A stretch of DNA of 40,663 nucleotides from Candidatus Gracilibacteria bacterium CG12_big_fil_rev_8_21_14_0_65_38_15 (lineage in GTDB: Bacteria > Patescibacteriota > Gracilibacteria > BD1-5 > UBA2023), in contig PCUR01000030.1 of NCBI GenBank assembly GCA_002771035.1, positions 1 through 40,663 on the forward strand, written 5' to 3'. Both the position numbers and the translations under genes were made by a program. Below are positions 1 through 40,663 of the stretch, piece after piece (position 1 is the first letter of the stretch; the number at the start of each line of letters is the position of its first letter). Under the pieces are notes generated by a model that was not told the DNA's origin, made no database searches, and saw only the letters and a list, made by a program, of their open reading frames with translations.

Positions 1-880
1 AGCTAAGGATTTTGTAACTGAGATGGATTCTGTGTAAACTTCGTGTGGTGTCCGATATCCGAGTGACTGGTGAGGTCTTTTCGAGTTGTAGAAGAACATA
101 TATTTTCTAATGGATATTATCGCTTCTATCGGAGAGTTGTATTCTCTGAGATAGACTTCTTCCTGTTTGATAGTTCTCCAGAGTCTCTCCACAAATATAT
201 TGTCGGCGTATCTTCCTCGCCCATCCATACTAATACGGATATTGTTCGATTCGAGGATACTTGTAAAAGCATTGCTGGTAAACTGAGATCCCTGATCTGT
301 GTTGAAGTATTCAGGTGTTCCATAGTTTTCAATCGCTTCTCTCAGAGCTTCAGTACAGAAAGATACTTCCATGGTATTTGAAACTCTCCAGGAGAGAATC
401 TTTCGACTGTGCCAATCAATGACGGCAATGAGATAGATAAACCCTCTCTTCATTCGTATGTACGTGATATCCGTACTCCATACCTGATTTGCGTGAGTGA
501 TTTTCATATTGTGGAGGAGGTATGGATATTTCTTGTGTGCTTTGTTCGGTATAGTGGTGTTCTTGTGAGGATAAATCGTTCGTATTCCGAGTGTCTCCAT
601 GAGACTTCTAACCTTGAGATGTCCTACATTGAATCCTTCTTGTCTGAGCATGATACTCATCCTTCTTGATCCAAGGAATGGATGTTCGGTATACATCTCG
701 TCGAGTCTTTTGAGAATTCTCTCTTTTTCCGGATTCTTGGCTGGTATGTAGTAATAGCTGGATCTGGATATTCCGAGAAGTTCCGTCTGACGAGAAATCG
801 TGAGAAGAGTGAAATTCACGTCCACGAAGGAGAGTTTCCTTCTATGGTCAAATTCAGCCAAGCTGTCTATATTTTTTTTT
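1..880 (-). CDS. IS3-family transposase OrfB (DDE integrase core), 3' end outside window
   Basis: This frame encodes the RNase-H-fold catalytic part of an IS3 transposase. Visible landmarks in order are TISRQTELLGISRSSYYY near the start, the first Asp in VWSTDITY, the second Asp in NTDQGSQFTS, and the Glu in NIFVERLWR, followed by the conserved YNSKRPHQSLGY. This is a complete DDE triad. No TGA occurs in the frame; all glycines are GGN, so it could be read in either code. The end lies beyond position 1. No good independent start is obvious, and expression as an OrfAB fusion at the A-run is likely. Confidence 0.85.
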
Positions 881-1150
881 GAGCCAGTCACGTTCTATCG
901 TGAGCTGACCTATTTGTCTATGTGCTTCGTCGAGAGCTTCTTCTTTTTCCCTGATGCTATCATCCTTCTTCCGAGGATCGGCAAATACATCCTTGGTTCT
1001 TTCGATGAAATCCACTTTCCAGCTCGATAGCATAGTCGGATGGAGTGAATACTTAGAAGCTATTTCTGCGAGCGTGGCGGTATTGGAGATAACTTCCAGT
1101 ACTACCTTTGTCTTGAATTCTGAAGTGTATCTTTTTCGAGTATTATTCAT
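842..1150 (-). CDS. IS3-family transposase OrfA (helix-turn-helix subunit)
   Basis: OrfA supplies the DNA-binding helix-turn-helix part of an IS3 transposase. The product opens MNNTRKRYTSEFKTKVVLEV, typical of the HTH_Tnp_1 family, and continues with a helix-turn-helix at about residues 25-55 and a leucine-zipper-like segment ending in ERDWLKKK. Under the standard code it would stop at TGA 854-856 after 98 residues; with UGA as Gly it reads on four codons to TAG 842-844. The KKK codons are a run of nine A on the minus strand (872-880), where IS3 elements normally frameshift into orfB. See the separate entry for the unusual frame relation. Confidence 0.85.
872..880 (-). other. A9 run at the orfA/orfB junction (frameshift site)
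   Basis: Nine consecutive A on the minus strand encode the LKKK end of OrfA. With nine, orfB lies in the +1 (equivalently -2) frame, and the canonical -1 frame hits TAG at once. With ten A, orfA would end in TAG directly after the run and orfB would be in the canonical -1 frame. The run is therefore either a slippage site, a one-base deletion or a homopolymer miscall. Confidence 0.6.
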
Positions 1151-1244
1151 GGGAATGTTAATAAGAGAAATATGATATTTTCTCTTAGCTTAATCTAGTT
1201 TGATTTTTTGTCTAGATTTTCTAGACCATTATAAGTTTTTATTA

Positions 1245-2771
1245 TTACTTTTTCTCAAACAAAAGCGGAACCGTCACAAGTTTAATATCCTTACTTTCTC
1301 TCGTCAATCGGAAGTCTGGATCAATGGAGAAACTAGCAAGTTTCGAATCAGTAAGCGAGAATATTTCTCGCATTTTTTCGGCAGTTTGTGGGAGAAACGG
1401 TGCAACGAGAATAGTGATGTGATAGAGAATCTCCACAAGATTCAGGAGAATATGGCGAAGTTTCTCTGGATCATCTTTGATAGTCCATGGTTTTTCTTCG
1501 TCGAAGTACTTATTGGCAAGGTCAATGAGTGTACTCACAGATATATACCCGATACGAAGATCAAAAACATCTAATGAAGTTATATACCGACCGTAAGAAA
1601 ATTTAATCTCTTTGTCTATTTCTGAATCCAAAACAAAACCATCTGTACTTATTCCATCTGGATAATACTTGCAGAAAAGTGTACTCGTGCGATTGGCGAT
1701 ATTTCCAAGTCCATTCACGAGTCCGGAGTTGTAGAGATTATGGAACCCTGTCTGAGTATAGTCGATATCCTCCCCGACTCCCCCACCTCCGACGGTGATG
1801 AAATACCGAAGCGCATCCGCACCATATACATTTATAACATCTTCTGGAACTACGACATTCCCGAGAGATTTACTCATTTTCTCTCAGGCAGAAGTTACAA
1901 ATCCGTGAACGAGGATATTCTTGGAAGTTTCCATATCCGCAGACAAAAGCATTGCCATATAGATAATAGCATGAAAACGAGAAATATCTTTCCCTATTAC
2001 ATGGAGATACGTCGGATAATACCGGTTGAATTTCTCCTGGTCGAAACTGTATCCGATACCAGAAAGGTAGTTAGTAAGAGCATCACACCATACATACATA
2101 ACCTGAGTTTCATCGCCTGGAACAGGAATACCCCACGGCATCTTGTCGGCACTTCGTGAGAAACTTACATCATTGAGTCCTTCGGAGAGAAATGAGAGAA
2201 TCTCGTTTTTGCGAAATTCTGGAACGATTTTTACCGTATCATTTGAGATGATTTTCTTTAATTGCTCTTCGTACTTAGAAAGTCGGAAGAAATAATTCTC
2301 TTCTTCCAAAAGCAACGGTTTCTTGTGATGAATCGGACAATTCCCCTCTGAATCGAGGTCTTTCTCGGGCATAAATACTTCACATCCTTCGCAATACAGT
2401 CCAGAATATTTTTTCTTATATATATCGCCTTTTGTTTCGAGTTTCCGCCAGATTGCCTGTGCTGTCGGCCAGTGTCGAACCTGATCGGTCGTTCGGATAA
2501 ACTCATCTGGAGTAGTGTGAAGTGCTGTATGAAGTGTATTGAAAAGTTCTACGTTTTCATCAAGCATTTCGAGAGTTTCTTTCTCAAGTTCCTGAGCTTT
2601 GTTATATATTTTTGACCCATGTTCATCAGCTCCAGTAAGGAAAAAAGTATCGTTTCCAGAAGAACGATTATAGCGAGCGAGAATGTCTGCAATGATAAAT
2701 TCCATAGCATGTCCCATATGTGGACCAGCATTCATATATGGAATGGATGTAGCAATGAGTCGGTGTTGCAT
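1245..2771 (-). CDS. metG: methionyl-tRNA synthetase
   Basis: Class I synthetase charging tRNA-Met in the cytoplasm. The 508-residue product has the HIGH-type motif as HMGH at residues 18-21, a zinc-knuckle insertion with CEGC and later CPIH, and the KMSKS loop at about 298-302. The glycine just before the loop (codon 296, 1884-1886) is TGA, so the gene looks split under the standard code but is intact in code 25. It ends after the anticodon-binding helical domain, so it is the short type without the C-terminal tRNA-binding domain. The start at 2771 gives a family-like N-terminus (MQHRLIATSIPYMNAG); a longer upstream frame has no similarity. A -10 box TATAAT lies on the minus strand at 2799-2804. 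Confidence 0.95.
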
Positions 2772-2876
2772 AAATATTGAAAGTAATGAGAAAAAGGGAT
2801 TATACATAATTTTCCAAAAAATCCACTGAAAATGTCTAAAAATAGGGATTTTATAAAGAAAATGAATCCGAAATAC

Positions 2877-2903
2877 TTGACTTATTGTAAATTTAATTAC
2901 AAT
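2877..2903 (+). promoter_or_regulatory. candidate sigma70-type promoter for the 101-aa gene
   Basis: TTGACT at 2877-2882 and TACAAT at 2898-2903 with a 15-nt spacer, about 80 nt upstream of the Shine-Dalgarno-bearing start at 2982. The spacer is a little short. Confidence 0.45.
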
Positions 2904-2981
2904 GACACGCCTCCACTCATTATTAATCGGAGAAAGAATTCCAAACCAAAACACAAACCAATCACAAAAGGGAGTAACACC

Positions 2982-3287
2982 ATGAAAAACATCGCTCGCA
3001 AGCTTGTCACGCTTTTTTTCGCAATCTGCGCTGGCTTTGCAGAAGTTCTGGCAGAAATATTCGACCATAATGGAATGAAGCGGAAACAAGCGGAACAAAC
3101 CCGGTCTTACATTGAAAACCAGAATCCGGAAGAACGGGCAGGACGCCTCATACCGTCACTCGCGCCAGAAGCCAATTTACTGGAAGAAGTGTTCGGGATC
3201 CAGGCAGCAAAAGAACAGCAAAACGATATTCGGGATCATGTTGAAAATAATGAACCGGAAGTAATAGCAGCTCGTTTGGTCTGCTAA
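2982..3287 (+). CDS. small hypothetical protein (101 aa) with Shine-Dalgarno
   Basis: I do not recognise this family. The start at 2982 is chosen because GGGAG lies 8 nt upstream; an in-frame ATG at 2832 would precede the candidate promoter. The product begins with a basic, then hydrophobic stretch (MKNIARKLVTLFFAICAGFA), possibly a signal anchor or amphipathic helix. Two short similar motifs follow: a QTRSYIENQNPEERAGRLI segment and a NDIRDHVENNEPEVIAARLV segment, which look like an internal repeat of roughly 20 residues. Codon choice (CGC, CGG, CCG, GCG) is more GC-rich than in neighbours and there is no UGA. It is a solitary transcription unit with its own promoter and terminator, which suggests acquisition. 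Confidence 0.65.
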   Translation: MKNIARKLVTLFFAICAGFAEVLAEIFDHNGMKRKQAEQTRSYIENQNPEERAGRLIPSLAPEANLLEEVFGIQAAKEQQNDIRDHVENNEPEVIAARLVC

Positions 3288-3352
3288 AAATAAAAACATA
3301 TTCGTATTATCGATTCATCTTTCCTATGGGAAATGAGAATCGGAAGCACTCT

Positions 3353-3388
3353 AAAAAAAGACTACCTCTTCGGTAGTCTTTTTTTTGT
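3353..3388. terminator. bidirectional intrinsic terminator
   Basis: Stem GACTACC/GGTAGTC with a TCTTC loop, flanked by A on the left and eight T on the right. It lies between the convergent 101-aa gene and hisS and can serve both. Confidence 0.85.
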
Positions 3389-3391
3389 TTA

Positions 3392-4735
3392 TTATTCAGG
3401 GATTGTTTCTTCTTTTTTCTCTTCGATAATAAAATCTTTAAGTGGGGAATAAAAATCGAGGGATTTTATATCAATCTTCATCATAAGATGCTCGAGAAGT
3501 TTATTGAGCGGGATCTCTTCTTGAGTTCCATTTACCATATCTTTTAACTGACAAACTCCTTTCTTGGCTTCCATTATACCGATAATTGCAACATACTGAG
3601 CACCAAGACGGTTTGCTTTTTTCATCTGAACCTTGAGGGACGGAGTCCCGAGAGAGATGAGGGAATTAAGTCCTTGTGTACGTGCTTCCATATCGAGTGG
3701 AAGTACGAGTTTAGTCGCTTCTTCTCCAAGTTGGATGAAGTACAAATGAGTCTTATCCTTATTTTTGAGTTTTATACCATTGTCCATAATCGTTTCTATA
3801 AGACGTTCTGCTCCCATACCGAACCCTACCCCTGGAATTACATCTTTGTAACCGATGGTTTTGGAAAGTCCGTCATATCGACCTCCTCAGCCGAACGCGT
3901 TCTGTGTTCGATCACTTCCATCCACCCATTCCCAAACAGTATGACAATAATAATCGAATCCACGAACAAGAAGTGGATCTTCCTCGAATTCTACACCGAG
4001 TATACCGAGATAAGTTTTTACTTTTTCATAGTATTCTTTTGAATCTTTTTTAAGAAAATCAGTAATCTTCGGTGCTACCTTCAATAATTCTCTCGTATCT
4101 TCGTTTTTACTATCAAGTAATCGAAGTGGATTAGTGGAGAGACGATAGAGATCAGTTTCATCAAGTAAATGTTTCTTATTTTCAAAAAAACCAGTAAGTT
4201 CCTGAATATATTTCTCACGTTCTTTCGGAGTCGCAAGTGTATTAAGTTTAAGTTTATATTGTCCTTTAAGCCCGATTCCATCAAGAATAGAACATCCAAT
4301 ATGAATAGCTTTCGCATCGATAACTGGATCGACTTCCCCGATAATCTCAGCACCTACTTGGTGATGTTGACGATATCGCCCTTTCTGAGGACGATCATAT
4401 CGGAAATGTGGTTCGATGTAATAAAGATACACCGGTTGCGGTTCTTCAAGCATATACTCAAGATATGCTCGCATAACACCTGCAGTAGATTCTGGTTTCA
4501 GAATAAGTTCACGATCTTTTCGGTCAAGAAAGGTATACATTTCCTTGGAAACGATATCAGAAGATTCTCCAGCTGAACGAACTATAAGTTCTTTATGTTC
4601 AACAATTGGAGTAGAAATACGTGTGAATCCGTTCTTACGAAATTCGTGTCGAGCCACTTTTTTAAGGAACGTAAAATATCTCTGGTATTCACCAAATATA
4701 TCTTGCATACCACGGACACGAAGAGGCGGAGTCAT
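3392..4735 (-). CDS. hisS: histidyl-tRNA synthetase
   Basis: Class II synthetase for tRNA-His, 447 residues, the usual length. The N-terminal motif 1 region begins MTPPLRVRGMQDIFGEYQRY; motif 2 is in YIEPHFRYDRPQKGRYRQHHQ; the histidine-binding loop is LVRGFDYYCHTVWEW; motif 3 lies in GVGFGMGAERL. TGA at 3887-3889 (codon 283) falls in AFG-G-GGRYDGL, a glycine run conserved in the family. Under the standard code this would be two fragments with a gap. The C-terminal anticodon-binding domain follows. It is one of four synthetase genes on the minus strand here, each apparently transcribed on its own. Confidence 0.95.
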
Positions 4736-4983
4736 AAAAAAAGGGGTTAGAAATCAGGAATAATTAAAATATTGGCTTTCGGAAATTTCAGAAAAAATAA
4801 CGAAATCCGTATAAAAACTGTTTATTTGGAGTAAATTATTCAAACGATACGAAAAGTAAGGCTTGAATATGAAGTTCGTACTCCATAGTATCGTCTCCCG
4901 GAACATTTTATAGAAATTTCCATGAGAGGTGAAAATATCCCACTAAAGGGATAGTATCAAATGATGAAAGGAAAAGCAAAACT

Positions 4984-5178
4984 TTATACGATATATGTCT
5001 GGTAGATATTTATCGGTCCGTTTTTATCTTCATACTTCTCAACAGTAGTTTGAATATGTCCTCGAAGAAAGTCTGTGAGACTTTGTCATTTTTGTTCCAG
5101 AATAACTTCAATTTTCTTCTTCTGAGCATCGGTTACATAAAAGTTCACCGCGCTTGCAAATTTCTTACGTTCTGCCAT
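4984..5178 (-). CDS. ribbon-helix-helix-like small DNA-binding protein (64 aa)
   Basis: This gene is only visible in code 25. The start at 5178 begins MAERKKFASAVNFYVTDAQK, the stop is TAA, and codon 31 (5086-5088) is TGA. The layout is a short beta strand (VNFYVT), helix (DAQKKKIEVILEQK), a turn at the UGA-encoded Gly followed by QSLTDFLR, and a second helix to about residue 50. This is the arrangement of Arc/MetJ/CopG ribbon-helix-helix repressors, in which a glycine commonly marks the turn between the helices. A DNA-binding or antitoxin-like role is inferred from the fold only. No toxin partner adjoins: the neighbours are hisS and proS. The 248 bp between it and hisS show only a small hairpin (4936-4953) and no other gene. 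Confidence 0.7.
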
Positions 5179-5247
5179 AAATTTTATTATAAAAAAGAAT
5201 AGACAAAGTAAAGATATGGAAAAAAATAAAAAAAGCAAGGGGATTTT

Positions 5248-6462
5248 TTACAATATAACAATTCTACTCTCACTTTCCTTTCGTCCCTTGAATTCATAAC
5301 CGCCCTGTGCGAGGGTTTTATCGGAGAGAACGATTCGATATGGAATACCGAGAAGGTCAGTATCTCCGGCCTTGGCTCCAAATCCAGTATTTCGATCGTC
5401 GATAAGCACAGTTGCGCCTTCTGATTCGAGTTTCTTTGCCAATTTCTTCGCTTCTTCCAAATGATCTCCGATAACAATCATATAATAACTAAATGGTGCG
5501 ACATTTTCTGGCCAAACAAGCCCTTTTTCATCCATAAATTTCTCGGCTATAACTCCCATGAGTCGGCTCACACCGATTCCATAACATCCCATCACCACTT
5601 CTTGTTTTTTTCCTTCTGCATCAGTATATCCGAGTCCGAAAGCATTGGAGAAACGTGTTCCGAGCTTGAAGATATTCCCTACTTCCGAAGCTTGTACGAT
5701 GAAATGTTCTTTTGAAGTACATTCCACACAAACAAATCCTGTAGGATCAATAATTTCTTCGTTGTGGGCTTGTCCACATTTCGAGCACACATAGACATCG
5801 TCTTCTCCAATTCCGAGGTCTGTTTGGAATTCGTAACTGTATTTAGAAAAGGCTCATCCAGAAGCAAATACATATCGAGTTGATTCCCCGAGTCCGAGTC
5901 GTTCATAGATACGAACATAGGCTTTACGAACTTCCTCAAAGAATATATCGAGATCCTCACTATTTCGATGGAATGAATAGAGATCTTTCATGAGAAACTC
6001 GCGTCCGCGAAGAATTCCAGATTTGGCACGAGCCTCATTTCGGAACTTTGTCTGAAACTGATATACAGCACAATTATCGAGGTTTTTATATGATTGGATG
6101 AATTCCTGCATAAGAGGAGTGACTATTTCTTCGTGTGTCGGATTCAGAGCATAGTATTTCCCAGAAGCTCCTTCCACTTTAAAAAGGTTATCCATCGTAT
6201 CCCATCGACCGGTCGTCTCCCAATGTTCGCGAGTTCCAAAAGAAGTCATAAGAATCTCGGAACATCCAATCGCATCGAGTTCTTCTCGAACAATCCGCTT
6301 GATATTTTCGAGAACACGAAGTCCAAGATGAAGATATATATATGCTCCTGCCATTTCCTGGCGGACAAAACCCGCTTGAAGAAGAAGTCCGGTAGAACGA
6401 TTATCGGAAGTCTGAGGAACGGTTTTGAGTGTATGAAATGGATAACGAGAAAGTTGAAGCAT
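5248..6462 (-). CDS. proS: prolyl-tRNA synthetase (short form)
   Basis: Class II synthetase for tRNA-Pro, 404 residues. The start MLQLSRYPFHTLKTVPQTSD is followed by the motif 1 region (LLLQAGFVRQEMAGAYIYL), motif 2 (FQTKFRNEARAKSGILRGRE) and motif 3 (MGCYGIGVSRLMGVIAEKF). TGA at 5854-5856 (codon 203) encodes Gly in the segment FASG-G-AFSKYS. The large editing insertion of E. coli-type enzymes is absent. In its place, around residues 225-255, is a small module with CSKC and CVEC that looks like a zinc ribbon. The C-terminal anticodon-binding domain is present. A good promoter (6495-6522) precedes it. Confidence 0.93.
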
Positions 6463-6494
6463 AAAAAATAATGAAATTACGAATAATCCTGGGC

Positions 6495-6522
6495 ATTATA
6501 TAAAAAACTTTGCTTTAAGCAA
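6495..6522 (-). promoter_or_regulatory. proS promoter
   Basis: On the minus strand TTGCTT (6517-6522), 16-nt spacer, TATAAT (6495-6500), about 30 nt upstream of the proS start. Same -35, spacer and -10 as the HU promoter and the 8259 gene promoter. Confidence 0.8.
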
Positions 6523-6588
6523 AGGGATTTTATCCAATCGTTCATTCGATTCTCATTAAGAAATTTAATAAATACTTAATAAATTAAA

Positions 6589-6616
6589 TTGACATTTATA
6601 TATTTATATATACAAA
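6589..6616 (+). promoter_or_regulatory. promoter of the 121-aa gene
   Basis: TTGACA (6589-6594), 16-nt spacer, TACAAA (6611-6616), about 50 nt upstream of the start at 6668. Confidence 0.6.
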
Positions 6617-6667
6617 TACTCAGTTGTTTTTCAAAATCAAAATTCAACAACCAAGGAGATTAGAGAA

Positions 6668-7033
6668 ATGAATCAAACACAGAGACATCCTGCTGCCAAT
6701 GTTCCTGCTGATATAAAAATCAAACGGGGACGAATAGTGTTCGGGTTAAAGGACAATGCTTCACGCGGTATCGAGGCGGTAATCTTGCCAGTTTTCGATA
6801 TCCGCAATTGTTCCCTCGCCGGTCTTACGCGAGTGATTGAACAGATAAATTCGCTGCCCAAGAGATTCCAGGACAACTACTGTGAAACGTTGGTCAAAAA
6901 AAGCTACGGCGATATGGGCACTCGATTCACTATCGAGAACGGCGATCTTGTAGCACTCGACGAAGATGCTGCCACACAATTATTTAAATTATGTCTCCCT
7001 ATACGGGGATTCAGGCACTATATCCCTATATAA
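6668..7033 (+). CDS. hypothetical protein (121 aa) with strong Shine-Dalgarno
   Basis: I do not recognise this family. The start at 6668 is fixed by AAGGAG 9 nt upstream, which is rare in this window. The protein (MNQTQRHPAANVPADIKIKR at the start) looks soluble with mixed alpha/beta character: a strand-rich first half containing GIEAVILPVFDIRN and a helical middle containing LTRVIEQINSLPKRF. There is no signal peptide and no UGA. Codon use (GGC, CGC, CTC, GCC) is more GC-rich than neighbours. It has its own promoter and terminator. An AAGGAGG sequence directly at the stop codon has no start behind it. Possibly acquired. Confidence 0.65.
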   Translation: MNQTQRHPAANVPADIKIKRGRIVFGLKDNASRGIEAVILPVFDIRNCSLAGLTRVIEQINSLPKRFQDNYCETLVKKSYGDMGTRFTIENGDLVALDEDAATQLFKLCLPIRGFRHYIPI

Positions 7034-7047
7034 AGGAGGTGGGGAAT

Positions 7048-7080
7048 AAAAAACGGCTCGTAAATCGAGCCGTTTTTCTT
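7048..7080 (+). terminator. intrinsic terminator after the 121-aa gene
   Basis: Stem CGGCTCG/CGAGCCG with a short AT loop, then TTTTTCTTTTT. Confidence 0.9.
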
Positions 7081-7158
7081 TTTATATAATCATCTATAGT
7101 ACTATTACTAATAGTTTTTACAAAAAATATATAATTCTGTAAAAGTATGAAAAAAGAT

Positions 7159-7186
7159 TTGCAATAGAAAAAAAAGTGTATATATT
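7159..7186 (+). promoter_or_regulatory. recA promoter
   Basis: TTGCAA (7159-7164), 16-nt spacer, TATATT (7181-7186), ending 31 nt before the recA start. I see no LexA-type palindrome here. Confidence 0.6.
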
Positions 7187-7217
7187 CGTTTTCATATTAT
7201 TTCTTCACAAACATTTT

Positions 7218-8201
7218 ATGGTAGACAATAAAAAAGAAGCTCTCAATGCTGCTCTCGCAATGATTGAGAAACAATTTGGAGCAGGTTCTGTTATGAAACT
7301 TGGAGACCAACAGGCAATTAAAGTAGAAATGGTTGGATCTGGTTCCATCGCTCTCGATGCGGCACTTGGCGGAGGATATCCAAAAGGTCGAATCGTTGAA
7401 ATATACGGACCAGAATCTTCTGGTAAGACTACTCTTACGCTTCATGCTATCGCAGAAGTTCAGAAGCTCGGTGGAACTGCCGCTTTTATCGATGCAGAAC
7501 ATGCACTCGATCCCGAATACGCCAAGAAAATTGGAGTAAATGTCGATGAACTTATCATTTCCCAGCCGGATTACGGAGAACAAGCGCTCGAGATTGTCGA
7601 TGCTCTCGTTCGATCCAATGCAGTTGATCTCATCGTCGTAGATTCCGTTGCAGCCCTCGTTCCGAAAGCAGAAATAGAAGGAAATATGGGAGATTCCTTT
7701 ATGGGACTTCAAGCCCGTCTTATGAGTCAAGCGCTCCGTAAGATTACAGGGGTTATTTCTAAATCAAATTCCACTGTCATTTTCATCAATCAGATTCGTA
7801 TGAAGATTTGAGTAATGTTCGGAAATCCAGAGACTACTACTGGAGGAAATGCTCTTAAATTCTATGCTTCACAGCGTCTTGATATCCGTCGAAAAGAGAA
7901 ACTTGAAAGCGGAACAGGCGATGATAAGGAAACAATGGGAAATAAAGTGAAAGTGAAAGTAGTAAAGAATAAGATTGCTCCTCCATTTAAAGAAGTAGAA
8001 ATCGATGTTCTCTTCAATGAAGGGATTTCTCGAGAAGGAGAAATACTTGATATCGGAACAGAAAAAGGAATTATTAAAAAATCTGGGGCTTTTTATACAT
8101 ATGAAGAAACAAAACTCGGACAGGGACGGGAAAATGCACGACAATTCCTCAAGGAAAATAGTAAACTTGCAAAGGAAATCGAAAAGAAAATCCGAGCATA
8201 A
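7218..8201 (+). CDS. recA: recombinase RecA
   Basis: RecA forms ATP-dependent filaments on single-stranded DNA for homologous recombination. The 327-residue product starts at 7218 ([20 protein letters not shown]), chosen over an upstream TTG/ATA-rich extension because it matches the family N-terminus. Walker A GPESSGKT is at 64-71, Walker [11 protein letters not shown] at about 136-145, and the L2 region [16 protein letters not shown] is intact. Codon 198 (7809-7811) is TGA exactly where RecA has the nearly invariant glycine of MKIGVMFGNP. This is the clearest single proof in the window that UGA means Gly. The C-terminus is short relative to E. coli RecA. Confidence 0.97.
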
Positions 8202-8202
8202 T

Positions 8203-8230
8203 TTGCTTTTTAGAGCGTTCATGGTATAAT
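8203..8230 (+). promoter_or_regulatory. promoter of the 99-aa gene
   Basis: TTGCTT (8203-8208), 16-nt spacer, TATAAT (8225-8230), directly behind the recA stop codon and 28 nt before the next ATG. Confidence 0.75.
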
Positions 8231-8258
8231 CTCCTTATATATTTTTGAACAATAAAAT

Positions 8259-8558
8259 ATGCCAGAGAACAAATCACTCCCGCTTATCGAAACAGCCGTA
8301 TCGGAAGATACGACTCTTTCGCCTGAGATTGTAGCGATTGTAAAAAAAGCACATTCTGGGACAGCTGAGATAATCAGACTTTTTGAAGCGAATCAAGTAA
8401 GTCCTGTCCGTCATTATTTACGAGTAGCAAATGGGATGATTAGAGGAATTCTCGGAGAACCAACAAATCCTGAAGAACTTTCCAAACTTATCGCTCTCAA
8501 AAAAGAATTTCGTGATCACGAAGCTGCTAATGATGAAGTTTTTACAAAAGCTGCGTAA
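8259..8558 (+). CDS. hypothetical protein (99 aa)
   Basis: Not recognised. A small soluble, mostly helical protein beginning MPENKSLPLIETAVSEDTTL; a central segment VRHYLRVANGMIRGILGEPT and a charged C-terminal helix (LSKLIALKKEFRDHEAANDE). No cysteines, no membrane segment, no UGA. It has a strong promoter of its own right after recA and a terminator after it, so it is a separate unit rather than a recA operon member. The 31054 gene is similar in size and general character, but I see no clear sequence similarity. Confidence 0.65.
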   Translation: MPENKSLPLIETAVSEDTTLSPEIVAIVKKAHSGTAEIIRLFEANQVSPVRHYLRVANGMIRGILGEPTNPEELSKLIALKKEFRDHEAANDEVFTKAA

Positions 8559-8573
8559 TGCCATATATACCGT

Positions 8574-8643
8574 AAATACCCCCCTATTTTTATATTTTCC
8601 TTTGCAAAGAATGGAAAATTCACAATAATAGGCGGGTATTTTT
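8574..8643 (+). terminator. terminator-like inverted repeat overlapping a promoter
   Basis: The left arm AAATACCCCCCTATT (from 8574) pairs with AATAGGCGGGTATTT near 8627-8641, followed by T. An inner ATTTTCC/GGAAAAT stem sits in the loop. A TTGCAA-16-AATAAT promoter for the downstream gene (8602-8629) lies inside the structure. Confidence 0.6.
8602..8629 (+). promoter_or_regulatory. candidate promoter of the FNR-type gene
   Basis: TTGCAA (8602-8607), 16-nt spacer, AATAAT (8624-8629), 33 nt before the ATG at 8663, embedded in the preceding terminator loop. Confidence 0.45.
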
Positions 8644-8662
8644 ATTTCATACTTTCTCGTTT

Positions 8663-9337
8663 ATGCAACAACTTCCCTTTAAACTCATACAGAAAAATAA
8701 TCTCACAGCCGATGTATACGAACTTGTATTTAAGACTCAGGAACCAGTTCAGGTAGAACCAGGACAGTATGTCCTTTTTCTCCTTCCGAAGTTAAAACTT
8801 CGTCGTGCCTATTCTATCGGATACACTAATGGTCAAAACTTTACTTTCATCATCAAACAAATCGAAGGAGGTGCTGGAAGTACTGAAGTTTGTTCTACAG
8901 AAATAGGAGAAGAGATTATAGGAATGGTCCCACTCGGACACTTTGTCCTCAAAGCCAACACTACTCCGAAACTCTTCATCGGAACTGGGACCGGATTTGC
9001 TCCGCTCTACTTCCAAATTCGAGCAATGATGGATTCTGGTATAGAAACTCCTATTATGTACATCTTCGGGATACGAACTACTTCCGATATCTTCTATATC
9101 GATGAACTCAATCGGATAAAGAAAGAATATCCAATGTTCGATTACCAGATATTCCTCAGTCAGGAAGACTCGGAAAATACCGTTCGAGGTCGAGTAACCG
9201 ATTTCCTTACAGAAGAAAATCTCGCTCCCTACGGAGAATTCTATCTCTGCGGAAGTCCGGCGATGGTGAAGGATGCGAGAGAAAGACTCGAAGCAAGTGG
9301 AGTTGAGAAAGAAAAGGTGTTTTTTGAGCAGTATTAA
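8663..9337 (+). CDS. FAD/NAD(P)-binding oxidoreductase, ferredoxin-NADP reductase fold
   Basis: A 224-residue flavoprotein reductase of the FNR superfamily, transferring electrons between NAD(P)H and a partner through FAD. Visible motifs: the FAD-binding RAYSIG (RxYS type) at about 49-54, the phosphate-binding GGAGS at about 73-77, the NAD(P)-binding GTGTGFAP at about 111-118, and CGSPAMV near 196-202. The C-terminus ends FFEQY, near the usual FNR end. No iron-sulphur Cys cluster of the PyrK type is seen, so it is not a typical dihydroorotate dehydrogenase subunit. The partner is unknown, and no ferredoxin gene adjoins. Monocistronic with its own terminator. Confidence 0.85.
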   Translation: MQQLPFKLIQKNNLTADVYELVFKTQEPVQVEPGQYVLFLLPKLKLRRAYSIGYTNGQNFTFIIKQIEGGAGSTEVCSTEIGEEIIGMVPLGHFVLKANTTPKLFIGTGTGFAPLYFQIRAMMDSGIETPIMYIFGIRTTSDIFYIDELNRIKKEYPMFDYQIFLSQEDSENTVRGRVTDFLTEENLAPYGEFYLCGSPAMVKDARERLEASGVEKEKVFFEQY

Positions 9338-9340
9338 TAA

Positions 9341-9372
9341 AAAATCCTCTCCGATTCGGAGAGGATTTTGGT
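9341..9372. terminator. intrinsic terminator
   Basis: AAAATCCTCTCC/GGAGAGGATTTT stem with a GATTC loop. It serves the FNR-type gene and, in reverse, can serve the 68-aa minus-strand gene. Confidence 0.85.
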
Positions 9373-9393
9373 TTTATTCATTTAAAAAGTATT

Positions 9394-9600
9394 TTACTTT
9401 TTAAATCCATCATACACCCAACTTCAAATCAAGATAGAGAGCCAGTAAATAGGAGTAATAAAGACATATGAAACAATTATACTTTCTTCTACATTCCATC
9501 AAATTCAAAATATGACTCATATTAATGGTGGCACAAAAAGTGTTCCTGCAATAAAGAGTCTTTTTACTCAAACGGATAGTTTCTTAAAATATTGAAGCAT
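9394..9600 (-). CDS. small membrane protein (68 aa) rich in UGA-Gly codons
   Basis: Invisible in the standard code. From ATG at 9600 to TAA at 9394-9396 the frame reads through five TGA codons (residues 11, 28, 32, 34 and 59); only two of seven glycines use GGA. The peptide begins MLQYFKKLSV-G-VKRLFIAG, has a hydrophobic helix at about 15-35 (LFIAGTLFVPPLI-G-VIF-G-I-G) and a second at about 41-61 (IIVSYVFITPIYWLSILI-G), with basic ends. The predicted topology is a two-helix hairpin in the cytoplasmic membrane. Function unknown. Its start is 26 nt from the serS stop and on the same strand, so co-transcription with serS is likely. Confidence 0.7.
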
Positions 9601-9626
9601 AGAATGAATAATTTAAAATTAAAAAT

Positions 9627-10925
9627 CTATAATACTTCCTTCCCTCCCATATAATTCTGAAGTACCTTTGGAACCCGAATCGTACAATCTTCATTCTGGT
9701 AATTCTCCATAATGGCAACGAGGGCTCGTCCGCAGGCAAATGCGGTCGCGTCGTTGGTGTGAATGAGTTCCACATCACCGTTCGAACGTCGTACACGAGT
9801 CTGGAGACGACGAGACTGATAGTCGGTCATATAATCCGCCGTGTGCGTTTCGCGGTATTTATTCTGAGCTGGGAGCCAAGCTTCGATATCGGAACCTTTT
9901 GCATTCGGTTTTCCGATGTCGAACGTGCATTTCTGGAGTTTCTGGTATGGGATTTCGAGCTGCTGCATAAGGTACTCTTGAATTCCCGAAAAAAGGAGGT
10001 GTTCATCATGAGAAGTCTCGGCGGTTGAGAAACTCTCCATCTCCATCTTATCGAACTGGTGCATTCGGATAATTCCTTCCATATCTTTTCCGTATGTTCC
10101 TGCTTCTCCGCGGAAACTCGTCGCATACCCGAGGTATCGAACCGGCATATCGCGTTCGTCGAAAATCTCGTTCGCGTGCATAGAACCGAGAACGTGTTCC
10201 GCAGAACCCTGGAGCCAGAGATCCTGACCTTCTATTTTGTAACGATCTTCTCGCGGTTCGAGTCGATCCATCGCATCGTATGGAGCGGTCTTAATCATAT
10301 ACGGAGGAAGAACCGGAGTGAAAGGTTTACTTGAAACTTTAAGTCCGTGTTCAGTAATAATTCCTGAGAGAATTTTTTCATCGCTCAGAGTATCCATAAC
10401 CCAATTCACGAGAGCGAATTGAAGTCGTACGAGATCTCATTTAAGATAAGCGAAACGAGCTCCTGCAACATTGGCAGCACGCTCTTTATCGAGCCATCCG
10501 CGAGCATTAGCAATATCCGCGTGTGATTTTACTGGAAATGAAAATATAGGAATCGTTCCCCATTGACGAACAATCACATTGTCATCTTCGGTTAATCCGA
10601 CAGGAGTATCGGCAGTCGGGATATTTGGAATCTTTTTATAAAGAGCGAGAAATTCGGTCTCGATCGCTTCGGATTCGACTTCGAGAACTTGAAGTTGTTC
10701 CTTGAGAGCTTTGGACTCCTCGATAAGAGCAGGATCTGGTTTCCCTTTTCCCATCGCATCAGAGAGTTTATTTCGTTCTGCTCGAATCTCGTCGAGACGT
10801 TGTTTCAGAGGAATACGTTTGTTGTCGAGCTCGATAACACGATCAAGGTCTACTTTTGTCACTTTATCATGGAGGGCTTTTCGAACAAGGTCAGGATTCG
10901 TTCGGAGGATTTTGATATCGATCAT
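9627..10925 (-). CDS. serS: seryl-tRNA synthetase
   Basis: Class II synthetase for tRNA-Ser, 432 residues. The N-terminal tRNA-binding coiled coil spans about residues 25-105 (VIELDNKRIPLKQRLDEIRA and following). Motif 2 includes ATSFRGEAGTYGKDMEGIIR, the motif 3 region is near NDATAFACGRALVAIMENYQ, and the end KVLQNYMGGKEVL is typical. TGA at 10437-10439 (codon 163) is Gly in FAYLK-G-D, a conserved family sequence. The start MIDIKILRTNPDLVRKAL at 10925 fits the family; a longer upstream frame runs through the leader hairpin at 10956-11052 and is rejected. Confidence 0.95.
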
Positions 10926-10955
10926 AGAAAAACAACAAAAAAAGAGTAAATATAA

Positions 10956-11052
10956 GTAGATAGGATTTTTTATTTCGAAATCGAGACGGCCTTGGAAATC
11001 TTTAGAATTACGCACTGGCTTCGTCTCGACGAGAAATAAATATCCTATCTAC
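10956..11052. repeat. long imperfect inverted repeat in the serS leader
   Basis: The left arm 10956-10988 (GTAGATAGGAT...TCGAGACG) and right arm 11022-11052 (CGTCTCGA...ATCCTATCTAC) pair over about 30 bp with small bulges and a 33-nt loop. It lies between serS and the M23 peptidase gene, both on the minus strand. It may be a 5' UTR structure, a small palindromic mobile repeat or both. There is no T-box motif. Confidence 0.65.
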
Positions 11053-11133
11053 GGAACGCAAGGTATGTGCGATATTATAGAGAAAAATCGAAGAAAGCAA
11101 GGTTATTTGGAGAAAATAACCAAAGTGAGATTT

Positions 11134-13110
11134 TTATGTATCTTTTACAATAACTTTTTCTATCATATACATACTTTCTCCGACTGTAATGCTTTTATCC
11201 GATTGAAAATATCGTGCCGCGAATTGGTCTTTCCATATAAAATCATATCGAAGCCTGAGTGTTGTAATCACATTTTTGTATTCGCCCGATTCATCGACCC
11301 ATTTTTTATCCTCATTTACTATAGGTGATCCGTCTATGATTCCGACAACAAGTCCTGCGAATTCCGCACGAGTTATTTTTTTATAATCATCAATTTTTGC
11401 TGCACGTGTTTCAAACTCTTTCATTCGAGAAAGAAAAGCTTGTTTCTTTATTTGATCGTTTCCTGCTTTCAAAAAAAGATATGCGAGAGAATTTCGTATC
11501 ATTTCTTTTGCCTGTTTTCCTATAAGTTCACGATCTTGGAGAATATATCCGGATTGTGGTTTTATAATTCCTTTTTTAAGAGCATTGATTGCATCAGGAA
11601 AATAAGTATAGGTTTTATCAATGCCGTTCGGATTGGTTATAAGAATATCCGTATTGCTTTTTGCATAGGTTTTCCCGGAATTTTTCCCAACTACTACCAG
11701 ACTAATTGGCATATAATCAAATGGGAGAATATTTGCTAGGAGAACTCCACGATAAGTATCGTCATACCCGAATTCCAATTCTTCGACGAGTTCGCTCGGG
11801 TCGCATTTTCGGGGAGTCTTTTTAGAGACATTGCAGAATTTCGCTTTTCCTGTAAGTGATTTGAGGATATAGCGACCATTATACGGTATATCAATCTGAT
11901 TGCTCGAGTATTTAGTTCGGAAAACCACTGCTGTGAGCTTCTCATCTGCGAGGATGATAGAGGAATTATTCAGGAGAATCGCTTGACTCGGGTACTCCAT
12001 ATCACTTTTTTTAAAGACATTTACGATTGTTGAGAGAAAAACCCGTTTTCCGATTTTGAGGCTGATTCCGTATTTTCCCGGTTTTACTCCGGTAATCTGA
12101 AATTCCCGGACTCCGTTTTCTATGGCGATGATAGTATCTGGGAAAAGTTTAACTCCGGAACGATCATATGAAAGAACTAACCCTTCGGCAGGGAGACTTC
12201 CGGTAAATGGACGATTTCGGTATGTTACATTGATTCGCGCAGTGTATGTTTTTCCTGCTTCGATATTATTTCCAGGAACTCCGAGACTTACCGAAAGAGC
12301 ATGATCTTTGAAGAAATCCTGAATATCTTCATCGAGAATCTGTTCACGAGTTTTGATGGATTTCTTTTCTATTTTTGGCGTGGTTTTCCCTTTCTCTTGA
12401 AGCATTTGAACAGCAGCGGTCGTACTAATAGTTCCGTTTTCGAGAAAAGCTATAGGATCGATAGTATTGGCGGTTAGAAAATCTCGGCAAAGTCCTTGAT
12501 TCACGAGCGCTATCGGATCCTTTCATTTTCCGCAAGTGACGAAATAATACGGATGTGCTTGATTGGTTACATCGATTTGAAAATGAAGATGATTTCCATA
12601 GGAATTCCCAGTATTTCAGACTTCTCCAATCATATTTCATGCCTGAACAGCAGTACCTTTCGTAATATTTATCTTTGAAAGATGGGAATAATTGGAATAG
12701 ATGGCTTTTCCATCGGAAAGCGTATGTTTTATAGAAACCGTGTTTCCCCAACCTGTTTGCCATCCGGCAGAAACTACCGTTCCATCACCTATGGAATAAA
12801 CGGGAGTGCCTTTTGCTGTCGCAATATCCACTCATTGATGACTTCCATATCCAACATCCCATCCGTATGTATAGGTTGATCCATAAAGTACGGAATAAAT
12901 GCGACGATATTCTGTATTGTTCTTATATTTTGTGTAATCGGCTTCCAAGATATGAGGTAATGTTGTTTTACAACCGTCATCGAGCGTATTCCATGGAGAA
13001 TATCTACATGAAGATTTGGAAATCTGATTCAATGGATATACAAAACCGCTTGCATAAGCGCTTTCTATACCGATAAAAAAAAGAGAGAGAAGAAGAATAT
13101 ATTTTTTCAT
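11134..13110 (-). CDS. secreted M23-family peptidase with SLH-like C-terminal repeats
   Basis: A 658-residue exported protein. A signal peptide (MKKYILLLSLFFIGIESAYA) is followed by a LytM/M23 endopeptidase domain at about 80-180 with the zinc ligands HQ-G-VD (H91, D95) and HLHF (H174/H176). Four TGA codons (93, 158, 165, 196) encode Gly, three in conserved M23 positions such as HQGVD and GEVGNTGNSYG. After the catalytic domain come an Ig-like beta region (about 270-480) and, near the end, segments resembling S-layer homology repeats (ITRAEFAGLVVGIID, YFPDAINALKKGIIK). It probably cleaves peptide crosslinks in peptidoglycan while held on the cell surface, of the host cell or of its own. It is divergent from the peptidoglycan-binding protein gene at 13207. 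Confidence 0.85.
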
Positions 13111-13206
13111 AGTGATTTTTTGACGAAAAAAAGAATGTATGATAATATTACTCCGTACATAAAAATATGCAAACAAATATATATTTACTTTTTAAATAAA
13201 AATACT

Positions 13207-15498
13207 ATGACAGAAGCAGAAAAAAAAGTAGAATCTTCAGCTCCAGAAGCCCAGGCGAATTCTTCAGAATCTTGGTGGGATAAATTTACTGGGAAAAATG
13301 CAACGGAAGCAGCGAAAAAGAAAATGGAAGATATCCTCACTCTCCAAAAAACAGAACTCGCTAATGTTATTAGCGAATTTAAACAAGGAAAAACCGATAT
13401 TGTTGGGAAGAGTAATCAACAAAAAATGGAACTTCTTGCAGAGGTATCAAAAACTATCAATAATCTCAAAAATAACAGAAATATCAATGGTATCGTCAAT
13501 GATAACCTTTCTGTTACGGAGGATGCTTATGAAAAATTGGAAGCAAAAATTACTGGAACTAAGGAAGTAGTTGATTTCAAGCATCCTGAATTCATCGAGA
13601 TGGCTATCGCAAATCTTGAACAATTCAAACAAGAACTTTCTGGTGCGTCGATAGAAAGTACTCAAGCAGAAGCTGGAGATGTAAAAGAATCTGTTCATCT
13701 CTCCTATGGATCGAATAATAATCCGAGTGTTTCTAGTAATCTATATGGAAATACAAGTGATGACATTAGTCAAAAACTTATTGATGTAAAAATTGCTAAT
13801 CAAGAAAAGAAAAATAAAGTAGATGAATTCAAGACAAAAAGTCTTGATGAAATTAAACAACTGAACGATGAATATATCACTACTTATACAGAATCATTAA
13901 AAGATAAGCTCAATGGCGCAACTGATGCAGAAATGAAGAAAAAAATAGAACGACTCATCAGTTCATATATGAGCGTGCAAGAACTTATCAAAAGTACAAG
14001 AACTTCTTCTGAAAACTCTTCAGAATCACAAAAGAAGGAACAAGAAATAAGTATATATGAAAATAATCTCTATGCGCTCAATAAAAAGACCGAACAGCTT
14101 TTAGGAACAGAAACGATAGAGAAGACGATAGAGGAACCTATTCCTGCTATTATTACTCCTGTTACTTCCGCTCCTGCTGTTACTGTTGAGTCTATTCCTG
14201 ACGAAACTCTTCCTCCAAAAGACTTTTACGAGCATATTAATTTTTCTAAAAAGAAAAAAGATTGGCCAGCTAAGGAGCGAGAACTCGCGATCGAGAGTAT
14301 AAAAAAAGAGGTTAACAGTAATGATGAGCTTGCTGATGCACTCAGTAAATTAGAATACAGTAGCAAATGAATCAAGTCCGGTAAAAAATCCTCTGTTCAT
14401 TCTATTAAGGATGTTCTTCTTGTTCAACTTGCACTCACAAATCTCGGGTATAAACCGAGTATATTGGATGGGGTTTATAAGGATTCTAAACTTGGAAGTG
14501 AAACCTGAGTAATGGTAATATCATTTCAGCGAGGACTTAATACTGAGGCAGGAAAAGAAGTTCTCAAAGAAGATGGTCAAATAGGACCGAAAACACTTGA
14601 AAAAATGATAGAAGCTTTGAGAGGAAAAGATATTTCTGCTCCTATCGAAAAAAACGAGGAGAAAACTTCTATTCCTCAAGTTGAGGAAAAACCTACCCCT
14701 ACTTCTCAAGATACTACCGAAAATATATCAAAAACGGAAGGAAAAATGGAAACCATTGTTATTCAAGAAGAAAATCCAAGAAAAATCCTTACAATCGGAG
14801 AAATAAATGCATTAAGTAGAACGGAAAATCAAGGAAAACAACAATTTGAACAAGAACTTCAGAAAAGGAATATAAAAGTAACGAGAGATACGAGTAATGG
14901 TGAATATGTTGGAGATTCTAGAATAAGATGGGAAAATTCTCCATATAATCCAAAAAGTAAGACAGCGGAAGAATATCGTTTCATAGCTTTGAATAATCTT
15001 TTTACAGCAGGAGGAGAAAGTACAAAGGAGGCTCTGAACTATATGAGTGAACATCCAGAAGATCCAGCAGTAGTAAGGCTTGATACTATTATCAAAGAAA
15101 TAAATGCTTCTGAACAAAAATCTACAGAAGCTCCTCTCGTGGACGATGTAGAACCTATTGAAGCTCTTCCTGTAAAAGAAGAGGAAGTGACTATTCCTGA
15201 AGTTGAAAAACCTATTGAAAGTCCTACTCCTGAGGTTATTCCTTCTGTTAGTACCCCAATAGAAAATACTACTCCAATATCCAAATGAGTCACATTAGAA
15301 AACTTTAAAGCTTTACAATTAAAAGCTTTTGATCAAATCTCTTTTGAGACTCATACCTGAACTATTAGAACTGGTGTCTATCAAATAATGTCGAAAACTG
15401 CAGTAGGAACAGAGATACAATTTAGAGATGAATATGGTCTACGTTCTTTTTACCTCGAAGATATGAAGCCTGGAACTTTAAAGAAAACAAGAAAATAG
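13207..15498 (+). CDS. coiled-coil protein with peptidoglycan-binding domain (763 aa)
   Basis: The start at 13207 (MTEAEKKVESSAPEAQANSS) has no signal peptide; an in-frame upstream extension to 13120 looks like leader DNA. Residues about 35-330 are long charged helices, likely coiled coil. A PG_binding_1-type domain follows at about 395-460 (VQLALTNLGYKPSILDGVY, then DGQIGPKTLEKMIEAL), spanning two UGA-Gly codons (388, 434). The rest is low-complexity Pro/Glu/Thr/Ser with short ordered parts and two more UGA codons (694, 718), ending in KKTRK. Binding to cell wall is inferred from the domain. How it would be exported is not evident. The divergent arrangement with an M23 peptidase supports a shared role in envelope remodelling. 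Confidence 0.8.
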
Positions 15499-15503
15499 TT
15501 TAT

Positions 15504-15538
15504 AAAAAACACTCCGTTTGAACGGAGTGTTTTTTTTA
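15504..15538. terminator. bidirectional intrinsic terminator
   Basis: Stem AACACTCCGTT/AACGGAGTGTT flanked by A and eight T, between the convergent 13207 gene and the helicase-nuclease gene. Confidence 0.9.
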
Positions 15539-18500
15539 TATCTTCCCTTCTAGGAGGTCTTCCTCGAACTGCCGAATACCGGCAATGTCTGGCGAATATG
15601 CGGAAACATCCGGAAAATCAAGCGAGTTTATTTTGGACATAACCGCTCGAATAAGCGCTTTGGTACGTTCAATTTCGCCCTGTTGAATGTAATCAGTTAC
15701 GGTCACGAACTGTCCCGTCTTTCTGTCTTGTTCTATGAACATGAGGGTGAATTCTTTCTGAATGAATCTCGCCCACTGTGGAGAGAGCTCGAAAAGCACG
15801 GCATAGAAACAAAACTGGAGTTTGTATTTCCATTTCTTGATCTTCTCGTACGCGGAACCGGTATCGGAAAACGATTCGAAACCTCCTCAGGTCTTGTAGT
15901 CGGTAATAATAATTTTTGTGTTGTCGATAACTTCTATACGGTCGATTTTCCCGGTTAATTGCATACCATCGAGAAATATTCCGCCGAATGCAGTACGGAA
16001 ATCGTATTCCAGATGCAAATCTCCGTAGGATTTTCCGGTGATTTCGGAATATAATGCACCCAAATTTTCTGTTCCCCGTGCGAGAAAATCACGTTCAGTG
16101 GCTTCGGCAAAACGATCCTGTTTGAAAGCAGTTTCAAATGCATCGAGAAGCGTAGATTTCGAATAGAGTCCAGTTTTTTTGTAATCATTGAAAAATACTT
16201 CGAGTGCTTTGTGCATCGCAGATCCATAACACGCAGATTCGCTTTTCGCTTGTGGAAAGCGAAGGATATTGTTCGCGACGAAATGTTCGGGACCGCCGTC
16301 TGCGACATTGAGGAAGTTTTGGAGTGCAGTAACAGACAGAGTAAACTGCTTGGCGATACGGTCAGCGAGAAAGTTTTTCTCATCTCCGTGATATGGAAGC
16401 GAGAACAAATCTTTTCGTTCACGTTCGAGGAAGTCTACGAGCGATTCGGTTCCAACGGAACTGCTTGTCCAAGCGGGATTCAGGTCGGTCAAACATCCAA
16501 GCGGATCCTCTTTCTTTTCATTCAAATTCATCTGAGCATACGAGAGAATGAGGTCTTTTTTGGCACGGGTAAATACCGTGTAAACCAGACGGCGGATATC
16601 TTCGTCGTCGTCTTTCTCGGGCGCAAGTGGGAGATTCTTCGGGAGTGGCGAACCGGAGACTTTTCCGAGTTTGTACTGTTTTTCTGTGAGTCCGATAGCG
16701 TATACTCGCCCGTACTCGAGCCCCTTCGCTTTATGGACAGTTATGAGGTTCACGGCGGTTCCTTCATGCCCAACCAAGTGCGAAGCCGATATCTGCACGT
16801 CGTACTTTTTCACGAGGGAAATGAATTCTCCATAATCGAGGATAGAGAGAAATCCCGCACCTTTTTTGAAAGAACGAACCGATTCAACGAGCTTGCGGAT
16901 ATTACTGAGATGTCGAGCATACACGGTGGCTCATCAAACCCCCTGAACTCACTTCGTTCGTTCTTCCCCCTTATCAGGGGGACAGGTTTTTTGCCCCCCT
17001 GATAAGGGGGGTTGGGGGGTTTGGGAGTTTAGATTCCCGAAATAATACTCATAAATAGGCGAAATATATTCCTTCTTGCCTCCACCGAACATATCGATTT
17101 GGAGAGTATTCTTGGTCGGGTCTTCGTTATACTCATCGGGAATCGCGAGTGCATTTGCACCAGTGATGTGGTCCATAAGGTCTTCGAGACGGGCATGATG
17201 GGAAAGAATGGAAAGTTCTATGAGGAAATTCGCAAGACCAGAAAGATTACTGTCCTGATGAGTCCGAAGAGTTTCGAGCCAGTTTTTGCGGTCTTCTCGA
17301 CGAGCAGAGGAAATGGTTCGGGAAAGCTCCCAGATAGTCAGTCGATGAATCCCCCAGCACGGATGTGCGAGAATGGAAAGGAGAATCTCATCACGAGGCT
17401 GACCGCTTCCTCGAAGCGATACGAGGTACTCGAGAATCTCGTCCACGAGGCGTACTTCCTCGGAATCGAAAATATTTTCATCCTTACTGAGTGCCACTGG
17501 AATATGTTTCGAGAGGAGCACTTTCGCGAGATTTTCGAGGGTTTTATTCTTCTTTGTGATAACTGCGATCTCTTCTGCCGGAAATCCGTCTGCAATAGCT
17601 CGTTCAATGTCCTCCGCTACCCAAGTAAGTTCGTCCGCTTCGGTCTGGAAGATGTTCTGTGTCACACTTCCACCCTTTCCGTGGTGCGAATCGAAGGACT
17701 TGACCGCTCATGGAAATATATCCCCGATGGAATGTAAAGCTGAGTTCATAAGCGCTCGCGAAGTATCGATAATCTCGCTATTGGAGCGGTAGTTCGTCTC
17801 GAGGATGATGAGCTCGGTATCGGCCCAACGGTCACGGAATGCCCGGATATTCTTGGTATTGGCTCCCTGGAATTTGTAAATGGACTGGTCGTCATCCCCA
17901 ACCGCAAACACATTTGGTATATCGGTTACGGACAAGATATCGGTAATAAGCCGAAGTTGTGCGTCGTTCGTGTCCTGATATTCGTCCACGAGGACAAATT
18001 GATATTGCTCCGCGAGATTCGCACGAATATCACCGTACTGTTCTACGAGCCGAATCGCTCAGAGAATCATATCGGAGAAATCGATGTACCCGAGGGCTTT
18101 CATCCGTTCTTCGTAGCGAGTGTAGATTTGTGCGAGTGAAATATATTTATCCAACCGAGATGCGTCTTTGAGAATCCATTTTCCTTCATAGTCTTTCTCC
18201 AGCCATTCGTCGCGCCATTTGGTAACAATCTTGGCGTCGGTTTCAGATTCCTGGAGTTCCCAGATAGATTCGAGCGAATCTGTGAGTGTTTTCGCAAAAG
18301 TATCCTGTTCATGCATTCGTTCTGGGAGTCCAGAAAAAGCCGTTATAACCGCACTATGAAAAACCCGAAACAGTTCAAGTTTACGGATTTTATCCTCTTT
18401 TTTCTGTCAAAGTGACAGAATTTCATCCATATGAGCCCGGATGAGAGGAGACATAACCGTCATAGTCGCACGGTTCGTCTCGATAATCTCAGCGTATTCC

Positions 18501-19000
18501 GCCGGCGTGATACCTGCGTCTTTCACGAGCTTGATGGCATTGCGGAGCTCACGGATTTTCTCGTTGGCATTTTGTCCCGGCTTGTACGGATCGTTCCAGG
18601 GAAGTGTCGTCAAAATCTCGTCGAACAGTCGCGAAGCCTCTATGTCGTCTATCGGAGTCGCCTCGGCGTAATCGGAAATACGTGAACGGTAACGGTTCAG
18701 AATCTCATTCCCGAAGCTATGAAACGTATGAATCGCCACCTTGTAAGCATCCGCACCGATAATCCGTGATAATCGCTCCCGCATATTCTTCGCCGCATTG
18801 TTCGTGAATGTGAGACAGAGAATATTGCTCGGATTCACATCAGTCTGGAGTAATATATTCGCGATACGCGCCGACAGAATCTGAGTCTTCCCACTCCCCG
18901 GCCCCGCGATGACGAGCACAGGTCAGTAAATAGTATCCACCGCCTGCTTCTGACGTGGATTGAGGGTGGAGTAGGTGGAGAGGAATGGGGTTTGAGACAT
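15536..19000 (-). CDS. UvrD-like DNA helicase fused to a PD-(D/E)XK nuclease
   Basis: A 1154-residue superfamily 1A helicase-nuclease, probably a 3'-5' ATP-dependent motor with a RecB/AddB-like nuclease for DNA repair or end processing. Motif I is AGPGSGKT (33-39), motif II LVDEYQDTND, motif III AVGDDDQSIYKFQGA, motif IV NYRS, motif V VHKAKGLEYGRVYAIGL and motif VI RRLVYTVFTRAKKDLIL. The C-terminal nuclease has LTGKIDRIEVID and ITDYKT-G, the usual D and ExK-type pair (here DYK). Eight TGA codons (at 18923, 18407, 18059, 17708, 16949, 16934, 16931 and 15887) read as Gly. An 87-bp palindromic repeat is inserted at about residues 660-688 and stays in frame. The start MSQTPFLSTYSTLNPRQKQA at 19000 has a promoter upstream. 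Confidence 0.92.
16936..17022. repeat. REP/MITE-like palindromic element inside the helicase gene
   Basis: A perfect 16-bp inverted repeat (16966-16981 with 16995-17010, core CCCCCTTATCAGGGGG), each arm itself nearly palindromic, nested in an outer AAACCCCC/GGGGGTTT pair (16936-16943 with 17015-17022). The G/C-run composition is unlike the surrounding gene. It adds a Pro/Gly-rich linker to the protein and is translated through three UGA codons at its edge. Confidence 0.8.
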
Positions 19001-19026
19001 AAATATGAAAAAGTGAGTTTGAAAAA

Positions 19027-19054
19027 AGTATATAGAAAAGAGGTGCTTTGTCAC
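19027..19054 (-). promoter_or_regulatory. promoter of the helicase-nuclease gene
   Basis: Minus strand GTGACA (19049-19054), 16-nt spacer, TATACT (19027-19032), 26 nt before the start. Confidence 0.6.
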
Positions 19055-19190
19055 GTAAAACTTGTTTTTCGCAAAGAGTTCCGAATTTTTCTTTGCGTTT
19101 CCATCGGAAATCCGTAAACTTTTAAGTGTTAAATTTTAGAATTTTTTGAGTGAAACCTGATTTACAAAAAAAAAAACGATAATGGTTTTA

Positions 19191-19216
19191 GTTTAATTTC
19201 TTTGTTTAATTTCTTT
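19191..19216 (+). repeat. tandem 13-bp direct repeat upstream of the tail-collar gene
   Basis: GTTTAATTTCTTT occurs twice in succession (19191-19203 and 19204-19216), immediately before the start at 19230. It could be a regulator site or a replication slippage product. Confidence 0.6.
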
Positions 19217-19229
19217 GCTTTTTTTCTCT

Positions 19230-19796
19230 ATGAAAACTCTTTCTTTTCTCAAGAAATCTGTTTATTCAGCACTTGTTTTCTTTGGAACACTCATAATTTT
19301 ATCAGCAGTTTATGCAACATATCAGTATATTCTTTCCAGCGAATATACATCGGGGCAACCACTCACACAGTCGCTTTTCGGGAAAGTAGTAAGTAATATA
19401 TCTGATCATGAAACGAGAATTAATACACTTGCAACATCGGTCGTTCCAACTGGGGCGATTATGTCTTTTTATTTATCATCATGTCCAACTTGATGGAAAT
19501 CAGCTGACTGAACAAATTCAACACCAGATTTAAGATGAGCTTTTATAAGATGAATGAATTGAGATCTAAATTCAAGAGATATAGTAAGAACTTTATGAAG
19601 TTATCAAGAAGATGAATTAAAGCAACATAATCATGTTATGAAGTGGTGAAATAATCCTTCAAATAATACAGATACTAGTAACTTTGCTTGAGCTTATAAT
19701 TCATGGGATCCTTTAAAATATAAAAATACTCAAAATACTTGATGAACTGAAACTCGTCCAAAGAATGTGGCTTTATTGTATTGTGTGAAGGAATAA
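19230..19796 (+). CDS. membrane-anchored protein with phage tail-collar-like domain (188 aa)
   Basis: Only the first third is open in the standard code; ten TGA codons follow, and every glycine after residue 87 is UGA. The N-terminus (MKTLSFLKKSVYSALVFFGT) is a signal anchor or pilin-like hydrophobic helix, then a short coiled region (VVSNISDHETRINTLATSV). The rest matches the phage tail collar pattern: GAIMSFYLSSCPT-G-W, then TPDLR-G-AFIR-G, a HNH motif (LKQHNHVM) and the terminal TRPKNVALLYCVKE. Such domains occur in phage tail tips and in surface adhesins. A cell-surface or secreted attachment role is inferred. No other phage genes adjoin, so it is probably not a prophage. Confidence 0.75.
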
Positions 19797-19902
19797 TTGA
19801 GTGAGAATAAATTTCTCCCAAAAAAATACTTTCTTCCCTCCAAACCATTTTAAAAAATCCCCTCCGAAACTAATTCAGAAAGGATTGGTGATGTACTAAA
19901 AA

Positions 19903-20046
19903 CTAGAGGGAATTTTTTTTCTTCCCGAGAGAATACGCTCGATGAAAGAGTGCTTTGGTGATAAAATTATCAAAGAATACTTTTTCTTGTTTCTGGATGC
20001 TTCCGCGAAGTCCTTTTTCGATAAGGGCTAATTTTTTTTGAGTCAT
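19903..20046 (-). CDS. small basic ORF (47 aa) overlapping the zeta-like gene
   Basis: Begins MTQKKLALIEKGLRGSIQKQ at 20046, inside the last codons of the zeta-like gene, and ends at TAG 19903-19905. It is basic and helical, with no UGA and no recognised family. The 19-nt overlap suggests translational coupling. It could be a partner of the toxin-like kinase, but antitoxins of this family are usually encoded upstream, and chance is possible. An imperfect AATCCCCTC/GAGGGAATT repeat with a T-run spans 19852-19920. Confidence 0.4.
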   Translation of the reverse strand: MTQKKLALIEKGLRGSIQKQEKVFFDNFITKALFHRAYSLGKKKNSL

Positions 20047-20870
20047 AGGAGTTTATTTATTATGAGATAATACAGCCTAAGAAAAGGTCTTATTGTATTG
20101 AGCAAGAATCTGAAATCTTCTATTGATTTCCTAATATTATCTTGATTATGGAAGGTATCACTATCAAGAGTATACGCAACATTGAACTTTTTGCAAAAGG
20201 TTTGAATGTCTTTTATTTGTTTCGTATCATAAATCGTGTACTTCTTATTTCCAAGTACTCCATTTCCAATCGTTTTCTCACAGATATAGAGATTCACATT
20301 ACTATGTCCATTTTTTGCCAAGAATATATTTCGAATCGAATTATAGAAACATTCCACGAATCCATCAACAGGAATATTTCTGGTTTGCTGAATCTCCCGA
20401 AGATAGGTGTAATAATAGGAAATAAGCGGTGGCTGAAAGAGAAAATATATATCAACCATTCTTCCGTGTGCATTACATGTTTCTATATTTCTAAGCGAAT
20501 GTTTCTTGCTTTTAAATGTCCCATCCAGTATGAAACGGATATTATTCTGAAGACAATATTTCAAAACCTTGTCCACTACTCTCGACATAGCTTCTTGATA
20601 TTTTCAAGCATTACTCCCACAATATCACTCAAATAACTCGCGATAACTATCAATGTCAATGAAAAAGAAATCATTCATATACGAAAGTGCCGACTGGATG
20701 AACTCTGTTTTTCCGCTCCCTGGTGCTCCAGCAAGAAAAACCGCAGTAGTATTCTGATTTTTTTCCTCATAGATATATTTGTTCTTCTTAATCTCTATCC
20801 GAGATATTATATAATCTCCAGCAAGAGAAATTCCTTCGTCCGTGAGTGGATAGAGTGGTTTTGTATTCAT
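20028..20870 (-). CDS. zeta-toxin-like P-loop kinase (280 aa)
   Basis: Walker A AGAPGSGKT at 47-55, then FFIDIDSYRELFE-G-YC, the region that in zeta/PezT-type kinases carries the catalytic Asp and Arg, and later IRFILDGTF, the typical beta strand of the fold. Codons 82, 89 and 276 are TGA. Under code 25 the stop is TAG at 20028-20030, not the TGA at 20043. Family members phosphorylate UDP-N-acetylglucosamine or act on other small substrates; many CPR members are stand-alone. No epsilon-type antitoxin is visible, so toxicity is not certain. The start at 20870 follows a good promoter. The cassette lies between direct repeats. Confidence 0.8.
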
Positions 20871-20901
20871 AATCCTAAAAAACTTTAATTAAACTGTTCT
20901 G

Positions 20902-20929
20902 ATTATACCCATTCCCTTCTTCCCTCCAA
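20902..20929 (-). promoter_or_regulatory. promoter of the zeta-like gene
   Basis: Minus strand TTGGAG (20924-20929), 16-nt spacer, TATAAT (20902-20907). The -35 is part of the flanking direct repeat. Confidence 0.65.
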
Positions 20930-20960
20930 ACCATTTTCTAAAAATCCTACCACTTCTTAT

Positions 20961-20988
20961 TTGACTTATCTCAAGTTTTACATATAAA
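20961..20988 (+). promoter_or_regulatory. promoter of the four-helix membrane protein gene
   Basis: TTGACT (20961-20966), 16-nt spacer, TATAAA (20983-20988), ending 31 nt before the ATG at 21020. Confidence 0.65.
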
Positions 20989-21019
20989 TTTGGCACTTTC
21001 ATTCTCCTGGGAGACTATT

Positions 21020-21376
21020 ATGTCTATCCTTATACAGATAGAATTGCTTATGACTGTGGCGCTGTTCCTGTACGGAATAGCCTACGTCATGGCAAAAAAT
21101 AAAAATAAATGGCACAAAGCGGTCGCAATCGTAGGTTTCCTGATGGATGCTTACGGAACCTTGCTGATGTTTCAGATAAAAAAAGGGGGATGGATGACGG
21201 GAGTTCTGGTTTCCGACATACATACCATCCTATCACTCGTCGCTTTAATTCTCTTCTTTGTCCAACTCACGCTGGGTTTGACGAGAAAAATCAAGTGGCA
21301 TCGACGATTCGCTCTCTGGGTATTTTTCCCAGTATGGGCACTCGCATTCTTGAGCGGAGCTTTTCTCGCTCACTAA
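21020..21376 (+). CDS. four-helix integral membrane protein (118 aa)
   Basis: The start at 21020 is chosen for GGGAGA 6 nt upstream. Four hydrophobic helices are predicted: about 4-26, 33-52, 63-87 and 95-116. Conserved-looking histidines in KWHK, DIHT and KWHRR flank helices 2, 3 and 4, which resembles small heme-binding or quinone-linked membrane proteins, but I cannot name the family. No UGA; glycines are GGN. Codon use (CTG, GGC, GTC) and a real Shine-Dalgarno set it apart from its neighbours. It is a single-gene unit with its own promoter and terminator. Confidence 0.75.
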   Translation: MSILIQIELLMTVALFLYGIAYVMAKNKNKWHKAVAIVGFLMDAYGTLLMFQIKKGGWMTGVLVSDIHTILSLVALILFFVQLTLGLTRKIKWHRRFALWVFFPVWALAFLSGAFLAH

Positions 21377-21406
21377 AAACGGCAATCCTTGGACTGCCGT
21401 TTTTTA
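21375..21406. terminator. bidirectional intrinsic terminator
   Basis: AAAACGGCA/TGCCGTTTT stem with T run after it. It abuts the stop codon of the convergent DUF2132 gene. Confidence 0.9.
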
Positions 21407-21637
21407 TTATCTTTTTTCGAGTTTGGTTCGTACGTACAAGCCCTGTACCTGCAGACGTGCCCATTCTGTTTTCCGGAGGAATTTCAGACTCGATTCCTTG
21501 CTCGGATGACTCTTAAAACAATTGATGCGAATCATCTTACTGAGCTCTTCGAATCCGTATTCATGGACGAGAAAATCCAGAATCATAGCGAGCGTGACTC
21601 CGTGCAGTATATCGTCGGTTCGGTTATTCTGTTGCAT
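21407..21637 (-). CDS. DUF2132 / VF530-family protein (76 aa)
   Basis: The product matches the VF530 family closely: ILHGVTLAMILDFLVHEYGF, then ELSKMIRINCFKSHP and SSLKFLRKTEWARLQVQGLY. Family proteins are small helical domains with suspected DNA binding; the biological role is not known. Length is typical. No UGA. A family with this level of conservation in a small accessory slot suggests horizontal exchange, since it is mainly known from Proteobacteria, but that is inference. The start ATG is at 21635-21637. Confidence 0.88.
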   Translation of the reverse strand: MQQNNRTDDILHGVTLAMILDFLVHEYGFEELSKMIRINCFKSHPSKESSLKFLRKTEWARLQVQGLYVRTKLEKR

Positions 21638-21714
21638 ATTTTGTAGTTATGGAAAATGATTAAGGCGAAAATCTTAGCAGAAGTTTTCTATATATCAAGT
21701 TTATTTCCGGATAT

Positions 21715-24310
21715 TTAAAGTACTTTGGATGTTTTCATAATAGGGAGAAAATGTTTGGTTAATTTATTCGTCTCAAGCCGAACTATAAATAGCTGTAGTT
21801 CATCGGGATTATTTTCTCTTTTTTGATCGATGAAATCCAAGAATCGGTTATGTAAAACGATAAGATCTATTCGTCGATTTCCTGGATCATAAAAGATTTC
21901 TCCAAATATTTTTTTTGAAATATCATTAATCTTCTCGAGTATTGGTTTCCAATTCTTGACAGAAAAAAGAAGTCCCTTCATTTCCTTTTCTTTGTCCGAC
22001 AACAATCTTCCTCAACGAACGGTAAACTCATATATTCCATCATTCTCAATAGCGATTTTCTGTCAGGAAATCTGATCTTTTGAAAAGAGGTTCTTCAGTA
22101 GGACAAAGAGATGCCTGGCAGTATCTCGATGCGTTATGAGAAGATTCACCGATCCTTTCGGCGAAGAGATAAGTTTCTTCAAAAACTCCAATAATCACTT
22201 GGTATTATTGTCTGCGAGAAGCTCTTCCAACAATGAATTATACCGTTCATTCTGTATATTTTTCGGTGGATTTATCAAAGCTTCCTCTATATTGAGTACA
22301 GAGCAGGATATACAGGAATGATCTATAATAATATCTTTCGGATATATAGGGGTCTTTTCTTGGTAATCCAATATGTTTTGGGCGCATTTCCTTACAGTTT
22401 CCCGAATGATTTTCGCCGTTTGTATTGCACGAGGAAGGGGACTTGTAAGTAAACGGAAATCAAGTCCTTGAAACTCCTCTCATTTTCTGCTGGAATCCAT
22501 CTCCCCTTCTATAGTAAGGAGCTCATTGTCATTCCCCGGCGGTCATTTCAGAACATCGCTCTTTGTTTTTCCGTGTCGGGAAAAGTATATGAGAATAGGT
22601 ATGTCTGCGATATCCAGAATCTCCGACTGAAGTTCATTCGCTTCTTTAAATGCGATATTTTGGATATCGATATTGTTTTCTGCTGTCCGTCATTTATGGT
22701 ATTTATCTCCTATATCTTTCGTCATCGCCAAAAGTCGACTTACAGATTGTATGAACGGAATATAATATCGGGATTCTCTATCTTTTTGATTCTCTTTATT
22801 CTTTTCCGATAAAGATGACGGGGTTGCAAGATATGGCGGTAATTTTGGTTTTATCTCATTTCTATCGAGGCTGTCGAAAAATACATGGAGAATATCACTG
22901 TCGAAAAATCCACCCTGTGCCCATTCCTGCATAGTTTTTCTTACATGTTCCGGGGGGTTTTCCGTAGACAATGCCTCGTATGCTCGAATAATCGGATATA
23001 TTCTCCCTTCAAGAGGTATTGTTTTCTTTGTCAAGCCGAAAGGGAAACCTAATCCATTCATGGTTTCATTGCAGGAAAGAATCATAGATTTCACCTTGTC
23101 CAATACTTCTCTTTCCATCTTTCCTCATAAAATGAGATCGATTTTCTGCGAGAAATTTTTGGATTGGAGTGTTATATTACGACAGATATCCAATGCTTTT
23201 CAAAAAAGTATCAGCGTAATGGTTTTTTTTGTGTTTTTCAAGCTTGCAGAATCCTGAAATATCCAAATATTTTCATATAACTTCCGCTATGAATATAGAA
23301 TAATCGTTTCTTTTCAAGGGAAAATCCATCTTCTTTTCTATAGCTTCGAGTGTATTTATGTTGTCGGAAGCGAAACGGACAAGATATTGTTCGTTCAGTT
23401 CGATAAAACGGTCAATTGCAGGATTAACTATATTGTTCAACTGGTATTCCTCGAATCACTGAACGGATTTTTCTGTTCCGCGATCAATCATAATCGCATA
23501 TTTTCTCGGTTTATCGAAAATATTCAGGGTTATATGTCGCATATTAGCAGGATTTTTTCTCAAAATTTCTACTTCTATCGTATTGAAACCGTAGATTGCC
23601 AGAATCTCATTGCTTTCTTCGGAAATAACACATATCCGAATAGAACCGTATGTATCTTCTAATTTTTCAATCACTTCACTATCCGTTCAGGCGCTCATAA
23701 GATGATTTCGGAAGAAATCGATTTCCTTCAGGTGTTTTTCTTCCAATTGCTTTTTTTTCAATAGTTTTTCGGTCTTTTTAATCTCGATTCTTCGTCTGCT
23801 TTCTGGTAGTATGGAGGTTTTCATAAGTATCGGCACCAGCGGATCGATACTTGTTCATTTCCATGCTTTCTTCATATCGGGATATATATCCGATAAATAG
23901 ATTTCCACGATCTCTTTTTCATAACAAACAATCGGTGTGTTTCATCTATATACATCAAATATCTCGACGGCACGATAAAAATAATTTTCCCGTGCCTCCG
24001 TTTCCCACTCTTCCTTATGAAGTTTCGCAAGAAAAAGAAGTACTGATATCTTTACAAGAGATTGTTCTGGAGTTCCTTTATATCTAAGGGATTGTTCCAA
24101 GTATTTCTTCGCTTCTGTCAGATGGGCTGTCGCTATATTTTCGTCATTTCGTATTTTTTTCATTGTTTTTTTTATTTTCCCGGTTTTTATAATACTCTGA
24201 AAAATCGCAACCGATTCAGTATAATGCGATAATCATTTCTGATAATATAATTCGATCGGGTTATTTTCGAGAACCGAATCTACTCATGAAAGAGACGAGG
24301 GATTATTCAT
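21715..24310 (-). CDS. TPR / GAF-like / degenerate HD-GYP / histidine-phosphatase fusion, frameshifted at an A8 run
   Basis: The start at 24310 (MNNPSSLS-G-VDSVLENNPI) precedes TPR-like helices to about residue 120. A GAF-like region follows (YGSIRICVISEESNEILAIY), then an HD-GYP-like domain in which catalytic residues are lost: LILFGKALDI in place of a HDIGK motif, and CNETMNGLGFPFGL in place of HHExxDGxGYP. The C-terminal third is a histidine phosphatase with FSRHGKT, SPLPRAIQTA and LITHRDTARH. Fifteen TGA codons read as Gly. At 23223-23230 a run of eight A on the minus strand interrupts the frame: upstream ends at TAA 23177, downstream is +1. With seven A, the protein would be one of about 864 residues. 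It probably acts as a sensor or regulator with phosphatase activity on a small phosphorylated molecule (inference). Confidence 0.75.
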
Positions 24311-24364
24311 CTTATTATTGGAAAAGAAAATATTTTATGTTTTCCTCCTGTGTTTTTACTCCTA

Positions 24365-24393
24365 ATTTTAACATAAGAAATATTTTTTGTCAA
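24365..24393 (-). promoter_or_regulatory. promoter of the fusion gene
   Basis: Minus strand TTGACA (24388-24393), 17-nt spacer, TAAAAT (24365-24370), about 55 nt before the start at 24310. Confidence 0.6.
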
Positions 24394-24435
24394 AATTATA
24401 GATAACAAGTAAATATATACTGGATGCTGATTATC

Positions 24436-24505
24436 CGGAATATGCCAAATTTGTCTTGTCTTTGTCCGTTTTCGACTTTCGTTTTTTCTATAAACTAGGC
24501 AACCT
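24436..24505 (+). promoter_or_regulatory. T-rich leader shared with the tandem RNA units
   Basis: The stretch containing TTTGTCTTGTCTTTGTC and TTTTTTCTATAAACT resembles the heads of both RNA copies (26947- and 27234-). It is likely the promoter or a regulator-binding region of the 24544 gene; TATAAA is the probable -10, without a convincing -35. Confidence 0.4.
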
Positions 24506-24543
24506 CTTCAAGAGAGATTTTTATTTGTTTATTTTCGCCCCAT

Positions 24544-24990
24544 ATGAACACTCTTTCTCAAATACATTCCCAAACTCAAAATAATTCTTGAAAAGTTTTC
24601 CTTGGCGCTTTTTGAAACAAAGAAACCTTTTCGCATCAGGGCAACTATGAAATGATTCATATTGAAGAACGTTTGTTTTTCCTAAAAACCCAGAATATCA
24701 TCGATGAACTTACTCAAATTATGACATTTATAAAAGAATTGGAAAATATTTGACTCAAAAACACCGAAATTTTAGAACAGATTCATGATATACTAACGAA
24801 ACTCCGTTCTGGGGATAGAAGCTATAAATATACAAAGATTGTCCATGTACTTACCAAATATTTGAGCGGTATCCGAAATTTCTCTTCAAGTTCAAGTATG
24901 AAAAGTATTATGTTTTATAAGAGATTGTTCGAATCGACTCTCGTAGCTATTATCCAGGAGCTTGATTCTTTTGAAGAAGAGATATATTAA
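24544..24990 (+). CDS. hypothetical helical protein (148 aa)
   Basis: Visible only in code 25, with three TGA codons. It starts MNTLSQIHSQTQNNS-G-KVF and ends EELDSFEEEIY-like (ELDSFEEEIY, TAA 24988-24990). A short N-terminal segment is followed by long helices (LFFLKTQNIIDELTQIMTFI and later VHVLTKYLS, LVAIIQELDSF), suggesting a helical bundle or partner-binding protein. No recognised family. It is divergent from the HD-GYP/phosphatase gene and convergent with the GHMP-like gene; the last bases of the two reading frames overlap (24987-24990). The position between the two large regulators suggests a shared role, without proof. Confidence 0.65.
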
Positions 24991-26792
24991 TTCCATATTT
25001 TCTTGATTATACCTATACGAATCGATTCATCACGTTCAAGTCGAAGATAATAGTCAGTTATTCATCATGAACAGATGAGTGATAATTCTTCTCAAAAATA
25101 TTCTTTCGCGAGTTTTTTAAGAGGGAGAACCACTTTTCCTAATATTTCATTTTTATTTTGGGAATAAGTCGATACCGGAAGTTTCGTGTTTGATACTTCT
25201 TTTCCGAGGTTTTCTAGTAGAATCTTCATCATATCGATAGTAGTATTTTGTGAGTGGATGTCTTTTGATGTAAGTTTGGTACCACGAATATAAATCCTTC
25301 CACTTATTGTATCCAAAAGAATGCAGTCTTTCTCATTTTCTATGACGCTGTCATAATTTCCGAAATAGGACATTCCCGATGAATCAGTAAAAAAAATATT
25401 TCATTCTTTCGTATAATCTGAATAAATCTTTTCTGTAATGAATTGTCTGAGTTGTACTCCGTCACTAGAAAATCCATCTCTCCATGAAGCGTAATCCAGA
25501 GATATGATATGATTATCGTCCTGAAGATGTTCCAAAACTTTTTGCAGAGTTGTCCGGCTTCTTTTGTCTTTCATAACGAAAAAGAAACTACCACCGATTT
25601 TTCCGGTATTGAAAGGAATAATCCCTATTTCTTCATCCTCGAATTGGCGATACTGATAAAAAAGATATTGGAGAGCGAAGAAAAGCCGATTTTCCTTCTG
25701 ATAAGAAAAACTCATGAAACCTATGTTTTTCATAGTGTTTATGAAAGCATTCAGTGCATTTTCATTATATGAATTCTTCAGAAGATAATCGAATCATTCA
25801 AGGATTTTAAGATTTGTACTGTCTATGTTTTTCCGAGAAATTTCGCTTTTATCAAAACGTAAAAGATCAGAAAGAATGGTACGATCTTCGTCTTTTACTG
25901 GCAATAATCGAATCATATCAGAGACAAAAGCATCAAGATGATCATTTTCCCTTTTCGCTCACTCTTTTTTTAATTCGATCTCTCCGAACATATTGTATTC
26001 CATACCGGTAAATATAATACCATAATCCAATGGAAGTTCCCAATTCGCGGCATTGTCCATTCATAAAAAATTTGTGATAACATTTTTATAAACGGCGGTT
26101 TCGGAAGAAGATATAGTTTTCATATCATTGTCTGTGGTACATATGTCATCTGTATGATTTATGGCGTTCTTTTTTGAAATATAGACTACTGGTAATGAAG
26201 TATTCGGAATCATAACAGTAAAATTGCTTGCTCCGGTACTTTTTCCAAGAGAAATGCAATGCGATAGATTGAGAGTAGAACAGTAAAGTTCATTGAAAAT
26301 CGGATCATCCACGGAAAATTCTCAACCTTTCAATACCTTGGGATCGAGTTTTCCTGTTACGATATAAAGGAGGTAGGTCAGGAGAACCGAAATGACTCAC
26401 GAGAAGGAAAATCCGTGTCATCGCGGAGTTTCCGCCAAGAAATCTATCTCCATTCATCCAGAGAAACCGTTTTCAGTCAGAAAATTTTGGAGAAAAAGAG
26501 TTATCCTTTCGACATCGTATTTGAAAAACACGGCGAATTTATCTTCCTTGAAAACATTTTCGACCGAAGAATAATGGAACACTGTGCGGAATGTGATTTT
26601 CCCGGAAGTATTGAAATTCACTCAGCAGAAGGTTTTTATAGGAAGTTTCTGTTTGATTCTGAGAGCACTCACCCCATGAGAAATATCAGCTCACCAAGTA
26701 AGAACACCGTCACCCGAAAGTACTATATTGTGCGTATTAAAAAAGTCTTTGTAGACAGTATGGAAATTTTTCTGTAATTCAAGAGAATCCAT
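24987..26792 (-). CDS. GHMP-kinase-fold protein with C-terminal PhoB-like winged helix (601 aa)
   Basis: Thirteen TGA codons hide this gene under the standard code. The N-terminal region (IVLSGDGVLTW-G-ADISHG) resembles GHMP motif 1. AETPR-G-HGFSFSG is the PxGxGxSxS phosphate-binding motif 2. IIPFNTGKIGGSFFFVM resembles motif 3. GHMP proteins phosphorylate sugars, mevalonate or similar small molecules. From about residue 500 the sequence (MMKILLENLGKEVSNTKL, then LPLKKLAKEYF and a terminal hairpin ITDYYLRLE) fits an OmpR/PhoB-type winged helix. The combination suggests a ligand-sensing transcription factor or a kinase coupled to DNA binding. Motif 3 is diverged, so activity is uncertain. The start could be 26810 (in-frame ATG) instead of 26792. 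A promoter lies at 26891-26918. Confidence 0.7.
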
Positions 26793-26890
26793 TTTTATAT
26801 TACCTTTCATTTCGACGAATGATTAGAGATAAAAATTAATACTGAACTAAATGAATTCATTTTACGAACTATAGCTTATACAATATTTGT

Positions 26891-26918
26891 ATTGTATCTT
26901 ATTTTTCATACAAAACAA
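26891..26918 (-). promoter_or_regulatory. promoter of the GHMP-like gene
   Basis: Minus strand TTGTTT (26913-26918), 16-nt spacer, TACAAT (26891-26896), about 80-100 nt before the start. Confidence 0.55.
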
Positions 26919-26946
26919 CAGTTTTTAATTATATAATGCCACTTCT

Positions 26947-27210
26947 GGATTCTCAATATTTGTCTTGTTTTTGTCTTTTGTTTTTCAACATATTTATTTA
27001 TAGTCAATTATGTCTTTCAGGACTCGTGCATCTCTCTTCCGGTAATTCTCTTTAATTTTCATGCGCGTATAGTGCTAGTCTAGCGATCATAGCTTTTAAG
27101 CTACATATATCGCACTTATTATACAACGGTTATTCTCCAGGAATTCCCGATTATCGCACCGATAGAGAATAAGAAGACATTAACGGTCTTGAAGGATATA
27201 TTTTCCTAAA
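26947..27210 (+). ncRNA. structured RNA element, copy 1 of a tandem pair
   Basis: No plausible coding frame in either code. A T-rich head is followed by TCGTGCATCT and then nested helices: GTATA (27067-) with TATAC (27120-), GCGAT with ATCGC, and an apical TAGCT/AGCTA. After these comes a TTATTCTC/GAGAATAA stem and a tail GATTATCGCA...AAGGAT...TTTCCTAAA. Copy 2 keeps the same order with different bases in the stems, so pairing is conserved while sequence is not. The strand is assigned from the terminator after copy 2; the reverse sense is not excluded. Function unknown; no known RNA family recognised. Confidence 0.6.
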
Positions 27211-27233
27211 AATCCCGAAACTCTATTAAATAC

Positions 27234-27507
27234 GGATATTCTATTTTTATTCTGTCTTTTCCTTTTTATCCGATTTTTCTATACTTATACCAGGTCTTTC
27301 GAGATTCGTGCATCTGTCTTCCTGTTTTTCTCTACAATATCTATGCACTTACGGCATCAGTTCCAGTGGTTGCAGCCTTCGGCTCCATTATTCCACACTT
27401 ACCGTACAATAGTTTTCCCGAATATGTGTATCATATCGGACATTATTGATTATCGCATCTACAGAGAGTATAACGATGATATCAACGACTTTGGAGGATT
27501 TTCTAAA
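27234..27507 (+). ncRNA. structured RNA element, copy 2 of a tandem pair
   Basis: Same architecture as copy 1 at a spacing of about 285 nt. Nested helices: TACGG with CCGTA, GTGG with CCAC, apical AGCC-TTC-GGCT. A separate CCGAATATG/CATATCGG stem occupies the place of a different stem in copy 1. Conserved unpaired blocks are TCGTGCATCT, CACTTA, GATTATCGCA and a tail with AGGAT-TTCTAAA. A candidate -10 (TATACT, about 27280) precedes the conserved part. It ends just before a strong terminator, consistent with a discrete transcript. Confidence 0.6.
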
Positions 27508-27515
27508 CTTTAATA

Positions 27516-27557
27516 CAAAAACTCTCGACATTATCAATGTCGAGAGTTTTTGTTTTT
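27516..27557. terminator. strong bidirectional terminator between the RNA pair and tmRNA
   Basis: AAAAACTCTCGACATT pairs with AATGTCGAGAGTTTTT, T-rich on both sides. It ends the plus-strand RNA pair and lies 11 nt beyond the 3' end of the minus-strand tmRNA. Confidence 0.9.
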
Positions 27558-27567
27558 ATAATTAATT

Positions 27568-28009
27568 TGGTGGAGATGGTCGGAATCGCACCGGCGTGCT
27601 CAGAGGTCACCCTCGACGTCTACTATCATAGATTCTTTTGAATACTCGAAAACTTAAATAGAACCAAAAATATTCTCGAGAATACGACCGAATATACTAC
27701 TCGTTCTCTGTCCGAAAGTATTAGGAGTTCAGAGAGGAGAGACCTCTGGGTATAAGAGATGCACGAGATAGATACACTCTCAGATTTGTAGCAGGCCAGC
27801 CGGCACTCATCCCCGAAGGGAGGCTACGTTTTACTATTACGCAGTTGCGAGAGTAGTAGGAGCAAGAGCTTTCTTGAAAGCTGCAAGACCTTTAGCAACA
27901 CGAGTGTTAGCAGTTGTTGTGCTTATTATTGATTGCGGAAGTTATAAGCACCTCCCGGATAGCGATCGAAGTATGACGAAGTCTCCAAGTAGAATTCTAT
28001 ATCATCCCC
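27568..28009 (-). ncRNA. ssrA: transfer-messenger RNA (tmRNA)
   Basis: The 5' end GGGGATG (28009-) pairs over seven bases with CATCTCC at the 3' end, followed by A and an encoded CCA (27568). A T-arm GCCGGTGCGATTCCGACC precedes it. The internal reading frame around 27834-27920 gives a tag ending NTRVAKGLAAFKKALAPTTL-ATA, closed by TAA TAG in tandem; the exact resume codon is not certain. It avoids TGA as the stop, as expected in code 25. The tag is long and ends LATA rather than the usual LAA. Several hairpins after the tag frame fit pseudoknots. tmRNA rescues ribosomes stalled on truncated mRNA and tags the product for degradation. Confidence 0.92.
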
Positions 28010-28020
28010 ATGTGGAAACG

Positions 28021-28048
28021 AGTATATGAAAAATAGGGAGAAAATCAA
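28021..28048 (-). promoter_or_regulatory. tmRNA promoter
   Basis: Minus strand TTGATT (28043-28048), 16-nt spacer, TATACT (28021-28026), 11 nt before the mature 5' end. Confidence 0.7.
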
Positions 28049-28269
28049 GTTTATATAGAGATAAGAAAATAAGGAGAACAGGAGAATAAATACCCCTTAT
28101 ATGACCTGTAAGATGCTGGTTTTATACAAGAGAAAATGTAAAAATCAGAGTAAAATTAACATTTGTTAGAATATGTCATTAATCCCTCCAATAAAGCAAA
28201 AAATGATATTTTTTACTACATTTTCTCGACAAAGAAAGAGGATTTTTGGAGAAAAAAACAAAAAAACAT

Positions 28270-28297
28270 TTGCTTTTTGCTTTACCCTTCATATAAT
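28270..28297 (+). promoter_or_regulatory. HU gene promoter
   Basis: TTGCTT (28270-28275), 16-nt spacer, TATAAT (28292-28297), 36 nt before the ATG. The 200 bp between this and the tmRNA promoter show no gene. Confidence 0.8.
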
Positions 28298-28333
28298 CGC
28301 TCTTGTTATTTTATCTCTATAATAACAATTTTT

Positions 28334-28606
28334 ATGAAAAAACAGGATTTTATTAAAGCAGTTGCTACTGCTGCAGGTCTTTCTCAAGATGCTGCTGGAA
28401 AAGCTCTTAATTCTATGATTTCAGTAGTTACTGCTGAACTCAAGAAAGGTGGGGAAGTTAATATTACTGGTTTTGGTGCCTTCAAAGTTTCTGCTCGTGC
28501 AAAACGAAATGGAGTTAATCCTAAGACTGGTGCTAAAATTTCTATCCCAGCTATGAAGTCTCCTGTATTCCGTGCAGGTAAAACTCTTAAGGAATCTGTA
28601 AGATAG
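28334..28606 (+). CDS. DNA-binding protein HU
   Basis: A 90-residue nucleoid protein of the HU/IHF family. It starts MKKQDFIKAVATAAGLSQDA, has the GFGAFKV segment leading into the beta arm with R-x-x-x-NPKTGAKISIPA, and ends FRAGKTLKESV as usual. It binds and bends DNA as a dimer. The start at 28334 is clear; the longer frame to 28163 runs through the promoter. No UGA, and glycines are GGN, in keeping with a highly expressed gene. Single-gene unit with its own terminator. Confidence 0.96.
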   Translation: MKKQDFIKAVATAAGLSQDAAGKALNSMISVVTAELKKGGEVNITGFGAFKVSARAKRNGVNPKTGAKISIPAMKSPVFRAGKTLKESVR

Positions 28607-28616
28607 TTTTTATAGG

Positions 28617-28653
28617 AAAAAGACCACTTGTTTCGACAAGTGGTCTTTTTTTT
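28617..28653 (+). terminator. intrinsic terminator after HU
   Basis: AAAGACCACTTG/CAAGTGGTCTTT stem with eight T. The next promoter begins inside its T run. Confidence 0.92.
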
Positions 28654-28680
28654 GACTTTATTTACATTTTTTGATATAAT
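28652..28680 (+). promoter_or_regulatory. promoter of the RsbW-like gene
   Basis: TTGACT (28652-28657), 17-nt spacer, TATAAT (28675-28680), 34 nt before the ATG at 28715. Confidence 0.65.
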
Positions 28681-28714
28681 AAACTGGTATGTTTATAGAT
28701 TTACTTCTCTATCA

Positions 28715-29245
28715 ATGCTACAGATAGACATTTCTCATCTGGAATATAATGAATTGGTCGATTTCGTAAACGCGAATATTTCCGATTTTGGGAATTTTGA
28801 TTTGGAACTCATTTTCAAGGCAGATTATAACCAATCAAAAATCATTCGCGACCTTATTCTTCTGTTATTCCAAAAAAATAACATCGAGGTGCCCTGGAAA
28901 AATCGATTTGTCCTCATATCAGATGAGTTGGTAAATAATTCTATCGAATATGGAAGTCTTCCACTTGATAAAAATCACTTCACTATACATTTTAAAACGA
29001 TAGAAAAATCACTTACTATTAATATGGAGGTATGTGATACTGGTCGTGGACTCGAATCAAAAACGAGTCATGAAATGGAAGAATTGAAAAAAACGAAAGA
29101 ATCTATCTGATTTGAAGGTTATCTCGGAAAACGAGGTCGTGGACTCTTTCAACTCGTGACAAACCTCGTAGATGAACTCTATTTCAGAGATGATTCAAAT
29201 GGGGGACTTGTGGTCGGAGTTAGAAAGAAAATGAATATTCTATAA
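28715..29245 (+). CDS. RsbW-like GHKL ATPase (anti-sigma factor / serine kinase type)
   Basis: 176 residues with a HATPase_c_2 layout: N-box DELVNNSIEYG at about 79-89, G1 box VCDTGRGLE at about 110-118, and G2-like RGRGLFQLV near 143-151. Codon 132 (29108-29110) is TGA-Gly. Proteins of this size and type bind ATP and either sequester a sigma factor or phosphorylate a partner such as an STAS-domain antagonist. Neither partner is in the window. The start is the first ATG of this frame after the promoter (MLQIDISHLEYNELVDFV). Monocistronic with a terminator. Confidence 0.8.
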
Positions 29246-29248
29246 TAT

Positions 29249-29282
29249 AAAAAGAGCTTCTTACATAAGAAGCTCTTTTTAT
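29249..29282. terminator. bidirectional intrinsic terminator
   Basis: AAAGAGCTTCTTA/TAAGAAGCTCTTT stem flanked by A and T, between convergent RsbW-like and obg genes. Confidence 0.88.
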
Positions 29283-29285
29283 ATT

Positions 29286-30641
29286 TTACCCTTTTGATTT
29301 CTTTTGGAAAACTGTTTTCTCGAGAGGAAATGCTCGTCCTGCTATAACTACTTTTCCAAAATCCTCATCATCCGATCCTTCAAAGAAATACTCTTCTATG
29401 TTTGCTCGAAGCATCGCGTGTACTTTTGTTAGGATATGAAGCTTTTCCATAATGTCATAGACACGAGCAACTGCTTCGAAGTTTTTCATATCGGTCATAC
29501 GGACAATTTGTTCGATTCGTTCTCCACTTACAGTTATCTCACGATCTCCAGTCTTGGTTATTTTAAAACTATCGCTTTTCTGAAAGTATTTCAGATCATA
29601 GAATTTCATCGGAGTATCTTCCCCATCTCCATTTTCTCTTTCAATAGTTTTACCGGCGTATTCGGAGATAAGAAAATCCTTCAGTTCATCTATTCATTGA
29701 AATCCTGCTGCGGAAATAGTGAAATATTTCTTTCCTTTAAAATGTTTTGCCAATTTCTTCGAAAGAGAGACGATCTCATCCGGCGGAATAATATCGGCTT
29801 TGGAAAATACAATCACTTCCTCTTTTTCCTTAAGTAAATCGGAAAACATTTCAAGTTCCTTTCGAATATCTTTGTAGTTCTGTACTAATAATTCTTCTCC
29901 CTGACTCATATCAAGAAGATGAAGAAGAACATGTGTTCGTTCAATATGTTTGAGAAATTGGATACCGAGTCATTTCCCTTCTGAAGCACCGGGAATAAGT
30001 CCTGGAACATCTTCGAGAATAAGATTCTGTCCTTTATGTTCCATAACTCCAAGATTTGGAATGAGAGTTGTGAACGGATAATCTGCAATCTTTGGGCGTA
30101 CATTCGTCACACTTTGAATCAGTGTAGATTTTCCAGCATTTGGGAGACCAATAATTCCTATATCTGCAACGAGTTTCAGTTCAAGTTTCACGAATTTCTC
30201 TTCTCCTATATCCCCCATCTCCGCAAAAGCGGGAGCTTGACGAACGCTTGATGGAAAATGAGCATTTCCAAATCCTCCACGACCTCCTTGGCAAAGCGGA
30301 TATGTTTCACCTTCATGATTCAGATCAACAATAACTTCCCCTGTTTCTGCATCGGTAACGATAGTTCCAACGGGGACTTTTACAACGAGATCTTCTCCAG
30401 CAGCACCATGCATTTCCTTAGTACCGCCATTTTCTCCATTTTCTGCTCTGAGTGTGTGAGTATGACGAAAGTCAGACAAGGTATTCATATTGGAAGTTGC
30501 GCGAAGATAGGCATTTCCACCATATCCTCCATCTCCTCCATAAGGACCTCCATTCGGTATACATTTTTCACGACGCCATGAAACAATTCCATTTCCGCCT
30601 TTTCCGGCTTTGATAGTGATTTTTACTTCATCGATAAACAT
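29286..30641 (-). CDS. obgE: GTPase Obg
   Basis: Ribosome-associated GTPase, 451 residues. The start MFIDEVKITIKAGKGGNGIV opens the glycine-rich Obg fold (to about 158). The G domain has P-loop GLPNAGKST (about 165-173), LEDVPGLIPGASEGK-G-LG with G3 DVPG, and a TKAD-type G4 written as FSKAD. The C-terminal OCT domain spans about 340-425. TGA codons 224 and 316 are Gly; the first is in the conserved EGKGLG. A longer ORF frame to 30722 passes through the promoter. A short acidic tail ends the protein. No rplU/rpmA next to it, unlike many bacteria. Confidence 0.95.
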
Positions 30642-30666
30642 AAAAAAGGGGTTAGATATTTCGCGC

Positions 30667-30694
30667 ATTCTATCTAAAAATGCCTTTTTTACAA
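30667..30694 (-). promoter_or_regulatory. obg promoter
   Basis: Minus strand TTGTAA (30689-30694), 16-nt spacer, TAGAAT (30667-30672), 25 nt before the start. Confidence 0.55.
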
Positions 30695-30700
30695 AAAGAT

Positions 30701-30727
30701 TTGTAAATTTAAAAAAAAACATATACT
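30701..30727 (+). promoter_or_regulatory. rpmG promoter
   Basis: TTGTAA (30701-30706), 15-nt spacer, TATACT (30722-30727), divergent from the obg promoter. A leader of about 90 nt follows, with a small CCC-TTC-GGG hairpin. Confidence 0.5.
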
Positions 30728-30821
30728 GTGCTCCATAAATTCATTCCTCCAGAGGACTGCCCTTCGGGAAGTATTCTCATGAAGGCGGGAATCCAATTCA
30801 TTACTTCTAATATCATCTATT

Positions 30822-30998
30822 ATGGCAAAAGGAAAACGAACATATATGTCTTGTCTCTCAACTGAGTCAGGAATTATGGGATACATAACAAATGTACAAA
30901 AGAGAAACTTCGCAACTGGAGAAAAACTTGAGCTTCGAAAATACGATAAAAAACTTCGAAAACATGTTATTTTCAAGTTAAAAGAAACAAAACACTAA
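30822..30998 (+). CDS. rpmG: 50S ribosomal protein bL33
   Basis: 58 residues: MAKGKRTYMSCLSTESGIMG then TNVQKRNFATGEKLELRKYD and ending KHVIFKLKETKH, the typical bL33 pattern with the LELRKYD/KKLRKHV core. One Cys remains of the four that zinc-binding forms carry, so it is likely the zinc-free type. No UGA. The gene is solitary with its own promoter and terminator and a Ribosome-protein-like short length. Confidence 0.93.
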   Translation: MAKGKRTYMSCLSTESGIMGYITNVQKRNFATGEKLELRKYDKKLRKHVIFKLKETKH

Positions 30999-31003
30999 AA
31001 TAT

Positions 31004-31041
31004 AAAAAATCCCTTCCGATTCAATCGGAAGGGATTTTTTA
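31004..31041. terminator. bidirectional intrinsic terminator
   Basis: AAAATCCCTTCCGAT/ATCGGAAGGGATTTT stem with T runs on both strands, between rpmG and the convergent small genes. Confidence 0.92.
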
Positions 31042-31053
31042 TATTCGAAAGAA

Positions 31054-31326
31054 TTATGCGGCTTGGGGATAATTCGTATCATTTGCTGCACCGAGAATAG
31101 TTGCGATTTGAGCTCGATGATTCGCTTCAAGCTTACTAATATCCATTTCGAGTCTCAATAATCGAGTATCCACAATAGCTCGCTCTTCAGGAGAAAGTGT
31201 TACGGCAGTAAGTCTTTCTACTCGTCCACCGAATTGTTCCAGAAGATTTGCGATTTCACCTCTTATCTCTAAATGATCTGGTTGTTTATTAAAAACATTA
31301 CTATCTCTTTCAGCGCTTGGTGTCAT
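31054..31326 (-). CDS. hypothetical protein (90 aa)
   Basis: Not recognised. A helical, charged small protein: MTPSAERDSNVFNKQPDHLE, then helices IRGEIANLLEQFGGRVERLT and LLRLEMDISKLEANHRAQI. Likely soluble, possibly coiled coil. No UGA, no cysteines. It follows the 31351 gene on the same strand with a 24-nt gap, so the two probably form an operon ended by the bidirectional terminator at 31004-31041. Confidence 0.65.
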   Translation of the reverse strand: MTPSAERDSNVFNKQPDHLEIRGEIANLLEQFGGRVERLTAVTLSPEERAIVDTRLLRLEMDISKLEANHRAQIATILGAANDTNYPQAA

Positions 31327-31350
31327 ATGTGTTTTTATTTACGGATAAAA

Positions 31351-31662
31351 TTAAATATTTTTTTGAAAACTTTCCATTTCTTGTTTCGTAGTTTTCTGGA
31401 TTTGTTTACGGTTATAGGCTTCTAAATCAGATTCTATATCTTCCAATGCCTGAACGAGAAGTATTTTCTTTTCCTGTTCCAGTTCATCACGATGAAGTTT
31501 AATGCTTGCAACGACTGTATCCCATGTTTCAAATATATGAAGTTGTTTTTCTTCCGTGAGAACTGGGAATATCCGCAGTATTTCACGAGCATCGTCTAGA
31601 TGAAGTCCGGTAATGGAAATCCTTCGGAGTAGTTCGGTGTTTTGTGTGAGTTCTAGAGTCAT
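31351..31662 (-). CDS. hypothetical protein (103 aa)
   Basis: Not recognised. The start at 31662 (MTLELTQNTELLRRISITGL) is preferred; the longer frame to 31773 has a hydrophobic AT-rich translation that looks non-coding. The protein is helical: an N-terminal segment LDDAREILRIFPVLTEEKQL and a long charged helix from about 50 to 95 (KLHRDELEQEKKILLVQALE and on). No UGA. First gene of a likely two-gene operon with 31054-31326. A role as a partner pair is possible. Confidence 0.65.
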   Translation of the reverse strand: MTLELTQNTELLRRISITGLHLDDAREILRIFPVLTEEKQLHIFETWDTVVASIKLHRDELEQEKKILLVQALEDIESDLEAYNRKQIQKTTKQEMESFQKNI

Positions 31663-31785
31663 GGGAAAACTATATATAAAATAAGGTATGAGATTAATTC
31701 TTCTCCCCGACAAAATAAGTATATCATATCGAGAAAAAAGATACAAATAAATCGAATGTTTTTCATTTGACAAAATGTATTTTTC

Positions 31786-32586
31786 TTATTCCTGAATTCG
31801 GATTTTCTCGATATATACACACTTCCCTGCTTGTATCTCTACAAAAATTCCGGTCAATACTCCTTCTCCGACCACTTGTTCTGCTTTTGGTCCAAATAAC
31901 TTCGTACCGGTGAGAAGTTTCGGAAGACGAGATTCAAATGTATGTCCGATAGAACTCCAGAGTGGACCAGTCATACCAAGATCAGTAATCATTCCCGTTC
32001 CTTTCGGGAATATTCGCTCATCATTGGTTTGTACATGTGTGTGTGTTCCGTAAACAACACTTACTTTTCCATCAAGAAAATAAGCCATATTTACAAGTTC
32101 CGCGGTAGTTTCCCGATGAAAATCCACTACGATTGCATCGAATTTTTCGGTAATTCCAGAAAGGATTTTTTCGATACTTTGAAAAGGATTATCGACACTG
32201 TCATTCATAAACGTTCCTGACATAATATTGATAACCAATAATTTCTGTCCGTTCTTTTCAATAATCTTCCATCCTTTTCCAGGAATAGGATAATCTTGAT
32301 GTTCGGAATAATTTGCTGGACGAATCTGGATAGATAAAGGATCGGAAAAAATATCTCCAGAGTCCTTAAAATTCGAAAAAACATGGTTCCCGCCGGTAAG
32401 CACATCGAATCCGAGTTCTTTCATAAAAAGAACATGTTTTTCTATCGGTCATTTCCCTCCAGTGATATTTTCAGAATTGGCAATCATAAAATCCGGAGCG
32501 TATTTCGCACGGAGAGTGTCGATATTTTGCTCTACCATCCGACGACCCGTTCGCCCGAATACATCTCCTAAGATAAGAACCTTCAT
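31786..32586 (-). CDS. YmdB-like metallophosphoesterase
   Basis: 266 residues, the usual size for the TIGR00282/YmdB family, which hydrolyses 2',3'-cyclic nucleotides. The start MKVLILGDVFGRTGRRMVEQ has the metal-binding GD; ANSENIT-GG-K and LTGGNHVF supply the conserved Asn/His ligands; VVDFHRETTAE and VVYGTHTHVQTND are the downstream metal motifs. Codon 46 (32449-32451) is TGA-Gly, just after the SENITGGK segment; otherwise the first 45 residues would be cut off. In other bacteria it lies near rny; here it is between small unknown genes and rpoB. About 250 bp before rpoB are leader and promoter only. Confidence 0.92.
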
Positions 32587-32678
32587 ATAAAAAGAATAGA
32601 TAACGATATTAATGAGAAGAATTATATAGAAACAAAAGGAAAATAAAAATCGATATTTTAAATGAAGGGAAAATTCTT

Positions 32679-32706
32679 TTGCTTTTTCCCTATTTATCCC
32701 TATACT
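32679..32706 (+). promoter_or_regulatory. rpoBC promoter
   Basis: TTGCTT (32679-32684), 16-nt spacer, TATACT (32701-32706). The expected start is near 32713, giving a leader of about 125 nt. Confidence 0.75.
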
Positions 32707-32715
32707 ACCCTGGTA

Positions 32716-32761
32716 TGCACCCGTCTTGACTGTGTTCTTCTGCCGATGGGGGCAATTTTTT
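32716..32761 (+). promoter_or_regulatory. attenuator-like hairpin at the 5' end of the rpoBC transcript
   Basis: TGCACCCGTC (32716-32725) pairs with GATGGGGGCA (32745-32754) with one mismatch and one wobble pair, then ATTTTTTG. This has the form of an intrinsic terminator beginning about 4 nt after the predicted start. It could limit rpoBC expression or release a short RNA. Confidence 0.6.
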
Positions 32762-32839
32762 GCGTAGTAATCTCCTTGTGTTCTCCCACTACTTTCATAA
32801 AAATCCTTTCTTTTAATTCTCTATAAAAACTCTCTATTT

Positions 32840-35800
32840 ATGGCAAAAAAACAAGGATCTATCACCTCCACTGCTCAAGTGTCTCCAGAAAGTCTCGGAG
32901 CGCTCTATGAAATAAGTGGACGGTATTTTTTTACGGACGATAAATCCATCTTGGAACTTCCAGAACTTATCGAAGTTCAGCTCGACAGTTACCATGATTT
33001 TCTCAACAACAAGCTCAATAAAGCTTTTGAAGAGACTTTCCCTATTCAAGACTTTTCAGGAGAAAAGATTGATATCTATTACAAAGGAATTACGATTGAA
33101 GAACCTAAACTTAGTGTTTCTGATTGTAAGAGAAAGAATCTCAATTACGAAGCACCTATGAAGGCTCGTCTCGAGATGCTTAATAAAGAATCCGGAGAAA
33201 TTAAAGAACAGGATGTTTATATGGGAGGTGTTCCTCTTATGACAGAACAGGGAACTTTCATTATTAATGGTATTGAACGAGTTATCATCAATCAGATCAT
33301 CCGATCGACCGGTATTTTCTTCACTCCAGATGTTAAGAGTCCAGGATTATTCGCTATGAAAGTTATCCCACAAAAAGGAAGCTGGTTCGAAATCGAAATC
33401 GAGAAAAAAGGAGCTATCAATGTAAAAATCGATAAGAAACGTAAGATTGCGATTTCCGTAATTCTTCGTGCTTTCGGTCTCGAATCCGATGCAGAAATCA
33501 TTGCCGCTTTTGCTGATAATAAAGAATTTATCTCCAAATATATCGGTCCTACTCTTGAAAAAGACAAGACTAAAACTCGTACAGAAGCTCTCTATGCTAT
33601 CTATAAACTTCTTCGTCCAGGAGATCTCGGAACCGATGAACGAGTAGAAGAACTTTTCAAAACAACATTCTTCGATACGAAGAAATTTGATCTCGGAGCG
33701 GTTGCTCGACTCAAAATCGAACGAAAATTCGGTATCACTACTTCTTACGAAGATGTAGATGGAAAATTTCTTTCCAAAGAAGACCTCGTAGCAGGTATTC
33801 GATACCTTCTCTCTCTCAATGAAGAACTTCCAGGATTTGAATGGGATGATATAGATCATCTTGAAAACCGACGAATCCGTTCTGTCGGAGAACTCGTTTA
33901 CGATAAAGTAAAAGTGGGTCTTGCTCGAATGGAAAAGATTGCTAAGGATCGTATGACGATCGTAGAACTTGCTGATGCGACTGCCGGAACTTTCATAAAC
34001 TCTCGTCCTTTGACGGCTGTTATGAAGGAATTCTTCGGAACTTCTCAGCTTTCCCAGTTTATGGATCAATCCAATCCTATTTCCGAACTTGCACATAAAC
34101 GTCGTGTTACTGCTCTCGGAGTCGGAGGTCTTACACGAGAACGAGCTTCGTTCGAAGTACGTGATGTACATCCAACTCAATACGGACGAATCTGTCCTAT
34201 TGCAACACCAGAAGGACCGAATATTGGTCTCGTACTCCACTTCTCGAGTTATGCTCGAGTTGATAAACACGGGTTTATTACTACTCCATTCCGAAAGATT
34301 CAACATACCGTTGCAAATGATGGGAAGGCAGCTGTAAACCGAATTACTCTCGATGCTCTCACTGATGCAAAAGGAAAAGTGATTCTCGATGAAAAAACAT
34401 ACATTACTGAGGCTGATGCAAAGAAACTTAAAGAACAATATACAGAAAAAGAAATCGAAGTTCGAGGATTCCTCACGACTGAGTACGAATACGTGGATGC
34501 TTACCAAGAACGAAAACTCGTTATTGCGGAAGCGAATTCCCTCTCTGACGAATACGGAAACTTTACGGAAACTCGTATTTCCGCTCGTAAGAATTCCGAA
34601 GCGACAACCGAGTACGTTCGTGAGATTACTCATATCGACGTTTCTCCGAAACAAATCATGAGTGAATCGACTGCGCTTATTCCATTCTTGGAACATGACG
34701 ATGCGACTCGTGCGGAAATGGGAACGAACATGATGCGACAAGCTGTTCCACTCGTACGAGCGGAAGCTCCAGTAGTCGGAACCGGAATGGAACGACTTAT
34801 CGGAGAAGAATCCGGTTATGTAGTGAAAGCAGAAGAAGACGGAGAAATCATCGGAGTTGATGCGAAACATATTTCCGTACTTTACAAGAGTGGAAAGAAA
34901 GCACTCTACGAACTTCGAACTTTTGAACGAAGCAATCACGATATGCTTATTCACCAAAAAGCGAAAGTATCTGGTGGACAGAAAATTACCAAAGGAATGA
35001 TTCTTGCTGACGGACAATCTATCCAGAACGGAGAACTTGCCATCGGTAAAAACCTTACTGTTGCATATATGCCATGGGAAGGGTATAACTTCGAGGATGC
35101 GATTATTATCAATTCTCGCGTAATGCAGGATGATTATTTCACTTCCGTTCATATCAATGAATATGTTCTCGATGTTCGAGAAACAAAACTTGGGCCTGAA
35201 CAGACTACAAACGACATTCCAAATGTTGCAACGAACAAACTCAAAGATCTCGATGAAAACGGTATCGTTCGAATCGGTGCGTACGTAATGGGTGGTGATA
35301 TCCTCGTCGGAAAGGTTACTCCAAAAGGAGAAATCGAACTTTCTCCTGAAGAACGACTCCTTCGAGCGATTTTCGGAGATAAATCCAAAGATGTCAAGGA
35401 TTCTTCTCTCATGATTCCTGCAGGATCAGGAGGAAAGGTTATCGGAACTCACGTACTTCGTCGTGAAAATGGAGATAATCTCCCAACCGGAGTATTTGAA
35501 CAGATTAAAGTATACGTTGCTCAAACTCGTAAAATGGAAGTCGGAGACAAGATGGCAGGACGTCACGGTAATAAAGGTATCGTTTCACGAATCGTACCTC
35601 CAGAAGATATGCCATTTATGGAAGATGGAACACCGGTAGATATCATCTTGAATCCGCTCGGAGTTATTTCTCGTATGAATATCGGACAGATTCTCGAGAC
35701 TCATCTCGGAGCTGCGGCACAGAAACTCGGAATTACTATCGCAACACCTATTCTTAATGGTATTTCTGTTGAGAAGATTGGAGACCTTATGGAACAAGCA

Positions 35801-36373
35801 GGTATTCCTCGTGATGGTAAAGTTCAACTCTTCGATGGAAAAACCGGAGAACCGTTCAAGGAAAAAACCATGGTCGGAGTAAAATATATGTTGAAACTTC
35901 ATCACCTTGTCGAAGACAAGATTCATGCTCGTTCTGTTGGACCATATTCTATGGTTACACAACAACCACTCGGAGGTAAAGCTCAGAACGGAGGACAACG
36001 TCTTGGGGAAATGGAAGTATGGGCTCTGGAAGGATACGGTGCTGCTAATATCCTCCAGGAAATGCTCACTATCAAATCCGATGATATCAACGGACGTGCA
36101 CAATCGTACGAAGCTATCGTCAAAGGAAAACGAATCCGTCGACCGAATATTCCAGAGTCGTTCAATGTACTCCTTCGTGAACTTCAAGCATTGAATCTCA
36201 GTATCGAACTTCTCGAAAAGGGAGAACTCGAAGAACAGGAAGCAATCATATTGGAACGTTACAGTGAACTTGAGAAATTAGAAGGACAATATGATATAGA
36301 ATTGGATATTCCAAATATTGAAGAAAAAGTGGAAGGAAATGTCGTTGTAAAGATTGAGGAAGATACGGAATAA
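32840..36373 (+). CDS. rpoB: RNA polymerase beta subunit
   Basis: 1177 residues, shorter than E. coli beta (1342), as in other CPR bacteria. The fork/rifampicin region reads LSQFMDQSNPISELAHKRRV followed by TALGVGGLTRERASFEVRD; position S531 (E. coli numbering) is Thr here and the invariant-looking CPIETPEG is CPIATPEG. GDKMAGRHGNKGIVSRI and the C-terminal region with GGKAQNGGQRLGEMEVWALE are intact. Together with beta' it forms the active centre. The frame has no TGA in 1177 codons. The start at 32840 (MAKKQGSITSTAQVSPESLG) has no Shine-Dalgarno. Read with rpoC; 115 nt separate them. Confidence 0.97.
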   Translation: MAKKQGSITSTAQVSPESLGALYEISGRYFFTDDKSILELPELIEVQLDSYHDFLNNKLNKAFEETFPIQDFSGEKIDIYYKGITIEEPKLSVSDCKRKNLNYEAPMKARLEMLNKESGEIKEQDVYMGGVPLMTEQGTFIINGIERVIINQIIRSTGIFFTPDVKSPGLFAMKVIPQKGSWFEIEIEKKGAINVKIDKKRKIAISVILRAFGLESDAEIIAAFADNKEFISKYIGPTLEKDKTKTRTEALYAIYKLLRPGDLGTDERVEELFKTTFFDTKKFDLGAVARLKIERKFGITTSYEDVDGKFLSKEDLVAGIRYLLSLNEELPGFEWDDIDHLENRRIRSVGELVYDKVKVGLARMEKIAKDRMTIVELADATAGTFINSRPLTAVMKEFFGTSQLSQFMDQSNPISELAHKRRVTALGVGGLTRERASFEVRDVHPTQYGRICPIATPEGPNIGLVLHFSSYARVDKHGFITTPFRKIQHTVANDGKAAVNRITLDALTDAKGKVILDEKTYITEADAKKLKEQYTEKEIEVRGFLTTEYEYVDAYQERKLVIAEANSLSDEYGNFTETRISARKNSEATTEYVREITHIDVSPKQIMSESTALIPFLEHDDATRAEMGTNMMRQAVPLVRAEAPVVGTGMERLIGEESGYVVKAEEDGEIIGVDAKHISVLYKSGKKALYELRTFERSNHDMLIHQKAKVSGGQKITKGMILADGQSIQNGELAIGKNLTVAYMPWEGYNFEDAIIINSRVMQDDYFTSVHINEYVLDVRETKLGPEQTTNDIPNVATNKLKDLDENGIVRIGAYVMGGDILVGKVTPKGEIELSPEERLLRAIFGDKSKDVKDSSLMIPAGSGGKVIGTHVLRRENGDNLPTGVFEQIKVYVAQTRKMEVGDKMAGRHGNKGIVSRIVPPEDMPFMEDGTPVDIILNPLGVISRMNIGQILETHLGAAAQKLGITIATPILNGISVEKIGDLMEQAGIPRDGKVQLFDGKTGEPFKEKTMVGVKYMLKLHHLVEDKIHARSVGPYSMVTQQPLGGKAQNGGQRLGEMEVWALEGYGAANILQEMLTIKSDDINGRAQSYEAIVKGKRIRRPNIPESFNVLLRELQALNLSIELLEKGELEEQEAIILERYSELEKLEGQYDIELDIPNIEEKVEGNVVVKIEEDTE

Positions 36374-36378
36374 AAATA

Positions 36379-36453
36379 GTAGGAACAGACCCGTATGTCT
36401 GTCCGGATTGGAATCCAAAAATCATCATGGTGAACACATGGGTTCACCCCTAC
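36379..36453 (+). repeat. palindromic repeat between rpoB and rpoC
   Basis: An outer GTAGG (36379-36383) / CCTAC (36449-36453) pair encloses three hairpins: GGAACAGAC/GTCTGTCC, GGATTGGAATCC and GGTGAAC/GTTCACC (36429-36448). Composition and closing ends resemble miniature palindromic elements (GTAGGGG... type) of other bacteria. It could also process or stabilise the rpoBC mRNA. Confidence 0.65.
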
Positions 36454-36488
36454 AATATATCATTCTTAATTACTAAATTAACTTCCTT

Positions 36489-39400
36489 ATGATTCCAGAT
36501 TTCAAAGATAAAAATTTCGAAAACTTCTTAAATGACAAGATCACCGATTATTCTCAAATCGAGAAATTTGCCGGACGACGAGATATTACTCAGGGTAAAA
36601 CCCTCGATAATCTCGCCGGTATTAGTATCGGTCTTGCATCAAAAGAACATATTCGATCTCTCTCCTATGGAGAAGTTCTCATTTCAGAAACTATCAACTA
36701 CCGAACACAACGACCAGAACGTGCTGGACTTTTCTGTGAACAGATTTTCGGACCTCGCAAGAATTTCGAATGTGCCTGCGGAAAATACAAACGTATCCGA
36801 TATAAGGGAATCGTGTGTGAACGATGTGGTGTAGAAGTAACTACGAGCCAGGTTCGTCGTCAACGTACTGGACATATCGAGCTTGCTGCTCCAGTAGCTC
36901 ATATCTGGTACCTTAAATCCGTTCCTTCTCGTATTGGTCTTCTTCTTGATATTTCTGTAAAAAAACTCGAGCAAGTTGTTTACTTCGCTTCGTACGTTAT
37001 TACTGATGTATACGAAGAAAAGAAAGAAGAAAGTCTCAAAGAACTCGATGTTGCTTACAAGACTTCTAAGGTAGAACTTCAGAAACATATCCAACAGGAT
37101 ATTAATGAAGCGAAACTTCAACTCGAAGCGAAAGAAATTTCTAGAAAATTCTTCAATGAAACAGAAGCGACACTTACTGCTCAACTCGATCATCTCGATG
37201 AAGAATATAATCGAATGAAAGACCTACTCAAGAGTTTGAAAGAATCGACTGTTATCGGAGAATTCGACTATCGAATTATGTACGATAAATTCCCTCATGT
37301 ATTTAAGGGAGGAACCGGTGCCGAACATATCAAGACTCTATTGCAGAGAATCGATATCAAGAAGTTCATTTCTGATCATCAGAAAGAACTGAAGTCTGCT
37401 CCGAAATCTAAACAGAAAAAGATTCTCCAGAAATTAAAACTCGCTTCTAGTCTCTTCAAATCTAACCAGAAACCAGAGCATTTCATCCTTGATGCGCTTC
37501 AAATCCTTCCACCGGATCTTCGACCGATGATCCAACTCGATGGAGGACGTTATGCTTCGAGTGATTTGAATGATCTCTACCGACGTGTTATCAACCGAAA
37601 TAATCGTCTTCGAAAACTCGTAGAACTCGGAGCTCCTGAGGTCATCCTCAAGAACGAGAAACGTATGCTTCAGGAAGCGGTTGATATGCTTATTTCTGGA
37701 GATGTTCGAAGTAACCGACCAGGTTATACGAGCGCAACCAAGAAAAAACTCAAGTCTCTTGCAGATGTTCTCAAAGGTAAACAAGGACGTTTCCGTCAGA
37801 ATCTTCTCGGAAAACGAGTTGATTACTCTGGACGTTCCGTAATCGTCGTAGGACCAAAACTCAAGATGAATGAGTGTGGACTTCCAAAGACTCTCGCACT
37901 TATCTTGTTCCGTCCTTTTGTTATCGGTAAACTTATCGAACAAGAGATGGCGTACAACGTAAAACACGCGGAAAAGATCATCGAAGAGAAAGGAAAAGAA
38001 GTTTGGGACGCTCTCGATAATGTCATTGAAGGGAAACACGTTCTTCTGAATCGTGCACCAACACTTCACCGACTTGGTATCCAAGCCTTCAAGCCAGTTC
38101 TTATCGAAGGAAAAGCTATTCAGCTCCACCCTCTTTGTTGTACTGCCTTCAATGCGGATTTCGACGGAGATCAGATGGCGGTTCATCTTCCACTTACCGA
38201 GGAGGCACAACGAGAAGCTCGTGAGCTTATGATTACATCGAAAAATATGTTGAATCCATCAAACGGTGAACCTATCGTTATGCCAGAAAAAGATATGATT
38301 CTCGGATGTTATTACCTCACTCGTCTCGCTCCAGGAGAAGCAACTCTTGCCTTCAGTTCAGGAGAAGATGCAACTCATGCATATGACAACAAAGCCATTA
38401 CTCTCCATACACCAATTAAACTTCGTATAAATGGAGAAATAATTACAACTACATACGGTCGATTCCTCTTTAATGAAATTATTCCAAAGGAACTCGGATA
38501 TGTAAATGATACTCTCTCCAAGAGTGTTCTCAAGAAACTTCTTGCTCGAAGCTTCCTTATCTTCGGATCGGAAGAGACAGCATTCTTCTCAAACGAGATC
38601 AAGAATATAGGGTTCAAATACGCAACTATCTCTGGACTTACTATCTCCAAAGATGATATGATTATCCCTGATACGAAACACACGTTCATCAAGGATGGAG
38701 AAGAAAAAATCAAGGAAATTCAGAAACGATTCTGGAACGGGTTCTTGACGGAAAAAGAACGTTACGAACAATCCGTTAAGGTTTGGAGTAAAGTTAAGGG
38801 AGAAATCGAAAAAGTCATGAAGCCATTCTTCAAAGCAGAAAATCCTATCTACAATATGATCGATTCTGGAGCCCGAGGTAACTGGGGTAACTTAACTCAG
38901 CTCTGTGGTATGAAAGGACTCGTTGCCTCACCATCTGGTAAGACCATCGAACTTCCAATCAAATCCAATCTTAAAGAAGGATTCTCTACACTCGAATACT
39001 TTATCGCGACACACGGAGGACGTAAAGGTAAGGCAGATACGGCGCTTAAAACCGCTCAATCTGGGTATCTTACTCGACGTCTCGTTGATGCGGCTCAGAA
39101 TATCCTCATCCGATCGGACGATTGTGGAACGCACCATTACGAAGAAATCGTGAAGGCAACTTCCAAGACTATCTTCGGTGAATCATTCGAAGAACGCATC
39201 TACGCGAAGTTCTTGGCAAAAGACGCAATGGTTGGAAAAACTGTTATCGCTCCAGCTGGAACTGTTATCAGCAAAGAACTCATCAAGACATTTACCGAAG
39301 CGAATGTTGAATCGGTTTGTGTTCGTTCTATCCTCACTTGTGAGACAGAAGAAGGAGTTTGTCAAAAATGTTACGGTCTCGATCTCGCTCATAACGACCT

Positions 39401-40496
39401 CGCGGAATTCGGTACACCAATCGGTATTATCGCCGCTCAGTCTATCGGAGAACCAGGAACACAACTTACGATGCGTACGTTCCATTCCGGAGGAGTTGCG
39501 ACAGTCGGAGGAGATATTACTACCGGTCTTACTCGTGTAGAAGAACTCTTCGAGGCACGAAATCCAAAATACGAATCGGCTATTTCCGAACTCGTTGGAG
39601 AAGTTGCTCTCATTCAACATGAAGGAAAGAATGTAGTAGTTACTATCCAAGCTCACGAACTCGCAACGAAAGATTATTACGTTCCAGATGACAGCTATGT
39701 TATTCAAGTGAAGAAAGGAGACAAAATCACTGAAAAACAGATTCTTGCTAAATCGAAAGAATCGAAAGTGAAAGTAAATGCTGAACAATGCGGAGTGGTA
39801 ATAAAGATCGAAAACGGAGTTATCTCCATTCGAGACGAAGAACCACAAACTCGTGAATATATGGTTGAATCCGGACGAAACCTCTTGGTTCAAGAAGGAG
39901 ACAGTGTCCAGATTGGAGACAAGCTTACAGAAGGACATATCAATATCCACCACCTTATGGAAATTGCTGGAGTTCTCAAGACTCAGCTCTATATCGTGGG
40001 AGAAATCAAAGGAATCTACTCTTCTCAGGGACAAACCGTTAATTCTAAGCATATCGAGCTTATTATCCGACAGATGTTCTCGAAAGTGAAGATTACCAAT
40101 GCTGGAGATTCATCATTCTTCCCTGGAGATATCGTCGATATCATTAAATTCAAGAAAGAAAATGATGTTATGTCAGCTTCCGAACAGAAGCAAGCAATCG
40201 GAACACAACTTCTCCTTGGTCTTACGAAGATTTCCCTCTTCACAGACTCTTGGCTCTCGGCTGCATCGTTCCAAGAAACAGTACGTGTCCTCGTGGATGC
40301 CTCTACTGCTCGAAAGATCGACAAGCTCGAAGGTCTCAAGGAAAACGTTATTATCGGACGTCTAATCCCAACACTTTCTTATTTCGAGAACAATCGAGAT
40401 GTCGGAGAATACTTCGGAACGGAGTCAGAAGATGAATACGCAAGTCGCAAGATTTACGAGGAAAAAATAGGAAATAATGAATATATCGCTGGTTAA
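36489..40496 (+). CDS. rpoC: RNA polymerase beta' subunit
   Basis: 1335 residues. The first zinc site is FECACGKYKRIRYKG-IVCERCG (about 93-113). The catalytic Mg-binding loop is NADFDGDQMAVHLPL (NADFDGD at 555-561). The bridge helix and trigger loop region includes GTPIGIIAAQSIGEPGTQLT and TMRTFHSGG. The second zinc site is in CETEEGVCQKCYG. The N-terminal half has a long charged coiled-coil insertion around 170-260. No UGA occurs in 1335 codons. The start at 36489 (MIPDFKDKNFENFLNDKITD) lies after the palindromic repeat; transcription probably comes from the rpoB promoter. The gene ends before a strong terminator. Confidence 0.97.
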   Translation: MIPDFKDKNFENFLNDKITDYSQIEKFAGRRDITQGKTLDNLAGISIGLASKEHIRSLSYGEVLISETINYRTQRPERAGLFCEQIFGPRKNFECACGKYKRIRYKGIVCERCGVEVTTSQVRRQRTGHIELAAPVAHIWYLKSVPSRIGLLLDISVKKLEQVVYFASYVITDVYEEKKEESLKELDVAYKTSKVELQKHIQQDINEAKLQLEAKEISRKFFNETEATLTAQLDHLDEEYNRMKDLLKSLKESTVIGEFDYRIMYDKFPHVFKGGTGAEHIKTLLQRIDIKKFISDHQKELKSAPKSKQKKILQKLKLASSLFKSNQKPEHFILDALQILPPDLRPMIQLDGGRYASSDLNDLYRRVINRNNRLRKLVELGAPEVILKNEKRMLQEAVDMLISGDVRSNRPGYTSATKKKLKSLADVLKGKQGRFRQNLLGKRVDYSGRSVIVVGPKLKMNECGLPKTLALILFRPFVIGKLIEQEMAYNVKHAEKIIEEKGKEVWDALDNVIEGKHVLLNRAPTLHRLGIQAFKPVLIEGKAIQLHPLCCTAFNADFDGDQMAVHLPLTEEAQREARELMITSKNMLNPSNGEPIVMPEKDMILGCYYLTRLAPGEATLAFSSGEDATHAYDNKAITLHTPIKLRINGEIITTTYGRFLFNEIIPKELGYVNDTLSKSVLKKLLARSFLIFGSEETAFFSNEIKNIGFKYATISGLTISKDDMIIPDTKHTFIKDGEEKIKEIQKRFWNGFLTEKERYEQSVKVWSKVKGEIEKVMKPFFKAENPIYNMIDSGARGNWGNLTQLCGMKGLVASPSGKTIELPIKSNLKEGFSTLEYFIATHGGRKGKADTALKTAQSGYLTRRLVDAAQNILIRSDDCGTHHYEEIVKATSKTIFGESFEERIYAKFLAKDAMVGKTVIAPAGTVISKELIKTFTEANVESVCVRSILTCETEEGVCQKCYGLDLAHNDLAEFGTPIGIIAAQSIGEPGTQLTMRTFHSGGVATVGGDITTGLTRVEELFEARNPKYESAISELVGEVALIQHEGKNVVVTIQAHELATKDYYVPDDSYVIQVKKGDKITEKQILAKSKESKVKVNAEQCGVVIKIENGVISIRDEEPQTREYMVESGRNLLVQEGDSVQIGDKLTEGHINIHHLMEIAGVLKTQLYIVGEIKGIYSSQGQTVNSKHIELIIRQMFSKVKITNAGDSSFFPGDIVDIIKFKKENDVMSASEQKQAIGTQLLLGLTKISLFTDSWLSAASFQETVRVLVDASTARKIDKLEGLKENVIIGRLIPTLSYFENNRDVGEYFGTESEDEYASRKIYEEKIGNNEYIAG

Positions 40497-40513
40497 AAAA
40501 CCACTAGCATGAC

Positions 40514-40550
40514 AATAAAATCCCCATCGGATATCCGATGGGGATTTTAT
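40514..40550 (+). terminator. intrinsic terminator after rpoC
   Basis: ATAAAATCCCCATCGGAT pairs perfectly with ATCCGATGGGGATTTTAT. Confidence 0.93.
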
Positions 40551-40625
40551 TTGGCATAATTTTGTTTGAATTTTTGGCTTAATAGCAAAAAGTGTGTGGC
40601 TGGAATGATAGGTTTTACCCGAGTA

Positions 40626-40663
40626 GGAGAGAAAGAATCAGTTTGATTTTTCTCTCCTTTTTT
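40626..40663 (+). terminator. terminator-like hairpin at window end
   Basis: GGAGAGAA (40626-40633) pairs with TTCTCTCC (40650-40657), with an inner AATC/GATT stem, followed by T to the window end. No gene lies between the rpoC terminator and this hairpin (40551-40625), so it may close a very short RNA, or be the 3' part of a convergent unit beyond the window. Confidence 0.55.

What the first reader, a model, noticed from the sequence alone, without database searches (positions are those of the whole stretch)
26947..27507. Tandem, diverged copies of a structured RNA with covarying helices
Two units about 285 nt apart share ordered blocks (TCGTGCATCT, CACTTA, GATTATCGCA, AGGAT...CTAAA). Between them three nested helices change on both sides together: GTATA/TATAC versus TACGG/CCGTA, GCGAT/ATCGC versus GTGG/CCAC, TAGCT/AGCTA versus AGCC/GGCT. 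Compensatory change is strong evidence for selected RNA structure. No family known to me fits. The pair ends in a strong terminator and is not in the leader of a plus-strand gene, so it looks like a stand-alone RNA.
Basis: seen in the sequence. Interest (0 to 1): 0.85.

Follow-up and report, generated by a model that had tools for sequence, protein, structure and literature searches.

The report
New Gracilibacteria structured RNA family
Two side-by-side genes in this Gracilibacteria genome encode diverged copies of a small structured RNA that is in no RNA database and recurs in nearly every genome of one Gracilibacteria family, and it may stand in for the 6S RNA (a general switch on RNA polymerase) that these bacteria appear to lack.

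Summary
Window 27,008-27,505 (+) carries two diverged copies (A and B) of a stand-alone structured RNA, each behind its own -10 box. B ends in a strong bidirectional terminator shared with a tmRNA on the other strand. It is a real RNA family: a third, better conserved paralog lies elsewhere in the same genome, with orthologs in 22 of 27 genomes of the same family-level group. A covariance model built only from those "type I" RNAs recovers the held-out window copies at 44 bits (B) and 36 bits (A). Covariation is strong: 88.5% of cells paired against 43-55% for slid structures. The core motif occurs only in Ca. Gracilibacteria and one unnamed lake bin; Rfam has no match. Type I copies have constitutive-looking promoters and mostly terminators. 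Type II copies (A, B) share an element exactly 27 nt before the -10, so they look activator-controlled. SRP RNA, RNase P RNA, tmRNA and leader RNA are excluded or unlikely. Best mechanism (about 40%) is a 6S-like RNA that binds RNA polymerase: size and architecture fit, and canonical 6S is undetectable in the order though present elsewhere in the class. It fails both 6S covariance models, so it is not filed as 6S. Function is unproven.

The parts
26960..26979 (+). Direct repeat TTGTCT-N5-TTGTCTTTT (11-bp period) upstream of copy A; putative activator box
   Evidence: The only match in the own genome with up to 1 mismatch. All seven type-II copies keep a TGTCT-like half site (TGTAT in one) exactly 27 nt before the -10 (counted by eye).
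26999..27004 (+). -10-like TATAGT of copy A
   Evidence: Sequence and position; TATACT at the same place in the six other type-II copies
27008..27200 (+). RNA copy A (type II), about 190 nt
   Evidence: Held-out hit of model R2: 27009-27198, 35.9 bits, E 1.2e-9; R1: 25.1 bits
27010..27027 (+). A: 5' strand of closing stem P1 (ATGTCTTTCAGGAC-CGT); pairs with 27183-27199
   Evidence: RNAfold; P1 covaries in relatives
27044..27051 (+). A: 5' strand of P3 (AATTCTCT); pairs with AGAGAAT 27164-27170
   Evidence: Fold; consistent and compensatory changes in relatives
27067..27124 (+).
27149..27158 (+). A: conserved GATTATCGCA after H2; CGCA closes the three-way junction (P4)
   Evidence: Alignments and folds
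27251..27262 (+). Single TGTCTTTT half-box upstream of copy B
27280..27285 (+). -10-like TATACT of copy B
27292..27505 (+). RNA copy B (type II), about 210 nt
   Evidence: Held-out hit of model R2: 27291-27500, 44.2 bits, E 4.1e-12; R1: 37.5 bits
27325..27337 (+). B: family core motif TTTTTCTCTACAA; TCTCT pairs with AGAGA at 27463-27467 (P3)
   Evidence: Pattern found only in Gracilibacteria records and one unnamed lake bin
27350..27406 (+). B: apical hairpin H1 (TACGG/CCGTA, GTGG/CCAC, AGCC/GGCT)
27448..27457 (+). B: conserved GATTATCGCA
27483..27499 (+). B: 3' strand of closing stem P1 (CAACGACTTTGGAGGAT)
27515..27553 (.). Bidirectional terminator: ends copy B (+) and the tmRNA (-)
   Evidence: Scan; terminator-like matches on both strands
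27568..28009 (-). tmRNA gene, convergent neighbour, not part of the family
   Evidence: RF00023, 51.1 bits

Best explanation
Copies A and B are type-II paralogs of a lineage-specific, stand-alone structured RNA of Gracilibacteria. Shown: a closing stem P1 that ends in CGU/ACG; an asymmetric loop with conserved GCAUCUG; a short P2; an A/U-rich, weakly paired stretch; P3 (UCUCU/AGRGA); P4; and a junction with two hairpins (H1, H2). Also shown: one type-I copy per genome with a housekeeping-like promoter, and extra type-II copies with a different, box-bearing promoter. Inferred: the RNA works like 6S RNA. RNA polymerase would hold it through the weakly paired centre, where the 3' strand carries A/U-rich -10-like sequence such as UAUAAAU or UACAAAU, with P1-P2 as downstream duplex and H1 as upstream arm. 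Type I would then be the constitutive polymerase-sequestering RNA, and type II (A, B) versions switched on by an activator bound to the TGTCT repeats. I put the 6S-like mechanism at about 0.4 and the existence of the RNA family at about 0.95.
For: Family: type-I model R2 finds the held-out type-II copies, A 35.9 and B 44.2 bits. Type-I hits lie in 22 of 27 genomes of family f1. It occurs in none of 2.9 million viral contigs. Structure: 88.5% of cells paired against 43.5-54.9% when slid; 77 two-sided changes against 30.6 in shuffles; a divergent probable ortholog (G017) has UUCCUU/AAGGAA in place of UUCUCU/AGGGAA. Gene character: promoters and terminators. 6S-like reading: length ~190 nt, closing stem, weakly paired centre and apical arm, the architecture described for 6S (PMC8876501), including a 3' side hairpin and a covarying 5' side hairpin. 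Canonical 6S is undetected in the order with RF00013 and with a Patescibacteria 6S model R3, but present in other families of the class. Tandem 6S genes have precedent in Bacillus cereus (PMC7726162). A 6S-shaped RNA in a lineage where 6S had gone undetected has precedent in Ms1 (PMC9130861).
Against: The RNA fails both 6S models: no RF00013 hit in 20 members or the window, and no R3 hit in 20 members although R3 finds held-out 6S RNAs at 31-57 bits. The converse also fails: R2 gives no hit on the canonical 6S genes (its one weak match, E 0.04, is on the opposite strand). Nucleotide profiles in both directions do not beat shuffled controls. The 6S hallmark GGG...CACCCACCU is missing. P3 and P4 partly close the supposed bubble and place two hairpins in a three-way junction, unlike a simple 6S rod. 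In families f2 and f3 of the order neither RNA is detected, so 6S may simply be lost. No expression or binding data exist.
Confidence: 0.4

Rival explanations
1. A new class of abundant structured RNA unrelated to 6S in function: a scaffold or trans-acting RNA that presents the conserved GUGCAUCUG and UUUUUCUCUACAA segments to a protein or to mRNAs, with type II as condition-specific versions.
For: It fails every 6S model test. The core loop sequence is almost invariant and can be presented in a covarying hairpin, as expected for a binding site. There are strong promoters and terminators, and activator-type control of type II.
Against: No target or protein partner could be identified. The architecture and size are close to 6S, and the order has no detectable 6S.
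Confidence: 0.42
2. A 6S RNA by descent: a true SsrS homolog that has diverged beyond detection and lost the CACCCACCU element. It overlaps with the best explanation and differs in claiming homology, not only function.
For: By eye, 6S genes of the same class show similar segments in the same order (5' bubble UUUCUUCUCUAACAGCUUGUAACGGG, 3' CCAGGGACAAG, closing CGU...ACAACGGC). Some of the weak profile hits fall at corresponding positions.
Against: None of these similarities beats shuffled controls; both CM tests are negative.
Confidence: 0.2
3. A cis-acting leader or riboswitch.
For: The own-genome type-I copy lies shortly upstream of a gene start (about 70 nt).
Against: In most relatives a terminator follows directly. 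Copy B ends in a terminator facing a convergent tmRNA. In G006 the type-I copy and its terminator lie next to the end of another gene, not before a start.
Confidence: 0.04
4. SRP RNA or another known housekeeping RNA in disguise.
For: The order lacks a recognisable SRP RNA, so a divergent one was worth testing.
Against: The Ffh M domain, which binds SRP RNA, is also absent in 13 of 13 genomes while all 14 control genomes have it. RNase P RNA is found normally elsewhere, and the tmRNA is next door.
Confidence: 0.02
5. Copies A and B are decaying remnants or a repeat without function.
For: A has lost part of the core motif (CTCTTTAA instead of CTCTACAA).
Against: A keeps a near-perfect P1 and its P3 pairs. 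The three H1 tiers changed on both sides between A and B. Promoter spacing is exact in seven copies, and the type-II gene keeps its place beside the same gene in four genomes.
Confidence: 0.03

Closest known systems
6S RNA / SsrS (Rfam RF00013)
   Same: About 190 nt stand-alone RNA; imperfect closing stem, weakly paired A/U-rich centre, apical arm, small hairpins on both sides of the centre; duplicates with different promoters; order lacks detectable canonical 6S
   Different: Not matched by RF00013 or by a Patescibacteria 6S model; lacks GGG...CACCCACCU; extra pairings P3/P4 and a three-way junction; RNA polymerase binding and product RNAs untested
Ms1 RNA of Actinobacteria
   Same: Precedent for a 6S-shaped RNA that binds RNA polymerase in a lineage where 6S had gone undetected (PMC9130861)
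   Different: No sequence relation seen; Ms1 binds core polymerase; known from Actinobacteria
Tandem 6S genes ssrSA-ssrSB of the Bacillus cereus group
   Same: Two diverged 6S-type RNA genes side by side, each of about 190 nt (PMC7726162)
   Different: There the second gene has no promoter of its own; here B has its own -10 box, and a third copy lies elsewhere

Membership tests
6S RNA (RF00013) | Recognised by the family covariance model | tested here: not met
   No 6S match at E up to 10 in window 26800-27570 or in 20 family members; none in 59 genomes of the order above cut-off
6S RNA (RF00013) | Recognised by a 6S model made from the same phylum | tested here: not met
   R3 finds held-out Patescibacteria 6S at 31-57 bits but none of the 20 members; nothing credible in the window; no hit below E 0.08 in 39 genomes
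6S RNA (RF00013) | About 150-200 nt; closing stem, weakly paired centre, apical stem | tested here: met
   Lengths about 180-215 nt; P1/P2, A/U-rich centre, H1 supported by covariation. P3/P4 partly close the centre.
6S RNA (RF00013) | Conserved GGG ... CACCCACCU around the bubble | tested here: not met
   Present in same-class 6S, absent in the members shown
6S RNA (RF00013) | Binds sigma-70-type RNA polymerase and templates product RNAs | not testable with these tools
   Needs co-purification and in vitro transcription
Bacterial SRP RNA (RF00169, RF01854) | Recognised by an SRP model; Ffh partner present | tested here: not met
   No SRP RNA match in 13 genomes; no Ffh M domain in 13 of 13
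Ms1 RNA | Binds core RNA polymerase; Actinobacterial synteny | not testable with these tools
   No binding data; Ms1 model not searched separately
cis-regulatory leader | Lies in the 5' UTR of a regulated gene | tested here: not met
   B ends in a terminator facing a convergent tmRNA; most type-I copies are followed by terminators

The most novel reading that the evidence does not exclude
A previously undescribed class of RNA, near-universal in one family of Gracilibacteria, that replaced 6S RNA as the RNA that grips RNA polymerase, with activator-controlled paralogs (A and B) tuning transcription by condition.
Probability: 0.35. Interest if true: 0.8.

Novelty: new variant of a known kind. 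Interest (0 to 1): 0.6.

Why it matters
As far as I know, few abundant structured RNAs are described for Candidate Phyla Radiation bacteria, which are mostly uncultured. This one is absent from Rfam, strongly structured, nearly universal in a family, and present in a lineage in which neither 6S RNA nor the signal recognition particle can be detected. If it binds RNA polymerase, it would be a further RNAP-binding RNA of the 6S/Ms1 kind, and the paralog system would show how such RNAs diversify under different promoters.

Tried and rejected
Rfam at gathering and at E-value thresholds: no credible match; the His_leader and L10-leader hits are only the terminator. Searches outside family f1 with R2 gave only weak matches (about 22 bits or less); those inspected look like chance, and one appears by eye to lie in a ribosomal protein S20-like coding sequence. 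SRP RNA rejected. Homology to 6S tested four ways and not established. Viral origin: no viral contig has the core pattern. A regulon for the TGTCT repeat: no other site in the genome. Literature: no paper in the held library pairs Gracilibacteria with 6S RNA or 'structured RNA'.

Full report
WHAT IS THERE. The window is contig 44 of a Gracilibacteria genome (genetic code 25). Between a 607-aa gene on the minus strand (24,987-26,810) and a tmRNA on the minus strand (27,568-28,009) lie two non-coding units on the plus strand. A runs about 27,008-27,200 and B about 27,292-27,505. Their similarity is far above chance (score 133 against a shuffled maximum of 52). A folds much better than shuffled sequence (z -3.62), whereas B does not (z -0.46), so the case rests on comparison.

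RELATIVES. A nucleotide search of related genomes found one clear relative in G003 and short core matches in others, including a third copy in the own genome on contig C41. Model R1, from nine of these, found full-length copies across family f1. Model R2, from 22 type-I sequences only, recovers the type-II copies, none of which was in it: G003.2 71, G025.2 52, window B 44, G013.2 40, window A 36, G008.2 31, G026.2 25 bits. Type I occurs in 22 of 27 f1 genomes, with a probable divergent one in G017. No credible hit lies outside f1; the large searches scored only a few candidates per genome, so distant relatives may be missed. The exact core pattern occurs in 21 stretches of the species-genome collection, 19 titled Gracilibacteria and two from one 'uncultured bacterium' bin whose contigs match G013 of f1 in length, and in no viral contig.

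STRUCTURE. Common to the members: P1 ending in CGU/ACG, a loop with GCAUCU(G), P2, an A/U-rich stretch, P3 (UCUCU/AGRGA), P4, then hairpins H1 and H2 with the conserved GAUUA-type linker. On the type-I MAFFT alignment 88.5% of cells pair, against 43.5-54.9% for slid structures; cells changed on both sides are 77 against 30.6 in shuffles. The structure was derived from that alignment, which favours it against the slides, but the two-sided changes in P1, P2 and H1 are independent support. G017 replaces UUCUCU/AGGGAA by UUCCUU/AAGGAA. The pyrimidine segment can also sit in the loop of a 5' side hairpin that covaries on its own (75.5% paired against at most 48.6% slid); both could form together as a pseudoknot (inference).

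GENE CHARACTER. Most type-I copies have a TATAAT- or TATACT-like -10 a short distance before P1, several with TTGATT at -35; a perfect-stem terminator was found downstream for 17 of the 22. All seven type-II copies have a TATACT- or TATAGT-type -10 with a TGTCT-like element exactly 27 nt upstream, usually as an 11-bp direct repeat (spacing counted by eye). That repeat occurs once in the own genome. The layout resembles binding sites of OmpR/PhoB-type regulators (own knowledge, a lead only). In four genomes (G000, G003, G008, G026) the type-II gene is divergent from homologs of the same 607-aa protein; in G025 the homolog is some 4.5 kb away.

WHAT IT IS NOT. Not a leader. Not RNase P RNA (found elsewhere) and not tmRNA. 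Not SRP RNA: neither SRP RNA nor the Ffh M domain is detectable in 13 genomes; absence of SRP subunits in many CPR bacteria is already reported (PMC8080830).

6S? Size, stand-alone promoter, closing stem, weakly paired centre, apical arm, side hairpins, duplication, and absence of detectable canonical 6S from the order but not the class all suggest 6S-like work. The architecture matches the published description (PMC8876501). Homology was tested and not shown: RF00013, a phylum-specific 6S model R3 with working positive controls, R2 on canonical 6S and profile searches against shuffles all fail, and the CACCCACCU element is missing. I therefore file it as a new RNA family that may work like 6S, in the way Ms1 is 6S-shaped in Actinobacteria (PMC9130861), and not as a member of 6S.

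SCORES. Existence of a selected RNA family: about 0.95. RNA-polymerase-binding, 6S-like role: about 0.4. The novelty label follows the best mechanism; if the role proves unrelated to 6S, the family would be further from known kinds.

Noticed in passing
G000 and 12 relatives (genome-wide): No SRP RNA (RF00169, RF01854) and no Ffh M domain (PF02978) in any of 13 genomes of this order, while all 14 control genomes have PF02978. Absence of SRP subunits in many CPR bacteria is reported in PMC8080830.
   Followed up: partly
window 26960-26979 and upstream of all type-II copies: TGTCT direct repeat with 11-bp period at an exact 27 nt from the -10; looks like an activator site, unique in the genome; regulator unknown.
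   Followed up: partly
window about 27756-27773 (-): The tmRNA contains CTCGTGCATCTCT, identical over 13 nt to copy A's conserved 5' segment. Chance is unlikely for one pair, but other tmRNAs were not compared.
   Followed up: no
window 27568-28009 (-): Divergent tmRNA: Rfam finds it (51 bits) but ARAGORN does not.
   Followed up: no
window 24987-26810 (-): 607-aa protein without Pfam match, with a GHMP-kinase-like PRGHGFSFSG motif (by eye); conserved beside the type-II RNA gene in four genomes (about 50-70% identity).
   Followed up: partly
families f7, f20, f23, f24 of the same class (L151-L160): Canonical 6S RNAs, several below Rfam's gathering score; R3, made from these and others of the phylum, also finds further phylum members at 31-57 bits, so Rfam under-calls 6S in Patescibacteria.
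   Followed up: partly
window 27515-27553: One terminator appears to serve two convergent RNA genes (copy B and tmRNA).
   Followed up: no
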